Assembly (NCBI GenBank): GCA_024103215.1
Contig: JAGFIY010000048.1
Coordinates: 1-63,560 of the forward strand
Direction of reading: 5' to 3'
Origin: Melioribacteraceae bacterium
GTDB lineage: Bacteria > Bacteroidota > Ignavibacteria > Ignavibacteriales > Melioribacteraceae
DNA: 63,560 nt
In this document: positions 1-63,560 of the stretch, piece by piece
Layout of the letters: every line of letters starts with the position of its first letter
Position numbering within the stretch: the first letter of the stretch is position 1
Notes under the pieces: model-generated
Told to the model about the DNA's origin: nothing
Database searches by the model: none
Seen by the model: the letters and a program-made list of their open reading frames with translations, nothing else
Program-made: the position numbers and the translations under genes

Positions 1-188
1 GGCAAATTAGAATTTTGAGCCGGTCTTGTTTTTGTCGCCTCAAGCTTTGCTTGAAGCATTTTTATGTTTGGATTAAGTTCGATTGCCTTATCAATTAAAT
101 TCTCTAAATAGTCGAATTTATTTTGACCACTTGTATTTAAATTGAAAATCAATACGAACAAAAGAAGTAAGATTACATTGCTTCTCAT
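1..188 (-). CDS. TolC-family outer membrane efflux protein, N-terminal fragment (runs off the window)
   Basis: Only the first 62 or so codons are present; the gene continues past the left edge. The frame opens with ATG at 188 and gives a signal peptide with a long Leu/Val/Ile core (MRSNVILLLLFVLIFNLN), then a helix beginning IDKAIELNPNIKMLQAKLEA. That pattern, an amphipathic helix with an L-NP-I--L---L-A spacing, is typical of the first coiled-coil helix of TolC/CusC-type outer membrane channels. It follows a Cys-rich exported protein on the same strand by about 95 bases, which fits a heavy-metal RND efflux operon. The assignment rests on a short fragment, so it is moderate. Confidence 0.6.
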   Translation of the reverse strand, partial: MRSNVILLLLFVLIFNLNTSGQNKFDYLENLIDKAIELNPNIKMLQAKLEATKTRPAQNSNL

Positions 189-282
189 AGTTCACCTAAA
201 TGTTTCAATAAATGAATAGTTCTTAGTTACTCCGCAGAGTAACTACAAAAAGTTTAGTGTAAGTTGGATTTTAAATACGGTA

Positions 283-705
283 TCAGATTAGATAGGACGA
301 AACAGTAATGTAGATTGGGATTTTTTCGTGATGTGGGATATTGAAATTCACGTTCGAGGAATAATGACCATCATTATCAGATAAATTTTTAACTGAAATA
401 ACAGACAGCATGGATTTACTTAAATCAACCTTATGATTTAATAGCACTAAATCATCAGTTTTTTGAAGACTGTGATCACAATCACAATTATCCAGTGCAA
501 TCGATGAAAGATTAAACAAAGCGCATCTGTCTGTTGAAGTCGTTTTATTTTTTGATTCACAGCAAGAATTTGTTTCAGCAGATTCTTGAATGGGTTCTAA
601 ATTTGATTCGTGACAGCAATCTAAAGTGTTAGATAATCCGGTTAAAACATTCGGTATACCTGAAATAAGAAATATTAAAATGATATATGCTGTTTTTTTT
701 AACAA
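283..705 (-). CDS. Small cysteine-rich exported protein, possibly metal-binding
   Basis: A 140-residue protein with an N-terminal hydrophobic segment (about residues 5-22) that looks like a signal peptide or anchor. The middle carries paired cysteines and histidines (DCCHES, SCCES, CDCDH), the sort of clusters that bind soft metals; the C-terminus is short and hydrophobic and has a PHH motif. The start is a TTG codon; no in-frame ATG was found just upstream. It precedes the TolC-type gene on the same strand, and small Cys-rich exported proteins are common at the head of copper or heavy-metal efflux operons in Bacteroidota. A metal-sequestering or sensing role is inference. I cannot place it in a named family with confidence. 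Confidence 0.55.
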   Translation of the reverse strand: MLKKTAYIILIFLISGIPNVLTGLSNTLDCCHESNLEPIQESAETNSCCESKNKTTSTDRCALFNLSSIALDNCDCDHSLQKTDDLVLLNHKVDLSKSMLSVISVKNLSDNDGHYSSNVNFNIPHHEKIPIYITVSSYLI

Positions 706-872
706 AATTATTTTTCGGGGAAATTGATTTTTCAGTTTATTAAGAGTTTCTTAAACAATATATTAAAAATACCTCAAGTCCTCAAATGTTTTATACAGTA
801 TTTTTGAGAATATGTTTCTTTTAGCTGTTAATAATTTTTTCATATATTTGCTCACAAAAATGAAAGGAAGTA

Positions 873-1472
873 ATGAAACTTAAACTAATTCATATATATC
901 CGGCAGTAGTAATAATTATTATTATAGTTTTATTTTTCACTAGCGGCTCTGAAGAATCACAGATTATTATTCCAGAATCAACACAGCAGAATATGCCCAA
1001 CGATGATATTCATAAAGGTATGGGGCAAATATCCGGTGATCAGCCCGGTAAGGGTAATGTAAAAAGCGAAGTCTATGAACAAATGGAAACAATGAGAAAG
1101 CAGATCGAGTCTTCACCATCGGATACAATAACTATGTTGCAATATGCTGATTTGCTATACGCAGCTCATAGACAAAACGAGGCTCAATCCTACTATGAGA
1201 AGATACTTGCAATCGACGGAAGCAGAACAGATGTTCTAACAAAATTGACTGCAATTTATTACAACAGGCAGGACTTTCAATCCGCAAAAGAAGTTAACGA
1301 TAAAATTCTTTCTATTGATCCAAACGATCTATTTGCAAAATACAATAAGGGAGCAATTGCGGTTAGTTTAGGTGATAAGGAGACTGCAAGGAAGGAATGG
1401 ACAGAGATAATAGAAAAATCTCCTTATTCTGAAGCAGGTGTTTCTGCAAAAAGGGCTTTAGAAAGATTATAA
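873..1472 (+). CDS. Membrane-anchored TPR-repeat protein
   Basis: A 199-residue protein with one N-terminal transmembrane segment (about residues 6-23), a low-complexity polar linker, then tandem tetratricopeptide repeats from about residue 85 to the end. The repeats show the usual spacing (for example ADLLYAAHRQNEAQSYYEKIL, then YYNRQDFQSAKEVNDKIL). TPRs mediate protein-protein contacts, so it is probably a cell-envelope scaffold facing the periplasm. The arrangement resembles the TPR half of CcmH/CycH cytochrome c assembly factors, but no other ccm genes are nearby, so I do not call it that. ATG at 873 is preceded by an AAGGAAG ribosome site. It ends one base before the convergent GAF-protein gene. 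Confidence 0.75.
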   Translation: MKLKLIHIYPAVVIIIIIVLFFTSGSEESQIIIPESTQQNMPNDDIHKGMGQISGDQPGKGNVKSEVYEQMETMRKQIESSPSDTITMLQYADLLYAAHRQNEAQSYYEKILAIDGSRTDVLTKLTAIYYNRQDFQSAKEVNDKILSIDPNDLFAKYNKGAIAVSLGDKETARKEWTEIIEKSPYSEAGVSAKRALERL

Positions 1473-1473
1473 T

Positions 1474-2679
1474 TTATCTTGGTTGAAATCGATCTTCGCT
1501 TTTAAGATTATTCATCAGATCATTCATGTATTGTCCCAAGCGTGAATATAATTTTTGGTGTGCAGAATTTATTTTATCCAATACAGAAGATGAAGTTAAA
1601 TCAATTTTCTTCGAGTTTTTCAATTTTTCGATCGATGTAGGAACAGCATCATATTTTTTTAATTGCTGGATAAACCCTCTTAATTCGGAAATGATGGAAT
1701 GCTTAGCTTCCCATTCTATCATATTTTGAGTAGTATAAAGTTCATCGTAAAGTTTTTTAATATCGTTTGTTTCTCTCTTTTTTTCTTCATAAAAAAGAAT
1801 GTTCTCAAGAGCAATTGCTGTTGTCGCACCGATTGCACTAAGAAATATTTCATCATCTCTAGTAAATCTTTCGGACTTTTTGTTGAGAACTTGAAATACA
1901 CCAACTATTTTACCTTTAAGGTTTTTCATTGGAACACAGAGAAGACTTGAGGTTTTGTAACCGGTTTTTCTGTCAAATTCTTTATTAAATTTAGGATGGT
2001 TATATGGATTATCAGTCAAAATTGATTTTCCCGAAACCGCAACTTCACCGGCAATTCCTTCCGAGATTGGAAAGCGGATTTCAGATATTTTTAATCCTGT
2101 CCCAACTTTTGACCAAAGTTCGCTTTTCGAATTATCCAGCACAAATAACGTAGCTCTATCACATTCCAAAGCCTCGGTTACAAGTTTAATTATAGTATTT
2201 AGAAGAGTGTTGAAATCAGTAATTGAGTTAAGACATTTCGACATCTCAAATAGTATCGAAAGTTTTTTGCTGTCGGTAATTCCATCTATATTGTTATTTT
2301 TTTTATTTTCGGAATCGAATAAAATATCTCGTACAGAATTGTGAAGTTTTTCAACAGTTAGTGGTTTTGAGATATATTCTGAGACTTTATTACCGAAAAC
2401 GATATTTTTTGTTTCGTTAAAATACTCCGATACAATTACTATCGGAACGTTGGGGTTAAGCGAATAAATTTGTTCTATGAATGATATTTCTGAGATCATT
2501 GGGTGGTTGATTTCAACAATAATCAAATCAAAGTCATGATTTCCCATCTTTGTAAAACCGGTTTCGTCTTTATGAGCAAATTGTATATAAGTATCACCTC
2601 GAGAAAGTCCGTTGTTATAAATTATATGATGTTCCTTGTTCTCGGTAAAAATTAAAATGTCAGATGAACCTGCAAGCAT
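1474..2679 (-). CDS. Degenerate receiver plus GAF-domain signalling protein
   Basis: A 401-residue cytoplasmic protein. Residues about 1-115 have the fold pattern of a response-regulator receiver (FDLIIVEIN, IPIVIVSEYF-like strand, then SEYISKPLT with the conserved Lys), but the phosphoacceptor position reads Glu rather than Asp, so phosphorylation is doubtful. Residues about 135-295 are a clear GAF domain (ILFEMSKCLNS start, CDRATLFVLD, GIAGEVAVSGK, LLCVPMKN, GVFQVLNKK), which normally binds a small ligand such as a cyclic nucleotide. The C-terminal 100 residues are charged and helical, probably coiled coil, with no kinase or cyclase domain. The start has a GAGGA ribosome site just upstream. 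Output is unknown; it may act through protein contacts. Confidence 0.75.
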   Translation of the reverse strand: MLAGSSDILIFTENKEHHIIYNNGLSRGDTYIQFAHKDETGFTKMGNHDFDLIIVEINHPMISEISFIEQIYSLNPNVPIVIVSEYFNETKNIVFGNKVSEYISKPLTVEKLHNSVRDILFDSENKKNNNIDGITDSKKLSILFEMSKCLNSITDFNTLLNTIIKLVTEALECDRATLFVLDNSKSELWSKVGTGLKISEIRFPISEGIAGEVAVSGKSILTDNPYNHPKFNKEFDRKTGYKTSSLLCVPMKNLKGKIVGVFQVLNKKSERFTRDDEIFLSAIGATTAIALENILFYEEKKRETNDIKKLYDELYTTQNMIEWEAKHSIISELRGFIQQLKKYDAVPTSIEKLKNSKKIDLTSSSVLDKINSAHQKLYSRLGQYMNDLMNNLKSEDRFQPR

Positions 2680-2709
2680 ATAGTCCTCAGTTTTATTGTC
2701 AATATAATT

Positions 2710-3498
2710 TCAATCGGTCAAAATAGATGTGATAAAGATGGAATCTATTATTTCAAAATATTCATTAGTGATATTAATCAAATTATTTTCGGTGGGATAT
2801 ATTTCAGCTTCCGGTTTTTGTGGCTGTTCAAAATAGGAGTCTTTAGAGAATTTTGATTTATCAGCAGCTATATAAAATGGTTTCTCAAAATTACGTGCTA
2901 AAATACCCAATAATTTGCTGCCGACTTTATTTATTGCTCTACCGTCGGAAAGAATTTTATCAGCACCAAGCAGAACGGCATCGCACCCGGAAACAAAGGA
3001 AGGGAGTTGAGCTTCGGTACATAAATTGATTATTATATTTTTTGATTTACTAAGTCTTTCAGCTAAAATTACCCCTTCACAAACCGGACGCGATTCGGAA
3101 ATGGTTAATTCAATTTCCTTATTCCGAGATATAATTTTCATAAGGTCTTCGATTGTACTGCTATTTGAAAGTGTGACAAAAGAGTTAAGATTTTCGAAAA
3201 CATTTTTATTTTGTGAAAAAATTTTTTCTGCGATCGACATTAATTTTATCGATTCTTGAATTAAAAACTTTTTGTCGTTATTAATCCTTAGATACTTTTC
3301 CAGTTGGGCAAGATATTTTTGAATATTCTGAAAATGAGGAAAATAACTTTTTAAGTAGGGAATTAGTGAAAGAATCTGATCGATACTAAATTCATCACTA
3401 AGCAGTTTTGAATTCAATATTGATAATAATTCTCTGCTTCCAAGTTGATTGTTTTCTATTAAATCAACCAGAGACTTAGGAATTTTTAGATTATTCAC
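2710..3498 (-). CDS. eIF2B/MtnA-family sugar-phosphate isomerase-like protein
   Basis: The C-terminal half matches the eIF2B alpha/beta/delta - MtnA - ribose-1,5-bisphosphate isomerase superfamily. It has SRPVCEGVILAERL, the Cys/Asp region SGCDAVLLGADKILSDG, and AINKVGSKLLGILA followed by PFYIAAD. The Cys and GAD motifs correspond to catalytic positions in the isomerases, so an aldose-1-phosphate isomerase activity is plausible. At 262 residues it is shorter than typical MtnA (about 350) or archaeal R15P isomerase (about 320); the N-terminal helical part is divergent. The start is GTG at 3498. It sits between the UspA and GAF genes on the same strand. The substrate cannot be read from sequence. 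Confidence 0.7.
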   Translation of the reverse strand: MNNLKIPKSLVDLIENNQLGSRELLSILNSKLLSDEFSIDQILSLIPYLKSYFPHFQNIQKYLAQLEKYLRINNDKKFLIQESIKLMSIAEKIFSQNKNVFENLNSFVTLSNSSTIEDLMKIISRNKEIELTISESRPVCEGVILAERLSKSKNIIINLCTEAQLPSFVSGCDAVLLGADKILSDGRAINKVGSKLLGILARNFEKPFYIAADKSKFSKDSYFEQPQKPEAEIYPTENNLINITNEYFEIIDSIFITSILTD

Positions 3499-3507
3499 TT
3501 CTACAAA

Positions 3508-3972
3508 CTATTTAACAAACTTAAAACCTTTTATTGGTTCTCGGAGCGTTAACACCGGGCAAGGCGCCTTGCGGACAACTTTTTCAGCAGTACTACCAAA
3601 CAACAAATGTTCAACTCCCGTATGTCCATGTGTAGCAATAATTATTAAGTCGATATCATTTTCAGCAGCAGTCTCGTTGATTTCCATAAATGGCTGTCCA
3701 ACTTTGATTAAAGAATTTGTTTTAACTTTTCCGCCTATTTCTTGTTTGGCGAGGGCATTAAGCTCATTCTCAGCTATTTTTGTCATATCTGCCTTGATTG
3801 GAGGAACAGCGACTTGACCCATCGTAAAATCTGCAGGATAAACTTGAGGTTCAACTACATAAACTAAATAAAGTTCAGCATTAAATTTCTCCGCAAATCC
3901 GACTGCATATTTTAATGCGCTTTTCGAATAATCGGAAAAATCAATCGGGACTAAAATTTTGTTAATCTCCAT
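3508..3972 (-). CDS. Universal stress protein (UspA family)
   Basis: A single Usp domain of 154 residues. It begins NKILVPIDFSDYSKSALKYA, the hallmark first strand and helix, and ends with the ATP-binding loop GHTGVEHLLFGSTAEKVV followed by APCPVLTLR. The G-2x-G-9x-G-S/T pattern is intact, so this is an ATP-binding type. The ATG at 3972 is used here; a GTG one codon upstream is also open, and an AGGGAG ribosome site lies upstream. The gene overlaps the end of the cNMP-binding gene by 11 bases, so the two are probably translated together. Its role is a general stress or energy-status response. Confidence 0.92.
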   Translation of the reverse strand: MEINKILVPIDFSDYSKSALKYAVGFAEKFNAELYLVYVVEPQVYPADFTMGQVAVPPIKADMTKIAENELNALAKQEIGGKVKTNSLIKVGQPFMEINETAAENDIDLIIIATHGHTGVEHLLFGSTAEKVVRKAPCPVLTLREPIKGFKFVK

Positions 3973-4522
3973 CACTTAATTTCTCCCTGTTTTGTTGAAA
4001 AACTTTTTGATATAAATCAAAATACTCTTGATTTACTAACCTTAACCTGAGAGCAAGAATTTTTGAAATCCCGCGCAACACTTTTGTTCCTTGTGCAGGA
4101 TTACGGTCAATAAATTCATCTAAATCCGGTTTGAAAATAACTGCAGCGCTTGTTTCTTTTGTTGCAATTGCGGAGGCGGATCTTGTATCATCTTCAAGCA
4201 AAGCCATTTCTCCGAAAAAATCTCCTCGTTTGAAAACAGCTAAGTTGTGACTCACTCCAAATTCATCAGTGTGTTTGATTAAAACTTCACCTTCCCTAAC
4301 GATAAATAGGCCAATTCCGGGATCACCTTGAAGAAAAAGATGTTCGTTAACGCCGTAAACTCTGTTGTGAATCAGTTCTATAATCTGATCGATATATTTA
4401 GATTTTAATTTTTCGAAAGGGGGCATTGATTTTAAGACTGTTTCCAGATCTTCTTTTTCGGTGGGTGCTTTGAATAAATTCACCCAAAAATTCATGCTTC
4501 CTTTAGGGGCAGGGTTAACCAT
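3962..4522 (-). CDS. Cyclic nucleotide-binding (CAP-like) domain protein
   Basis: A 186-residue protein built around a cNMP-binding beta-roll at about residues 50-165. Visible are the glycine-rich turns (LQGDPGIGLFIVREGEV), the phosphate-binding cassette FFGEMALLEDDTRSASAIA with its conserved Gly-Glu and Arg, and the closing helix. There is no helix-turn-helix after it, so it is not a CRP transcription factor; it probably passes the nucleotide signal to a partner protein. Overlap with the downstream UspA gene suggests they work in the same stress circuit. The start ATG has a GAGGT ribosome site six bases upstream. Confidence 0.88.
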   Translation of the reverse strand: MVNPAPKGSMNFWVNLFKAPTEKEDLETVLKSMPPFEKLKSKYIDQIIELIHNRVYGVNEHLFLQGDPGIGLFIVREGEVLIKHTDEFGVSHNLAVFKRGDFFGEMALLEDDTRSASAIATKETSAAVIFKPDLDEFIDRNPAQGTKVLRGISKILALRLRLVNQEYFDLYQKVFQQNREKLSDGD

Positions 4523-4530
4523 TTATTACC

Positions 4531-5283
4531 TCAGTTGAATAATCCTTGTTCTGCAACACGCCAAATTTTTTGACACGGAAATTTATTTTCGTAAAGTGCT
4601 CTTCCTATAATTACCGAATCAATACCAAATATACTTGCCTCCTGAACCTTTTTCAAATCTGAATATCCTGAAATTCCACCGGAATGAGTTATCTTTAAAC
4701 CTGTCTCTTCTGCAATGTTTTTTGATAGTTTTAGATTCGGACCTTCCATCGTTCCGTTTCTGTTTATATCCGTAACGATAAGCCTTTCAACTCCAATTTC
4801 TTTTAAATGTCTCGAATAATCAATCGGAGTTAGATCAGTGATGTGAGATCTTCCGTGAATTACAATTTTATTATCCCTAACATCAATGGCAGCAGCAATT
4901 TTTTTTGGACCAAACTGATCTAATATTTTAACAAATTCTTTTTCATTATCGATGATGAGACTTCCTATAACGAGACGAAATATTCCAAGATCGAGTGCTT
5001 CTTTTGCATCATTAATATTTGAAATTCCGCCACCCATTTCTACCGGAATTATGACAGATTCACATATTTCACCGATCAATTGAAAATTTTTATGGGAATG
5101 AGAATGGGAGTTATTAAAATCTACTACGTGAATACATTTTGCATTCTCAGCTCTCCAAATCATAGCCATTTCAACCGGATCATCACCGTAATTTTTACAG
5201 TTTAGTTCAGGAATCCCTTTTACAACTCTGACAGTTTTTCCGTCTTTAATATCGATGGATGGAATTACTAAAATACTACTCAT
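4531..5283 (-). CDS. hisA: Phosphoribosylformimino-5-aminoimidazole carboxamide ribotide isomerase (HisA)
   Basis: A (beta/alpha)8 barrel of the HisA/HisF family. The first strand reads IPSIDIKDGKTVRVVKG with the catalytic Asp, and the second catalytic Asp sits in TDINRNGTMEGPN. Phosphate-binding glycines appear in VEMGGGIS, THSGGISGYSDL and VIIGRALYE. It converts ProFAR to PRFAR in the histidine pathway. I chose ATG at 5283 (MSSILVIPSID): it fits the family start and has AGGA upstream, while the frame is open to a TTG at 5325. No other histidine genes are in the window and it sits eight bases before a cNMP-binding gene, so it is a lone copy here. A PriA/TrpF-like dual role cannot be excluded. 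Confidence 0.88.
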   Translation of the reverse strand: MSSILVIPSIDIKDGKTVRVVKGIPELNCKNYGDDPVEMAMIWRAENAKCIHVVDFNNSHSHSHKNFQLIGEICESVIIPVEMGGGISNINDAKEALDLGIFRLVIGSLIIDNEKEFVKILDQFGPKKIAAAIDVRDNKIVIHGRSHITDLTPIDYSRHLKEIGVERLIVTDINRNGTMEGPNLKLSKNIAEETGLKITHSGGISGYSDLKKVQEASIFGIDSVIIGRALYENKFPCQKIWRVAEQGLFN

Positions 5284-5545
5284 TTGTGTCCTGGACATCT
5301 GATTTTGTTGACTCTTCTTCATCAAATTTATTAAAAAAACATATTCGCATCATTAATTTAATTAAGATACACTTCAGTTATTTTTTAAGACTAACATAAA
5401 ATAAGTATTACACCTATAAAACAAAAAACTTATGAGAATAACACAAAATATTTTCCAAAAATTCATTTAATTTATTGAGCTGTTGAAAATGTGATTATCG
5501 GTTGATTTCTTGACTTTTCAAGGCATTATCGGCATATTTCCGCAT

Positions 5546-6373
5546 ATGACAAGAGATTTTGTACTTCGGACTGCAGAAGGTAACAACTTAGGGATAACTT
5601 CATACGGGTATGAAAATTTTGACGACGGTAATTGCATAATTCACGTGCATGGTTTTAAAGGATTCAAGAATTGGGGATTTAACCCTTTTTTAGCACAATT
5701 TTTTGCAGAACAAGGTTACTTTGTAGTCACTTTTAATTTTTCACATAATGGAATCGGCAAAAATCCACTTGATTTCACAGAGTTGGATAAATTTGCTGAA
5801 AATACTTTTTCTCTCGAAGTTAAGGAATTAAAAGAGATAATTAATTGTTACAAATCCGGATTTTTCGGTAAAATAGGAAACAATAAAATTGGCTTATTGG
5901 GTCATAGCCGTGGCGGAGGGATTTCAATCCTGAACGGAAACCATGATGATGTAAGTTGTATTGCTGTATGGGCTTCTGTTGCTACTTTTGAAAGATACGG
6001 ATCGAAGCAAATTGAAGATTGGGAGAAAAAAGGTTTTGTGGTAGTAATCAATACAAGAACCAGTCAAGTGATGAGAATGAACCGAACTCTTCTTGAGGAT
6101 ATAAGAGATAATAAAGAAAATTTGGATATAATTAAAGCTGTTAAAAAGCTGAAAAAACCGTTGCTTATAGTTCATGGTAAAGAAGATCTTGCCGTTCCTG
6201 TTAAAGAAGCAAATATGCTATTTGAGGCAGCAAATCAATCGATAAGTGAACTTTATATAATTGAGTCGACCGGACACACATTCAATGCGGTACATCCGTT
6301 TAACGGATCAAATCCAAAATTGGATAAAGCTCTGATTAAGACTAAAGAATTTTTTGATATAAATTTAAATTAG
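5546..6373 (+). CDS. Alpha/beta hydrolase (dienelactone-hydrolase/acyl-peptidase-like)
   Basis: A 275-residue serine hydrolase. The oxyanion region is HVHGFKGFKNW, the nucleophile elbow is LLGHSRGGG with Ser flanked by His and Arg, and the catalytic acid and base lie in IVHGKEDLAVPV and STGHTFN. It has no signal peptide, so it is cytoplasmic; the substrate is unknown, an ester or small peptide. ATG at 5546 is preferred because conserved sequence starts there (MTRDFVLRTAEG); the frame is open to a TTG at 5510. It leads a rightward run with bioY and an Fe-S oxidoreductase, with only 10 and 17 bases between them. Confidence 0.82.
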   Translation: MTRDFVLRTAEGNNLGITSYGYENFDDGNCIIHVHGFKGFKNWGFNPFLAQFFAEQGYFVVTFNFSHNGIGKNPLDFTELDKFAENTFSLEVKELKEIINCYKSGFFGKIGNNKIGLLGHSRGGGISILNGNHDDVSCIAVWASVATFERYGSKQIEDWEKKGFVVVINTRTSQVMRMNRTLLEDIRDNKENLDIIKAVKKLKKPLLIVHGKEDLAVPVKEANMLFEAANQSISELYIIESTGHTFNAVHPFNGSNPKLDKALIKTKEFFDINLN

Positions 6374-6383
6374 CGAGGAAATA

Positions 6384-6962
6384 ATGCATAAAAAAGTAGC
6401 TGTAAAAAAATTGCCATTACTTGGTTCGGTTTCGGTATTGACCGGATCTTCTATATTTTGGATAGCAACATTTGCTATCTTAACATTTTTGGCAGCTCAA
6501 CTCGCAATACCGGTTAAACCAGTTCCATTCACTTTACAAACGATGCTGGTACTTCTTTCTGCCGCCTTTTTGGGCTCCAAAAATAGTGCGATCAGTCAAG
6601 TTACTTATTTAACAATGGGAGTTATTGGATTACCGGTATTTGCTGCATTCAGTTTTGGACCTGCAACTTTATTTGGTCCCACAGGCGGATATCTTTTATC
6701 TTTTCCTGTTGCAGCTTTTATAGTAGGGTATCTCATAGAAAAATTTGAAAGTAAATTAGCTGTTTTTCTCTCGATGCTTTTGGGAAATACGCTAATTCTT
6801 TTGATTGGATCGATATTTCTTGCGTCATTTTTTGACGGAAATTTTGCAGAAGCATTTATTTCGGGCGCAGCAATATTTTCAGTATGGGGATTAATTAAAG
6901 TTGCTGCGGCTGCAAGTATTTACATTGTTTTGTCAAAGCGATTTCCAAAATTACCTGCATAA
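6384..6962 (+). CDS. bioY: Biotin transporter, substrate-binding S component (BioY)
   Basis: A 192-residue integral membrane protein with about six helices. It has the BioY hallmarks: LAIPVKPVPFTLQTMLVLLSA near the first loop and FGPTGGYLLSFPVAAFIVGYL in the middle. BioY binds biotin in the membrane and normally pairs with the shared EcfT/EcfA energising module, which is not in this window; some BioY proteins work alone. The start has a GAGGAA ribosome site. Biotin uptake suggests the organism may depend on external biotin, though the biosynthesis genes cannot be judged from here. Confidence 0.93.
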   Translation: MHKKVAVKKLPLLGSVSVLTGSSIFWIATFAILTFLAAQLAIPVKPVPFTLQTMLVLLSAAFLGSKNSAISQVTYLTMGVIGLPVFAAFSFGPATLFGPTGGYLLSFPVAAFIVGYLIEKFESKLAVFLSMLLGNTLILLIGSIFLASFFDGNFAEAFISGAAIFSVWGLIKVAAAASIYIVLSKRFPKLPA

Positions 6963-6979
6963 ATAGAAAAACGGGATAA

Positions 6980-8980
6980 ATGGAATTAAAAAACATAATA
7001 TTCGTTTTAGTTTTTTTAGCTTCTTTCGGAATCTTATTATTCAGTCTAAAAAAGAAATTCGGTTATCTTAAAATCGGACAGAAGGAAAATAGACTTAATA
7101 GAATTGGAGAAAGAATAAAAAATGTGTTTTCCATCGCAATTGCACAGACAAAAATTTTTCGTGATCCCATAGCGGGACCACTGCACGCAATTATTTTCTG
7201 GGGATTTTTATTGTTCCTTGCTGCAGTTATTGAAGCAATTTTGCAAGGATTTTATTCCGGATTTTCTTTTGAATTTCTTGGACCGGTTTTCAGCTTAATT
7301 ACAATTGTTCAAGATATTTTTGGAATACTTGTTTTACTATCAGTACTTTTTGCACTTTTTAGAAGATACATTTTGAGAATCCCAAGACTTGATGTTGGAA
7401 AAGCAGGACTATTAGATGCAACTGTAATTCTTGGATTGATATTACTGGTAGTTATTTCAATGTTCGGTCAGAATTCTGCACTCGTAGCATCAAATAATTT
7501 TGTTTTAGCTGAGTTTGAAGTTCGACCAATTTCCGTGCCGTTAGCGAAATTGTTTTTCGCCGGCGCTTCAGATTCCGCCTTAATTTCATACGAGATCTTT
7601 TGGTGGATGCATATTTTGGTCGTATTTGCTTTTATGAACTTTCTTCCATATTCAAAACATTTTCATGTCATAACTTCAATTCCAAATGTGTTTTTTAGAA
7701 AACTCGACGATGAAAAATATTCTGTTAAACCTCTTGATTTGGAAGATGAAAGTATCGAGCAATTCGGTGCTGCTGATATAGAGCACCTTACTTGGAAACA
7801 ATTATTTGATGGTTATGCTTGTACAGAATGTGGGAGATGCACGTCTGTATGTCCGGCAGCAAATACCGGGAAGACTCTTTCTCCAAGAAAGATAATCGTT
7901 GATATCAGAAAAAGAGTTGAGGAAAAAGCTCCACTAGTTCAAGCCGGTGTAGAAGAGCAAGCTGGTGTTTTAGATAAGACCCTCATACATGATTACATCA
8001 CTGATGAGGAAATTTGGGCTTGTACAACTTGCAACGCGTGTGTTTATGAATGTCCTGTCACAATTGAACATCTTGATACAATAATTGATTTAAGAAGAAA
8101 TTTGGTATTGATAGAATCTCAATTTCCACCTGAACTGAATACGGTATTCAAAAACCTCGAAACGAATTTTTCCCCATGGGCATTTAATTCACAGGATAGA
8201 GCAAATTGGGCTGAAGGCTATGATGTTAAGACAATGGCTGAAGACAGCAACACCGAATACCTATTCTGGGTTGGATGTGCAGGTTCCTACGACAGCAGAT
8301 ATCAAAAAGTTTCTCAAGCTATTGTGCAGCTTTTTAACAAAGCTGGAGTTGATTTTAGAATTTTGGGAACAGAAGAAAAATGCAACGGTGATACTGCAAG
8401 AAGATTAGGTAATGAGTATCTCGCTCAAATGATGATGCAGGAGAATATCGAGACATTAAACGGTTATAAAGTGAAAAAAATTGTTACAGGATGCCCGCAT
8501 TGTTATAATTCGATTAAAAATGAATATCCGCAATTCGGAGGAAATTTTGAAGTTTATCATCACAGTGAAATCCTTAACGATTTGATGAAAACGGGCAAAA
8601 TTCAGTTTAAAGACGAAAATGAAAAAAATAGTGTAACTTTTCACGATTCATGTTATCTTGGCAGATATAACGGAATTTATGATGAACCGAGGGATTCAAT
8701 TTCCAAAATTGATGGGATTAATCTCATTGAAATGGGAAGAAACAAAGATAAAGGTTTTTGCTGTGGCGCCGGCGGGGGAAGAATGTTTCTTGAGGAAACT
8801 GAGGGCACAAGAATTAATGAGGAAAGAACCCGCGAAGCGCTTGAAACAAACTCGGACACAATCGCTTCAGCTTGTCCGTTTTGTATGACGATGTTGAACG
8901 ACGGCGTTAAATCATTCGGGAAAAACGAAGAAGTTGCAGTAAAAGATATTGCCGAAATTATTCTTGAAAAGTCAAAATAA
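6980..8980 (+). CDS. Membrane-bound heterodisulfide-reductase-like Fe-S oxidoreductase
   Basis: A 666-residue fusion. The N-terminal 230 residues are a NarI-like membrane part with about five to six helices and candidate haem-ligating His residues (GPLHAII, WWMHILVV, HFHVITS). Next come two [4Fe-4S] motifs, CTECGRCTSVCP and CTTCNACVYECP. The C-terminal third has two CCG domains, the second ending FCCGAGGGRMFLEE, as in HdrB/HdrD, GlpC and LutA/LldE. It therefore probably moves electrons between a cytoplasmic donor and the quinone pool. No partner flavoprotein gene is adjacent. The physiological donor (lactate, acyl-CoA via ETF, glycerol phosphate) cannot be told from sequence. Confidence 0.87.
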   Translation: MELKNIIFVLVFLASFGILLFSLKKKFGYLKIGQKENRLNRIGERIKNVFSIAIAQTKIFRDPIAGPLHAIIFWGFLLFLAAVIEAILQGFYSGFSFEFLGPVFSLITIVQDIFGILVLLSVLFALFRRYILRIPRLDVGKAGLLDATVILGLILLVVISMFGQNSALVASNNFVLAEFEVRPISVPLAKLFFAGASDSALISYEIFWWMHILVVFAFMNFLPYSKHFHVITSIPNVFFRKLDDEKYSVKPLDLEDESIEQFGAADIEHLTWKQLFDGYACTECGRCTSVCPAANTGKTLSPRKIIVDIRKRVEEKAPLVQAGVEEQAGVLDKTLIHDYITDEEIWACTTCNACVYECPVTIEHLDTIIDLRRNLVLIESQFPPELNTVFKNLETNFSPWAFNSQDRANWAEGYDVKTMAEDSNTEYLFWVGCAGSYDSRYQKVSQAIVQLFNKAGVDFRILGTEEKCNGDTARRLGNEYLAQMMMQENIETLNGYKVKKIVTGCPHCYNSIKNEYPQFGGNFEVYHHSEILNDLMKTGKIQFKDENEKNSVTFHDSCYLGRYNGIYDEPRDSISKIDGINLIEMGRNKDKGFCCGAGGGRMFLEETEGTRINEERTREALETNSDTIASACPFCMTMLNDGVKSFGKNEEVAVKDIAEIILEKSK

Positions 8981-9004
8981 TTCATCAACATTAAGGGAGG
9001 TCTT

Positions 9005-9196
9005 ATGAGTCAAAAATATTATGAATTAATCGAGTACTTAAAAAGTCTTGAGCCTGATGTCCAGAAGTTCTATGAAAAAGGACAATCTGCTGCCGGGACG
9101 CGATTCCGTAAGGGATTAAGCGAAGTTAAAAAACTCGCTCAAGATCTTCGAAACGAAGTTCAGGATTTAAAAGCTCAAAGAAAAACTGAGGGCTGA
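9005..9196 (+). CDS. Histone H1-like nucleoid protein (Hc1-type, Bacteroidota form)
   Basis: A 63-residue basic, helical protein: YYELIEYLKSLEPDVQKFYEKG, then AAGTRFRKGLSEVKKLAQDLRNEVQ. The central AAGTR-RKG---VKKLAQ segment is the signature of the short histone H1-like proteins of Bacteroidota and relatives, which bind DNA non-specifically and compact it. A very strong ribosome site (AGGGAGGT, ending at 9001) precedes the ATG and a strong hairpin terminator follows, both fitting high expression from its own transcript. Confidence 0.88.
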   Translation: MSQKYYELIEYLKSLEPDVQKFYEKGQSAAGTRFRKGLSEVKKLAQDLRNEVQDLKAQRKTEG

Positions 9197-9220
9197 TTTT
9201 TCCTTAAATTTTTTAATCAA

Positions 9221-9250
9221 GGCTGAATACTCGTATTCAGCCTTTTTTTT
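9221..9250 (+). terminator. Rho-independent terminator after the histone H1-like gene
   Basis: A perfect 10-bp stem, GGCTGAATAC paired with GTATTCAGCC across a two-base loop, is followed at once by eight T residues. It lies 24 bases after the stop codon of the histone-like gene and before the CapA-like gene. Confidence 0.93.
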
Positions 9251-9272
9251 ATTCAAATAACTAAATTCGCTG

Positions 9273-10460
9273 ATGCTCAAAATTATATATTTAATTTATC
9301 CATTGTTGATGGTTATTCCATCTAATCAGTCAGATAATAAAGTTGAATTTTCTCGGCAATTGGAGAAAATCTCTTCGAAAGTGACATTTAGTGCTGTCGG
9401 CGATATAATGTGTCATTCCACGCAGTTTAAGTATGCGTTTGTGCCTCCGGATAGTTTCAATTTTGATCCGGTGTTTGAGTATGTTAAACCGATTCTTTCG
9501 AGTGCTGATTTTACAATGGGCAATATAGAAACAGTCTTTGCAGGGGAAAAAAGAAAATATTCGGGATATCCATTGTTTAATTCTCCAGATGAATTGATGG
9601 TTAGTTTAAAAAACAGCGGTTTCGATATGCTCTTTTCTTCGAACAATCACGCTCTTGATAAAGGAAAGTACGGACTTTTTAGGACTATTCAGTTAGCAGA
9701 TTCGCTGGGTATCGAGATCAGCGGGACATACATTTCAAAAATTGACAGAGATTCTTTGAGAATCAAGACAATAAATAACGTTTCGTTTGGGGTTTTGAGT
9801 TATACTTACAGCCTAAATGGATTTTCAATTCCCAAAGGTGAAGATTATCTGATCTCTCAAATTGATAAGGATAAAATACAAAGAGAAATAAATGATTTGA
9901 GAGAATCAAATGTTGATTTGGTGATGATTTATTTTCATTTCGGGGACGAATACAATTCCGAACCGTCGCCTTATCAAAAGGATATTGTCGAATTTACAAT
10001 CAAAAGCGGAGCCGATGTTATCATTGCGAGTCATCCCCACGTTTTGCAGCCTGTAGAAATGTTTAAACCGGTAAATAGCAAATTGGATTCCGGTTTTGTT
10101 GCATATTCTCTTGGAAATTTCGTATCTAATCAAAGATGGAGATATTCAGATTGCGGTATCATTCTCAATTTTGAAATCACAAAAAATACAATTGACAACT
10201 CATTAACACTTTCTGATTTGAACTATTTGCCTTTCTGGGTCTTTAAGGGAAAAATAGAAGGGGAATCACAATACAAATTAATTCCTTCGGAAATTGCTAA
10301 TTGGAAGTATAGTCCGGAGTTTCTAACCGAACAAGATATCAGACTTATCAAAGAATCATTATCCGATACTAAGAAAATTATTGAATCGAAAACTTCATCG
10401 ATCAAACAAATTAGATTGAAAAATTACTTCAAAACATTTCCTATAAGTTATGGATTTTGA
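9273..10460 (+). CDS. CapA-family metallophosphatase-fold protein
   Basis: A 395-residue protein with an N-terminal hydrophobic stretch that may be a signal peptide. The calcineurin-like CapA/PgsA fold is shown by VTFSAVGDIMCHSTQF, NIETVF, SSNNHALDKGKYG, ASHPHVLQPVE and AYSLGNFVSNQRW. Family members are linked to poly-gamma-glutamate capsule export or to hydrolysis at the cell surface; most have no measured activity. Other capsule genes (CapB, CapC) are not present nearby, so a capsule role is not supported here. Confidence 0.85.
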   Translation: MLKIIYLIYPLLMVIPSNQSDNKVEFSRQLEKISSKVTFSAVGDIMCHSTQFKYAFVPPDSFNFDPVFEYVKPILSSADFTMGNIETVFAGEKRKYSGYPLFNSPDELMVSLKNSGFDMLFSSNNHALDKGKYGLFRTIQLADSLGIEISGTYISKIDRDSLRIKTINNVSFGVLSYTYSLNGFSIPKGEDYLISQIDKDKIQREINDLRESNVDLVMIYFHFGDEYNSEPSPYQKDIVEFTIKSGADVIIASHPHVLQPVEMFKPVNSKLDSGFVAYSLGNFVSNQRWRYSDCGIILNFEITKNTIDNSLTLSDLNYLPFWVFKGKIEGESQYKLIPSEIANWKYSPEFLTEQDIRLIKESLSDTKKIIESKTSSIKQIRLKNYFKTFPISYGF

Positions 10461-10569
10461 ATATCACTCTAATATTTTGCTCTCAGCATTGAACGAAAAT
10501 AATATTATTTTTCAGTACAATTTGAATGAATTATTTAATTCCATATTGATACCCAAAACAAAATAGCCA

Positions 10570-11784
10570 ATGGATAAAATTCAAATAGCCTTATTCTTTG
10601 TGTCGGGTTTTTTTACTTCGAGACTTGTGATTAAATACAAGATACCAGAAGTGATAATGGATTATCTCTTCAGCGAAAAACATTATTCCGCATCAAAAAT
10701 ACTTCTTCATTTGATCTTTCTTGCCTCGCTTCTTTCGTTTTTTATTCCGAATGTAATTGCTGTTTTAACATTGCTGCCTCTCATTAATTTGATCCTTAAA
10801 TCTTATGAAGGGACTACTACAGAAATAAGAAAAATGGCAACAATGCTTTCTCTTGGAGTAATGTACGGAGCAAATATCGGCGGAATGGGATCAGTTACAG
10901 CAACTCCGGCAAACGGAATTTTAGTAACATTTCTACTTTTCAAAGATGTTGCAGGATCTGAAAGTATAACATTTTCTACTTGGTTGATTTGGGGAATTCC
11001 GCTGGTAGTTGTATTTTCTTTTACTTCATGGTTTCTTTTGCTGGTATTTTTCCAACCTAGAAAAGCAAAACTTCATTTGAAGGATCTTATTATTGAAACA
11101 CCAGAAACAAGAGGAATTAAATTTAAGTTAACAATCGCTTTAACATTTCTTTATTTCATTTCATCGTTGATCCTTTCGGCGATAATGATTTATGAAACTG
11201 GAAATCAAACAATGATTTTAGTGCTAACCGGAATTTTTACATTAATATTCTCACTCTTTCTTTTCATCGTTCCGATTAAAAATGGAAAGGGGAATACTGT
11301 TCTACTAAAAATAAAGGATTGTTTTACCGATCTACCAAAAAAAGGATTTTTGTTCGTTGGCATTTCGATTTTGATTGCGCTTATATTATATGCATTGAAC
11401 ATTCAGGCTGATTTTTCGCAGTTTGTTAATAAAATTCTTCCTAAAGAACTTCCGGTTTTTACAATTCTATTCTTGCTTGCTATTATAACAACATTCTCAA
11501 CCGAACTTATCAGCAACACTGCTGTTCAGCTTAGTTTGTTTTTAATAATAGGATCGATGGCGAATCTAATTGGATTCGCAACAATTGAAGGGATGATTAT
11601 TATTACACTTTCCAGCACTTGTGCATTTATGAGTCCTATTGCGACCGGAGTTAACGGATTGGCTTTTGGAGGTGTACCTAATGTCTCGCTTTCAAGAATG
11701 TTAATTGCCGGTTTTTTTATGAACATATTAGGAGGAATATTGATAACACTGTGGATAACACAAGTTGCATCGCTTACATTTTAA
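10570..11784 (+). CDS. SLC13/DASS-type anion:sodium symporter-like membrane protein
   Basis: A 404-residue polytopic membrane protein with about ten or more helices. Two inverted-repeat hairpin regions characteristic of the ion-transporter superfamily are visible: NIGGMGSVTATPANG in the first half and SNTAVQLSLFL with FMSPIATGVNGLAFGG in the second. The latter is close to the SLC13 signature that lines the Na+ and dicarboxylate site. The transported anion (dicarboxylate, sulfate, phosphate) cannot be read from sequence. It is shorter than typical DASS proteins (about 450-500), largely in the middle loop. It converges on the helicase gene, leaving seven bases. Confidence 0.75.
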   Translation: MDKIQIALFFVSGFFTSRLVIKYKIPEVIMDYLFSEKHYSASKILLHLIFLASLLSFFIPNVIAVLTLLPLINLILKSYEGTTTEIRKMATMLSLGVMYGANIGGMGSVTATPANGILVTFLLFKDVAGSESITFSTWLIWGIPLVVVFSFTSWFLLLVFFQPRKAKLHLKDLIIETPETRGIKFKLTIALTFLYFISSLILSAIMIYETGNQTMILVLTGIFTLIFSLFLFIVPIKNGKGNTVLLKIKDCFTDLPKKGFLFVGISILIALILYALNIQADFSQFVNKILPKELPVFTILFLLAIITTFSTELISNTAVQLSLFLIIGSMANLIGFATIEGMIIITLSSTCAFMSPIATGVNGLAFGGVPNVSLSRMLIAGFFMNILGGILITLWITQVASLTF

Positions 11785-11791
11785 AATTTAT

Positions 11792-13792
11792 TCAACGTTC
11801 ATCTTCAATAAGCCATTCTTCAGCTATGTCCTCATCGATTGATGTAATAAATCTTGAAGGTTTTGCGAACGTAAATCCGGAATGCCGATCAAAAATATGC
11901 ATCGGATAACTCACGTATAAATTCTGCTTTGCTCTTGTTGATGCTACGTACATTAACCTTCTTTCTTCTTCAAGTGAATCAAGATTATTCAAAGCCTGTC
12001 CGGACGGGAAAAATCCTTCCATCGCATGAATAATGAAAACTGTGTGCCATTCCAACCCTTTGGCGGAATGTATTGTCGAAAGGACAAGTTTTTCGCTTTC
12101 TTTATCTTCCTCCGTTAAATCTACAACACTGTCTTCTGGCGGATCGAGAGCCATATCTGCTAGGAATGAATCAAGCGATCTGTACTGTTCCGAAATATTC
12201 AAAAACATATCCAAATCTTTTTGACGTTTGTTGTAATCATCATATTTATTTCTGAAAAATGGCTGATAATACTCAACTATTACTTCCGATCTTTCAAGAG
12301 GTGTTAATTTAGAATTATTTGCCTTGTTGAGAACCGATAAAAGATCAACTATTACGTTTTTCATGCCGGATTTGATTGGTAGATCAGGATTGAATATTCT
12401 TGTTGTAGGAAGATTCAGTAGTACATCAATTATTTTTTGTGCTGTTTTAGGACCAATGCCTTCGTGAAGTAATAAAATTCTATACCAACTGACTACATCT
12501 CTAGGATTTGCAAGTATTCTCAAAAATGAAATCACATCTTTGATATGTGCTGCTTCAACAAATTTCATCCCCCCAACTTTTATAAATGGAATGTTTGCCT
12601 TCCCGAGTTCAATTTCTAAATCGAACGAAAAAAATGATGAACGGAAAAGTACGGCAATCTCGTCTAAAGGAATTCCTTCTTCACGAAGTTCAAGAATTCT
12701 TTCAACAATAAATCTTGATTGCATATTCTCGTTGGAAGCAGAAATGATTGCAGGAAGTTCTCCGTTTCCTTTTCTTGTAAATAGATGTTTAGGATATTTT
12801 TCAATTGCTCCATCAATAATCTTGTTTGCAAAGTTTAGTACTTCTTGAGTACTTCTGTAATTTTCTTCCAACTTTATCAATTTACTTTCGGGAAATATTT
12901 TTGGGAATTCCATTATATTTTTAAAATTCGCTCCTCGAAAAGAATAAATTGATTGAGAATCATCACCAACAACCATCACATTATTGTTGAACTGCGTCAA
13001 TCCTTTTACAATATCACTTTGAAGTTTGTTTGTATCCTGATATTCATCGACCATTACAAATTTAATATTCGACAACAAAGCTTTAGCTGCAGTTGGATTT
13101 TCAAACAATATTTGACGCAGTTTTAGCAGGAGGTCATCGTAATCAAGCAAATTATTTTTATCCTTATAAGAATTAAAATATTTTTTTATTTCTTGAACTT
13201 CAGAAGTGAATTCGGCAAAGTGAGGATAATCTTCTTCAAGTATTTCTTCGATGTTCCGTTCGGTATTTACAGAAAGACTTAAAATTTTATAGATGGTGGA
13301 TTTATTCGGGAAACGTTTTTTATACTTATCAAAGTTAAGCTGAGCTCTTATTAAATTAATCACATCTTCGCTGTCACCTTGATCGAGAATTGTAAACGAT
13401 GAATCTAGATTTATAGCTTTTCCATATTTCCTGAGAGATAAGTTCGCAAAAGAGTGAAATGTTCCGCCATTTATTTTTGAGCATCTGTTATCAAGAAGAA
13501 TTGCTGCACGATTCATCATTTCTTTTGCAGCTTTTCTTGTAAATGTAAGAAGCAGTATAGACTGAGGATCAAAACCTAATTCCACAAGACGTGCAACACG
13601 ATAAACTAATGTACGGGTTTTTCCTGTACCGGCACCGGCAATTATTAAATAACTTCCTTCAACAGCACATGCGGCTTTATATTGTTCAGCATTTAATTCT
13701 TGCTCATAATTAATAGAAAAACGAGCATCATCAAAGGATGCTCGTTCTGTTTCTTTATTGTAAGTACCTTTTAATTTATATTTTTTTGCCAT
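11792..13792 (-). CDS. pcrA: UvrD/PcrA-family ATP-dependent DNA helicase
   Basis: A 666-residue superfamily 1 helicase. Motifs in order: Q-motif region LNAEQYKAAC, Walker A IAGAGTGKTRTL, Ia TFTRKAAKEM, II MVDEYQDTN, III VVGDDSQSIYSFRGA, IV LEENYRST, V STIHSAKGLEW, VI EERRLMYVASTRAK. It unwinds DNA 3'-5' in repair and replication restart. The C-terminus stops about 45 residues after motif VI and lacks the basic tail (about 60-80 residues) that many PcrA/UvrD proteins use to contact RNA polymerase. Its start overlaps the preceding small membrane-protein gene by 17 bases, so it is the last gene of a floA-led operon. Confidence 0.93.
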   Translation of the reverse strand: MAKKYKLKGTYNKETERASFDDARFSINYEQELNAEQYKAACAVEGSYLIIAGAGTGKTRTLVYRVARLVELGFDPQSILLLTFTRKAAKEMMNRAAILLDNRCSKINGGTFHSFANLSLRKYGKAINLDSSFTILDQGDSEDVINLIRAQLNFDKYKKRFPNKSTIYKILSLSVNTERNIEEILEEDYPHFAEFTSEVQEIKKYFNSYKDKNNLLDYDDLLLKLRQILFENPTAAKALLSNIKFVMVDEYQDTNKLQSDIVKGLTQFNNNVMVVGDDSQSIYSFRGANFKNIMEFPKIFPESKLIKLEENYRSTQEVLNFANKIIDGAIEKYPKHLFTRKGNGELPAIISASNENMQSRFIVERILELREEGIPLDEIAVLFRSSFFSFDLEIELGKANIPFIKVGGMKFVEAAHIKDVISFLRILANPRDVVSWYRILLLHEGIGPKTAQKIIDVLLNLPTTRIFNPDLPIKSGMKNVIVDLLSVLNKANNSKLTPLERSEVIVEYYQPFFRNKYDDYNKRQKDLDMFLNISEQYRSLDSFLADMALDPPEDSVVDLTEEDKESEKLVLSTIHSAKGLEWHTVFIIHAMEGFFPSGQALNNLDSLEEERRLMYVASTRAKQNLYVSYPMHIFDRHSGFTFAKPSRFITSIDEDIAEEWLIEDER

Positions 13793-14267
13793 ACATATTT
13801 TTTCTTAAGGCAAGAGGTTTTTGAAGGATCTCGCTGAATATAAAATATTCTCTAAGAGTTTCTGGATTTGATATCTTATAACTAATATAGGAAGTTTTTT
13901 GGTCCTCGATTTTCTTAAGTGTAGGGGATTCTAATTTTATTGCTTGCTGCAATGGTGATGACTTTTTTGTCTCCGGTTCAATGAATTGTTTATTTAATTG
14001 CGCAATTTTTTTTTCTGAGTAATCCCTTGTTGTTGCTTCATTAACAAATGCCTTTAGTGAATCGAAGAAACTTTCTTGACCCGCTATTTCAACCTCAGGC
14101 TCATAATGCTGTGATTCTTGGACAGGATCCTCAAAAGGAGCTAAGTTTTTCTTCTTTAATTCAGCACTTTTTTTAGCATCTGTTTTCTTCTTCCTGTTGC
14201 CAAAAAGTGAGCTGAATATTCCGAAAAGAATAAACAAAATTACGAGAATATCTTCAAAACTATTCAT
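13776..14267 (-). CDS. Small membrane-anchored protein of unknown function between floA and the helicase gene
   Basis: A 163-residue protein with one N-terminal transmembrane helix (about residues 5-24) followed at once by a basic patch (GNRKKK), which puts the rest in the cytoplasm. The remainder is charged and looks flexible up to about residue 120, then carries a conserved-looking C-terminal segment ([20 protein letters not shown]). It overlaps floA by eight bases at its start and the helicase gene by 17 at its end, so all three are translationally coupled. I do not recognise a family; a role as a membrane-microdomain client is possible but only inferred from position. Confidence 0.7.
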
Positions 14268-15255
14268 CTGATTTCTTATCTTTTCCTTGTTCAGGTTTTG
14301 CTATCGTATTGCGCATGTCAGTATCAGCTTGAATGTTGCGGAGATTATAATAATCCATTACGCCCAAATTTCCCGAACGAAAGGCTTCGGCAATTGCTTT
14401 AGGAATTTCTGCTTCAGCTTCCACAACTTTCGCACGCATTTTAGAAACTTCGGCAATCATTTCCTGTTCTGTTGCAACAGCAGCGGCTCTTCTTTCTTCG
14501 GCTTTGGCTCTTGCAACTTTCAAGTCAGCTTCTGCTTGATCGGTTTGAAGAATAGCTCCTATGTTAGTTCCAACATCAACGTCCGCGATATCGATAGATA
14601 AAATCTCAAATGCTGTCCCAGCATCAAGTCCTTTTGCTAGAACTACCTTTGATATGCTGTCTGGATTTTCAAGCACTGCCTTGTGGGAATTACTTGACCC
14701 AATCGTTGATACAATTCCTTCGCCAACTCTTGCAAGAATTGTTGCTTCGCCTGCACCTCCTACAAGTCTTTCAATATTTGCGCGAACTGTTATTCTTGCA
14801 ACAGCTTTTAACTGGATTCCGTCTTTTGCAACGGCGGCAACCATTGGAGTTTCAATAACTTTGGGAAGTACTGACATTTTTACAGCTTCCAAAACATCAC
14901 GACCTGCTAAATCGATGGCTGCTGCTTTTTCGAAAGAAAGTTCAAGATTTGCTTTGTTTGCAGAAATCAAAGCATTTACAACCTTTGTAACATCTCCTCC
15001 TGCAAGATAGTGAGCTTCTATTTTGTCAGTTTCAACGGGAATGCCTGCTTTGCTTGCTGAAATTAGATTTCGAACAATAGTAAATGGTGAGACCTTTCTT
15101 AGTCTCATACCGACTAAATCTTTGAAAATCCTCAGCTTCACACCGGAAAAATATGCCGTGATGAAAAGTCCTATCGGCACGAAATACATAAAAAGTATTA
15201 AAAAAATTATGACAGCAATGATAATCACAACTGAAAGCCCGGTTATACCATCCAT
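14260..15255 (-). CDS. floA: Flotillin-like protein FloA
   Basis: About 331 residues. An N-terminal hydrophobic hairpin (about residues 5-35) is followed by the FloA-specific SPFB/Band 7 region: [39 protein letters not shown] and [15 protein letters not shown] long Ala/Glu-rich coiled coil (residues about 225-290) ends the protein. Flotillins form large assemblies that organise membrane microdomains. I take ATG at 15255; the frame also opens at a TTG at 15267. It is divergent from clpC, 220 bases away. Confidence 0.93.
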
Positions 15256-15475
15256 TTCATACCCCAAATTATAATTTATAAATTTGATCTAAGTAATCTG
15301 TAACATAAAAAAATGAAAAATATATTACAATATAAACATCATTAATTACAAATGAAGGAAAACCCTTGTCTAATAGGTATTTTCTATTTCCTTGATTGGC
15401 GAACAACGAGTGTTTATATTGCGGATAAGAATTGTATTACACGAATAATTAGTTTCAAAAATAGAGGTAAAAATA

Positions 15476-17974
15476 ATGGAAGGAAACTTTTCTGAAAGAG
15501 TTCAGGAAGTTATAAGACTCAGCAGGGAAGAAGCTTTAAGGCTCGGTCACGATTATATTGGGACGGAACATCTTTTGCTTGGGATAATTCGCGAGGGACA
15601 GGGCGTTGCTGTGAAGATTTTAAGAAATCTTGGCTGCGATCTTGTTCAATTAAAAAAAGCGATAGAGGATACTGTAAAGAATTCAGGCGGTACATTGACA
15701 ATTGGAAATATTCCGCTAACAAAGCAGGCTGAAAAAGTTTTAAAGATTACTCAGATAGAATCAAAAATATATAAATCTGATGTCATAGGAACCGAACATA
15801 TTCTTCTATCTTTATTGAGAGACGAAGATAATATTGCCACACAAATTATGGTTCAGTTCAATGTCAATTATGAAAGTGCAAGAGCAGAATTAAATACTAT
15901 TCTAAGCAGTGGTAAGAGTCAATCGCATCAAAACTTTCAAACTGGTGGTTTTAAGAGACCGGAGAAAACCAAAACACCCGTCCTCGATAACTTCGGAAGG
16001 GATCTCACACGACTGGCAATTGAGGACAAGCTTGATCCAGTTGTCGGAAGAGAAAAAGAAATTGAAAGGGTGACTCAGGTATTAAGTAGAAGAAAAAAGA
16101 ATAACCCTGTACTAATAGGTGAACCCGGTGTCGGTAAAACTGCTATTGCCGAAGGCTTAGCGATCAGAATCGTTAATCGAAAAGTACCGAGAATTCTTCA
16201 AGACAAAAGAGTTGTTACGCTTGATCTTGCAGGACTTGTTGCCGGGACAAAATACCGCGGTCAATTTGAAGAGCGTATGAAAGCACTTATGAACGAACTT
16301 GAAAAAGCAACTGATATAATTCTCTTCATAGATGAACTTCATACAATCGTTGGGGCAGGAGGGGCTTCTGGGTCGCTTGATGCTTCTAATCTTTTTAAAC
16401 CTGCACTTGCTCGAGGAGATATTCAGTGTATCGGTGCTACAACTCTTGATGAATATCGTAAATATATTGAAACCGACGGGGCATTAGATAGAAGATTCCA
16501 GAAGGTGATGGTAGATCCCCCATCGGTTGAGGAAACAATCAAGATATTAGATTACATAAAATTTAAGTACGAAGAACATCACAGAGTCAAATATTCAAAA
16601 GATGCGATTACTTCCGCCGTTACTTTGAGTGAGAGGTATATCACTGATAGACATTTGCCGGATAAGGCAATTGATGTGCTCGACGAAGCAGGTTCTAGAG
16701 TCCATATGGGAAATTATACAGTCTCTGAAGAGATTCTTGAGCTGGAAGGCAAAATTGAAGATATAAAGAAGCATAAAATTAATGTAGTTAAGCAGCAGGA
16801 TTATGAAGAAGCTGCAAAGTTGCGAGATAAGGAACGTCATCTTCAATCTGATCTTGAAATTGCAAAACGGGAATGGGAATCAAAAACTAAGGATTTGATT
16901 TATGACGTTTCGGATGAAGATATTGCCACAGTTGTTTCAATGATGACTGGAATTCCCACAACACGAGTAGTTCAAGCCGAATCAGAAAAATTGTTAAAGA
17001 TGGCTGATTCACTAAAAGAAAGAATTGTTGGTCAAGATGAAGCTGTGACTCAACTGTCAAAAGCAATAAGACGAACCCGTGCCGGACTAAAAAATCCAAA
17101 ACGCCCAATCGGAAGTTTTATTTTTCTCGGTCCTACAGGAGTCGGTAAAACTGAATTAGCTAAAGTACTCGCTAGGTACTTATTCGATTCTGAAAATGCT
17201 CTTATTCGAATTGATATGAGTGAATATATGGAAAAATATTCGGTCTCGAGACTGGTAGGCGCACCTCCAGGATATGTAGGTTTTGAAGAAGGCGGTCAAC
17301 TTACTGAAAGAGTTAGAAGAAAACCTTATTCCGTAGTACTTTTCGATGAGATCGAAAAAGCTCATCCCGATGTTTTCAACATTCTTCTCCAAGTTCTTGA
17401 TGATGGACTTCTTACAGACAGTCTTGGCAGAAGAGTCGATTTCAAGAATACGATAATTATTATGACCTCAAACGTTGGGACAAAGGAAATTAAATCAACC
17501 GGTGGTTACGGTTTCAGCGGTGAATCAATTTCGGATAAATATCAAAATCTCAAAAACACAGTTGAAGATGCGATGAAAAGATTGTTTAATCCGGAATTTC
17601 TTAATCGAGTTGATGAAACAATAGTTTTCAGAAATCTTGAACTTGAGGATATAAAGCAAATAATTAAGATTGAGATGAAAGACCTCATCAAGAATCTTAA
17701 AGAGAATAAACTTGAAATTGAACTTGACCAAGATGCAGAAAACTTTATTGCCGAAAAAGGATTTGATCCCAAATTTGGCGCACGTCCATTGCGAAGAGCT
17801 ATTCAGCAGTATGTTGAAGATCCACTAGCTGAGGAACTTTTGCTCAATCATTTTGATGAGAACAACAAAATTATCGTGAGAAAGAAAAAAGATGCTGAAG
17901 AATTGTATTTCATTCAAGATGAATCCAGCGAATCGGCAAAAGCCGAAGAAGAAAAAGAAACTGACGGAAATTAA
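15476..17974 (+). CDS. clpC: AAA+ protease unfoldase ClpC
   Basis: An 832-residue Hsp100 protein. Two Clp_N repeats (about residues 1-145) are followed by the first AAA+ domain with Walker A GEPGVGKT and Walker B ILFIDELH. An UVR-type coiled motif ([15 protein letters not shown]) sits near residue 445, which marks ClpC rather than ClpA or ClpB. The second AAA+ domain has [12 protein letters not shown] and [19 protein letters not shown] motif near residue 680 matches the loop that docks ClpP. It unfolds damaged or tagged proteins for ClpP. No mcsA/mcsB/ctsR genes are beside it. ATG at 15476 has an AGAGGT ribosome site; the gene ends at a strong terminator. Confidence 0.95.
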
Positions 17975-17996
17975 TTCTCGAAAATATTTAGATTTA

Positions 17997-18023
17997 AATG
18001 CCCTTTTATAGGGCATTTTTTTT
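17997..18023 (+). terminator. Rho-independent terminator after clpC
   Basis: A 7-bp stem, AATGCCC with GGGCATT, around a seven-base AT loop runs straight into a T tract of eight. It lies 23 bases after the clpC stop codon. Confidence 0.88.
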
Positions 18024-18066
18024 ATACAAAGATTAAATTTATGTTTATAATTAAAAATGGTGGGGT

Positions 18067-19335
18067 ATGAAAAAGATTCTTTTTTTATTTCTAATCTGGA
18101 CATCATTAGGTTTAGCCCAAATCAATTTTGATGATTATTTTTTTGACAAGACATTACGACTCGATTTCTTTCACACCGGTGATCACACGACAGAAATTAT
18201 TTCACTAGATGAATTGATTGAAGAACCATTTTGGGGAGGATCGAAAAACAATTTAATCGATACGTTCAATTATGGCAATTACAAGTTTGAAGTCCGCGAT
18301 TCGGCAACAAATTCCATAATTTATTCTAGAGGTTTTTCAACATTATACCAGGAATGGCAGACGACAGCAGAATCTAAATCAGTTGTAAAATCTATGTCGG
18401 GTACAATAACTTTTCCGTTTCCAAAGAAGACAGCAAATGTTGAAATTTTCAGAAGAGAAAGAAATGGTGAGTTCGCCTCAAAATTTAATTATTCAATTAA
18501 CCCAAACAACTATTTTATTAGGAAGGGATTGGATAATCCGAAAGAAGTATATGAAGTTCACATTAGCGGTAAACCTGCAATTTGTCTTGATATTTTATTT
18601 CTTCCCGAAGGATACACAAGAGAGGAAATGGAACTTTTTAAAGAGGACTGTCAAAGATTTGCCGAATATTTATTCGACTATGAACCTTTTTCAGAATATA
18701 GAGATAAAATAAACATCCGTGGCATTCTTTCACCCTCAATGGATGCCGGATCGGATATACCAGCCGAGGATAGATGGAATAACACTCTCTTAAACTCAAG
18801 ATATTATACGTTTGACAGCGAGAGATACTTGATGACTCAGGATTATAAAAAAGTACGTGATGTTGCAGCAAACGCACCTTACGATCAAATTTATATTCTT
18901 GTTAATTCCGATAAATACGGTGGTGGTGCAATTTATAATTATTATTCGTTATGCATTACCAATAATCCGATGGGTAAAGAGGTCTTCATTCATGAATTTG
19001 GTCATGGTTTTGCCGGATTAGCAGACGAATATGTTGATCCTTACACTTATGAGGAATTTTATCCTCTTGACGTCGAACCTTGGGAACCTAACATTACTAC
19101 ATTAGTGGATTTTGAAAGTAAATGGAAAAATTTAGTTGATGAAGATACTCCGATTCCGACACCTTCAACGGAAGAATATAAAGACAAAGTAGGGGTTTTT
19201 GAAGGGGGCGGTTATGTTGCAAAAGGCGTCTATCGTCCGACTCAAAATAGTATAATGAGAGTATTGTCATCTCCCGGCTTTAATCAAGCATCAAAAAATG
19301 CAATCGAACAACTTTTAAAATTCTATACAGACTAA
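18067..19335 (+). CDS. M64-family secreted metallopeptidase
   Basis: A 422-residue protein with a clear signal peptide (MKKILFLFLIWTSLGLAQ). The zinc site HEFGHGFAGLADEY (HExxH with a downstream Asp-Glu) and the preceding DILFLPEGYTREEMELF match the M64 family, known from Clostridium IgA protease and many Bacteroidota secreted peptidases. The N-terminal 150 residues form the usual M64 beta-rich domain. The product probably acts in the periplasm or outside the cell on proteins. It is followed three bases later by the PP2C gene. Confidence 0.88.
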   Translation: MKKILFLFLIWTSLGLAQINFDDYFFDKTLRLDFFHTGDHTTEIISLDELIEEPFWGGSKNNLIDTFNYGNYKFEVRDSATNSIIYSRGFSTLYQEWQTTAESKSVVKSMSGTITFPFPKKTANVEIFRRERNGEFASKFNYSINPNNYFIRKGLDNPKEVYEVHISGKPAICLDILFLPEGYTREEMELFKEDCQRFAEYLFDYEPFSEYRDKINIRGILSPSMDAGSDIPAEDRWNNTLLNSRYYTFDSERYLMTQDYKKVRDVAANAPYDQIYILVNSDKYGGGAIYNYYSLCITNNPMGKEVFIHEFGHGFAGLADEYVDPYTYEEFYPLDVEPWEPNITTLVDFESKWKNLVDEDTPIPTPSTEEYKDKVGVFEGGGYVAKGVYRPTQNSIMRVLSSPGFNQASKNAIEQLLKFYTD

Positions 19336-19338
19336 TTT

Positions 19339-20574
19339 ATGGAACAAAGAAAACTTTACAAAACACTTGATTCGGTTGCTTCGCAGAAGTTTAATTCCGA
19401 AAAAGATCTTTTATTCCGCGTAGTTCAAAAACTTGTTGAGGACGATCAAATAAACGTAAGCGGTGGAAGAATTTGGAAATTAAATAAGGCAGAAAAAGCA
19501 TACCAACTTATATTTCAAACTAGTAAAAATCAGAAACTACAGCCTAATTTCACGATAAAAATTCAAGACTATCCTGCGTTCGATGAAGTCGCAAAATATA
19601 GGACTGTTTTATCAAGCGAAACAAATTTAGCACTACAGCAAAAAGGAATTTATAATTATTCTGCAAGTGGTGTAGGTGCGCGAGTTCTTATCGATGGAAC
19701 AAAATATTATCAATACATAATTGCACTTCATTCAGAAGATATCAAAGAGGATTTGAGATACATACTAAATATCGTTGCAACAGTTCTTACATCAAAATTA
19801 AAAGAAAGATGGCTTGCAACAACCAACAAATCAATTCAAGAGGATATTGATAAAGCAAAACAGCTTCAGAGAAGTATTCTTCCGGAACACGAATTCACTT
19901 TTCACAATTATGAGCTATTCGGTATAACATTACCTGCTGAAACTCTTGGCGGAGATTTTTTCGACTATATACAGATTGGATACGATGAGGAACGATGCGG
20001 AGTTGTTTTAGGTGATGCGGCTTCAAAAGGAATCAGTGCTGCGGCTGAGGCGATGTATATCTCAGGTGCGCTGAGAATGGCTTGTTCGTTCCAGTTGAAA
20101 ATATCTCCTATGATGAATATGCTTAATCAACTTATAAATAAAATTTTCAGCGATGATAGGTTCACTACTCTCTTTTATGGGGAAATATCAAACGATAAAA
20201 AAGGTCTCTTCCTTTACTCAAATGCCGGTCATAATCCACCCATTTTTGTTCACAAAAATGACGGTAAAATTCAGATGCTTGACCCGACAGGTCCGCTTTT
20301 AGGTCCTGCACCCAACTCAAGATTTGAAACCGATAGCATAAATTTTGAGAAGGGCGATGTTTTAGTTATATATTCGGATGGAATAACCGAAGCTGCAAAT
20401 GAAAGCTACGAGCTCTATGAAGAGGATAGATTAAAAGATGTGATAATAAAGAATATGGACTTATCACCGAAAGAATTGACGTATACAATTCTTGATGACA
20501 TTCAAAAGTTTTGTGCGAATGGTTCGAAATATCAGGACGATAAATCTCTAGTTGTAATCAAAAGGGTTAGATAA
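19339..20574 (+). CDS. PP2C-type serine/threonine phosphatase (SpoIIE/RsbU family)
   Basis: A 411-residue cytoplasmic protein. The C-terminal 240 residues are a SpoIIE-type phosphatase: DIDKAKQLQRSILPE linker, LGGDFFDYIQI and VLGDAASKGISAA (metal-binding Asp residues), LFYGEISNDKKGLFLYSNAGHNPP, and VIYSDGITEAANES. The N-terminal 150 residues look like a GAF-like sensor without an obvious cofactor site. Such enzymes usually dephosphorylate an anti-sigma-factor antagonist in partner-switching control. No STAS or RsbW-type gene is adjacent. It starts three bases after the M64 gene and ends two bases before the PduS-like gene. Confidence 0.87.
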   Translation: MEQRKLYKTLDSVASQKFNSEKDLLFRVVQKLVEDDQINVSGGRIWKLNKAEKAYQLIFQTSKNQKLQPNFTIKIQDYPAFDEVAKYRTVLSSETNLALQQKGIYNYSASGVGARVLIDGTKYYQYIIALHSEDIKEDLRYILNIVATVLTSKLKERWLATTNKSIQEDIDKAKQLQRSILPEHEFTFHNYELFGITLPAETLGGDFFDYIQIGYDEERCGVVLGDAASKGISAAAEAMYISGALRMACSFQLKISPMMNMLNQLINKIFSDDRFTTLFYGEISNDKKGLFLYSNAGHNPPIFVHKNDGKIQMLDPTGPLLGPAPNSRFETDSINFEKGDVLVIYSDGITEAANESYELYEEDRLKDVIIKNMDLSPKELTYTILDDIQKFCANGSKYQDDKSLVVIKRVR

Positions 20575-20576
20575 TA

Positions 20577-21896
20577 ATGACATTACCGGAAAAAATTTTC
20601 AATGCAGGAGTCGTCGGTGCCGGAGGTGGAGCTTTCCCTACGCACATTAAAGCAAAATCGGAAGTTGAATTTGTAATTGCAAACGGGGCAGAGTGCGAGC
20701 CTTTGATCCATAAGGATTTTGAGATAATGCTGAACTTTCCGAATGAAATTATTGAAGGAATGCTTCTGATGATGGAGCAGACAAAAGCTAAGAAAGGAAT
20801 TTTTGGTATTAAAGGGAAAAATACTGCTGCAATCGAAGCAATACAGAATGCTATTGATGAACGTGATGCTAATATTGAAATGTGTGTTCTAGGTGATTTT
20901 TATCCTTCCGGAGATGAATATGAACTCGTTTACGAAGCAACCAAAAGATTGATACCACCTCATGGAATTCCACTTGATGTTGGCTGCCTTGTAAACAATG
21001 TTGAGACCTTTTATAATATCTATCAGGCTGAAAAAAAGGAACCTGTACTGAAGAAATTCATCTGTGTTACTGGGCTTGTAAAAAAACCATCTTCATTTTT
21101 TGTTGAAGTTGGAACAAGCTTTAAGGACGTTCTTGAAATAGCCGGTGGAACTACAACAAACGATTTTGGTATTTTTATTAGTGGACTCTTGATGGGAACA
21201 CTCACATTTGATCTAAATGAAGTTGTTACAAAAGCCACGGCCGGATTGATTGTGCTTCCGCGAAATCATTACCTTATCGATAGAATGAACCGTTCATACG
21301 ATGATATGAACAGAATAGGAAAATCTGCTTGCGACCAATGTACATACTGCACGGAATTTTGTCCTCGATATCTCCTTGGTTATGATGTTCAACCTCATAA
21401 AGTTATGCGTACACTTGAGTTTACAACATCCGGGAAGGAATACTGGAATCAATTTGCAGATTTATGCTGCTCTTGCGGTTTATGTTCTTTATATGCTTGT
21501 CCTGAAGATTTGTACCCTCGAGAAGCCTGCGATCAAAGTAAAGTGCAAATGAGAAATGATGGTTATAAATACGAACAACAAAAACCTGTCAAAGTTCATC
21601 CGGTAAAAGAGGGGAGGAGAGTCCCGTTAAAACAACTAATGAAAAAGCTGAATGTAGAAAAGTATGAATCAAAAACTCCATTTAAGGAAATTAGTTTTGA
21701 GCCGAAGGTAGTTAGAATAAAATTAAAACAGCACGCAGGCGCACCGGCTGTTCCTAAAGTCAAGCTCAATCAATTAGTAGAGAAAGGGCAGATTATTGCT
21801 GCTCCGAAAGAAGGAAACTTAGGAGCAAATATTCACAGCTCAGTTTCTGGAAAAATTTCGGATATCACAGAAGATTATATAGAAATTAAACGATAA
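20577..21896 (+). CDS. pduS: PduS/RnfC-like electron-transfer flavoprotein of a bacterial microcompartment
   Basis: A 439-residue soluble protein. The N-terminal part is the complex-I 51-kDa/RnfC flavin-binding fold (GVVGAGGGAFPTHIKA, ANGAECEPL). An SLBB-type region follows, then two [4Fe-4S] motifs, CDQCTYCTEFCP and CCSCGLCSLYACP. The C-terminus has an RnfC-like barrel-sandwich domain. This order matches PduS, the cobalamin reductase and electron carrier of propanediol microcompartments. The next gene, 17 bases on, encodes a PduT-type shell protein, which settles the reading. In known systems PduS passes electrons through PduT to the lumen. Confidence 0.88.
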   Translation: MTLPEKIFNAGVVGAGGGAFPTHIKAKSEVEFVIANGAECEPLIHKDFEIMLNFPNEIIEGMLLMMEQTKAKKGIFGIKGKNTAAIEAIQNAIDERDANIEMCVLGDFYPSGDEYELVYEATKRLIPPHGIPLDVGCLVNNVETFYNIYQAEKKEPVLKKFICVTGLVKKPSSFFVEVGTSFKDVLEIAGGTTTNDFGIFISGLLMGTLTFDLNEVVTKATAGLIVLPRNHYLIDRMNRSYDDMNRIGKSACDQCTYCTEFCPRYLLGYDVQPHKVMRTLEFTTSGKEYWNQFADLCCSCGLCSLYACPEDLYPREACDQSKVQMRNDGYKYEQQKPVKVHPVKEGRRVPLKQLMKKLNVEKYESKTPFKEISFEPKVVRIKLKQHAGAPAVPKVKLNQLVEKGQIIAAPKEGNLGANIHSSVSGKISDITEDYIEIKR

Positions 21897-21913
21897 TAGC
21901 GAAAGGAAAATAA

Positions 21914-22459
21914 ATGAATTCACTCGGCTTAATTGAAATGACAAGTATTGCTGCCGGAATGCACGCAGCAGATATAATGTTAAAAACTTCTAATGTTGAA
22001 TTAATTCTTTCTAGAACAATCTGCAGTGGCAAATACATGGTGTTAATCGGAGGCGATGTTGCCGAAGTACAATCTGCAGTTGATAATGCTTCAACTTCAG
22101 TTGATTATGCCGTGATCGACACTTTTGTAATACCGAATGTGCATCCGGATATCTTTCCCGCTTTAAGCGGGCACACTACCGCTGACCAACTTGAAGCACT
22201 TGGTATAATAGAATCTTTCTCGGTTGCTTCTCTGATTGAAGGTGCAGATGCAGCAGTAAAAGCAGCCACAGTCAAACTTATCGAAATCCGTTTGGCAATG
22301 GCATTAGGAGGTAAAGCATTCTGCACCTTGACGGGTGAAGTTGCTGCAGTTACAAGTGCCGTTGAAGCCGGTGCTGCCAAAATAGTTGAGAAGGGACTTC
22401 TTGTAAATAAAGTTGTGATCCCTCAACCTAGAAAAGAATTGATGAGTGAAAAGATATAA
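21914..22459 (+). CDS. pduT: PduT-type tandem BMC shell protein with a likely Fe-S pore
   Basis: A 181-residue protein made of two BMC domains in tandem (IGLIEMTSIAAG-like start near residue 5 and ALGIIESFSVASLIEGADAAVKAA near residue 95), so it forms a trimeric pseudohexameric shell tile. Cys37 in RTICSGKYM sits where PduT carries the Cys that binds a [4Fe-4S] cluster at the trimer pore (SKTICPGKF in Salmonella PduT, from memory). It would let electrons cross a microcompartment shell. The rest of a BMC operon (other shell proteins, signature enzyme) is not in this window. Confidence 0.92.
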   Translation: MNSLGLIEMTSIAAGMHAADIMLKTSNVELILSRTICSGKYMVLIGGDVAEVQSAVDNASTSVDYAVIDTFVIPNVHPDIFPALSGHTTADQLEALGIIESFSVASLIEGADAAVKAATVKLIEIRLAMALGGKAFCTLTGEVAAVTSAVEAGAAKIVEKGLLVNKVVIPQPRKELMSEKI

Positions 22460-22463
22460 TTTT

Positions 22464-23642
22464 TCAGAAAAGATTTTTTATTATTTCGTACATACCGACA
22501 TAAGTTCCTAAGGCACTGCCAATACCTGCGAGAATAAAAACTAAAAGAATTCTTAAAAGTTTATTCGACCACCATTTTTTAAATTTATTTATGTCATCCG
22601 TTACAGTTTGAAACTCCCTAACCATAGGAGGTTTAAAATAAACTTGGACAAATGCAGCAACATAACCTGCTCCAATGACTGGAGTCAAGCTGGTAAACGG
22701 TGCAGAAATAAAAGATGCCAAAATGGTTAAAGGATGTCCAAATGCTAAAACCGAACCCACAGCGCAAGGAATTCCGTTTGCCAAAAACCAAAAAACAAGA
22801 TTATCACCTGCGGCTGAAGCGCCTTTTGTAACTCCTATATAAGTAATTGCTCCTAAAATTATCACGGGGATTCCCCAACCGATAATTTTCAAAGCGGGTG
22901 ATACTTTTGGAATAATTTCGATTTTAGTCAAATCATTATTCTCATTCTTCTCAAGAATTTCAGCAATACCTTTTAAGTGTCCTTTGCCGACAACAGCAAC
23001 AACTTTATCTCCCTTCGCTTCTTTAATTTTTTGCGCAAGATAAATATCGCGTTCATCTATTAAAACTTTTTTTAGAACAGGCATTGCTTTCCCGAGTTCC
23101 GACATAAGTTCGTTCAAAGTATCTTTATCTTTTATCTCTTCAAGTTTTTCTTCGGTAATTTCTTCATGTTCAAAAATTCCAGCTATTCCGGTGAGCATAA
23201 ATTTCAATTTTTGGAAGAATGACATTGAATTCCAAGCTCGTCGAAGAGTAATTCTTATATCACGGTCACAAAGTTCAAATGGTATTGAATTTTCTTCAGC
23301 TGATTTAGCCGCCTCGAGCAATTCTGTCCCGGGCATCACACCAAGTTTTTCTCCAAGCTTTTTCTGGTAGCTTGCCAAAAGAATATTTATCAATAATGTT
23401 GAAAGCTGTTTCTGTTTTATAACCTCTCGCAGATCCAGACTTTCCCACTTTTTCTTTTCAGCAAGAGAAACATAACGTTGCTTATCTAACTCAATACAAA
23501 CGACATCCGGTTTCTCGCCAATAATTACTTCCTTTACAAGATCAACTGATTTTTGAGATATGTGTGCTGTCCCGATGAGTATGAATTGTTTTCCGTTTAC
23601 ATTCTTAACTAATACGTCGTTACCGTAAGTGTAATTGCTCAA
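22464..23642 (-). CDS. TraB/PrgY-family membrane protein
   Basis: A 392-residue protein. Residues 15-235 carry the TraB domain: LIGTAHISQKSVDLV, VVCIELDKQRY, ERDIYLAQKI and VVAVVGKGHLKGI, with the Gly-Thr-Ala-His and Glu motifs typical of TraB/PrgY/GumN relatives and possibly metallopeptidase-like. The C-terminal 150 residues hold four or so transmembrane helices. In Enterococcus PrgY lowers pheromone activity, but most bacterial homologues have no known substrate. The start is a TTG. It ends four bases from the convergent pduT stop codon. Confidence 0.87.
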   Translation of the reverse strand: MSNYTYGNDVLVKNVNGKQFILIGTAHISQKSVDLVKEVIIGEKPDVVCIELDKQRYVSLAEKKKWESLDLREVIKQKQLSTLLINILLASYQKKLGEKLGVMPGTELLEAAKSAEENSIPFELCDRDIRITLRRAWNSMSFFQKLKFMLTGIAGIFEHEEITEEKLEEIKDKDTLNELMSELGKAMPVLKKVLIDERDIYLAQKIKEAKGDKVVAVVGKGHLKGIAEILEKNENNDLTKIEIIPKVSPALKIIGWGIPVIILGAITYIGVTKGASAAGDNLVFWFLANGIPCAVGSVLAFGHPLTILASFISAPFTSLTPVIGAGYVAAFVQVYFKPPMVREFQTVTDDINKFKKWWSNKLLRILLVFILAGIGSALGTYVGMYEIIKNLF

Positions 23643-23723
23643 CTAATTTTTCCCTTTTCAAAATTTTGAATTACAAACGTAACAAAATATTTTTAATATT
23701 GTATTAGACGATGTGAGGAATGT

Positions 23724-24245
23724 ATGAAAATATCTGCTTCGACTAAGGGTTTATTAGCTATTGCTGCAGGAATATTTGTGGTGGCAATATTGTGGACGGC
23801 TGCTGCTGAATTATTTTTTGTCAAAGAAACTTCAAATTTTAGCTCACCAAAACTTGATGAATCGGTGATAGTATTAGTTACTGAAAATCTAAATCAAACT
23901 CTCGAATATTATACGAATACTTTTAATTCTAATAATAACATCACTTATTCTGACGAGGGAAATTCTGAATTCGCTTCGATAATAATTGATAATGTCAAAT
24001 TTCTAATTATTACAAGCGGAGGCTCTAATGAAATAAATACATCACATCTGAAGGATGAAATAAACTCCGGAAATCGGAAGTATTACATTTATTCTTCTAA
24101 TATTGATTCACTTTACAAATTGATTGAAGAAAAAGTCATCATTATTTCACAACCTAAATTCATTATGCAAAACTTAAGAAGTTTTTCCATAGAGGATATT
24201 AATGGATATACTCTGACTTTTCTCGAAGATCGATTCAATCAATAA
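23724..24245 (+). CDS. Membrane-anchored VOC (glyoxalase)-like domain protein
   Basis: A 173-residue protein with a single N-terminal transmembrane helix (about residues 10-32). The remainder has the beta-alpha-beta-beta-beta pattern of the vicinal oxygen chelate fold: SVIVLVTENLNQTLEYYTNTF, then FLIITSGG, YYIYSSNIDSLYKLIEE and IEDINGYTLTFLEDRF. The His/Glu metal ligands of active glyoxalases are not all evident, so it may bind rather than transform a ligand. A GAGGA ribosome site precedes the ATG. Its last seven bases overlap the end of the convergent ABC permease gene. Confidence 0.6.
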   Translation: MKISASTKGLLAIAAGIFVVAILWTAAAELFFVKETSNFSSPKLDESVIVLVTENLNQTLEYYTNTFNSNNNITYSDEGNSEFASIIIDNVKFLIITSGGSNEINTSHLKDEINSGNRKYYIYSSNIDSLYKLIEEKVIIISQPKFIMQNLRSFSIEDINGYTLTFLEDRFNQ

Positions 24246-25909
24246 TCTTTGTTCATATTTTTTATGAAAGCATAATATGCTAATAAGGAAGATATTATCG
24301 TAATGACTAATAGTATCGCAATTGGTATTACAAACCGGTTTTTAGTTAATGAATTTTCGAACTGAATTTCTCTAAATGAAATAAGAGTCGGTTCGTACAA
24401 AAGTATAAGCAAAAGAATCATGTAAAAAGTACTGATCAAAAATGTTAGTGATGCACCTTTAGAAGATGATATTCTTATCGGCGATTTTTCATTGTACATT
24501 GTAAAAACAGAACCAAACATAAAATTCAGACTTCCGATAAAAATAGAACTGATTCCGATTATAACTGTCGACGACCAAAACACATAACTCTCATAACTCT
24601 TGTTAGTGAATACAGATAACATTAATGCAATTGTTAAAATAAATAATTGCATAGGAAAATATTTAATAAGGAATAATTTTTTGAATTGAAAAGGTGATGT
24701 TTTTATTTTCCAGAAGTTATTTCCCTCAAGACTTATTTGGGGAAATATAAAACGAAGCGAAAGAGTCGTGATAAAAAGTATTATGAATAACTGCACTGAA
24801 AAAAATATTATTGTTCTTAATTCAAAATCTTTTGGAATAATCGAGTTTACTGATTCAATGCTTCCACTAAAAAATATTATTAAAATTAAAAACACAAATA
24901 AATGAAGCACTTGACTCGGCTCCCTAAAAAATAAAATAATATCTTTTCGTAATGGGGAAATTGATTTTATATTAATATTTTTCCCGGTCATATTTTTGCT
25001 GGTTAATTTCTTTTTCCTCCTCTTCTTAATTGCCGGAACCATTAACCACAGTGAGTAATAATACTTTCCTCCAACTAAGACCGTTAATAAGAATGTAAAA
25101 ACACCAATCAGAAATTGAAATAGACTGTAAGAAATTGACAATCCAGAATTACCAACAGAATTCCAATAAAGCGAAGAAGCAAGCCAATTGTTGGGCAAGT
25201 ATCTTACAAATTCAGGCAATGCATTCAAAAAGTAAAAGTCAATGTGCGGATAATTTTTCATAACTTCTTGTACAATAGTTCTCGGAGAAGTTTGATCGAA
25301 AAACAAAAAAATAGCAGATAGATAAATTAAAGCGGATATAATAATGACATTCTGCAAACCAATTTTCGTAGAAGTGTAAATAATAATCATCAAAATAATA
25401 ACCCCCAAACAGGCTGAGATTATAACAAATGGAAGAAAATTAAAGACCAATGCAAAAATTATTATCTCCGGACTTTGATTGAAATAAGTAGTATATCCAG
25501 CAAAAAATGCAAGCATTATCAAAAACAATGTCCCGGAACTGTAGAATATGTTGTCTAGCAACTTAATAGCAAAGATATTGCGGTGAGGAATTGGTTTAGA
25601 AAAAAGAAACTGCGCTTCACTTGATTTGAACATTGTAGAATAAGAGACAACGATGTTCCCAACATTGACTGCAATAAAAAACACAAAAAATATTATCGAT
25701 AAAAATTCGTGAAGGAGAAAATTTCCTATCTTCATTGTCTCCAAAACATATTCGATTGATTTTAGTGTAAAAACATAAGTCCCAAAAGTGAATGATGCAT
25801 AAACTAAAAATGTGCCGAAATCTTTAATTACTCTTGAGATATTGATCCCTGTCTCCAACCTAAAGAAAAGTACGGTTTTATATTTAAGAAGTTGCAGAAA
25901 ACTATTCAT
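24239..25909 (-). CDS. ABC exporter permease
   Basis: A 556-residue polytopic membrane protein with around ten to twelve hydrophobic segments in two blocks, separated by a basic loop (IKKRRKKKLTSKNM near residue 300). It has no recognisable motifs beyond the ABC-2-type membrane layout and the short cytoplasmic N-terminus. Its start overlaps the end of the ATPase gene by eight bases, so the two make one transporter. The substrate is unknown. It may be an exporter rather than an importer, since no binding-protein gene is present. Confidence 0.82.
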   Translation of the reverse strand: MNSFLQLLKYKTVLFFRLETGINISRVIKDFGTFLVYASFTFGTYVFTLKSIEYVLETMKIGNFLLHEFLSIIFFVFFIAVNVGNIVVSYSTMFKSSEAQFLFSKPIPHRNIFAIKLLDNIFYSSGTLFLIMLAFFAGYTTYFNQSPEIIIFALVFNFLPFVIISACLGVIILMIIIYTSTKIGLQNVIIISALIYLSAIFLFFDQTSPRTIVQEVMKNYPHIDFYFLNALPEFVRYLPNNWLASSLYWNSVGNSGLSISYSLFQFLIGVFTFLLTVLVGGKYYYSLWLMVPAIKKRRKKKLTSKNMTGKNINIKSISPLRKDIILFFREPSQVLHLFVFLILIIFFSGSIESVNSIIPKDFELRTIIFFSVQLFIILFITTLSLRFIFPQISLEGNNFWKIKTSPFQFKKLFLIKYFPMQLFILTIALMLSVFTNKSYESYVFWSSTVIIGISSIFIGSLNFMFGSVFTMYNEKSPIRISSSKGASLTFLISTFYMILLLILLYEPTLISFREIQFENSLTKNRFVIPIAILLVITIISSLLAYYAFIKNMNKDY

Positions 25910-26630
25910 CTGAGTTAGTCAATTCGATAAAAAGTTTTTCAAGCGTAGGATTGTGTTCGTTAATTTGCTGCTGAAGAGCCGAAAGCGAATCATCGAATAT
26001 AAGTTCGCCTTTTTTTATAATAGCAACTTTATTGCAGATTTCTTCAACAACATTGAGACTGTGAGTCGACACGAATACTGCTTTTCCGTTTTGAGATTTT
26101 TGAACCAAAATATGTTTTACGATTGCCGCACTTTGGGGATCAAGTCCAACCATTGGTTCATCGATGATAATCAAATCGGGATCATGAATAAATGCACTCG
26201 CAATTGTAATTCGTTGTTTCATCCCTTGGGAGTATTCCTCGGTTCTTTTATGAATCCAGTCTTCGAATTTTAGTATATCAATCAATTCATCTATTTTGCT
26301 TTTAAGAGTTTTCGAATCGATCCCATAGAGACTTCCGGTAAACATCAAATATTCAATTCCGGTTAATTTATCATAAAGAAAAGGTTGATCCGGGATATAT
26401 CCGAATTTTGATTTTAACGTTAAGTCGTTGTTTGAAATGTCCTTTCCGTCGATATATATTCTACCCGAAGATTGTTTATATAACCCAGTTATCATCTTTA
26501 TTGTTGTTGTTTTACCCGCCCCGTTTGGACCCAAAAAACCGTAAAGGTCTCCTTTATTAACTTTTAACTTAATATTTTTTACTGCAAGAAAATTACCAAA
26601 TGATTTAGAAACATCGTCTAATTCAAGCAT
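25902..26630 (-). CDS. ABC transporter ATP-binding protein
   Basis: A 242-residue ABC ATPase. Walker A is GPNGAGKTTTIKMITGL, the signature is YSQGMKQRITIASAF, Walker B is LIIIDEPMVGLDPQSA, and the H-loop is VFVSTHSLNVVEE. The closest match in style is the ABC-2 (CcmA/NatA/DrrA) drug or Na+ exporter group. It is the first gene of a two-gene operon with the permease. Confidence 0.93.
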   Translation of the reverse strand: MLELDDVSKSFGNFLAVKNIKLKVNKGDLYGFLGPNGAGKTTTIKMITGLYKQSSGRIYIDGKDISNNDLTLKSKFGYIPDQPFLYDKLTGIEYLMFTGSLYGIDSKTLKSKIDELIDILKFEDWIHKRTEEYSQGMKQRITIASAFIHDPDLIIIDEPMVGLDPQSAAIVKHILVQKSQNGKAVFVSTHSLNVVEEICNKVAIIKKGELIFDDSLSALQQQINEHNPTLEKLFIELTNSDE

Positions 26631-26749
26631 CTATATTAATCCCAAGTTCCTTGCAATAATATCAACAGTAATTGTTTTATTCAATCAAAATATTTCTGTA
26701 ACAATTTCTTGGGATGCTTCGTCTAAAAGTCCAAAATATGGGAGGTAGA

Positions 26750-27406
26750 ATGAAGGCTGTAAAATTATTCTTTTTAATGGCAAGCACAATACTTTTTCTC
26801 TTAACCGGCTGTCGTTATTTCGATGGAGTAAAAGGTAACGGTAATTATATTTCTGAAAATCGCAATATTGAGGATTTCTCAGAGATTGATATCTCCGGTG
26901 CGTTCAATCTTTTCGTAGAGGTAGGTGAAGAACCAAGTCTCAAAATTAATACAGATGAAAACCTGCACGAGTTGATCAGAACTGATGTAAGAAACGGTAG
27001 ATTAATAATAGATCAGAAAAGAAATCTGCGTTCAAAAGAACCTATTGATATAAGAGTTACAACTAAAGATTTGAGAAAACTTGATGGTGCGGGAGCCTGT
27101 GATATTATTGTTAATAATGTTAACAATCTAGATTTTGAACTGAATTTAAGCGGAGCTACAGAGTTGAGAATTTCCGGGAGCACGGATAATTTTAATGTAG
27201 AACTTTCGGGGGCATCAAAATTATTTGCTTCCAATTTTTTGGCTAATTTCGTAAGAGTTGAAGCCAGCGGAGCATCAAAAGCTGAAGTTAATTCGGATAA
27301 ATCTTTACTTGTAAATGCCAGCGGAGCATCAAAAGTAAACTATTTCGGAAATCCTAGTGAAATCGATTATAATCTTTCGGGAGCCAGCAGTATTAATAGA
27401 AAATAG
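26750..27406 (+). CDS. DUF2807 (GIN-domain) lipoprotein
   Basis: A 218-residue protein. The signal peptide ends in the lipobox LLTGC, so it is lipid-anchored. The mature part is a right-handed beta-helix-like GIN/DUF2807 domain with repeated short strands ending in SGA (ISGAFNLFVEVGEEPSLKI, LDGAGACDIIVNN, LSGATELRISGS, LSGASKLFASN, ASGASKAEVNS and so on). The family is frequent in Bacteroidota and is sometimes called a putative adhesin head; function is not established. I chose ATG at 26750 because GGGAGGT lies a few bases upstream; the frame is open to 26714. Confidence 0.9.
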   Translation: MKAVKLFFLMASTILFLLTGCRYFDGVKGNGNYISENRNIEDFSEIDISGAFNLFVEVGEEPSLKINTDENLHELIRTDVRNGRLIIDQKRNLRSKEPIDIRVTTKDLRKLDGAGACDIIVNNVNNLDFELNLSGATELRISGSTDNFNVELSGASKLFASNFLANFVRVEASGASKAEVNSDKSLLVNASGASKVNYFGNPSEIDYNLSGASSINRK

Positions 27407-27430
27407 ACAAAAAGTAACGTAGAGAAATAG

Positions 27431-27458
27431 AAGGATGGTATTGCCATCCTTTTTTTTT
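27431..27458 (+). terminator. Rho-independent terminator after the DUF2807 gene
   Basis: An 8-bp stem, AAGGATGG paired with CCATCCTT around a five-base loop, runs into a tract of nine T residues. It separates the lipoprotein gene from purE. Confidence 0.9.
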
Positions 27459-27495
27459 ATTTTTTGTTCTCAAAACAAACTAAGAAAGGAATAAC

Positions 27496-27984
27496 ATGGC
27501 TAATAAACCACTTGTCGGTATCATAATGGGCAGTGATTCCGATTTACCAATAATGGAAAAGTCATTCGAAGTTTTAAAAGAATTTGGAATTCAGTTTGAG
27601 GTTAAAATTTTATCAGCTCACAGAACGCCTGATGAACACGCGGAATATGCAAAATCCGCAAATAAGAGAGGACTCAAAGTTATAATTGCCGCAGCCGGAG
27701 GCGCAGCTCATCTGCCGGGAGTTACTGCAGCTCAAACGATTATTCCTGTTATTGGCGTTCCTATCAAAAGCAAATTAGACGGCATAGACTCACTTTTATC
27801 GATTGTTCAGATGCCGAGTGGTGTACCCGTTGCAACTGTGGCAATTGATGGTGCAAAAAATGCTGCAATTCTGGCTGTTGAAATTATTGCAGTTGCAGAT
27901 GAAGAAATCAGCAAAAAACTTATTCATTACAAAAAGAAAATGGCTGATGAATCGATGGCAAAGAATAAGACTATAAAATTATAA
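27496..27984 (+). CDS. purE: N5-carboxyaminoimidazole ribonucleotide mutase (PurE, class I)
   Basis: A 162-residue protein with the PurE motifs [26 protein letters not shown] (active-site His), [13 protein letters not shown] and IPVIGVPI. It shifts the carboxyl group of N5-CAIR to C4, step six of purine synthesis in PurK-using bacteria. No purK gene is beside it; an AGGA-type site precedes the ATG. It is a single-gene transcript between two hairpins. Confidence 0.95.
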
Positions 27985-28005
27985 AGGGCTATATAAATAG
28001 CCCTT
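27984..28005. terminator. Hairpin between convergent purE and the beta-barrel gene, possibly bidirectional
   Basis: The sequence AAGGGCTA, a six-base AT loop, TAGCCCTT forms a perfect 8-bp stem that begins on the last base of the purE stop codon. Only a short T-rich tail follows on either side (CTTAATT rightwards; TATAATTTT on the other strand). It could stop transcripts from both sides. Confidence 0.65.
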
Positions 28006-28010
28006 CTTAA

Positions 28011-28628
28011 TTAAAAGTAGAAGTTCAATGAGAGAGCTTCATATGTGTGACTTACATTCAAGCTTAATTCCATTTCGCCGGAAGAATCATCACTTGAACT
28101 AGGTTCATAACCGATTAAGAAGAACCTAAGTCCAAATTCTCCGCCGATACTAAAATTTTCAGCAAAGAAATATTCTCCTCCAAAGCCGAACTGGAGTGTA
28201 TTGATGCTTACATCATCGAATATATCTTCGAATTCTTCAACATTTTCGCCATCAATCTCTAATCCGCTGCTTAAGAACATGTGAGAAAAACTACCAGTAA
28301 CATAACCAGAAACATCTTTCTTTTTCATTAAATAAAATTTTGCACCCACCATAAGATTATACAGAGTAACAGATCCTTCGGTTGTTGGGGAATCATCGGA
28401 TTGAATTGATTTACTTAAAGGTAAACCAGATAAATCAATTGCACCTGTAACTTCGAATCCGGCTCTAAAATAATTGATGCCCACGTAAGGAACAAAATTA
28501 TCTACTTTAACACCGAAATAGCTGGAGTTAACCCCCAAGCCGGGTTTTACCCCAAACGCAAATTGTCCAAAAATTGAAGATGATGAGAAAACAAGTAAGA
28601 AAACAATCAACAGTGATTTAATTTTCAT
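28011..28628 (-). CDS. Small outer-membrane beta-barrel protein
   Basis: A 205-residue protein with a clean signal peptide (MKIKSLLIVFLLVFSSSSIFGQ). Alternating hydrophobic strands follow, such as FAFGVKPGLGVNSSYFGV, YVGINYFRAGFEV, LYNLMVGAKFYL, LQFGFGGEYFF and FSIGGEFGLRFFLIGYE. It ends in ALSLNFYF, a terminal strand with the C-terminal Phe that guides barrel assembly. That is an eight-strand OmpW/OmpX-like porin-family barrel. An acidic loop around residues 135-145 and another (SSDDSSGE) point outward. Function is not predictable. Confidence 0.82.
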   Translation of the reverse strand: MKIKSLLIVFLLVFSSSSIFGQFAFGVKPGLGVNSSYFGVKVDNFVPYVGINYFRAGFEVTGAIDLSGLPLSKSIQSDDSPTTEGSVTLYNLMVGAKFYLMKKKDVSGYVTGSFSHMFLSSGLEIDGENVEEFEDIFDDVSINTLQFGFGGEYFFAENFSIGGEFGLRFFLIGYEPSSSDDSSGEMELSLNVSHTYEALSLNFYF

Positions 28629-28775
28629 AACACACTCCTAATGATGTTGATGAATTATTGATCTTGATACAGAACAATACTTCTATAACTTAACCGGAGA
28701 TTAGTATCTGTGAAAAAGTATGAAAAAAATAATTATAACACAATTATAATTTAATTAAGATAATTTTCGACAATT

Positions 28776-29765
28776 TTAAACGGAAGGTGGAGATATCATT
28801 TTTTCAATTGTCCAGTCGATTTTCTTTTCAAAGGGATTCATTCTTACATGACAAACATCGTACAGACATCTTGAACACCAAACTTCGCTGCAATAGTCAA
28901 TATGAAGATTTAATTGGGCATTTGTGAATTTTTTCTCAATGAGTTTCCTAATAATTTCTTCCTCTTTGTGAGCATCTTTAATCGAAAAGTAGTAGGGCAT
29001 AATTAAATGAAAATCTATGAATAATTTATCAGCAGATTTCCAAAATCTTAGTTGATGGATATCTATCCAAATATTCTTTCTTTCAGAATTCAAGTGTTCA
29101 ACAATTTTTTGAAGCAAAGCCATATCAGTTTCGTTCATTAAATCGCCAACAGACTCCCTGACAATTTTGAATCCGGTTATTAGAATATTAAGAGCAACTA
29201 TTATTGCAACAATCGGATCAAGAATTTTTAAACCGGTTATCAGAACAATAATCAGTCCGATAACTACTCCAAAACTTGTATAAGAATCACTCAAAATATG
29301 TTTTCCATCTGCTATTAAAGCCGGGGAATTTGTTGCTCTTCCTTTTTTGACCAAATAAAATCCTAAACCGAAATTCACAATTCCTGCTCCGCCAACAAGC
29401 ATAGTTCCAATGTTCAGACTTGATAATTCATGCCCCTCAATTAATTGAATAATTGATGTATAGAGAATTGTGACTGCTGCTAAAATGATAAGCAGTCCTT
29501 CAAAACCGGCAGCAAAATACTCAACATTTCCATGTCCATATAAGTGACTTTTATCAGGTGGTTTTGAACTCACGATAATACTATAAAATGTAAATGCTGC
29601 AGCAACAATATTTACAACGGATTCAGCTGCATCAGAAAATATAGCACTTGACCCTGTAATGAAATACGCTGCAAGCTTAATCCCAAAAAGTAAGATTCCG
29701 ATTAAAAGCGATAGCTGAGCTGATTTCTTCTTTACGTTATCAAGGTATTTTTGATTCGAATTCAT
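28776..29765 (-). CDS. Cation diffusion facilitator (CDF) transporter with Cys-rich tail
   Basis: A 329-residue CDF antiporter. Transmembrane helix 2 carries SGSSAIFSDAAESVVNIVA and helix 5 ALIADGKHILSDSYTS, the two segments whose His and Asp residues bind the transported divalent metal (Zn2+, Fe2+ or Mn2+) in YiiP-like proteins. HLYGHGNVEYFAAGFEG marks the helix 2-3 loop. After the cytoplasmic ferredoxin-like domain there is an unusual C-terminal cysteine cluster (CSEVWCSRCLYDVC) that could bind a metal. The gene is monocistronic and divergent from hydC1 (247 bases apart). Confidence 0.9.
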   Translation of the reverse strand: MNSNQKYLDNVKKKSAQLSLLIGILLFGIKLAAYFITGSSAIFSDAAESVVNIVAAAFTFYSIIVSSKPPDKSHLYGHGNVEYFAAGFEGLLIILAAVTILYTSIIQLIEGHELSSLNIGTMLVGGAGIVNFGLGFYLVKKGRATNSPALIADGKHILSDSYTSFGVVIGLIIVLITGLKILDPIVAIIVALNILITGFKIVRESVGDLMNETDMALLQKIVEHLNSERKNIWIDIHQLRFWKSADKLFIDFHLIMPYYFSIKDAHKEEEIIRKLIEKKFTNAQLNLHIDYCSEVWCSRCLYDVCHVRMNPFEKKIDWTIEKMISPPSV

Positions 29766-29908
29766 ACATAAAATCTAAGGATTTAATGATGATATGTAAA
29801 GACATCAGCGAAGTCAATTAAGTATGTTGTTTACGACATTACATCCAAATTTATGACTAGTCTCAGAATTGAACTGGGTTTCTTAGAGTTAGGAAAAAAA
29901 GGGTAATT

Positions 29909-29945
29909 TTAACAAAAATTAACGGTTTAAGTCGATTTAGATCGA
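29909..29945. promoter_or_regulatory. Candidate operator repeats upstream of the hydrogenase cluster
   Basis: Two copies of TTAAC start at 29909 and 29919, ten bases apart, so they face the same side of the helix. A perfect inverted repeat, TCGAT-TTAG-ATCGA, covers 29932-29945. Both lie 68-104 bases before the hydC1 start and 20-57 bases before a sigma-54-like box. They could bind a regulator of the hydrogenase operon. Repeats this short can arise by chance in AT-rich DNA, so this is a suggestion only. Confidence 0.25.
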
Positions 29946-29965
29946 ATTTCCTAATAATCTGACAT

Positions 29966-29980
29966 TGGCATACAATTTGG
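29966..29980 (+). promoter_or_regulatory. Candidate sigma-54-like (-24/-12) promoter for the hydrogenase cluster
   Basis: TGGCATACAATTTGG matches the TGGCAY-N5-TTGC consensus with the right spacing, except that the final C of the -12 element is G. It ends 33 bases before the hydC1 start codon. The mismatch falls on a normally conserved base, and no sigma-54 activator is encoded in this window, so a different promoter type is possible. Confidence 0.3.
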
Positions 29981-30012
29981 AATTTTTATTAAAACACCTA
30001 AGGAAAACTTAA

Positions 30013-30507
30013 ATGCACACACAAATATTTAGAAACTTTCCAGCGAATGACCGAAGTAATTTAATAGCAATTTTGCAAGACATACAAGAAATATACGGTT
30101 ACTTGCCGGAACAAGCACTTCAAGATACGGCTGATTATTTAGGAATGGCTTTAAGCGGGGTTTATGGTGTAGCAACATTTTATAATCAATTCAGACTAAC
30201 TCCACTTGGGGAGAATGTAATAAGAGTCTGCCGCGGCACAGCTTGTCACGTCAAAGAATCGGCAAACATTTTAAGAGCCTTGGAATGTGAGCTTGGGATC
30301 AAAGTCGGTGAGACAACAAGAGACAAAAAGTTCACTCTTGAATCAGTGGCCTGTATTGGAGCTTGCAGCATCGCACCTGTAATAAATATTAACAACGAAT
30401 ATTTTGGCAGATTGAAGACAAAAGATATACCGAGAATACTGAATGTATTAAGGAAAGAGAAGGCAGTTAAGGAACAAGAAAATATTCAAAGTTCAGTGAG
30501 CACATAA
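30013..30507 (+). CDS. hydC: Trimeric [FeFe]-hydrogenase, NuoE-like subunit (HydC1)
   Basis: A 164-residue thioredoxin-fold [2Fe-2S] protein of the NuoE/HydC/HndA family. It starts with the usual helical bundle (AILQDIQEIYGYLPEQAL, VYGVATFYNQF) and then has the four cluster cysteines in CRGTACHVK and CIGACSIAP. In the enzyme it passes electrons between the flavin subunit and the rest of the complex. It opens a ten-gene run; its stop codon directly abuts the hydB1 start. Complex I NuoE is excluded because the next genes lead to a hydrogenase rather than to NuoG and membrane subunits. Confidence 0.92.
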   Translation: MHTQIFRNFPANDRSNLIAILQDIQEIYGYLPEQALQDTADYLGMALSGVYGVATFYNQFRLTPLGENVIRVCRGTACHVKESANILRALECELGIKVGETTRDKKFTLESVACIGACSIAPVININNEYFGRLKTKDIPRILNVLRKEKAVKEQENIQSSVST

Positions 30508-32496
30508 ATGAACTCCTTTAAAGAATTTATATTTGACTCAAAAAACACTCCTATTGAAAAAAAATATGAGCAAATTTTTAATGCTTGCGCTGAAGATTCA
30601 AAATCATTGAGTGATGATTCTGGCAATGATCTATATGAATTGATTAAAAAACTGAGATACCTTACGATAGATAAACCGGTAATCTTTATAGGAATGGGAA
30701 CATGTGGTCTAGCCTCCGGTGCGGGAAAAATTAAGGCAGCTATAGAAATTGAACTCGTAAAGAAGGAAATAGACGCCAAGATTATTCCTACAGGTTGCAT
30801 AGGGTTTTGTGCAAAAGAAGTTATTGTTGATATAAAACTTCCCGGTCAAAATCGTATTTCATATTGCGAAGTAACTGAAAAAGATATTCCGGAATTAATA
30901 AAAACAACTTTGATTGAAAAGAAAATTTATCTCCCAAAATTACTCGCTACATATGGACCTTCGGATAATGTTTTAACAAACATTAATGAGATTGATTTTT
31001 TCAAAAAGCAGAAAAAAATCGTACTTGAGAATTGTGGAATAATTAATCCTGAATCATTGGACGAATATATTGCAACTGGTGGTTTTTCCGGTCTGCATAA
31101 AATCCTCAAAAAAAAATCTCGTGAAGAAGTAGTAAATGATATCCTGAAAAGTGGATTGAGAGGCAGAGGAGGCGGTGGATTTCCGACCGGTAAAAAATGG
31201 CAGCTTGCAAGTGAACAAAACTCTGAAATTAAATATATCATATGCAATGCTGACGAAGGAGATCCCGGGGCATTTATGGATCGATCAATTCTTGAAAGTG
31301 ATCCTTATAAACTCATCGAAGGAATTATAATAGCAGCTTATGCAATAAGTGCTAGTTTTGGATACATATACTGTCGTGCAGAATATCCCCTTGCTATCAA
31401 AAGAATTCAAAACAGTATTGATAAATGCATGGAATATGGACTTCTAGGCTCTAATATTCTTTCCAGCAATTTCAACTTCCACCTAAAAATTAAAAAAGGT
31501 GCTGGCGCTTTTGTATGCGGCGAAGAAACTGCATTGATAGCATCAATCGAAGGAAAAAGAGGAATGCCCAAACCTCGACCACCTTATCCGTCAATTTCGG
31601 GTTTATGGGGCAAACCAACAGTTATCAATAACGTAGAAACTTTAGCAAACGTTCCAGGAATAATAAAAAAAGGCTCTGAATGGTTTTCTAATATTGGAAC
31701 AAATAATAGTAAAGGCACAAAAGTTTTCGCAATAAGCGGTAAAGTCAAGTATAGCGGCTTAGCCGAGGTTCCGATGGGAATTACTTTACGAGAAGTAGTT
31801 TTTGATATCGGTGGAGGGATTCCCAATGATAAAGAATTTAAAGCCCTCCAAATTGGCGGGCCTTCAGGCGGATGTCTTCCGGACAAGGTAATGGATACAC
31901 CTGTTGATTACGATTCACTAAAATCCATTGGAGCAATGATGGGTTCGGGCGGGTTTGTCGTAATGGACGAAGATACTTGCATAGTAGATGTCGCGAAATA
32001 TTTTCTCTCATTCATTAAAAATGAATCATGCGGCAAATGTGTACCTTGCAGAGAAGGCACTACGAGAATGTTGGAAATTATTGAAAGAATTCCCACAGTT
32101 TATGATTCAAAACCTACGGCAAATCCTTTGGATCAGCTTCAAAGATTTAAAGGTATTATTCATTTGAATAGACTTGCAAACGTCATTAAAGATACATCTC
32201 TTTGCGGTCTGGGTCAAAGCGCTCCAAATCCAGTCCTAAGCGGCTTGCGTTATTTTAAGGATGAATATGAAGAACATCTTTATGAACGAAAATGCAGGGC
32301 AGCCGTTTGTAAAGATTTACTGACTTTTACAATAGATCAATCGATATGCAACGGTTGCGGTGCTTGTGTAAGAAAATGCGCATCCGAAGCAATAATAGGT
32401 GAAAAAAAATTGCCGCATAAAATTTTGCAAGACAGATGTGTTAAATGTGGAATTTGCGTTGAAACCTGCCGATTTGATGCAATACAAATTAACTGA
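30508..32496 (+). CDS. hydB: Trimeric [FeFe]-hydrogenase, NuoF-like flavin subunit (HydB1)
   Basis: A 662-residue full-length HydB/HndC. Residues about 55-130 are a thioredoxin-like [2Fe-2S] domain (GMGTCGLASGAGK, PTGCIGFCAKE). The NuoF core follows: the glycine-rich FMN/NADH motif GLRGRGGGGFPTGKKW, the CNADEGDPGAFMDRSILE loop and GAGAFVCGEETALIASIEG, plus SCGKCVPCREGTTRM with a later Cys for a [4Fe-4S] cluster. The C-terminus adds a two-cluster ferredoxin domain (CNGCGACVRKC, CVKCGICVETC). It oxidises or reduces NAD(P)(H) and, in bifurcating enzymes, hosts the flavin site. It lies between hydC1 and hydA1 with almost no spacing. Confidence 0.93.
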   Translation: MNSFKEFIFDSKNTPIEKKYEQIFNACAEDSKSLSDDSGNDLYELIKKLRYLTIDKPVIFIGMGTCGLASGAGKIKAAIEIELVKKEIDAKIIPTGCIGFCAKEVIVDIKLPGQNRISYCEVTEKDIPELIKTTLIEKKIYLPKLLATYGPSDNVLTNINEIDFFKKQKKIVLENCGIINPESLDEYIATGGFSGLHKILKKKSREEVVNDILKSGLRGRGGGGFPTGKKWQLASEQNSEIKYIICNADEGDPGAFMDRSILESDPYKLIEGIIIAAYAISASFGYIYCRAEYPLAIKRIQNSIDKCMEYGLLGSNILSSNFNFHLKIKKGAGAFVCGEETALIASIEGKRGMPKPRPPYPSISGLWGKPTVINNVETLANVPGIIKKGSEWFSNIGTNNSKGTKVFAISGKVKYSGLAEVPMGITLREVVFDIGGGIPNDKEFKALQIGGPSGGCLPDKVMDTPVDYDSLKSIGAMMGSGGFVVMDEDTCIVDVAKYFLSFIKNESCGKCVPCREGTTRMLEIIERIPTVYDSKPTANPLDQLQRFKGIIHLNRLANVIKDTSLCGLGQSAPNPVLSGLRYFKDEYEEHLYERKCRAAVCKDLLTFTIDQSICNGCGACVRKCASEAIIGEKKLPHKILQDRCVKCGICVETCRFDAIQIN

Positions 32497-32511
32497 TCTT
32501 TGAGGATGAAA

Positions 32512-34251
32512 ATGATAAACTTGACGATAAACGGAATACAAGTAAAAGCAGAAGAGAATATGACAATTCTTGAAGCGGCAAAATCGGTCGGAATAAATAT
32601 TCCTACTCTCTGTCATATGAAAGATTTGTACCCAACCGGAGCGTGCAGAATATGTGTGGTTGAAGTGAAAGGGATGAACGGATTGACTCCTTCATGTGCT
32701 TTTCCGGTTCAAGAGGGAATGATAGTTGAAACAAATACACCTCGAGTAAAAACCGCTCGAAAAACTATTGTTGAACTGCTTGTTGAAAATCATCCACAGG
32801 ATTGTTTGATATGCGTTCGAAATAAAAATTGTGAATTACAAAATTTAGCTGAAACATATGGACTTAGAGAGCATAGATATGTAGGAAAAACGAAAAGTCA
32901 TGCCATTGATATCTCAAGTCCATCAATGGAACGAGATCCCGCAAAGTGTATTCTTTGCGGTAGATGCGTTAGAACTTGCAACGAAATTCAGAAAGTCGGG
33001 GCAATTGATTTCATTAACCGAGGATTTGAAAGCAACGTTACCACTCCTTTCAACAAAGGATTAAATATAAGCGAATGCATTTTGTGCGGTCAATGTATTT
33101 TAGTTTGTCCAACCGCGGCACTTCGTGAAAAGAGCAGTACAAAAGAAGTCGTAAATGCTCTGATGAATAAAAATATTCATGTAGTTGCTCAAATTGCGCC
33201 GGCTGTAAGAGCTTCAATCGGAGAAGAATATAATATGCCGATAGGTTCAAACGTTACCGGTCAAATTATAACCGGTTTGAAAAGACTCGGTTTCAAAAAA
33301 GTATTCGATACAAATTTTGCTGCTGATCTAACCATAATTGAAGAAAGCGCAGAACTTATAGACAGATTAAGTAAAAACAAAAATTTACCAATGTTCACAA
33401 GCTGCTGCCCTGGTTGGATAAAATATCTCGAACAAAAAGAACCCGATCTATTAAAACATGTTTCCACGTGTAAATCACCGCAGGAAATGGAAGGTGCAGT
33501 CATTAAATCGTACTATGCAGAAAAAATGAACTTGGACCCGAAGGATATTTATGTTGTTTCGATAATGCCCTGTACTGTAAAAAAATTTGAATCGGAAAGA
33601 CCGGAGCTTTCTCATAACCATATTCCCGATGTTGATGCTGTACTTACTACACGTGAGTTAGTAAGACTTTTTAAAACTTCAGGAATTGACTTTGATAATC
33701 TTCCTGAGGATAAATTTGATAATCCATTGGGTGAATCAACCGGCGCTGCTGCAATTTTCGGTACGAGCGGCGGAGTGTTGGAAGCTGCGTTAAGAACCGC
33801 TTATTTCAAATTGACATGCGAGAACCCGAAAAGTCCAATATTTGAAGAATTACGTGGAACAGAAGGTCTGAGAAGTTTTGTAGTCAAAATAAATGGTAAA
33901 GAAATTAAAACAGCTATTGTTAATGGAATAGGGAATGTTCAATCATTATTAGAAAAATTAAAAAAAGGTGAATTGGAATATGATTTTATAGAAGTAATGG
34001 CATGCCCCGGAGGATGCATAAATGGCGGTGGTCAACCAATTCATCAAGATGAAAATCGCGTAAAAGAACGAGTAAAAGCTCTGTATAAGATCGATGAAAA
34101 GGCAAAGATGAGATATTCACATGAAAACAGTTCCATATTAAAAATTTATGATGAATATTTTGAAGAACCTAATTCTCGCACTGCACATAAAATTCTTCAT
34201 ACAACTTATGTTGATAGGAAAAAATTAATAAGAGTAAACGCTAAACACTAA
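32512..34251 (+). CDS. hydA: [FeFe]-hydrogenase catalytic subunit, canonical H-cluster (HydA1)
   Basis: A 579-residue group A-type catalytic subunit. N-terminal accessory clusters: a plant-type [2Fe-2S] (LCHMKDLYPTGACRICVVE), a His-Cys3 [4Fe-4S] (HPQDCLICVRNKNC) and two [4Fe-4S] (CILCGRCVRTC, CILCGQCILVC). The H-domain has all three loops: TSCCPGW (residues 296-302), MPCTVKKFE (Cys354) and ACPGGCINGGGQP (Cys498, Cys502). Cys299, 354, 498 and 502 match the H-cluster ligands of Clostridium CpI with an offset of one, and Cys298 matches its proton-relay Cys. ATG at 32512 is chosen because TGAGGA lies five bases upstream; ATG at 32506 is also open. The stop overlaps the next start by one base. Confidence 0.95.
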   Translation: MINLTINGIQVKAEENMTILEAAKSVGINIPTLCHMKDLYPTGACRICVVEVKGMNGLTPSCAFPVQEGMIVETNTPRVKTARKTIVELLVENHPQDCLICVRNKNCELQNLAETYGLREHRYVGKTKSHAIDISSPSMERDPAKCILCGRCVRTCNEIQKVGAIDFINRGFESNVTTPFNKGLNISECILCGQCILVCPTAALREKSSTKEVVNALMNKNIHVVAQIAPAVRASIGEEYNMPIGSNVTGQIITGLKRLGFKKVFDTNFAADLTIIEESAELIDRLSKNKNLPMFTSCCPGWIKYLEQKEPDLLKHVSTCKSPQEMEGAVIKSYYAEKMNLDPKDIYVVSIMPCTVKKFESERPELSHNHIPDVDAVLTTRELVRLFKTSGIDFDNLPEDKFDNPLGESTGAAAIFGTSGGVLEAALRTAYFKLTCENPKSPIFEELRGTEGLRSFVVKINGKEIKTAIVNGIGNVQSLLEKLKKGELEYDFIEVMACPGGCINGGGQPIHQDENRVKERVKALYKIDEKAKMRYSHENSSILKIYDEYFEEPNSRTAHKILHTTYVDRKKLIRVNAKH

Positions 34252-36215
34252 TGAATATTGGAATAGTTAGTACAATTGGACAAAACTGTAGAAGATGTTA
34301 TTCTTGCGTTAGAGAATGTCCAGCAAATGCGATAAAGGTTGAAGAAGGGCAAGCGGTTGTTATTGCTGAAAGATGCATAAGCTGCGGGCATTGTGTTAAA
34401 GTGTGTACGCAAAACGCTAAAAAAGTATCTAGCGATATTGAAAAAGTACTTTATGAATTATTACCAAATGATAATTGTATTGCAATAGTTGCTCCTTCAT
34501 TCGCGGCTTCGTTTCCTAAAACATACGATAAAATTCCTACTGCTTTAAAAAAACTTGGTTTCACAAAAGTTATTGAGACAGCTTTTGGCGCTGATTTGAT
34601 AAGCACGAAATATTCTGAATACTATTCCAAGAATCGAGGGAAAACTATTATCAGTTCACCCTGTCCCGCTATTTATAATTATATCGAAAAATACTATCCG
34701 GAATTAATAGACAATCTCGCACCAATTGTATCTCCGATGGTTGCGGCAGGAAGATATTTAAAGAATAAATATGGGAATGAAACTCCAATAGTTTTCATTG
34801 GACCCTGTATTGCAAAAAAGAACGAATACAATGATGCTAACACAAATGAAGCAATAGATTCTGTTCTAACATTTACGGAATTGAATAAAATATTCGATTT
34901 ATTAAATATCTGTCTTGATGAATTAGAAGACGGAAACTTTGATCCTCCTTATTCAAATTTAGGGAAATCGTTTCCGCTTGTAGGCGGACTACTTAAGACC
35001 GCAAACATATCCTCGGATATTCTTGAAAAGGAAGTGATTATAGTTGACGGAAAAGATAAGGTAAAACAGATAATAAGAGATATTGCGGATAATAAAATTC
35101 AATCCAAGTTTATAGATATCCTTTTCTGTGAAGGTTGTATTAATGGTCCTGCAATTGAAAGCAGTTTAAACTACTTCTCGAAAAGAGAAAAGGTAATCGA
35201 GTATTTTGAAAAGAACATTAAGAATGTCGACAAAAATATTTGGAAAAGTGAGATATACAATTCACGGAATTTAGATCTAACACGAGTTTTCGAAGCGAAC
35301 GACAAGCGAAGACAAATGCCTTCTGAAGAAAGGATTAGAGAGATTCTTAGACGAACAAACAAATTTGATAAATCCGATGAGCTTAACTGTGGAGCTTGCG
35401 GTTATCCTACTTGCAGAGAAAATGCAATTGCAATCGCTAAAGGGTTAGCTGAAGAGGAGATGTGTCTTCCTTATTTGATTGATAAACTTGAAACTGCTTA
35501 TCAAGAGCTTCATGATACTAAAGATCAATTGCACAACAGCGAAAAACTTGCTTCAATCGGACAATTAGCAGCAGGTGTTGCCCACGAAATAAATAATCCT
35601 CTTGGAACAATTATGCTTTATTCCGCTATGATGAAAAAGGAACTCGAAAAAGCAAAATGTGCTAATGGGACAGTTGAAGATCTGAACCTAATAATTAAAG
35701 AAGCAAACAGGTGTAAAAATATAGTTGCCAACTTATTGAATTTTGCCCGGCAGGGAAAAATAAAAATAAATCAAATAAATCTTTTGTCGATAACTAAAGA
35801 AATTGTAAGACAACAAGAAAATGCTTTTAATGATGTTAAAATTAATTTGAAATATTCATGTGATAGAATTCTTATTTCCGCTGATGAAGATCAGATAATG
35901 CAAGTAATATTGAACTTGATCTCAAACGCAGTGGAAGCTGTTGAGACCACAAAAATAAAAGAAGTAAATATAACATTAACTGAAAACACAAATTACGTAA
36001 CAATATCAGTTGCCGATTCTGGAATCGGAATTCCGGAAGAAAATATGCGTAAACTTTTTACACCTTTCTTTACCACAAAAAAAATGGGTAAGGGAACAGG
36101 TCTTGGTCTTGCAATTACTTATGGAATAATTAAAATGCACAAAGGTGATATAAAAGTGGAAAGTGAATTTGGAAAAGGTGCTGAATTTATTGTAAAACTT
36201 CCTAAAAATATTTGA
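34251..36215 (+). CDS. Sensory [FeFe]-hydrogenase fused to a histidine kinase (HydS-like)
   Basis: A 654-residue fusion. Residues 1-60: a two-[4Fe-4S] ferredoxin ([23 protein letters not shown]). Residues about 75-330: a short hydrogenase H-domain with loops SSPCPAI (Cys138), GPCIAKKNE (Cys186) and CEGCINGP (Cys293, Cys297). All four H-cluster ligands are there, but the proton-relay Cys is replaced by Pro137, and the small-subunit tail is missing. Residues about 380-420: a further Fe-S domain, [13 protein letters not shown] plus a later Cys. A coiled coil then leads into a kinase with His445 in [10 protein letters not shown] and an intact ATP site ([16 protein letters not shown]). It fits the histidine-kinase-linked sensory [FeFe] class: H2 binding would change kinase activity. 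It has no membrane segment. Confidence 0.93.
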
Positions 36216-36231
36216 ATTAAAGGTGAATGAA

Positions 36232-36627
36232 ATGAAGATACAAAAGATATTGCTGGTTGATGATGATATTGATCTTTTAGAACAAAACAAAATATTAATA
36301 GAATCAAAAGGTTTCAATGTAATAACAGCAGAAAGTGCTGAAGAAGGTTACGAAAAATTTATCTCAGAAAATCCCGACGCATGTGTAATAGACCTAATAA
36401 TGGAACATCATGATTCAGGTTTTATCCTTTGCCATAAAATCAAGAAGACCGAATTAGGGAAAATGATTCCTGTCCTTATTTTAACATCTGCAACCTACGA
36501 AACCGGGTTCAAATTCAGCACAACTACTGCGGAAGAACGAGAGTGGATAAAATGCGACGGAATCCTTAACAAGCCTGTTGTAATAGAAGAGTTGTTGGAA
36601 AAGTTTGAAGAAATTAAACAAGACTGA
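36232..36627 (+). CDS. Stand-alone response-regulator receiver
   Basis: A 131-residue protein that is only a receiver domain. The acidic pair is VDDDID, the phosphoacceptor is Asp54 in CVIDLIME, and the switch Thr and Lys appear in LILTSAT and ILNKPV. An insertion around residues 85-105 (FKFSTTTAEEREW) lengthens the loop before the last Lys. There is no DNA-binding or enzymatic output, so it probably relays phosphate like Spo0F or CheY. ATG at 36232 is preferred, with AAGGTG six bases upstream; the frame also opens with GTG at 36223. It directly follows the sensory hydrogenase-kinase gene. Confidence 0.9.
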   Translation: MKIQKILLVDDDIDLLEQNKILIESKGFNVITAESAEEGYEKFISENPDACVIDLIMEHHDSGFILCHKIKKTELGKMIPVLILTSATYETGFKFSTTTAEEREWIKCDGILNKPVVIEELLEKFEEIKQD

Positions 36628-36639
36628 AATAAAATTAAC

Positions 36640-38115
36640 ATGATTGATAAAGCAAAGATATTGATTATAGATGACGAAGAAGGTTTAAGACTAGGAACAA
36701 AGCGTTTGCTCGAACTTGAAGATTATTTTGTCGATGCAGCCGAAAACGGTTCGGAAGGAATTAAACTCGGAACAACCAATGAATATGATCTTGCTTTTAT
36801 TGATTTAAAAATGCCCGACTATGACGGAATCGAAGTATTAAAAAAAATAAAGGAAGCAAGACCAAATACAGTTTGCTATATAGCAACGGCTTACGCAAGT
36901 TATGACACAGCGGTTGAGGCAACACGAATTGGGGCATATGGATATATTCCAAAACCCTTTACTCCCGATGAACTTTTATACAGCGTAGAAAAAGGAATGC
37001 TTCAAAGAAATCTTCTGCTTGAATCCGAGCGATTAAAATTGGAAAGAGAAAAAAATCTTCTTGAACTAGCTTCGGAAAAAAGTAGATTAAAGACAATACT
37101 TAATTCAATTGCCGGTGGAGTTCTCGTAGTTAATAGATTGGGTAAGATAGTCTACTTCAACAATGCTGCACTAAAACTGGCAGACTCAGATAAATTCGAA
37201 ACCGGGAAACCGCTTCCGGAAAATTTCCCCGAAGAACTTAAAGAGATTGCGTCGGAATATCTTAATGCTGACATTTTCATTTCCGGAGCAAAATCTTTGG
37301 AAATTGAAATTAAACCAAATCAAGAATTAGTAATACAAGGAATTGTCTCCCATGTTCCGGAAGGAGAAAATAGTTTTGCCGGAGTTGTTATAGTTTTAAG
37401 AAATATAACCGAAGCAAAAAAAATTGAGCATATTAAGAACCAATTCGTATCGATGGTTGCTCATGAATTGAAGGCTCCGGTTTCAGCTGTTATAGGATTT
37501 TTACAATTGTCGATGGATGAAAATGTTAAACTGCCTGAAGAGAAAAAGCTTGAATTTATGCAACGCTCTACCACGCGGCTTAAAAGTCTGCTCGATCTCG
37601 TAAACGATCTGCTCGATATTTCTCGCATGGAAATTAATACAAAACAAAAAATTATCGAACCAATAGATTTAAAAGAAATATTAAACTCAACATTAGAACT
37701 TTTTTCACTAGATATTAAAAATAAAAATATTGTTGTTGAAAAAAGGATAGATCAAAATCTATCTCTTATAAATATGGATAAAAGTGAAATCTCAAGAGTT
37801 TTCACCAATCTGATTAGTAATGCTGTAAAGTATAATCACGACAACGGTAAAATTGTTATAAATATTTCAAATAAAAATAATTTCATCGAAATTTTAATCA
37901 AAGATTCAGGAATTGGATTGCGGGAAGAGGAAAGAGAAAAAATATTCACTGAATTTTTCCGCGCAAAAAATAAATTTACTAAATCAATTTCCGGCACCGG
38001 ACTTGGACTATCGATTGTTAAGAGAATTGTTGATTCGTATAACGGAAAAATAAGGTTCGAAAGCGAGTATGAAAAAGGAACGACATTTATTATTCAATTT
38101 CCAATAAATGATTAA
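36640..38115 (+). CDS. Receiver-PAS-histidine kinase hybrid
   Basis: A 491-residue soluble protein. A receiver comes first (Asp55 in LAFIDLKMPDYDG, Lys in IPKPFTP), then a coiled coil, a PAS domain (LNSIAGGVLVVNRLGKIVYFN, about residues 155-260), a HisKA dimerisation domain with His275 in MVAHELKAPVSA, and an ATPase domain (NLISNAVKYNHDN, GIGLREEE, GTGLGLSIVKRI). An N-terminal receiver lets another kinase control this one. That makes it a natural downstream partner of the hydrogenase-kinase two genes back. The PAS cofactor is not obvious. Confidence 0.92.
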   Translation: MIDKAKILIIDDEEGLRLGTKRLLELEDYFVDAAENGSEGIKLGTTNEYDLAFIDLKMPDYDGIEVLKKIKEARPNTVCYIATAYASYDTAVEATRIGAYGYIPKPFTPDELLYSVEKGMLQRNLLLESERLKLEREKNLLELASEKSRLKTILNSIAGGVLVVNRLGKIVYFNNAALKLADSDKFETGKPLPENFPEELKEIASEYLNADIFISGAKSLEIEIKPNQELVIQGIVSHVPEGENSFAGVVIVLRNITEAKKIEHIKNQFVSMVAHELKAPVSAVIGFLQLSMDENVKLPEEKKLEFMQRSTTRLKSLLDLVNDLLDISRMEINTKQKIIEPIDLKEILNSTLELFSLDIKNKNIVVEKRIDQNLSLINMDKSEISRVFTNLISNAVKYNHDNGKIVINISNKNNFIEILIKDSGIGLREEEREKIFTEFFRAKNKFTKSISGTGLGLSIVKRIVDSYNGKIRFESEYEKGTTFIIQFPIND

Positions 38116-38145
38116 CTAACTAAGAACAAAGAAAAGAGGTACCAA

Positions 38146-38517
38146 ATGGCATTAATCGCAGTAATTGATGATGATCCCGATATCATCGAAGCGAGTTCCT
38201 TGGTTCTAAAATCAAAAGGTTATCACGTTGTAACCGCCACTAATCCAGATGACGGTTACAAGATTATTCAAGAAAAGAAACCAGATTTAATTATTCTCGA
38301 TGTTATGATGGATGAACCCGATGATGGATTTTTCTTGGCTCAGAAACTGAGACGCGAAAAAATTAAGACACCTATTCTTATGTACACTTCTGTTTCTAAA
38401 ACTATCGGAATGGAATTTGGAGCCGGTGAGATGGTTCCCGTGGATGATTTTGTTGAAAAACCCATATCACCTGATGAATTGCTCAGCAAAGTTCATTTTC
38501 TTCTTAATAAGGAATAG
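38146..38517 (+). CDS. Second stand-alone receiver
   Basis: A 123-residue receiver with no output domain. It has IDDDPD, phosphoacceptor Asp52 in IILDVMMDEPDDG, the Thr/Ser switch in LMYTSVS and the final VEKPISP. An AAGAGG ribosome site precedes the ATG. It resembles the receiver encoded 2 kb upstream, including the DEPDDGF / EHHDSGF turn after the Asp, so the two may be duplicates serving different kinases. It ends eight bases before hydC2. Confidence 0.9.
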   Translation: MALIAVIDDDPDIIEASSLVLKSKGYHVVTATNPDDGYKIIQEKKPDLIILDVMMDEPDDGFFLAQKLRREKIKTPILMYTSVSKTIGMEFGAGEMVPVDDFVEKPISPDELLSKVHFLLNKE

Positions 38518-38525
38518 GAGGCATA

Positions 38526-39002
38526 ATGCTTGTAGAAGAAAAAAATGCAGTAACAGAAGAAATCGAAAACCTAGTTAAAACTTACGGATCCGAAAGATCG
38601 GCACTTATGCCGATACTTCAAGAAATCCAGAAAAAGCATCGTCACATATCAGACTATGCTCAACAAGAAGTTGCACGATTGCTTGATATTCACCCGGTTG
38701 AAGTGTTCAGCTTTATTTCATTTTACTCATTCCTTAACACTGAACCAAAAGGAAAAAATATTATTAGAATCTGCAGAACCATTGTGTGCGATACTAAGAA
38801 TAAAAGTGCAGTCGTTGCAGCTATTGAACGCGAACTCGGTATTAAAGTTGGTGAAACAACTAAAGACAAAAAATTCACTTTAGAATATGCAAATTGTATT
38901 GGAATGTGTGATCAAGGTCCCGCAATGGCAGTTAACGATCGAGTTTATACTAAAGTAACTCCTGAAAAGGCAATTGCAATTTTAAGTGAGGTGAGGGGGT
39001 GA
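38526..39002 (+). CDS. hydC: Trimeric [FeFe]-hydrogenase, NuoE-like subunit (HydC2)
   Basis: A 158-residue second copy of the NuoE/HydC thioredoxin-fold protein. The [2Fe-2S] cysteines are in CRTIVCDTK and CIGMCDQGPA, the latter differing from the CIGACSIAP of HydC1. An AGGAGG ribosome site sits just upstream. It shares the GVGETT-DKKFTLE block with HydC1, so the two are paralogues, but the N-termini are quite different. Its stop codon lies one base before the hydB2 start. Confidence 0.92.
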   Translation: MLVEEKNAVTEEIENLVKTYGSERSALMPILQEIQKKHRHISDYAQQEVARLLDIHPVEVFSFISFYSFLNTEPKGKNIIRICRTIVCDTKNKSAVVAAIERELGIKVGETTKDKKFTLEYANCIGMCDQGPAMAVNDRVYTKVTPEKAIAILSEVRG

Positions 39003-39003
39003 C

Positions 39004-40212
39004 ATGGAAAAGATAAAGAAAAGGAGAGAAGGAAAAGTAATTTTCTCGGAATACACTCGCGGAGCGGGCATAAACAAATTGAAGGAATTTTCCCGGGAAG
39101 ATGTATTGTTCGAACTGAAAGAATCCGGTTTGAAGGGTAGAGGAGGAGCAGGTTTTCCAACAGCAACAAAATGGATGTTAACAGCTGCTGCTAAAAGCGA
39201 TAAGAAATTCGTGATCTGCAACGCCGATGAAGGTGAACCCGGGACATTTAAAGACCGTGTTTTACTAACCGAATATCCTGAGCTAGTATTTGACGGAATG
39301 GTTATTGCTGGTTATACAATCGGTGCGAAATTGGGAATTGTTTATCTCCGTGGTGAATATGAATACTTAATGAAGCCGTTGCAGGATTACCTTCAAGTTA
39401 TGAAGGAAGATAATTTGCTTGGTAACAACATTGCCGGTGTGACTGGATTTGATTTTGATATTAATATTGTAATGGGATCCGGCGCTTACGTTTGCGGTGA
39501 AGAAACTGCTTTAATCGAATCGCTTGAAGGACATCGTGGTGAAGCAAGAAACAGGCCCCCGTTCCCGGTAAATACAGGTTATATGGGGCATCCAACCACA
39601 GTAAACAACGTTGAAACTCTTGCTGCGGTTTCACATATTGTAATCAAAGGCGGCAACTGGTTTAAGAAGGTTGGAACAGATAAATCTACCGGATCAAAAC
39701 TGCTTTCAATCTCTGGTGACTGCAACAAACCCGGTGTTTATGAAGTTCCTTGGGGAACCACAATTCAAGAAGTACTAAAACTGGTTGATGCTAAAGATAC
39801 TAAAGCTGTTCAAGTTGGAGGTGCATCCGGAATTTGTCTAAATAAAACTCAATTCGATCGCACAATTAGTTACGAAGATGTTGCAACCGGCGGCTCTATA
39901 ATGATTTTCAACGAAAATCGAGATATGCTCCATATTCTTAAAAATTTTATGGAATTTTTTGTAGAAGAATCATGCGGTCAATGCACACCTTGTAGAATAG
40001 GAAACGTAAAAATGCTTGAAGGAATTGAGATGATTGAAAGAAACGATTACACATTTTCGTACATCAATAAGTTGAAAGGTTTGGCTGAAACTATGAAAGT
40101 TGCTTCAAAGTGCGGACTTGGACAGTCAAGTCCAAACCCTTTCTTGTCGATTATAGAGAATTTTAGGGAAGAAATATTCAATGGAAGTCACGGAGGTCGT
40201 AATGGAAAATAA
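39004..40212 (+). CDS. hydB: Trimeric [FeFe]-hydrogenase, short NuoF-like flavin subunit (HydB2)
   Basis: A 402-residue NuoF core only: GLKGRGGAGFPTATKW, CNADEGEPGTFKDRVLL, GSGAYVCGEETALIESLEG, and SCGQCTPCRIGNVKM with a later Cys for the [4Fe-4S] cluster. It lacks the N-terminal thioredoxin-like domain and the C-terminal two-cluster ferredoxin present in HydB1, so its electron route must be simpler. NADH and FMN binding motifs are intact. A strong AGGGGGTGA ribosome site overlaps the end of hydC2, and the gene overlaps hydA2 by 11 bases. Confidence 0.93.
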   Translation: MEKIKKRREGKVIFSEYTRGAGINKLKEFSREDVLFELKESGLKGRGGAGFPTATKWMLTAAAKSDKKFVICNADEGEPGTFKDRVLLTEYPELVFDGMVIAGYTIGAKLGIVYLRGEYEYLMKPLQDYLQVMKEDNLLGNNIAGVTGFDFDINIVMGSGAYVCGEETALIESLEGHRGEARNRPPFPVNTGYMGHPTTVNNVETLAAVSHIVIKGGNWFKKVGTDKSTGSKLLSISGDCNKPGVYEVPWGTTIQEVLKLVDAKDTKAVQVGGASGICLNKTQFDRTISYEDVATGGSIMIFNENRDMLHILKNFMEFFVEESCGQCTPCRIGNVKMLEGIEMIERNDYTFSYINKLKGLAETMKVASKCGLGQSSPNPFLSIIENFREEIFNGSHGGRNGK

Positions 40213-42118
40213 AAATGAAAAAAGGGCACCTGTAAGTCAAAAAGCTCATACTGTCGAAAAACCAAAAAATCCGGAATACATCGGTGGTACAGTTTCCATT
40301 GAAATAAACGAGAAAAAGATTTCCGTGCCTATGGGAACAACAATTCTTGAAGCTTGTCGTGAACATGGAATTCATATTCCTACTTTATGTCATCACGATG
40401 ATTTGTGTGTTGCGGGTGTTTGCAGAATTTGCGTAGTTGAAGTTGAAGGAATGAGAACACTTCAAGCATCTTGCGCTTATCCAATAACTTCTCCTATAAA
40501 AATCAAAACTTCATCTCCAATGGTTCGTAAAGCAAGAAGAAATATCATAGACTTGCTGATAAGCGAACATTACGGCGAATGCTATGCTTGTGTTCGAAAC
40601 AACAACTGTGAACTTCAATCTCTCGCAAAGGAATATGGTGTTGATACTTTTAACTTTGGTCACGTTCAATCACCAAGATTTGAAGTTGATCTATCATCTC
40701 CTTCAGTTGTAAGAGATATGAACAAATGTGTTCTCTGCAAGCGATGTGTAAGAACATGTATCGACTTGCAGGAAGTCGGCGTTTTAGAAGCAATCGGAAG
40801 AGGCGATCATACTCATATAAGCACTTTCTTGGAAAAACCTCTTGCCGATGTAATCTGTATCAATTGCGGTCAGTGTATAAACAGATGTCCAACAGGTGCA
40901 TTACGAGCAAATGATCCTTCGGATGAAATATGGAATGCAATAGATGATCCAAATAAACACGTAGTAATTCAAACTGCACCATCGCCTCGTGCTGCAATAG
41001 GTGAGGAATTTGGACTACCTCCAGGAACTTCTGTAACTGGAGAATTAAATACCGCATTAAGAAGAATAGGCTTTGATAAAGTATTTGATACAAATTTTAC
41101 TGCTGACCTAACAATAATTGAAGAAGGTACAGAATTACTTATTCGACTTTATAATGCTTTAGTTAAAAACGATCCGACAGCAATAGTTCCACAATTTACT
41201 TCTTGTTCGCCCGGTTGGGTTAAATATCTAGAACATTTTTATCCCGATTTTATCGATCATTTATCGTCCGCAAAATCACCTCAGCAAATGTTCGGAGCAT
41301 TGATAAAAACATTCTATGCACAAGAAGTAAAGGTAAATCCAGAAGATATCGTGACTGTTGCAGTAATGCCATGTTCGGCTAAGAAATTTGAATGCAACAG
41401 ACCGGAAATGCAGGATAGTGGATTTAAAGATGTTGATTATGGTTTAACCACACGCGAACTTGCTAAGATGATAAAGGAAGCAGGAATAAACTTGCCTGAA
41501 ATGCCTAAGTCAGAATTTGATGATCCATTCGGAAATGCGAGCGGTGCTGGATTAATATTCGGTGCTACTGGAGGTGTTATGGAAGCAGCTCTTAGAACCG
41601 TCCTCGAACTTGTAACAGGTAATAAGGTGGAAGATATTTTTGAAAATATGAACATCGTTCCTGTTCGCGGATTTGAAGGAATACGCTATGCCGAAATTCC
41701 TGTCGAAAATGTTGGTCCTGTTCCGGATTTACTAAAGGCGTATTTTAAAGATTGGAATTGGCTTAAAGGTGTAACACTTAAAGTTGCCGTTGCTCACGGA
41801 ACTGCAAATGCTAAAAAAGTGCTTGAAGACATAAAAGCAGGCGGCAAACTAAGTCAATGTCATTTTATAGAGTTTATGGGATGTCCGGGTGGATGCTTAG
41901 GTGGCGGTGGTCAACCCATACCGACAAACGAAGAAATTCGTAAAAAACGCGCAGAAGCAATTTATGCAGAAGACCAAGGATTGCCAATTAGAAAATCTCA
42001 TGAGAATCCTCATATACTTTACATCTATGAGAATTTCTTAACCGAGGGTCCGTGCAGTCACAAATCACATAAACTGCTTCATACACAGTACGTAAAACGC
42101 GGGAAGTATATAGCTTAA
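40202..42118 (+). CDS. hydA: [FeFe]-hydrogenase-like catalytic subunit with altered H-cluster loop (HydA2)
   Basis: A 638-residue group A-type catalytic subunit with the same accessory clusters as HydA1: [2Fe-2S] (LCHHDDLCVAGVCRICVVE), His-Cys3 (HYGECYACVRNNNC), two [4Fe-4S] (CVLCKRCVRTC, CINCGQCINRC). In loop 1 it reads TSCSPGW (residues 333-339): the relay Cys335 is kept but Ser336 sits where the first H-cluster cubane ligand is in CpI. Loops 2 and 3 keep Cys391, Cys561 and Cys565, though ACPGG has become GCPGG. The proton-path Glu residues (IIEEGTEL) are retained. It is longer than HydA1, partly through about 35 N-terminal residues and an insert near residue 500-545. GGAGGT at 40192-40197 supports the ATG at 40202 over 40181. 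Confidence 0.92.
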   Translation: MENKNEKRAPVSQKAHTVEKPKNPEYIGGTVSIEINEKKISVPMGTTILEACREHGIHIPTLCHHDDLCVAGVCRICVVEVEGMRTLQASCAYPITSPIKIKTSSPMVRKARRNIIDLLISEHYGECYACVRNNNCELQSLAKEYGVDTFNFGHVQSPRFEVDLSSPSVVRDMNKCVLCKRCVRTCIDLQEVGVLEAIGRGDHTHISTFLEKPLADVICINCGQCINRCPTGALRANDPSDEIWNAIDDPNKHVVIQTAPSPRAAIGEEFGLPPGTSVTGELNTALRRIGFDKVFDTNFTADLTIIEEGTELLIRLYNALVKNDPTAIVPQFTSCSPGWVKYLEHFYPDFIDHLSSAKSPQQMFGALIKTFYAQEVKVNPEDIVTVAVMPCSAKKFECNRPEMQDSGFKDVDYGLTTRELAKMIKEAGINLPEMPKSEFDDPFGNASGAGLIFGATGGVMEAALRTVLELVTGNKVEDIFENMNIVPVRGFEGIRYAEIPVENVGPVPDLLKAYFKDWNWLKGVTLKVAVAHGTANAKKVLEDIKAGGKLSQCHFIEFMGCPGGCLGGGGQPIPTNEEIRKKRAEAIYAEDQGLPIRKSHENPHILYIYENFLTEGPCSHKSHKLLHTQYVKRGKYIA

Positions 42119-42126
42119 TTTCTGAG

Positions 42127-42154
42127 AGAGCCGGTAAAAATTTATCGGCTCTTT
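42127..42154 (+). terminator. Terminator closing the hydrogenase cluster
   Basis: AGAGCCG pairs with CGGCTCT (extended inside by GTAAA/TTTAT) and is followed by TTTATTATTT. It begins eight bases after the hydA2 stop codon and separates the cluster from the following histidine kinase gene. Confidence 0.8.
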
Positions 42155-42230
42155 ATTATTTGTTTTATTTATTCTGCACTATTGTTATATTATCGAAAGA
42201 AGTTCGCTCACAAACGAGAGTGGAAAACTT

Positions 42231-43622
42231 ATGTTAAAGCTCGTCCCCGAATGGGCACATCATTATGATGAATTTTGGGCAGCAATTCGAAAGAGGAATC
42301 TGTGGTTCATCCATCTAAGATATATATTTTTTATTATTCTACTTTTATTTGTATTTGTTGGCGAATATTTTTTGGATTTCCGGTTTACCGATCTCCAATT
42401 TAGAGCCATCCTCTTAACAGCATCTTATATTCTGATTTACAATGTTATAATTCATGCTTCAAGAAAACATGTCGGCTGTGAACCCGGAAAATTTAACTGC
42501 ATGTATTTATCGCTTATTCAGACCGTACTTGATATCTCAGCTCTTTTTGTACTTATATATTATACCGGAATAATTGAATCCCCTTTATATATGTTATTCA
42601 TCTTTCAGACTGTCATTGGGTCAATGATTTTACCAGGTGTAGTTGTATATACCATAACAACCACTACATGTATAGTATTTATTGCAATGGTTTTCCTTCA
42701 GCATTTCGATTATCTTCCCTCTCATTTGATTATTGGACTTACTCCCAATATGATGGAACACACTTTCACGTATGATATATTAGTTGTGACAATTTTCTCT
42801 TTTATTATGCTCTGTTCAGTTTATCTTGCCAATACAATTTCCAGAAGACTTTATAAGAGAGAGCAGCAGTTAAGAGATTATATAATAAAAATAGACGAAG
42901 CTGAAATCACAAAACAAAGATATATTATGGGAGTAGTTCATGAAATAAAATCACCGATAAATGCTGTTCAATCGATTTTAGATTTGGTAATTAACAAATA
43001 TTTGGGGCCTGTAACTCCGGAGATTGAAGAAAAACTAAAACGAGCTAAATCAAGATCTGAGGAATCGCTTCAGTTAATAAATAATGTTCTACATATTTCT
43101 AAACTAAAATTGCTTGAAGTTTCTAAAAAGGAAGAAATAGCTTTAACCAAGGTGATGCATACCTTGCTCGATAAAAATTATGAGACTGCTTCTATCAAAA
43201 ACATAACAATAAAATTATCGGATAAAAGAAAAAGAAAAAAAATCATTTCTGCTGATAAAACTTTGCTTGAATTAGCTTTTTCAAACATAATCGGAAACAG
43301 TGTAAAATATGGCAGACAAGACGGAACAATACTAATCGAATTAAATGATCCGTTACCGGATTCGGTTCAAATAAGTGTTCACGATGATGGAATTGGTATT
43401 CCTACACTGGAAGTTACAACAGTATTCGAAGAGTTTTACCGTGCTTCGAATGCAAAGAAAAAAAGCTTTGAGGGAAGCGGCTTAGGATTATCACTTGTAA
43501 AAGAAATTATTGAAAAGCAAAAGGGGAGTATCGAATTGCGCAGTCCATCGAAATTTGGTTCTGAGCAATTTCCCGGAACTACAGTTACAATAACCCTTCC
43601 AACAATCGAATTAAGAGAGTAA
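42231..43622 (+). CDS. Integral-membrane histidine kinase
   Basis: A 463-residue sensor kinase. About six transmembrane helices fill residues 25-205 with only short loops between them, so the sensor is in the membrane itself; a CEPGKFNC loop near residue 85 holds two cysteines. A short coiled coil leads to the HisKA domain with His237 in GVVHEIKSPINA, and the ATPase domain has NIIGNSVKYGRQDG, DDGIGIPTLEV and GSGLGLSLVKEI. It lies 112 bases downstream of hydA2 after a terminator and has no receiver partner beside it, so it may talk to the stand-alone receivers upstream. It ends one base from the convergent ispE. Confidence 0.88.
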   Translation: MLKLVPEWAHHYDEFWAAIRKRNLWFIHLRYIFFIILLLFVFVGEYFLDFRFTDLQFRAILLTASYILIYNVIIHASRKHVGCEPGKFNCMYLSLIQTVLDISALFVLIYYTGIIESPLYMLFIFQTVIGSMILPGVVVYTITTTTCIVFIAMVFLQHFDYLPSHLIIGLTPNMMEHTFTYDILVVTIFSFIMLCSVYLANTISRRLYKREQQLRDYIIKIDEAEITKQRYIMGVVHEIKSPINAVQSILDLVINKYLGPVTPEIEEKLKRAKSRSEESLQLINNVLHISKLKLLEVSKKEEIALTKVMHTLLDKNYETASIKNITIKLSDKRKRKKIISADKTLLELAFSNIIGNSVKYGRQDGTILIELNDPLPDSVQISVHDDGIGIPTLEVTTVFEEFYRASNAKKKSFEGSGLGLSLVKEIIEKQKGSIELRSPSKFGSEQFPGTTVTITLPTIELRE

Positions 43623-43623
43623 C

Positions 43624-44457
43624 TCAACTATCGGAACTAAAATAAAGATAGTTTTCGGGTAATGCATCTATCACATTCTGCAATAGACTTTCATTATTAA
43701 ATATTCCGTAAACAGTAGAACCGGTGCCAGTCATTTGAGTAAACAAAGCACCATGTTCACTCATCACTTTTTTTATTCGATAAATTTCCGGGTAAGATTT
43801 AAAAACTATTTCTTCAAAATCATTTATCAATTCTTTTCGGCATTTCTCATATTTCAATCTGTTCGATTCTATAAATTCATTTGGATCAATTTTATTTTTT
43901 TCTTTTTTGACTTCTGAGAAAAATTCCTTTGTCGATATATGAATCCCCGGATTTACAACGAGAATCTGTTCGTCGATTGAAAAATTAAGTAAAGTTAATT
44001 TCTCCCCGCGACTTTCACCGAGAGCTGGAGAGTTTAAGAGAAAAAATGGGACATCTGAACCAAGCTGCAACGCATATTTCTTTAGCTTTGAATCAGAGAT
44101 TTTAAGATCATACAATTTATTTAAGGAACTAAGAGCAGACGCTGCATTTGAACTGCCGCCTCCGAGTCCGCCTCCGACAGGGATCCTTTTTTCAATATTT
44201 ACAGAAGTCGGTAAAGATACGTTCAACGAACTTTCGAGAATTTCAATTGCTTTAATTACTAAGTTATCATTACCATTTAACTCTTTTATATTGCAATTTA
44301 TTTTAGTCTTACTACTTTTACTAAATTCAATTTCGTCATACAAAAACTCTATCGGATAAAATATAGTACTTAGATTATGATAACCATCTTTTCTCTTCGA
44401 TAATACCCTGAGACCTAAGTTAATTTTTGCTTGGGACTTAACTTTGATTGAATTCAT
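43624..44457 (-). CDS. ispE: 4-diphosphocytidyl-2-C-methyl-D-erythritol kinase (IspE)
   Basis: A 277-residue GHMP kinase: SQAKINLGLRVLSKRKDGYHNL at the start, the ATP loop PVGGGLGGGSSNAASAL, LGSDVPFFL and the C-terminal TGTGSTVYGIF. It phosphorylates CDP-methylerythritol in the non-mevalonate isoprenoid pathway. Its start overlaps the end of the homocysteine methyltransferase gene by 20 bases, so it is the last gene of a leftward run. Confidence 0.94.
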   Translation of the reverse strand: MNSIKVKSQAKINLGLRVLSKRKDGYHNLSTIFYPIEFLYDEIEFSKSSKTKINCNIKELNGNDNLVIKAIEILESSLNVSLPTSVNIEKRIPVGGGLGGGSSNAASALSSLNKLYDLKISDSKLKKYALQLGSDVPFFLLNSPALGESRGEKLTLLNFSIDEQILVVNPGIHISTKEFFSEVKKEKNKIDPNEFIESNRLKYEKCRKELINDFEEIVFKSYPEIYRIKKVMSEHGALFTQMTGTGSTVYGIFNNESLLQNVIDALPENYLYFSSDS

Positions 44458-45319
44458 CTACTACTCTTTTAATTTCATCAGTATATTTGTGGTCAGAACC
44501 ACAGCACGATCCGATCAAAAAAATCTCATTATCATAATTATTGAACACAACTTTACCGTATGATTTTTCATCTGGAAAATTTTCTTCATCTCCTATTCTT
44601 GACTTGGGAAAGCAATTCAAATAATATCCCTTAACTCCGGTTACTCGCAGTTTATCCCAATATTCTGCAAATGTATTCTTTTCTATACAATTAATGAGGA
44701 CAGCTGTCGGTTCGTAATTTAAGCAAAAATCTACTGCCTCGAACACTGTTTCTCCGCTCAATATTTTACCATTTGGTTCATAGTATAAACTTATCAAATA
44801 GTTAATTGAATTTTTTGAACAGTATTCTGATATGATTTCGATTTCATCAAAATGACTTTGAGTTTCGTTTAAAATAAAATCAACTCCCGCTTCAAGAAGA
44901 TAATCAATATGAGATTTATGATTTCTTTCTAATTCTTTTTTTGTGATTGTTCTTTTTGAGGAATAACAGTCTTCAGCGGGAGGATTTGAACCGGCTGCAA
45001 GAAGTTTGTTATTATGGGCTGTTTTAATAGTTATATCAGAATTTAACTGAACAAGTGTTTTTGAGTCATACTTATATTTTCTTACAGATGAAGGATTAGT
45101 TCTAAAAGTGTTTGTTGTCAAAATATCCGCGCCGGCTTGAACGTAATGAAGATATAGACTTTCCAAATAAAATATATGTTTATCTTCGGTTATTGTCCCC
45201 CATAGTTTGTTGTCTATATTTTTCAATGAACCAGTTAACAAACTACCGAGAGCACCGTCAAGAATAAACGGTCGATTTAGTTTGCTTCTTCTTTCCATTA
45301 AATCATATTTTGAAATCAT
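44438..45319 (-). CDS. Homocysteine S-methyltransferase-family protein
   Basis: A 293-residue barrel protein. It has the N-terminal FILDGALGSLL, the TTNTFRTNP motif of the methyl-donor site, LNETQSHFDEI, and the zinc-binding cysteines in LINCIEKN and GSCCGSDHKYTDEI. These match MmuM/MetH-N type enzymes that transfer a methyl group to homocysteine; the donor (S-methylmethionine, SAM, betaine or a corrinoid) cannot be told. The zinc motif reads GSCCGS instead of the usual GGCCGT, a conservative change. Confidence 0.87.
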   Translation of the reverse strand: MISKYDLMERRSKLNRPFILDGALGSLLTGSLKNIDNKLWGTITEDKHIFYLESLYLHYVQAGADILTTNTFRTNPSSVRKYKYDSKTLVQLNSDITIKTAHNNKLLAAGSNPPAEDCYSSKRTITKKELERNHKSHIDYLLEAGVDFILNETQSHFDEIEIISEYCSKNSINYLISLYYEPNGKILSGETVFEAVDFCLNYEPTAVLINCIEKNTFAEYWDKLRVTGVKGYYLNCFPKSRIGDEENFPDEKSYGKVVFNNYDNEIFLIGSCCGSDHKYTDEIKRVVDEFNQS

Positions 45320-45320
45320 C

Positions 45321-46382
45321 TCACTTTAGATAATTTGATAAAAACGGAATAAGTTTGTCTCGAACCGATTCGAAAGAAACATTGTCGAGATTAGGTTGTG
45401 TAGTTTCTATATATTCAAAAGGAGTATTGTATGGCGACCAAATCATATCCGTTGTGTTGTATCTAACGTAGATGCCGAATACAGGAACAATGTAAGCAGA
45501 TGCAAGATGTATCACAGCGGTATCGGGAGTTATTAAAAAATTAAGTTTACTGACAACTGAAGCAAACTTATTAAAATCCTTCTCACAGAAGATGGGTATT
45601 TTTTTTCGACTTATTTCTTCAGCATATCTGTAATCTTTCTCAGCGGTAATAATTAGGATATTTACATTAAATTTTTTTACTTCATTTATAAGATTTACGT
45701 ATCGTTCAACTCCCCAAAATCTAGCATCACTTCCTGCTGAAATATTTATTCCCACGAGAAATCTTGGTGTGTGAAAATTAATGGCAAGAAAGTTGTCAAT
45801 GTACTTAAGAGATTCCGGCAACAATTTGTAAATGATATTTAATTTTTCTTTTGGAAGTTCTAATTCAAATAATTTTGCTAAAGTCAAAACTCTATCGACA
45901 ATATGAACTGTTGTTGAATCCGGTCTTTTTACTGTTTTATTATAAATTTTTTCATTTCCCTTAGCAAATCCGAATTTATTTATGGCTGGCGAGGCTGCTA
46001 TCAAGAAACTGACAGTTGCAGAAATATCATCATGGAGATCAACGACTGCATCATAACTGTTTTGCTTGCAAATACTTCTAAAAAAGTTAAATCCTTTTAT
46101 ACCTTTCGGGAAGACATATAGGTTGTCTACAAAATCAGCTTTATGAAATACAATATAATTTCTACTGTCTGCCAAAATATCAATCTTGCATTTTAGTTCT
46201 TCCCTTATGTAAGAAAGAAGTGGAGTGCTAACAAGCGCATCACCGATACGATTTAATCTAATGAACAAGATTCTGCTGTTTGAATAAAAACTTATTTCTT
46301 CAATATTTTTATTCGAGGGATTTATTAGAAGAAAAATCCTCAAAAGAATATTCTTTAAAAATATTTCAAGACTTTTAAGCAT
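45321..46382 (-). CDS. Glycosyltransferase family 9 (heptosyltransferase-like), second of two
   Basis: A 353-residue GT9 protein. An N-terminal hydrophobic stretch precedes LFIRLNRIGDALVSTPLLSYIRE, the classic GT9 start, and the C-terminal half has VGINISAGSDARFWGVERY and FLITPDTAVIHLASAYIVPVFGIY. GT9 enzymes add heptose (or related sugars) to the lipopolysaccharide core on the cytoplasmic face. It overlaps its neighbouring GT9 gene by eight bases; the pair probably adds successive sugars. Confidence 0.88.
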   Translation of the reverse strand: MLKSLEIFLKNILLRIFLLINPSNKNIEEISFYSNSRILFIRLNRIGDALVSTPLLSYIREELKCKIDILADSRNYIVFHKADFVDNLYVFPKGIKGFNFFRSICKQNSYDAVVDLHDDISATVSFLIAASPAINKFGFAKGNEKIYNKTVKRPDSTTVHIVDRVLTLAKLFELELPKEKLNIIYKLLPESLKYIDNFLAINFHTPRFLVGINISAGSDARFWGVERYVNLINEVKKFNVNILIITAEKDYRYAEEISRKKIPIFCEKDFNKFASVVSKLNFLITPDTAVIHLASAYIVPVFGIYVRYNTTDMIWSPYNTPFEYIETTQPNLDNVSFESVRDKLIPFLSNYLK

Positions 46383-47424
46383 GATCCACTTTTAGATTAT
46401 TATTCACGATCAGATTTTCGATCTTGTTCATTATTCGTTCCACAGGAAGATCTCTAAAACATTCTTGATTATAAGGACATTCGAGCAAATTACAATTTAT
46501 ACAATGCAGTTCCTCATAATTTATCGTTTCGTTATTACTACCGTATGCACCTTGCAGAATTGGATTTGTAGGGCCATGAATACTTAGTGTAGGCACACCT
46601 GCAGCGACTGCAATATGCATTGGTCCGCTATCGTTTGCAATTACTATTTTTGATTTACTTATAATCGCACTCAATTGTGAAATTGTTGTATTCGGAGCTA
46701 TAATTGATTCAACAACATTTCTTGAGATTTCTAAAGCATCCTCTTTGTCACCGGGTCCCCATGCAATAAGTATTTTGCATTTATATTTTGATTTAAGTGT
46801 ATCGGCAATCTCAATAAATTTTCCTGGAGGGATTCTCTTTGACTGCCATCCACCACTTGGCAACAAGCAAACTATATTCGAATCAGCTAGATCATTAGCT
46901 TTTATAAATTGTTCCGCAAAAGCTAAATCTTCAGCAGATAACTTGAACTGTAATTTTTTTTTGTTTATTTCTAACCCGGCATTTCTCAATAATTCCAAAT
47001 GAAGATCAGCTGCGTGATAGGATGAACGTTCCTCAGGACCAAATACATTATAAGCATATTTTCTGCCACGGTAGGGAAAACCAATTCTAAAATTTGCTGC
47101 GGAGAAAAAAGTAATTAATGCAGTTGCCGGATTTGAAAATAAATCGATAATAACATCATATCTTTTTTTTCTTACTTCAAATAATTGAATAAATCTAGCT
47201 GAAGTACTTTTTCTGTTGAAAATAATTATTTCATCAATTTCATCGATGAATTCTAAATATTTTTTCCCGGGATTTTCAGTCAAAAAGTCAATAGAAGCAT
47301 TAGGGAAAGTTTTTTTCAGTGGTTCTAATACAATAGTTGATAAAACAACATCGCCGATTCCACGAAGTTTGATGATTAAAATTCTTTTCACCTTCGTTGG
47401 GTCGATACCGCGAAGTGTTTTCAT
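46375..47424 (-). CDS. Glycosyltransferase family 9 (heptosyltransferase-like), first of two
   Basis: A 349-residue GT9 protein. It starts VKRILIIKLRGIGDVVLSTIVLEPLKK and has LPSGGWQSKRIPPGKFIEIA and IANDSGPMHIAVAAGVPTLSIHGPTNP, the nucleotide-sugar site with its conserved Asp-Ser-Gly. A Cys cluster near the C-terminus (CINCNLLECPYNQEC) is also common in family members from Bacteroidota. It overlaps the MauE-like gene by four bases (ATGA). Confidence 0.92.
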   Translation of the reverse strand: MKTLRGIDPTKVKRILIIKLRGIGDVVLSTIVLEPLKKTFPNASIDFLTENPGKKYLEFIDEIDEIIIFNRKSTSARFIQLFEVRKKRYDVIIDLFSNPATALITFFSAANFRIGFPYRGRKYAYNVFGPEERSSYHAADLHLELLRNAGLEINKKKLQFKLSAEDLAFAEQFIKANDLADSNIVCLLPSGGWQSKRIPPGKFIEIADTLKSKYKCKILIAWGPGDKEDALEISRNVVESIIAPNTTISQLSAIISKSKIVIANDSGPMHIAVAAGVPTLSIHGPTNPILQGAYGSNNETINYEELHCINCNLLECPYNQECFRDLPVERIMNKIENLIVNNNLKVDHA

Positions 47425-47864
47425 TTCAATAAGATTTTATGATATTTAGAAAACTTATATATCAAAATACCGATTACTAAATAGATAAGATTTTCGAATA
47501 TTTTAAGAAGTCCCACTTTTTGACCGCCCTTAGTCCCGAAACAACCGCATTCGATGTTAAGTCCTCTAATCATTGCTATAAAGACCATTATAGTAAAAAC
47601 ACCTAGTAAGAATGTAAGAATGAACGAATTTTCTTTTACGAAAAAACCGAATAGAAGAAGAATACCCGTAATAATTTCTATCCACGGAATTATGATTGCG
47701 AAAAAATTCACAAGTTCGATTGGAAGCAATCTATAGTTTGAGATAGAAACAGCAAATTCTTCAGGTACACTAATTTTAGTCCCGCCCGAAAATATAAACA
47801 ACGAAGCAAATATTATCCTAAGAAATAATTGAAAGTTAGAATTTGTCAATAGATTATTCCACAT
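47421..47864 (-). CDS. MauE/DoxX-like membrane protein
   Basis: A 147-residue membrane protein with four helices. It shows FASLFIFSGGTKISVPEEFAV, the usual DoxX/MauE start, PWIEIITGILLLFGFF in the middle and ECGCFGTKGG in the third loop, the Cys pair of the MauE group. MauE-type proteins assist disulfide or quinone redox steps in the periplasm. ATG at 47864 is preferred because AGGAG sits six bases upstream; an ATG two codons earlier leaves only one base. It overlaps the rhodanese gene by 11 bases, suggesting they act together on sulfur. Confidence 0.85.
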   Translation of the reverse strand: MWNNLLTNSNFQLFLRIIFASLFIFSGGTKISVPEEFAVSISNYRLLPIELVNFFAIIIPWIEIITGILLLFGFFVKENSFILTFLLGVFTIMVFIAMIRGLNIECGCFGTKGGQKVGLLKIFENLIYLVIGILIYKFSKYHKILLK

Positions 47865-48357
47865 TCCCATCTCCTAATTTAATAGGAAAACCCGAATTCA
47901 TCCAACCTTCGAAACCTTCCTCAAAAAAAAGAATGTTTGAGAAACCTAATTTATATAATTGGTCCGCAAGACGTTTGCTTATATCGCAATCATCACTTCC
48001 GCAATAAATAATATATGTTCTTTCTTTATCGAGTGCAGAGACTTTTCCATCTTTGGGATTGAAACTGAATTCCGGTATATTGATTGCATTTGCGATGTGT
48101 CCATCCGCAAAGTCCCAATTATCTCTCGCATCAATCATTGTTGCTTCGCCGGATTCAAACATTTCAAAAGCTTGAGATAAAGTAACTTGGCGTGGTGGAA
48201 GATTTTCAACTGAACCTGAACCGGATTCGTATGTTGGGTATGTCTTTTCTTCCCCGAGAACAGGAATACCATTTTCATTGAATGTGTTAAACAGCAGAGC
48301 AGCGATCGCGCTGAAAAAAAGGATCTTAATTATGTTGAGGAAAAATTTGTTTTTCAT
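47854..48357 (-). CDS. Membrane-anchored rhodanese-domain protein
   Basis: A 167-residue protein with an N-terminal signal-anchor (about residues 5-24), then one rhodanese domain: SQAFEMFESGEATMIDARDNWDF, GHIANAINIP and YIIYCGSDDCDISKRLA with the active Cys at the loop start, ending NILFFEEGFEGWMNSGFPI. The active loop CGSDDCD is longer than a simple CxxxxR/T loop and has a second Cys. It would act in the periplasm on sulfur transfer, beside a MauE-like protein. Confidence 0.87.
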   Translation of the reverse strand: MKNKFFLNIIKILFFSAIAALLFNTFNENGIPVLGEEKTYPTYESGSGSVENLPPRQVTLSQAFEMFESGEATMIDARDNWDFADGHIANAINIPEFSFNPKDGKVSALDKERTYIIYCGSDDCDISKRLADQLYKLGFSNILFFEEGFEGWMNSGFPIKLGDGNVE

Positions 48358-48405
48358 TTTCTAATTTTTCAATAATGTGCACAAATATAGCAATTAACAA
48401 ATAAA

Positions 48406-48780
48406 TTAGTTTTTGTTTTCTAGCTTTAGCTCTTCACGAACATAATTCATGATTATCGCAGCGTTAGTTATTGAAGCTGAGGCATCAATTTCCTTTTCGC
48501 TGATTCTTACCGATAAATCATCACAAGCTTTCTTTACAGTTTCACCCAAATCTTTCAATAAACTTATCTTGCGAATTTGTGCGATAAAGTTTGAACCTAA
48601 TCTCAATTCCGGAAACATCTCATTTAGCGCAGTTAAATAAAATCCTGCAGCTCTCCTAGCCAAAACTCTGACTTTCCCGAAGTTACCGGAAGAAATTTCA
48701 TCTCTAGCTCGTTTTAACTCATTATCACCTTGAGCAATCAGAACATTAACTTTTATCAATTTATTTTTGTTGTCAATCAT
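48406..48780 (-). CDS. Small helical protein, HEPN-like, unknown function
   Basis: A 124-residue, all-helical cytoplasmic protein: INVLIAQGDNELKRARDEISSGNFGKVRVLARRAAGFYLTAL-like helices with an ARRAAGFYL motif that resembles the HEPN/ferritin-like helical bundles. I cannot assign a role. Its start overlaps the end of the RqcH-like gene by eight bases, so it is translated from the same message; a regulator of ribosome rescue is one reading but only from position. Confidence 0.55.
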   Translation of the reverse strand: MIDNKNKLIKVNVLIAQGDNELKRARDEISSGNFGKVRVLARRAAGFYLTALNEMFPELRLGSNFIAQIRKISLLKDLGETVKKACDDLSVRISEKEIDASASITNAAIIMNYVREELKLENKN

Positions 48781-50380
48781 CTACAATTTCACAATTTTCG
48801 GGAATTTGAGGCGAGACTAGCAATACCTCTTCCTTCATTAACACAACTTTACCGGGAGCCATTCCTTTATTCTTTCTTACATATTTTCTAAATGTGTAAC
48901 TTACAGGTGTTGTTTTAGCAGTTTTACCTTTGCTAAAAAATGCAGCGATTGAAGCTGTATCTTTTAAAATGTTTTTTGGAATTACTTCTCTTGGATTATT
49001 GACTCTCAGCACAACATGCGAACCGGAATAACCTCTTGCATGAAACCAATAGTCATTCTGCTTTGCGAATTTAGTAGTAAGAAGATCGTTACTCTTCGAA
49101 TCCTTTCCGACGAATACGTGATATTTGCCGCTTATAACGTAATGCCTGTAATTGATATTCAATTCCAATTTACTATCTTTAATTTTTTTATCAATTTTTA
49201 ATTCTTTCTTTATGTCAATTAAATCATCTAATGTATTACATCTTTCGAGATTATTTTGAACCGCCAATAGCTCACCGTATCTCTTTTCCGACCTTATAAA
49301 AAGCTGCCTGCTAATTTCATAATTTGTTTTTTCATCTTTCGATTTTACATAATACTTAGCTGCATTCTGCTGAGGAGTTAAAGCATTATCATATTTAATT
49401 AAATACGTTTTTTCGTCTGAAGGATCCACAAGGTTAATTTGTGATTCAGCATTACTTAGTTCATTCAAATTCATCAAAATTAAATCACCGATTTTTTTAT
49501 ACTCTGTAGATCTGTCACCTTTATCAATTCTCATCCGTAAGTTATTTAATTTTTTTGTTAATGCATTTAATTCCCTCGAAAGATGATTGCTTATTTGATT
49601 ATAAATTTCATTAAAAGAAGCAGTTGAATACTTTTTACGTAAATAAAAATTGATCGCATCCTGATAGCTTGAAAACACCTCTCTTTCAAAATGATCAAAC
49701 CCGAAAAATGTAGTCGGTTGGAGAAATATTTCATTACTTTTTTTATTGTGCCAAACTGCAATATCTTCCGATTGAACCTCATAAAGGATTTGAGAGATAA
49801 TTTCTTTTCTGTTAAAATTCTTTAAACGAAGTTTTATTTCACTGTTGATTCTGGATCCGAATTCAGGAAATGCTTTTTTGATGTTAGTATCATTTTCAAG
49901 TGATTCAATTTCTTGCAATGGCAGATTATAAACATGAGAATAACTTTGAGAAAGATAGAAATTCTTCAATTCATTTTTTTCTTTCTTTGGTGATTTGAAT
50001 GAAAAAAGTTTTTCAGATTTATCAATGACACAAATATTTGAATCATTGCCTTTTATTGAATAGTAAATATCAAAATTTCCAAATGAAAATTTACACACTC
50101 TTTCCCGGTATGCAATTTCAAGTTTTGTAAGTATTGCCGGGAAATATCCATCGAAAAAATCAATACTGTTCTTTTTAGAGCGTGAATAATTTTCTCTTAG
50201 CAAAATAAAAGGGTAATTTTGATCAATACTCATCAATAAGAATTTTGAATCGAACTGATCAGTTTCAATTGAGAAAGCCAGTTTATTCTTTTCCTGAGCA
50301 AACGGAGTGTTGAATTGTGAATTTACGAGGGACTGCAGTTCAATAACCGCACGATTCAAATAATAGTAATTTTTAATCAT
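48773..50380 (-). CDS. rqcH: NFACT/RqcH-family ribosome quality-control protein
   Basis: A 535-residue protein. The C-terminal NFACT-R (DUF814) domain is clear: GKYHVFVGKDSKSNDLLTTK, YWFHARGYSGSHVVLR and MAPGKVVLMKEE. A central coiled coil of about 100 residues precedes it. The N-terminal NFACT-N domain is divergent: the DR motif that recruits tRNA-Ala in RqcH is represented by Glu-Arg in RERVCKFSFGNFD. In other bacteria RqcH adds alanine tails to stalled nascent chains. The family match is good; the tailing activity is inferred. Confidence 0.86.
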   Translation of the reverse strand: MIKNYYYLNRAVIELQSLVNSQFNTPFAQEKNKLAFSIETDQFDSKFLLMSIDQNYPFILLRENYSRSKKNSIDFFDGYFPAILTKLEIAYRERVCKFSFGNFDIYYSIKGNDSNICVIDKSEKLFSFKSPKKEKNELKNFYLSQSYSHVYNLPLQEIESLENDTNIKKAFPEFGSRINSEIKLRLKNFNRKEIISQILYEVQSEDIAVWHNKKSNEIFLQPTTFFGFDHFEREVFSSYQDAINFYLRKKYSTASFNEIYNQISNHLSRELNALTKKLNNLRMRIDKGDRSTEYKKIGDLILMNLNELSNAESQINLVDPSDEKTYLIKYDNALTPQQNAAKYYVKSKDEKTNYEISRQLFIRSEKRYGELLAVQNNLERCNTLDDLIDIKKELKIDKKIKDSKLELNINYRHYVISGKYHVFVGKDSKSNDLLTTKFAKQNDYWFHARGYSGSHVVLRVNNPREVIPKNILKDTASIAAFFSKGKTAKTTPVSYTFRKYVRKNKGMAPGKVVLMKEEVLLVSPQIPENCEIVDD

Positions 50381-50398
50381 GTAAAAATCGGAGAGTGA

Positions 50399-51625
50399 TT
50401 ACGATTGAGAATATAAGTTTTTCAACAATTCGGTTTCGAATATACTTAAAGTTTTGTTTCTTCTAATCATCACTTTTTCTGCAACTTCAATGGCCTTATC
50501 AATATCATATTTTGAATCATCATAACCTCCCCATGCAAAGGATGGAATTGACTTTGGAGGAAAACCTGTTCCAAAAATATTTGAAGAAACACCGACGATT
50601 GTTCCAGTATTAAATTGTGTGTTTATTGCCGTCTTAGAATGATCTCCCATAATCAATCCAAGAAATTGTTTTCCCGAATTAATCTTTTTACCGTCCAAGA
50701 CAACTGTAATCTCACCGTAATTATTTTTAAGATCACTGTTATTTGTATCTGCACCAATATTAACCCAGGAGCCGAGATAAGAGTGACCAAGAAATCCTTC
50801 ATGCTGCTTATTTGAGAAGGAGAGAATTATGCTGTCTTCTACTTCGCCACCAATTTTACACGTACTGCAAATACTGACGGGACCATAAATTTTAGCGCCG
50901 GCTTTTATTTTAGTATTGTTACCGATAAAGCAGGGTCCATAGATAACACTTCCCGCCATTACTTCGCAGTCATTATCAATAAGGATAGGTCCTTTGGATG
51001 CATCGAGTAAAGCATTAGGCGCAATTTTAACATTGTTTCCCAAAAAAATTAATTGTTCGTTTATTTTAAAAAATTCTTGATCAATTTTTTCTGTGGAAAA
51101 TTTGTCCGAGTTCACTAAAAATTTTATGTCTTTATCAAGCTGGGTTCCGTTTGCATAAATCAAATCCCAGATGTAATTCAATAATTCTGCATCAATTTCA
51201 TGGATATCTGATGTTAAAAATGAAGCTTCAAAATCGGGGGTCATTAAACTTGTGATTTCATTCTCGGAAAAGTCATCATTCCGAAAGGCCAGAATTTGTC
51301 CTTTCGATGATAATGCTTTATTATTATCCAACTGAATAATTTGATTGAAAACGAAATTATCAAGGAGAAGTCTTGAATTTATAAATATTCTTCTTTCATA
51401 TTCGGTTGGAATTCTATTCACTGGAATATTATCATATAAACTTTCGGTATATTTTCGCATCTCATCCCTTACGACCAATGCTAAATTTCGTTCATCTGAT
51501 CTCAATTTTAACTTATCTAAAATTGTTAATGCCCCGCATTGAAGATCAAATTGCGGTCTAAGGTGAACTAGCGGATTGAAATTGCTGATTTTGTAGTCTT
51601 CGTATAAAATAAACAGTGTGTTCAT
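50399..51625 (-). CDS. GlmU-like putative sugar nucleotidyltransferase
   Basis: A 408-residue protein of the Bacteroidota GlmU-related family. The N-terminal half starts LFILYEDYKISNFNPLVHLRP and has a divergent nucleotidyltransferase fold without a clear pyrophosphorylase signature. The C-terminal half is a left-handed beta-helix of hexapeptide repeats (VKIAPNALLDASKGPILIDN, VMAGSVIYGPCFIGNNTKIKAG, GAKIYGPVSICSTCKIGGEV), followed by SHLGSW-like HSYLGSWVNIGADTNNS, as in GlmU. It probably makes an activated sugar for the cell wall or envelope. Confidence 0.85.
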   Translation of the reverse strand: MNTLFILYEDYKISNFNPLVHLRPQFDLQCGALTILDKLKLRSDERNLALVVRDEMRKYTESLYDNIPVNRIPTEYERRIFINSRLLLDNFVFNQIIQLDNNKALSSKGQILAFRNDDFSENEITSLMTPDFEASFLTSDIHEIDAELLNYIWDLIYANGTQLDKDIKFLVNSDKFSTEKIDQEFFKINEQLIFLGNNVKIAPNALLDASKGPILIDNDCEVMAGSVIYGPCFIGNNTKIKAGAKIYGPVSICSTCKIGGEVEDSIILSFSNKQHEGFLGHSYLGSWVNIGADTNNSDLKNNYGEITVVLDGKKINSGKQFLGLIMGDHSKTAINTQFNTGTIVGVSSNIFGTGFPPKSIPSFAWGGYDDSKYDIDKAIEVAEKVMIRRNKTLSIFETELLKNLYSQS

Positions 51626-51677
51626 ATTAATTCTGTATTACTTTGCTTTAATATACGTAATTTTTAGGAAGGAAAGT

Positions 51678-51702
51678 AAAAGGGATCGTTTTGATCCCTT
51701 TT
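51678..51702 (-). terminator. Terminator after the POT peptide transporter gene
   Basis: AAAAGGGATC pairs perfectly with GATCCCTTTT around a five-base loop (10 bp). It lies 11 bases past the transporter stop codon on the leftward strand, and its 3' arm ends in four T residues on that strand, followed by ACTTTCC. Confidence 0.8.
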
Positions 51703-51712
51703 AAATGAATTT

Positions 51713-53218
51713 TTATCTGGTGGCGTGTTTAAGCTTCTTTAAGAACAGAGCGATAAGAGATGCAGCTATAAGAGAAGTCACAACAAGAAGCGCAAAGAAT
51801 TGCCAAAGTTCCCAATTTTGATAAAATCTTCCAACAAAACCCGAAAGATAGTTTCCTACAGCAGTTGCGCCAAACCACATTCCCATCATTAATCCTTTCA
51901 TTTTTGGAGGAGCAACTTTAGATACAAAAGAAAGTCCCATCGGGCTAAGATGGAGTTCCGCAATTGTAAGCATAAAATATGTTGAAATAAGCCAATAAGG
52001 ACTTACTGTTAATGATGAACTTCCTCCTTCGAGTGATAATACAGAAGGTAATCCCATCGAAGCAAGAATCATAACTCCAAATGCGGCTCCGGTAATCACC
52101 ATTCCTATTCCAATCTTACCCGGAGATGAAGGTTCTTTTCCTTTTGTGTTAAGAAATCTAAAATATCCTACAATGAGAGGGGTTAGTAATACAATAAACA
52201 TCGGGTTAAAGTACTGGAATTGTTCAGGTGATATTTTCCCTCCACCCTCAGGAAGTGTGCTTAATTTGTAAATGATTATTGCAATACCCGCAACAATTGC
52301 TATTCCGGCATAGAGCCTTGATTTAGAAGAAGCAGATCTGTTAAGCATAAATCCACCGCCTAATAGAACAGCTAATACCGCATGAAGTCCAATAACATCA
52401 AACAATAGATAAGTGAATTTACTTACGACAATATCAGTATAATCTCTTGCAAACAGTGTAAGAGCGGCTCCGTTTTGATGGAAAGCCATCCAGAAGAAGA
52501 TTACGATCGCAAAAATAATAAGAAGTGCGGTGATTCTTTCTTTTTCTTGTTCCTTGGATAATTGTAAATCCTTCTCTGTATTTGTTACATTCTTTGACTG
52601 ATAATCTGCATCTTTATAATGCTTTTTGAATACTTGGAAAATTATTAAGGAAAAAATCATTCCCACTGCAGCTATTGCAAAACCGGCATTGTAAGCTTGA
52701 GCTAACGAAGTCCCCATTGAATTAACAAAAAACTCCTTAATACCATTGGCGGCTTGGGGCGCATAAAATGCACCGATATTTATTCCCATGTAAAATATAT
52801 TGTATCCGGCATCTTTAATTGAACCACTCGAATGAGAATACAGATTCCCGACCAATACCGAGATATTAGCCTTGAATAAACCATTTCCTATTGCAACCAC
52901 AGCAAGTGCAGCATAAAGTTGAAACTCCGATTGGGTTGGAATAGCCATCAACGCATAACCCACACCCATTGTAATTGCACCCAAAGTAATTGTTTTACCA
53001 TAGCCTAATAAATTATCGGCAATCCATCCGCCGACGATAGGAGTGAAATAAACAGCAGCTAAAAATATTCCGTAAACATTGGTTGTGGAAGCGGCATCCC
53101 ATTTAAAGTTTTCTTGGAGGTAAAGCACAAAAATCGCAAGCATTGTGTAAAACCCGAAACGTTCCCACATCTCTGTAAAAAAGAGAACGGGTAATCCTCT
53201 TGGATGGTTTTTAAACAT
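51713..53218 (-). CDS. POT-family proton-dependent oligopeptide transporter
   Basis: A 501-residue major-facilitator protein with about 14 hydrophobic segments. The ExxER motif of proton coupling is in FFTEMWERFGFYTM, and the PTR2 signature appears in GWIADNLLGYGKTITLG and FYMGINIGAFYAPQAANG. The C-terminal half has LSPMGLSFVSKVAPPKMKGLMMG. It imports di- and tripeptides with protons. A clear AGGAG lies upstream of the ATG. Confidence 0.93.
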   Translation of the reverse strand: MFKNHPRGLPVLFFTEMWERFGFYTMLAIFVLYLQENFKWDAASTTNVYGIFLAAVYFTPIVGGWIADNLLGYGKTITLGAITMGVGYALMAIPTQSEFQLYAALAVVAIGNGLFKANISVLVGNLYSHSSGSIKDAGYNIFYMGINIGAFYAPQAANGIKEFFVNSMGTSLAQAYNAGFAIAAVGMIFSLIIFQVFKKHYKDADYQSKNVTNTEKDLQLSKEQEKERITALLIIFAIVIFFWMAFHQNGAALTLFARDYTDIVVSKFTYLLFDVIGLHAVLAVLLGGGFMLNRSASSKSRLYAGIAIVAGIAIIIYKLSTLPEGGGKISPEQFQYFNPMFIVLLTPLIVGYFRFLNTKGKEPSSPGKIGIGMVITGAAFGVMILASMGLPSVLSLEGGSSSLTVSPYWLISTYFMLTIAELHLSPMGLSFVSKVAPPKMKGLMMGMWFGATAVGNYLSGFVGRFYQNWELWQFFALLVVTSLIAASLIALFLKKLKHATR

Positions 53219-53380
53219 ATAGTCTCCTAATTTATTTTAATTGGTAGGTTCAAATAATGCCGAATTAAGTTTAGTGCAAAAATCAGTTATATTTTCTATA
53301 GATTGCATAAAAATATAAAAATAGTGTTATAATCGGAAATATAAGTTGTTAAAAAATAACTCAATAAATATATTTGATAA

Positions 53381-54115
53381 ATGAAATATCTAAAGAAAAA
53401 AATAGTACTCATCCCGCTGTCAATTCTTGCCTTCTTAATTTTTGTGGTTATTGTTTTAGATTGGATAATTCTGCCCTGGTATGTTTCTGCTCCGGAATTT
53501 GAGATGCCAAATTTGATAAATAAGCACAAGGTTGAAGCGATAAATATTCTCAAATCAATGAATTTGAATCCAATCGAACAAGGTCCAAAATTTGATGAAA
53601 ATGTTCCGAAGGATAGAGTTATTTATCACCGTCCGCGAGCAGGCACAAAAGTAAAAGAGGGGAGGAGGGTATATCTATTTATAAGCGGAGGGGATCCACT
53701 CCTTAAATCTCCAATTTTAGTAGGGAAAACGTTTCGTGATGCGAAAATCACAATTGAACGTTTAGGGTTAAAATTAGGAGAAGTAGAAAATGTTCGCTCG
53801 GAATTTGCTGCAAACACGGTCATTGGTCAGGACCCGGAAGAAGATTCGAATATCGAGAAAGGGACAATTATAAATCTTAAAGTGAGTGTGGGACCCAGAG
53901 TTGGCATGATAAGGGTTCCGAACATATATGGAAAATCACTTACAGAAGCAGGGCAAATTTTAAGAAGCAACTCGCTTAAAATCGGTCGCGTAAATTATCA
54001 AGTTTCTCCAAATCTCGTTCCCAATACCGTTATCGATCAAATTCCCAGCGAAGGGAAATTATTAAGTGTTGGCGACAGTGTTGATGTTTGGGTAACAAAG
54101 GCAAAGGTAAACTAA
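53381..54115 (+). CDS. Membrane-anchored protein with three PASTA domains
   Basis: A 244-residue protein: one N-terminal transmembrane helix (about residues 8-30), then three PASTA repeats outside the membrane (FEMPNLINKHKVEAINILKSMNLN, PILVGKTFRDAKITIERLGLKLG and IRVPNIYGKSLTEAGQILRSNSLKIG). PASTA domains bind peptidoglycan fragments; here there is no kinase or transpeptidase domain attached. It lies directly before rpe with its stop codon abutting the next start. It probably recognises cell-wall material. Confidence 0.9.
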   Translation: MKYLKKKIVLIPLSILAFLIFVVIVLDWIILPWYVSAPEFEMPNLINKHKVEAINILKSMNLNPIEQGPKFDENVPKDRVIYHRPRAGTKVKEGRRVYLFISGGDPLLKSPILVGKTFRDAKITIERLGLKLGEVENVRSEFAANTVIGQDPEEDSNIEKGTIINLKVSVGPRVGMIRVPNIYGKSLTEAGQILRSNSLKIGRVNYQVSPNLVPNTVIDQIPSEGKLLSVGDSVDVWVTKAKVN

Positions 54116-54772
54116 ATGAAATTGATTGCTCCTTCAATATTATCCGCAGATTTTAAAGAATTATCAAATCAAATTAGGTATGCTGAAATCGGCGGTGCCG
54201 ATATTATTCACTGCGATATAATGGATGGGAGTTTTGTCCCCAACATTACGTTTGGTCCATTGATTGTTGAAGCTGTAAAACGATCGACCAAACTGCCGAT
54301 CGACTGCCACCTAATGATCGACAATCCGCAGAATTTTATAGGACATTTTGCAAAAGCCGGGGCTGATTATATTTCTGTTCATCAAGAAAATGTAAATCAT
54401 CTTTACAGAGTGATTGAACAAATAAAGTCTTATGACGTGAAGGCGGGAGTTGTTCTAAATCCTGCTACCCCGGTTGAAACTCTCGAATGTGTTATCGATG
54501 TAATAGATTTCGTTTTGATAATGGCGGTCAATCCAGGTTTTGAAGGACAGAAATTCATCAATTCTTCACTTGAAAAAATTATGAAGCTAAATAAGATCAG
54601 AAAAGAAAATTCTCAAAATTTTCTGATAGAAATCGACGGCGGAATAAACAGAGACAACATCAAAAATATAAGCGATCTTGGCTGTGATATTTTTGTTGCG
54701 GGTTCTGCAATTTTCAGATCGGATAATATTTCGGCTGCAACCGCAGAACTAAAAAACTTGATTACAATATAA
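54116..54772 (+). CDS. rpe: Ribulose-phosphate 3-epimerase
   Basis: A 218-residue barrel with family motifs: LIAPSILSADFKEL, IHCDIMDGSFVPNITFGP, DCHLMIDNPQNFI, LIMAVNPGFEGQKFI and IEIDGGINRDNI, which include the metal-binding His and Asp residues. It interconverts ribulose-5-phosphate and xylulose-5-phosphate in the pentose phosphate pathway. It starts right after the PASTA protein. Confidence 0.96.
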   Translation: MKLIAPSILSADFKELSNQIRYAEIGGADIIHCDIMDGSFVPNITFGPLIVEAVKRSTKLPIDCHLMIDNPQNFIGHFAKAGADYISVHQENVNHLYRVIEQIKSYDVKAGVVLNPATPVETLECVIDVIDFVLIMAVNPGFEGQKFINSSLEKIMKLNKIRKENSQNFLIEIDGGINRDNIKNISDLGCDIFVAGSAIFRSDNISAATAELKNLITI

Positions 54773-54784
54773 TCAACACTATAT

Positions 54785-55948
54785 ATGATTATTCAGCTCA
54801 TATCACTCTACAAACCAAATGTATTCAGAAAATACAGCCTTAAGTACAATATCTTTCGGGATTTATACGAACTAGATTTGCTCGGTTTGGAAATACGTAA
54901 TCTAAAATATGAATTGAAAGAGAATGTAATCGCAATAATTTTTTCAAACAATGAAATCTGTTATGTAAAAGAGGATGTGGCAAATGGCGGCAGCAGTCTC
55001 TTGATTCTTGGAACATTTGGAAAATTAAGTAAAATTGCAAAACTCATAACATCAAACGGGAATGAAGACCTTGGTTATAAGATAAACTTTGTAATTCATA
55101 ATTATAAATTATACGAAAATCACATAAAAATTTTTGATTCATCTCACCCGAAAATTATGGGAATACTCAATATTACTCCAGATTCATTCTACGATGGCGG
55201 GAAATATTTTGCTATAAAGGATGCTGAAAAAAGAATCGAACAATTAATCGAACAAGAAGTTGATATTATAGATGTTGGTGGAGAATCATCACGTCCAGGT
55301 TCCGAACCGGTGAGTGCCAAGATCGAAAAGGAGAGAGTCCTTCCGATAATTGAGTTGATTAAAAAAATGAAAAAAGATCAAATAATTTCAATCGATACAA
55401 CAAAGGCTGAGGTTGCAGAAACAGCTCTAGAGAAAGGTGCATCGATTGTGAATGATATAAGCGGTTTGAGCTCCGAAAATGAAATGATGAAAATTATTAA
55501 AAAATATGATGCATCCTATATACTAATGCATATAAAGGGAAATCCTAGTAATATGCAGGATAATCCTCATTATGAAGATGTTGTTTCCGAGTTGTATGAT
55601 TATTTTAATGAGAAAATTAATAGGATCAAGAGCACTGGAGTTAAAAAAATAATCATCGATCCAGGAATCGGCTTCGGAAAAAGGATTGAAGATAATTATG
55701 AAATTCTTGACAGACTTGGTGAGTTTAAAGGTTTTGGGCTGCCTATTATGATTGGCGTTTCGAATAAATCTTTTATTGGAAAATCACTTAATAAGAAAGT
55801 TGAAGAACGAGAGGTACCTACAATTATTGCCGAAACACTCGCAATGAAAAACGGTGCAAAAATTATAAGGACACACAATTGCGCTTATACAAAAGATGCG
55901 ATAAATTACCTTAAATATTTATCCGGAAACGACAACTCTAATGTTTGA
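54785..55948 (+). CDS. folP: Dihydropteroate synthase with N-terminal extension
   Basis: A 387-residue protein. The C-terminal 270 residues are a normal DHPS barrel: IMGILNITPDSFYDGG, IIDVGGESSRPGSEPV, IVNDISG, ILMHIKGNPSNMQ, IIIDPGIGFGKRIEDN, IGVSNKSFIG, RTHNCAYTKDA. It joins p-aminobenzoate to the pterin diphosphate in folate synthesis. About 120 residues precede the barrel, an extra domain of unknown role (no motif recognised) that is absent from E. coli FolP but occurs in some other bacteria. It overlaps cdaA by eight bases, the usual arrangement in Bacteroidota. Confidence 0.94.
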   Translation: MIIQLISLYKPNVFRKYSLKYNIFRDLYELDLLGLEIRNLKYELKENVIAIIFSNNEICYVKEDVANGGSSLLILGTFGKLSKIAKLITSNGNEDLGYKINFVIHNYKLYENHIKIFDSSHPKIMGILNITPDSFYDGGKYFAIKDAEKRIEQLIEQEVDIIDVGGESSRPGSEPVSAKIEKERVLPIIELIKKMKKDQIISIDTTKAEVAETALEKGASIVNDISGLSSENEMMKIIKKYDASYILMHIKGNPSNMQDNPHYEDVVSELYDYFNEKINRIKSTGVKKIIIDPGIGFGKRIEDNYEILDRLGEFKGFGLPIMIGVSNKSFIGKSLNKKVEEREVPTIIAETLAMKNGAKIIRTHNCAYTKDAINYLKYLSGNDNSNV

Positions 55949-56762
55949 ACTTTTTAAAATCGGCTTCATTTCTGTGACTCTTATCGATATAATCGATATT
56001 GCACTTGTTTCAATTCTTGTTTATAAACTTTACGATTTTATGAAGGGAACAATCGCCGGTCAAATATTTTGGGGACTGGTGATAGTTTTAATTCTATCAT
56101 TCATCACACAAGCCATAGATCTAAAAGCACTTGGATGGTTGTTGACTTTAGTTAGAGATATTTGGGTAATTGCCTTCATAATACTTTTTCAGCCAGAAAT
56201 AAGAAAACTGCTGGTTTCTCTCGGAAGAAATCCAATCGTAAAATCATTTCAGAAAAAATCCGAGAATGTCGTAATTAATGAAATTGTTGATGCTTCATTC
56301 GAATTGGCACAGCATCAACATGGAGCTTTGATGGTTATTGTAAAATCATCCGGAATTGCCGGTATTGCTGAAACCGGAGACCTGATAAATGCAAGAATAA
56401 CAAAAGATCTTCTACGATCAATATTTTTCCCACGATCACCGCTTCACGATGGTGCAGCAATCTTAAAGGGGGACCTTGTTGAATCGGTCAGATGTACGCT
56501 TCCATTATCCACCGTAACGGAAATTGACGGTGAAACACTCGGGATGAGACACAGAGCAGGTTTGGGAATCACGGAACAAGCTGATGTAATAAGCATCATT
56601 GTTTCTGAAGAAACTGGAAGCATTGCGGTGGCTGAAAATGGCAAGTTAACTCGAGGATTAAGCAAAGATATGTTGACAAAATATCTAAACGCAAAACTGT
56701 CCACGAAAACAGAGAAGAAAATTCAGAACTTCCTTAATATATTTAATAAGAAGAATAATTAA
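55941..56762 (+). CDS. cdaA: Diadenylate cyclase CdaA
   Basis: A 273-residue membrane enzyme with three N-terminal helices (within residues 10-85), then a DAC domain with the catalytic DGA (Asp170-Gly171-Ala172, RSPLHDGAAIL) and RHR (Arg203-His204-Arg205, GMRHRAGLGI). It joins two ATP into cyclic di-AMP, which controls potassium and osmolyte balance. No CdaR gene is adjacent; the upstream neighbour is folP, as usual in this phylum. Confidence 0.95.
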   Translation: MFELFKIGFISVTLIDIIDIALVSILVYKLYDFMKGTIAGQIFWGLVIVLILSFITQAIDLKALGWLLTLVRDIWVIAFIILFQPEIRKLLVSLGRNPIVKSFQKKSENVVINEIVDASFELAQHQHGALMVIVKSSGIAGIAETGDLINARITKDLLRSIFFPRSPLHDGAAILKGDLVESVRCTLPLSTVTEIDGETLGMRHRAGLGITEQADVISIIVSEETGSIAVAENGKLTRGLSKDMLTKYLNAKLSTKTEKKIQNFLNIFNKKNN

Positions 56763-56887
56763 CTACTTTTTTCCTCTCAGTCTGTTTCATTGCATTTGAA
56801 TTCTAAACTTAGTAAACTTTGTTGAGAAGTAAGTATATTTACTATCTTAAAACTTTGTAAGTATTTTTAAAAGGCAGTGAGGTGACT

Positions 56888-57565
56888 ATGAAATTAAGGT
56901 ACTTTTCACATTCGGCTTTTCAGATTACTAGCGACTCAGGAAAAATTATTTTAATTGATCCTTTTATTACCGGAAATCCAACTTCGCCGGTTAAGGCGGA
57001 GGAACTAAAAGCAGATTTTATTATTCTTACTCATGCTCATGGTGATCATATTGGCGATGCGTTCAGTATTGCCGACAAAGAGAAGACGTTATTTATTTGT
57101 GTTAACGAACTTGCAAATTATTGTGCCGATAAAGGTTTTAAAGCTCACAACATGCATATAGGCGGCGGTTACAATTTTGAATTCGGGAGAGTAAAATTTA
57201 CGATTGCTCATCACGGCTCTTTAACACCTGATAACCACTATGGCGGAGAACCCGCCGGCGTTATAATTTCAATGGATGGCAAAACGATATACCACACCGG
57301 CGATACTGGTTTGTTTTTAGATATGAAACTTATCGGGGAAATTAATAAAATCGATTATATGATGTTACCAATCGGGGATAATTTTACTATGGGAATTTCC
57401 GATGCAGTTAAAGCTGTAGAGTTTGTAAATCCCGCAGTTGCAATTCCAATTCATTATAATACGTTCCCTGTTATTGAAGCTGATCCTTATGAGTTCAAAT
57501 CTAAGGTAGAGGCAATTGGCAAAAAGGCGATGGTTCTTGAATTCGGTCAAGAAATTGAATTATAA
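56888..57565 (+). CDS. UPF0173 metal-dependent hydrolase (metallo-beta-lactamase fold)
   Basis: A 225-residue soluble hydrolase: [11 protein letters not shown] carries the HxHxDH metal site, further His and Asp ligands are in [14 protein letters not shown] and [11 protein letters not shown], and the last in [11 protein letters not shown]. It begins [13 protein letters not shown], like the YtkL/UPF0173 family. Substrate is unknown. ATG at 56888 fits the family; a GTG six bases earlier is also open. It is 22 bases before parA. Confidence 0.92.
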
Positions 57566-57588
57566 ACTTTCCGGTAACTGATCATTAT

Positions 57589-58380
57589 ATGGCAAAAATA
57601 ATAGCAATTGCAAACCAAAAAGGCGGTGTTGGTAAAACAACTACCGCAATAAATCTTTCGGCATCAATTGCTGCAAGCGAAAAACAAACTTTGATAATTG
57701 ATATCGACCCACAGGCTAATTCCACTTCAGGGCTTGGGGTTGAGGATAAAAATCTATCTGTCTATGAAGTCCTAATCGGAACTGAAGATATTTCTGATGC
57801 AATACTCAATACTTATATGCCGTTCCTTGATATACTTCCTTCGGATATAAATTTAGTCGGTGCTGAAATAGAAATTGTAAATATTCCTAATCGCGAATAC
57901 CTTTTAAAAGATGCCGTTGTTTCCGTAAATAAAGATTACGATTATATTTTCATCGATTGTCCGCCTTCTCTAAGTTTATTAACATTAAATGCGTTAACTG
58001 CTGCAGACTCAGTTATCATTCCTGTACAATGCGAATATTTTGCATTAGAAGGATTAGGACAATTGCTGAACACAATTAATATTGTTAAGAAAAATCTAAA
58101 TCCGGATTTGAAAATTGAAGGCGTGCTCTTAACTATGTACGATCAACGTTTGCGTCTTTCTTCACAAGTTGTTGAAGAAGTAAAACGATATTTCGGCGAT
58201 AAAGTTTTTGAAACTGTGATTCACAGAAATGTTAGAGTTTCGGAGGCTCCGAGTCATGCAAAACCGATAATTCTTTACGATGCAATTTCTATGGGTGCAA
58301 AAAATTATTTATCACTTGCAGCCGAACTGTTATCAAAATCAAATGATAATTTGAAAGAGAGAGAAGATGACAAAAATTAA
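57589..58380 (+). CDS. parA: Chromosome-partitioning ATPase ParA (Soj)
   Basis: A 263-residue deviant Walker ATPase: [72 protein letters not shown], all canonical. It has no N-terminal helix-turn-helix, so it is the chromosomal type (Ia-less, Soj-like). It forms gradients on DNA that move ParB-parS complexes. It overlaps parB by 14 bases. Confidence 0.96.
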
Positions 58381-59311
58381 ACCAGGACTCGGCAGAGGAT
58401 TGGGTGCACTTATAAATCCAGGTTCAAGAAATATTGAGGATGAACCCATTGCCTTGTCCCAAACTGAAATAAAAAAAGACGACGGCAATTCTGTTGATAT
58501 ACTTGCCAAAATTAGTTTAAACAATATTTCTCCCAACCCATATCAGCCGCGTAGCGAATTCGATCAATCTTCGCTTGATGAACTTAAAAAATCGATTCTT
58601 CAGAATGGTCTTATTCAGCCAATAACAGTAAGAAGGTTGGAAAATAAGCATTACGAACTTATCTCGGGTGAAAGAAGACTTCGCGCCTGTAAAGAAATCG
58701 GATATAAAGAAATACCTGCATATATAATCGAAGTACAAACAAAAGAAGCAATGGTCGCACTTTCGCTAATAGAGAATCTTCAGCGTGAAGATCTTAATCC
58801 CATTGAAGTTGCCGTTTCATACAAAAGACTTATAGAAGAATGCGGACTTTCACAGGAAGAGGTTGCTGAGAAAGTTGGAAAGGAAAGATCAACTGTTACA
58901 AACACAATAAGACTTCTAAAACTTCCCGATAAAATTCAAACTGGGATTATTAAAAATGATATTTCTGCCGGTCATGCACGAGCACTGTTAGGAATTTCAA
59001 ATCAGAAGTTTCAAATAAAATTATACGACAAAATTGTTTCAACGGGTTTATCTGTAAGAAAAGTTGAAGAGTTAGTACGTAAATTTGTAAATAAATCCGA
59101 GTCGACCGGAAAAGAAGCGGATAGAAAATCAAGCACTGAAACTGCTTCTCAAAAAGATATAGAAAGTAAACTGCGCAATGTTTTGGGAACAAAAGTTATA
59201 TGCAAGCAGAAAAAAAACGGTGCAGGTTCGATAACAATTGAATTTTATTCCCAAGATGAACTCGAAAGATTATTCGAATTATTTGATATAATTGAAAAAG
59301 CAAATTTTTAA
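58367..59311 (+). CDS. parB: Chromosome-partitioning CTPase ParB (Spo0J)
   Basis: A 314-residue protein. It starts with [10 protein letters not shown], the ParA-stimulating peptide with its Arg, then the ParB/Srx domain ([40 protein letters not shown] with the GERRxRA CTP motif, [15 protein letters not shown]), the helix-turn-helix ([24 protein letters not shown]) and a C-terminal dimer domain. It loads onto parS sites. A parS match was not found in this window. Confidence 0.96.
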
Positions 59312-59804
59312 TATCCTCGCTATTATACTATTTTTCACTTCGGTTTCATTCGGACAAACGGAACCTGACTCATCGGAAATCGTCAAAAGTGAAAATTCGG
59401 AATTATTTGTTATGACTAAATCTCCTTGGGGAGCTGTTGCCCGCAGTGCAATTCTTCCGGGGTGGGGGCAATTCTACAACGAATCCTATTGGAAAGCGCC
59501 AATCTTTTTAGGTGCTATAGGAGGATTAGTTTACGGATGGATTTATTACAATGATCTCTACCATGATTACAAAGATTTGTATTCTGAAAGTCTTAGTGAC
59601 GGAGGCAGCGGTAATCAAGCATACTTAAGTCAAAGAAATCTGCATCTTGATAACAGAGATTTGTTTGCAATATATATTGGTCTCGTGTATTTTTTAAATT
59701 TGGTCGATGCTTATGTCGATGCACATCTATTTGATTTTTCCGTAAGCGAAAACAAAGATTTGGGCAGCAAAGAATTACAATTTAAATTTTATTTTAACAG
59801 ATAA
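59292..59804 (+). CDS. DUF5683-domain membrane protein
   Basis: A 170-residue exported protein: signal peptide ([16 protein letters not shown]), then the DUF5683 core PWGAVARSAILPGWGQFYNE and a short two-helix region (APIFLGAIGGLVYGWIYYNDLY, IYIGLVYFLNLVDAYVDAHLFDF). The TTG start at 59292 lies inside the end of parB (20-base overlap) and gives the signal peptide. The parA-parB-DUF5683 order recurs in Bacteroidota, often with dapB and lepB; those are not next here. Function unknown. Confidence 0.88.
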   Translation: MKKQIFNILAIILFFTSVSFGQTEPDSSEIVKSENSELFVMTKSPWGAVARSAILPGWGQFYNESYWKAPIFLGAIGGLVYGWIYYNDLYHDYKDLYSESLSDGGSGNQAYLSQRNLHLDNRDLFAIYIGLVYFLNLVDAYVDAHLFDFSVSENKDLGSKELQFKFYFNR

Positions 59805-59808
59805 CCTA

Positions 59809-60513
59809 ATGAAATATTATAATGATTGTCCAAATTGCGGCAGTTCTAATCCGTTATTCAAACTAACTTGCGGAAATTGCAAAACATTTCTGAGAGCGAA
59901 AGTAACGAATATTGATTTTGGTTCTATTTTATGGCAGTTAATGGAGGAACCGAAAAAAGCATTTATAAAGATAATTCAAGCCGAACATAAAAATTTTACC
60001 ATTCCAACACTTCTTGCAGTAACTCTTAAAATTTCATTAACAATTCAGATTATATCCAACATCATTCTCGCAAAACATTCAGAAGTTTCTACTTTCTTCC
60101 TATCGCTTGGCGTCACTTACTTAATCAGTATAATAATTTTTCTGTTCTTACCATTTTTAATAAAATTATTGGGTAAAATTTTCAAGAGAGAATATCGATA
60201 TAAAGACATTCTTACTATAATTACATTTTCTTTTGTTCCAATGTTAATCTCCTTGATCATATTTGTACCGCTTGAGTTTGCGTTGTTTGGTGCTTACTGG
60301 TTTTTATTTAATCCACCCCCGACTTTGATTAAACCAATACCTTCATATATATTGTTCTTTTTTGAGTTTTGCTTTTTTGCCTGGAATCTGATTTTGATGG
60401 TTATCTCTCAAAATAGGTTGTATGATAAAAAGTGGATTTCGATAATAGCAACAACTATATTCTTTAGCCTTCTGTTCGGCGGATCAATTCTTACTAATCT
60501 CTATCTATTTTAA
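59809..60513 (+). CDS. YIP1-type membrane protein with N-terminal zinc ribbon
   Basis: A 234-residue protein. Residues 5-25 hold a zinc-ribbon (CPNCGSSNPLFKLTCGNC), after which five or so membrane helices follow in the YIP1 layout (SILWQLMEEPKKAFIKII, then LLAVTLKISLTIQIISNIILA and further). The function of bacterial YIP1 proteins is not known. It ends in a four-base overlap with the convergent Ppx gene. Confidence 0.8.
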   Translation: MKYYNDCPNCGSSNPLFKLTCGNCKTFLRAKVTNIDFGSILWQLMEEPKKAFIKIIQAEHKNFTIPTLLAVTLKISLTIQIISNIILAKHSEVSTFFLSLGVTYLISIIIFLFLPFLIKLLGKIFKREYRYKDILTIITFSFVPMLISLIIFVPLEFALFGAYWFLFNPPPTLIKPIPSYILFFFEFCFFAWNLILMVISQNRLYDKKWISIIATTIFFSLLFGGSILTNLYLF

Positions 60514-61433
60514 TCTGTAAAGAACTTTCTAACAATCACACCATAACGCAAACCTTTAGTGCTTACAATAAGATCTTGGAAGTTCATCTTTCCTAAGATG
60601 GCTTTAAGAATGATTGCACCTGTTGTAATTACGTCTTCGCGTCCTTCGATTATTTTACCATACTTTTCAAGTATCTGATGATATGTCATTTTGATTAGTT
60701 GATGGCAGATTTCTTCTAATTCCGAAAAATGAATTATTGAATTATCAATTTTATTCTCATCATATTCTGATAAGTTTTGTATAATAGCACTAAGGATAGT
60801 TGGTGTTCCCGCAACCGCAATAATATTTTTGATTGTTTTTTCGAATAAATATTTCTTTTCATCCAAACGATCAATAATATGATTTTGGAGGTTTTCAAGT
60901 TCAGTTTTAGACGGCGGATTATTCTTAATAAACTTTTCAGTAAGAGATACTGAACCAAAATTGAAACTATAAAGTCGATTGATTGAATTTGAATTTCCTA
61001 TAATAATTTCAGTACTACCGCCTCCAATATCAATTACAGCAGAGCTACTTGTTGGTTCATAATCTTTAACTGATCCGAAAAAAGAATATTCTGCTTCACG
61101 TTCACCTGATATTACCTCAATTTTAATTCCAGTTTTTTCCTCGACAGAATTAATAATTGAATCAGAGTTTTCTGCAGAACGTAAAGCTTTCGTAGCTGTA
61201 CATAGAATCTCAACACAAGAAAATTCAAGAATTTTAACCAAGAACTCATCAAGTACTTTTAATAATTTTTGTTCCGAATCCTTGCTAATCAATCCGCTGT
61301 TAGAAAGGTTTGAACTGATACGAGGTGTTCTGTAGAGATTTAGCAATGGTGTTATTTTTTTCTTATTTAAATCCACATTTGCAATTAAAAGAATAACAGT
61401 ATTTGAGCCTATATCAATAGAAGCAACATTCAT
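60510..61433 (-). CDS. Ppx/GppA-family exopolyphosphatase/pppGpp phosphatase
   Basis: A 307-residue ASKHA-fold enzyme: ASIDIGSNTVILLIANV, TATKALRSAENS, ISGEREAEYSFFGSV, AVIDIGGGSTEIIIG and AVAGTPTILSAI, the phosphate-1, -2 and adenosine motifs. It is single-domain, as in the shorter Bacteroidota members, without the C-terminal HD domain. Splitting polyphosphate versus pppGpp cannot be decided. Confidence 0.9.
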   Translation of the reverse strand: MNVASIDIGSNTVILLIANVDLNKKKITPLLNLYRTPRISSNLSNSGLISKDSEQKLLKVLDEFLVKILEFSCVEILCTATKALRSAENSDSIINSVEEKTGIKIEVISGEREAEYSFFGSVKDYEPTSSSAVIDIGGGSTEIIIGNSNSINRLYSFNFGSVSLTEKFIKNNPPSKTELENLQNHIIDRLDEKKYLFEKTIKNIIAVAGTPTILSAIIQNLSEYDENKIDNSIIHFSELEEICHQLIKMTYHQILEKYGKIIEGREDVITTGAIILKAILGKMNFQDLIVSTKGLRYGVIVRKFFTD

Positions 61434-61470
61434 CTAATTTGCCTATTTTTGAAAATAAATTTAATGAGAA

Positions 61471-61980
61471 ATGACTAAAGATTTGAGAACATTAAACAAT
61501 TTATTCATCGGACTTATCGCACTATATGGAGGGGCTTTGCTGAGCCATATTCTGAGCGTATTTGCATTCTTTGAACCGGGGGAACTTATTCTCAATCAGA
61601 GGTTAACCGATTCCGATTTATTTGGTATGTTTTATTTAGTCGGAGTAACCAAAAATTTAGCATTATTTCTCGGAGCCCTCTCATTGCTTCTGTTCATTCT
61701 CTTTATTGCCAAAAGTAGATTAAATCTCCGTTTAAATGGATGGCTTTTTATCAGTGTTATACTATTTCTTTTCATTGTCTCTTTCGAAATCTATTCTCTC
61801 ATCAAGTATGACATCAAAATGATTAATCAAGTTTTCTTTGGTCAAGAATATGATCTTCGGTTTGAAATAATTAAAAATAAAATCTCATCACTCAGTGCAC
61901 TGATTCCGATCCATTTTTTCTCAATTATAGCTATATTTTATATGTTCATCACAAGACCTTTTACGAAAAATGAAGCTTAA
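61471..61980 (+). CDS. Four-helix membrane protein, unknown function
   Basis: A 169-residue protein with four clear hydrophobic helices (about residues 10-33, 60-80, 88-110, 142-160) and short loops. No family was recognised. It starts 37 bases after the divergent ppx start and ends overlapping the next gene by 11 bases, so it belongs to the aroQ operon. The ATG at 61471 is preceded by TAATGAGAA. Confidence 0.6.
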   Translation: MTKDLRTLNNLFIGLIALYGGALLSHILSVFAFFEPGELILNQRLTDSDLFGMFYLVGVTKNLALFLGALSLLLFILFIAKSRLNLRLNGWLFISVILFLFIVSFEIYSLIKYDIKMINQVFFGQEYDLRFEIIKNKISSLSALIPIHFFSIIAIFYMFITRPFTKNEA

Positions 61981-62236
61981 AGAAAAAGAATTCGAGAACC
62001 TGCTTAATGACTTAAAATCACTTGCTGCACAAATGGGGGCGAAAGTTAGATTTGAAAGAGGTGATTTTAAAGGCGGTTACTGTCTGATGAAGGACGATAA
62101 ACTAATCGTGATTAATAAACTTTCCAATACTCAAAGGAAAGTCATGGTACTTGCCGCTGCACTGAAAGAACTCGGAATCGATGAAGTTTATCTCCCTCCC
62201 AATATTAGAGAAGCTATTGAAGAAATGGATATTTGA
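61970..62236 (+). CDS. Conserved small protein upstream of aroQ
   Basis: An 88-residue soluble protein (KEFENLLNDLKSLAAQMG, then VRFERGDFKGGYCLMKDDKLIVINKL and ELGIDEVYLPPNIREAI). The pattern of a helix, a Gly-Gly-Tyr-Cys turn and the YLPPNIRE ending is familiar from Bacteroidota, often beside aroQ, but has no known function. It overlaps both the preceding gene (11 bases) and, if a TTG start were used, the next gene. Confidence 0.75.
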   Translation: MKLKEKEFENLLNDLKSLAAQMGAKVRFERGDFKGGYCLMKDDKLIVINKLSNTQRKVMVLAAALKELGIDEVYLPPNIREAIEEMDI

Positions 62237-62238
62237 TT

Positions 62239-62667
62239 ATGAAAATAAAGATAATAAATGGACCCAACCTCAATCTGCTTGAAGAAAGAGATAACAAGCA
62301 GTATGGAAATCTGTCACTTCAAGAAATTAATCAGCATATCATAAATTCTTTTCCAGACGTTGAATTTGAATTTTTTCAAACCAATTTAGAAGGCGAGATT
62401 GTGGAGCATGTCCAAGGAGCACGGGGATTTGATGGATTGATAATTAATCCCGCCGGTTACACGCATACTTCTGTTGCAATACGAGATGCTCTTGAAACAC
62501 TTACAATCCCTAAAATAGAAGTCCATTTATCCAATCTAACAGCTAGAGAAGACTTTAGGAAAAATCAGATAACTACAGCTAAATGTGATGGTTATATTTC
62601 CGGATTTAAACATTTTGGATATATTGCAGCTGTTTTTCTCCTAAAAACAATACTAAACAAAAATTAA
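62239..62667 (+). CDS. aroQ: 3-dehydroquinate dehydratase, type II
   Basis: A 142-residue protein: KIINGPNLNLLEERD, with the catalytic Tyr in the lid (NKQYGNLSLQEIN), FFQTNLEGEIVEHVQ, IINPAGYTHTSVAIRDAL with its catalytic His and IEVHLSNLTAREDFRK. It removes water from 3-dehydroquinate in the shikimate pathway. The ATG at 62239 is used; an earlier TTG at 62233 is open. Confidence 0.95.
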   Translation: MKIKIINGPNLNLLEERDNKQYGNLSLQEINQHIINSFPDVEFEFFQTNLEGEIVEHVQGARGFDGLIINPAGYTHTSVAIRDALETLTIPKIEVHLSNLTAREDFRKNQITTAKCDGYISGFKHFGYIAAVFLLKTILNKN

Positions 62668-62933
62668 TACAGCATTACACTACTGAAAGTTATTTCCACG
62701 GGAGCATACATTTTAATTTGACGATTCTTTACATTATTGTGCTATTTGTTGATTAGACAATGTTCAAACTTTTTTTTGAAAATAATTATAGTAAACCATT
62801 TCGTTATAATATGTTATTATCAATTAGATGATTTTATAAATCAAATAAAGTACCCTCTTAGCTAAAGTAACTATCATTGATATTTTACATATGTTTAGTT
62901 ATCTTCACTGAAGTAAAAACACAGGTGTTTAAT
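62668..62933 (+). other. 266-base AT-rich intergenic region before the MerR gene
   Basis: This is the longest gap between annotated genes in the window. I see no ORF with a credible start and no RNA-like structure. A TATAAT hexamer at 62805-62810 could be a -10 element, but the matching -35 is poor (TTGAAA 23 bases upstream). It presumably holds the promoter of the MerR-family gene. Confidence 0.4.
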
Positions 62934-63347
62934 ATGAAAGATTTTGGATTAAAAAAATTATATTATTCCATCAGTGAAGTAAGTAAATTAACCGATCTTG
63001 AACAATACATACTGCGCTATTGGGAAACAGAATTTGATCAATTAAAACCCGCAAAAAACCGAGCTGGTAATAGAATCTATACTAGCAAGGATATTAAGAT
63101 AATTTTACAGATAAAACATCTTTTAAGGAAAGAGAAATATACAATTGAGGGAGCAAAAAAAATCCTTTCGGAAATGCAGCAAAAAGATTCAGATATTGCT
63201 CCTCTTGAATTAAACATTCCCGAACCAAAACCATCTATCACATCAACACCTCAGAAATTAAACCGAAAGCAAGAAACCAGAAGTATTAATAAAAAAGACC
63301 TTGAAGAAATCCGAGAATTTTTAGTAGATTTGAAATCTAAATTATAA
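62934..63347 (+). CDS. MerR-family transcriptional regulator
   Basis: A 137-residue protein. The N-terminal winged helix is LYYSISEVSKLTDLEQYILRYWETEF, RNRAGNRIYTSKDIKIILQI-like (PAKNRAGNRIYTSKDIKI), then LLRKEKYTIEGAKKIL. The C-terminus is a proline-rich linker and a short helix, without the metal- or drug-binding Cys of metal sensors. This short MerR type is common in Bacteroidota. I start at ATG 62934, after CAGGTG, because the frame upstream to 62877 encodes no conserved sequence. It lies just before tRNA-Pro. Confidence 0.9.
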   Translation: MKDFGLKKLYYSISEVSKLTDLEQYILRYWETEFDQLKPAKNRAGNRIYTSKDIKIILQIKHLLRKEKYTIEGAKKILSEMQQKDSDIAPLELNIPEPKPSITSTPQKLNRKQETRSINKKDLEEIREFLVDLKSKL

Positions 63348-63350
63348 TCT

Positions 63351-63424
63351 CGGAACGTGGCGCAGTCCGGTAGCGTACTTGAATGGGGTTCAAGGGGTCG
63401 CGGGTTCAAATCCCGCCGTTCCGA
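63351..63424 (+). tRNA. tRNA-Pro, anticodon GGG
   Basis: A full cloverleaf. The acceptor stem is CGGAACG with CGTTCCG and discriminator A; the anticodon stem CTTGA/TCAAG encloses loop ATGGGGT, so the anticodon is GGG at 63385-63387, reading CCC/CCU. The T arm is GCGGG-TTCAAAT-CCCGC. The CCA tail is not encoded (CAA follows). A terminator lies seven bases downstream. Confidence 0.95.
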
Positions 63425-63430
63425 CAATTA

Positions 63431-63464
63431 AACCTCGATTATGGCTCATAATCGGGGTTTTTTT
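63431..63464 (+). terminator. Terminator after tRNA-Pro
   Basis: AACCTCGATTATG pairs with CATAATCGGGGTT (13 bp, one G-T wobble) around a three-base loop, followed by a run of T residues to 63464. It ends the tRNA transcript. The remaining 96 bases of the window show no gene. Confidence 0.9.
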
Positions 63465-63560
63465 ATGCCTTAAATTTTAATGAACATTTGAAAATGGTTA
63501 GGTTTGGTTACTTTTGATGCAAAAAATGACACAATTTGGTCACAATCATTTTTAGATTTG

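Follow-up and report, generated by a model that had tools for sequence, protein, structure and literature searches.

Why should the genes of PduS and PduT, a known electron route across a microcompartment shell, follow those of a peptidase and a phosphatase, apart from all other compartment genes? The window, by which we mean the whole stretch of 63,560 nucleotides that was analysed, is the entire contig C87 of a 3.2 Mb assembly in 186 contigs. The initial annotation had described a tight row of four genes with gaps of 3, 2 and 17 bases, and the same row is seen in the ORF coordinates and Pfam domains (Table 1). Its statement that these 63 kb hold no other shell protein and no signature enzyme also stands, since genome-wide searches gave no further BMC domain (PF00936) and no EutN_CcmL domain on C87, and no match to ALDH, DeoC, PduL or Pta there. 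An Rfam search returned a single tRNA match. From a comparison of 58 genomes, we consider it probable that PduS-PduT is the redox-outlet module of a FRAG-type compartment with DeoC and a dehydrogenase as putative cargo, encoded on at least four contigs.

Table 1. Features of the four-gene unit and of the two proposed cargo enzymes. Positions refer to the window unless a contig is given.
Feature	Position	Strand	Basis or remark
Intrinsic-terminator-like hairpin, 9 pairs + T run	17996..18018	+	Between clpC and the four-gene unit; consensus match only
Sigma-70-like promoter, TATACA-17-TATAAT	18023..18051	+	15 bases 5' of the M64 start; weak consensus match
M64 family metallopeptidase, 422 aa	18067..19335	+	Pfam Peptidase_M64 PF09471 + M64_N PF16217
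PP2C (SpoIIE-type) phosphatase, 411 aa	19339..20574	+	Pfam PF07228
PduS-type flavin/iron-sulphur NADH oxidoreductase, 439 aa	20577..21896	+	PF01512, PF13534, PF13375, PF10531
PduT-type BMC-T shell protein, 181 aa, pore Cys37	21914..22459	+	Two PF00936 stretches
Acetylating acetaldehyde dehydrogenase	C98, L194:10897-12480	minus	NCBIfam TIGR02518, 635.6 over 620.1
DeoC	C155:37765-38640		NCBIfam 290.7 over 117.3; 10.8 kb from the BMC-H pair

Judging from the tight spacing and from the terminator- and promoter-like sites just ahead of the row, the four genes are likely to form an operon. A consensus scan gave 5 terminator-like sites (2.5 +/- 1.7 in shuffles) and 23 sigma-70-like promoter sites (16.0 +/- 3.7 in shuffles, a weak excess), and inside the M64-PduT unit itself it also placed several promoter-like sites and two terminator-like ones, both weak. 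The M64 peptidase is likely to be secreted, as judged by eye from its N-terminus, and is probably a neighbour and not a part of the compartment. Its gene stands in the row ahead of PduS in 13 of 20 fetched relatives, two of which have one gene between M64 and PP2C. The phosphatase gene immediately precedes that of PduS, at a distance of -20 to 6 bases, in all 16 fetched relatives from the family of this genome (f1), but in none of the four from family f3, where PduS-PduT is kept. Because this coupling is complete in one family and missing from the other, the phosphatase is plausibly an optional co-regulated partner of PduS-PduT. The partner-switching control that the initial annotation suggested for it is at most a candidate role.

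The oxidoreductase combines Complex1_51K, SLBB, Fer4_17 and RnfC_N domains, the set given for PduS in the accessible text of PMC6325248. Its best solved relative is RnfC, and it has tetracysteine motifs at residues 252 and 297, both of which are present in all 21 sequences compared (window included). The shell protein has two BMC domains in tandem, and its Cys37, singled out as a pore residue in the initial annotation, aligns with a cysteine in PDB entries 3pac ('Shell protein') and 3nwg ('Microcompartments protein'); the Cys37 motif likewise occurs in 21/21 sequences, the window's included. Since the score against the NCBIfam equivalog model for PduT (TIGR02526) is 128.7 bits, under the cut-off of 250.3, we call this protein PduT-type and not certified PduT. 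According to the available parts of PMC2982820, PduS from Citrobacter is reduced by NADH and co-purifies with PduT, and electron return to the cytosol via PduS-PduT has been proposed for the PDU compartment.

The suggestion that the pair serves a compartment encoded elsewhere is supported by a search of the genome for BMC-H and BMC-P genes, which located two of each, as well as the end of a third BMC-P, on three other contigs. Two of the four PF00936 matches are those in the window's PduT and the other two are in adjacent BMC-H genes on C155, while both PF03319 matches belong to a BMC-P pair on C101. C98 breaks off 89 bases beyond the dprA start, in a short piece that reads as the last residues of a BMC-P; in 20 relative loci chosen because the third BMC-P is present, this gene lies directly before dprA in all 19 that could be drawn. 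The shell genes are therefore found at four contigs: C87 (BMC-T), C155, C101 and the end of C98. The BMC-P pair starts 145 bases 3' of deoB (L008:4985-6151), the product of which scores over its NCBIfam cut-off (470.4 vs 341.2), and in 28 of 29 relative loci deoB is upstream of the pair on the same strand, within about 1.1 kb. The gene that follows the pair on C101 is presumably sigma-factor-like.

By our reading of the BMC match listings, this scattered shell is present in 49 of the 58 genomes, own included, and three or more BMC-P were among the matches listed for 44 of these 49. Within the order, these shell genes are conserved among relatives. Shell genes that are scattered and mostly remote from known enzymes, with a BMC-P triplet, have been described from Ignavibacteriae as the FRAG type (Sutter et al. 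2021, PMC8217296, in its accessible text). The same text counts FRAG among the types for which no signature enzyme is obvious, and expects their function to emerge from future studies. The nine genomes that we count as shell-less are G007, G018, G034, G035, G039, G042, G046, G053 and G057; G042 and G053 were taken to have only a compact shell-gene locus, inferred from match numbers, and G035 was placed here with its one BMC-P in such a locus. G003 and G019 were classed as shell-bearing on one BMC-P each. Under one genus label, G055 and G056 bear the shell and G053 and G057 do not. A BMC-H match like the pair occurs at G007:C291:6468-6989, in a genome that has no BMC-P, dehydrogenase or DeoC extension; this may be a decaying system.

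The second BMC-H (L007:10271-10945, L324:2282-2947) continues beyond its shell domain into a long charged linker, with an RGRP motif in 4 of 10 aligned relatives, and a conserved C-terminal domain of ~45 residues. Pfam gave nothing credible for this C-terminal region (best E 0.96), and the top fold matches, to transcription factor Rho, are weak (best E 1.3, prob 0.77). The predicted model of this protein is poor apart from its C-terminal domain.

How closely does the PduS-PduT pair follow this shell? PduS orthologs occur in 42 of the 49 shell-bearing genomes (relatives 58-72% identical) and PduT orthologs in 41 of those 42 (69-86%), the one exception being G012, in which PduS stops at a contig end. 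Both proteins are missing from G022, G026, G033, G037, G041 and G055, and G021 has a PduT fragment only. Since G037, G041 and G055 are near-complete and shell-bearing, the compartment does not depend on this outlet, and PduS and PduT, although inherited as a pair, are accessory to it. Close orthologs of PduS-PduT were found only in genomes with the scattered shell. The compact loci of G035, G042, G053 and G056 contain diverged versions (PduT 41-59%, PduS 42-44%), the 59% PduT being that of G035. Gene order in relatives, a point raised by the initial annotation, gave PduS ahead of PduT in all 20 loci fetched, which were chosen because PduT is present; their neighbours vary, and two of them show a short intervening ORF (75-87 aa) between PduS and PduT.

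The genome has six ALDH matches, one of which is the acetylating acetaldehyde dehydrogenase of Table 1. Alignments with its best solved relatives cover residues 4-448 and leave a C-terminal tail of 79 residues. When 20 such tails and one from an aldolase are aligned, their ends are conserved. Of the 49 shell-bearing genomes, own counted, 45 have the ortholog at full length (relatives 66-74% identical); G019, G021 and G026 have fragments only, and the protein is missing from G033, which is 81% complete. None of the nine shell-less genomes has this ortholog: they contain either nothing or the compact-locus type (29-31%). A search with the tail for more cargo in the 58 genomes gave strong matches only to dehydrogenases and to an aldolase of G017. 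Weak matches, which turned up in part in shell-less genomes, were attributed to chance. Also rejected as cargo were recurrent weak matches of ~700 aa about 20 kb from BMC-P, which look to us like EF-G.

DeoC carries an N-terminal extension of ~64 residues in 46/46 shell-bearing genomes with DeoC vs 0/8 shell-less ones, a count that leaves out G039 (best match 37%) and G026, G030 and G040 (no DeoC listed). A second DeoC, in G013, has no extension. None of the listed solved DeoC structures (37 sequences) aligns to the extension. The model for DeoC from Stygiobacter electus (mean pLDDT 81.6) has a helix at residues 3-23, a low-confidence stretch to about residue 66 with two short helices in it, and a TIM barrel. 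The first helix is amphipathic over its first 11 residues (about the top 3% of background), with no excess of hydrophobic moment over 18 residues. As modelled, the extension would be in line with the description of encapsulation peptides in the accessible text of PMC8217296. Extended DeoC was found in 98 named records, and the best 80 of the 98 were inspected by title: they are named Melioribacteraceae, Melioribacter, Stygiobacter, Ignavibacteria, Ignavibacteriae, Ignavibacteriales or Ignavibacteriaceae, and the others only Bacteroidetes, Chlorobiota, Chlorobiaceae or 'bacterium'. A BMC-H match is present in 11 of these 80 loci, many stretches being too short to reach one. The isolate record of Stygiobacter electus strain 09-Me (L324) contains both the DeoC extension and the BMC-H pair. 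By eye, residues about 50-61 of the extension, GADRIAAGLGVG, resemble the C-terminal GADRIGASASVK of DeoC itself.

Because the shell, the tailed dehydrogenase and the extended DeoC co-occur, we regard both enzymes as candidate cargo. One single-contig genome, G008, has all three together with PduS-PduT. In this 3.30 Mb genome PduS is split in two frames (L081; G008:C1:2894346-2895649), by mutation or sequencing error. A tree of the DeoC core, which is poorly resolved, needs 4 changes of the shell-less label (bootstrap 2-5), and its well-supported branches force only one. Given shared ancestry and this single forced change, the association between shell and enzymes may rest on few events. The PduL-type phosphotransacylase (PF06130) of a complete metabolosome core was not found in the genome under study and is missing from 53 of the 58 genomes; in the other five it lies near the shell-gene matches of a compact locus. 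Ordinary Pta is present in 58/58 genomes, with no obvious shell-linked length difference. Neither PF06130 nor PF01515 led to an enzyme linked to the shell, and no phosphotransacylase candidate was retained.

From these sequences we can propose how the compartment may work. The tail of the dehydrogenase and the extension of DeoC would target both enzymes into the shell. Nucleoside breakdown and DeoB would supply deoxyribose-5-phosphate, which DeoC would split inside the shell to glyceraldehyde-3-phosphate and acetaldehyde. The dehydrogenase would then convert acetaldehyde, NAD+ and CoA to acetyl-CoA and NADH. PduS would oxidise this NADH, and the electrons would leave by way of an iron-sulphur cluster in the PduT pore to the cytosol. 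The comparison with relatives points to a compartment that would degrade deoxyribose, the DNA sugar. A search of the main text of open-access papers returned none that links DeoC to FRAG. The compartment type is already known, and the cargo assignment appears to be new. A two-enzyme cargo hypothesis with candidate targeting segments makes the function of FRAG testable, and an extension that goes along with a shell across genomes can mark an enzyme as likely cargo where gene neighbourhood gives no hint.

About 7.5 kb from PduT, positions 30013-42118 of the window contain two NADH-linked [FeFe] hydrogenase sets (NuoE-like, NuoF-like, group A6 hydrogenase). The two sets are separated by a hydrogenase-like histidine kinase. 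NuoE/NuoF-like genes are near PduT in 2 of 20 fetched relatives (L079, L081). These hydrogenase sets are a possible electron sink. A bolder picture, which we find doubtful, would have the FRAG compartments of Ignavibacteriales as constitutive DNA-sugar organelles that lack encapsulated phosphotransacylase and alcohol dehydrogenase, that are wired by PduS-PduT to cytosolic carriers, possibly the nearby [FeFe] hydrogenases, and that are tethered to nucleic acid by a Rho_N-like nucleic-acid-binding domain on one BMC-H.

Other readings of the locus differ in the aldehyde, in the direction of the electrons or in the compartment itself. The same scattered shell with its PduS/PduT gate could receive its main aldehyde, lactaldehyde or glycolaldehyde, from a class II aldolase of the fuculose- or rhamnulose-phosphate type, with DeoC secondary; we judge this unlikely. 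The class II aldolase of G017 (L196:13157-14029) does bear a dehydrogenase-type tail (E 1.2e-10 with a profile built without it), and at E <= 0.1 it is the sole non-dehydrogenase gene recovered by the tail profile from 26325 segments (in two overlapping loci). This tail is apparently a moved targeting module, and the tailed enzyme would provide another aldehyde source in G017. Amphipathic C-terminal ends of other kinds are found on class II aldolases in G032 (L199, next to genes that we take to be sugar-kinase-like), beside BMC-H in G001 and beside BMC-P in G025. Of the 20 loci fetched for the third BMC-P, 16 have a class II aldolase within a few genes of it. However, an untailed ortholog (51-64% identity) is present in shell-less G018, G034, G035, G039, G046, G053 and G057, an aldolase with the dehydrogenase-type tail occurs once in 58 genomes, and the dehydrogenase passes a model, TIGR02518, that is specific for acetaldehyde. 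Because the class II aldolase near the third BMC-P is also found in shell-less genomes, we dropped it as core cargo and, with it, a PVM-like interpretation of that locus.

It is quite improbable that PduS and PduT act in the shell by carrying electrons inward, or by reducing flavin, cobalamin, ferredoxin or another cofactor, instead of venting NADH. The accessible text of PMC2982820 and PMC6325248 describes the characterised PduS as a cobalamin reductase and reports a proposed role as activase reductant in GRM compartments; yet the pathway inferred here needs no cobalamin or glycyl-radical enzyme, and its dehydrogenase would make NADH inside the shell. We give very little credence to a recruitment of the pair, along with the peptidase and the phosphatase, to a job outside any compartment. 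This second suggestion of the initial annotation draws on the tight unit with unrelated genes, and it fits poorly with the shell genes in the same genome, with a pair that stays together in 20/20 fetched relatives while its neighbours change, and with nine shell-less genomes that have no close ortholog of the pair apart from the PduT in the compact locus of G035.

This compartment can be compared with known systems as far as the available parts of the cited papers describe them. The pair itself has the same domains, adjacent genes and pore cysteine as PduS-PduT of PDU and GRM compartments (PMC2982820, PMC6325248), but is encoded away from other shell genes and from the proposed enzymes, with no B12 or glycyl-radical enzyme implicated. 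Some genomes with the HO compartment of Haliangium also have a distant DeoC-family gene, partly with an N-terminal extension like an encapsulation peptide; that shell is of a different type, and PMC8217296 states the distant DeoC for HO only. In SPU compartments, too, DeoC aldolase feeds an aldehyde dehydrogenase, and a use of DNA debris has been proposed (PMC8217296, PMC4207490). SPU loci share RpiB and keep the enzymes with the shell genes, whereas the genes of the present system are scattered, PduL was not found, and the proposed cargo enzymes do not share one locus with the shell genes; the SPU signature enzyme DeoC (PF01791) is present with a shell-linked extension and would be encapsulated. 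The closest likeness is to FRAG, with which this genome shares shell genes at several places and probably the BMC-P triplet, seen here as two whole genes and the end of a third; unlike the catalogue entry, which leaves the function open (PMC8217296), we propose DeoC and acetaldehyde dehydrogenase as the cargo and PduS-PduT as the outlet.
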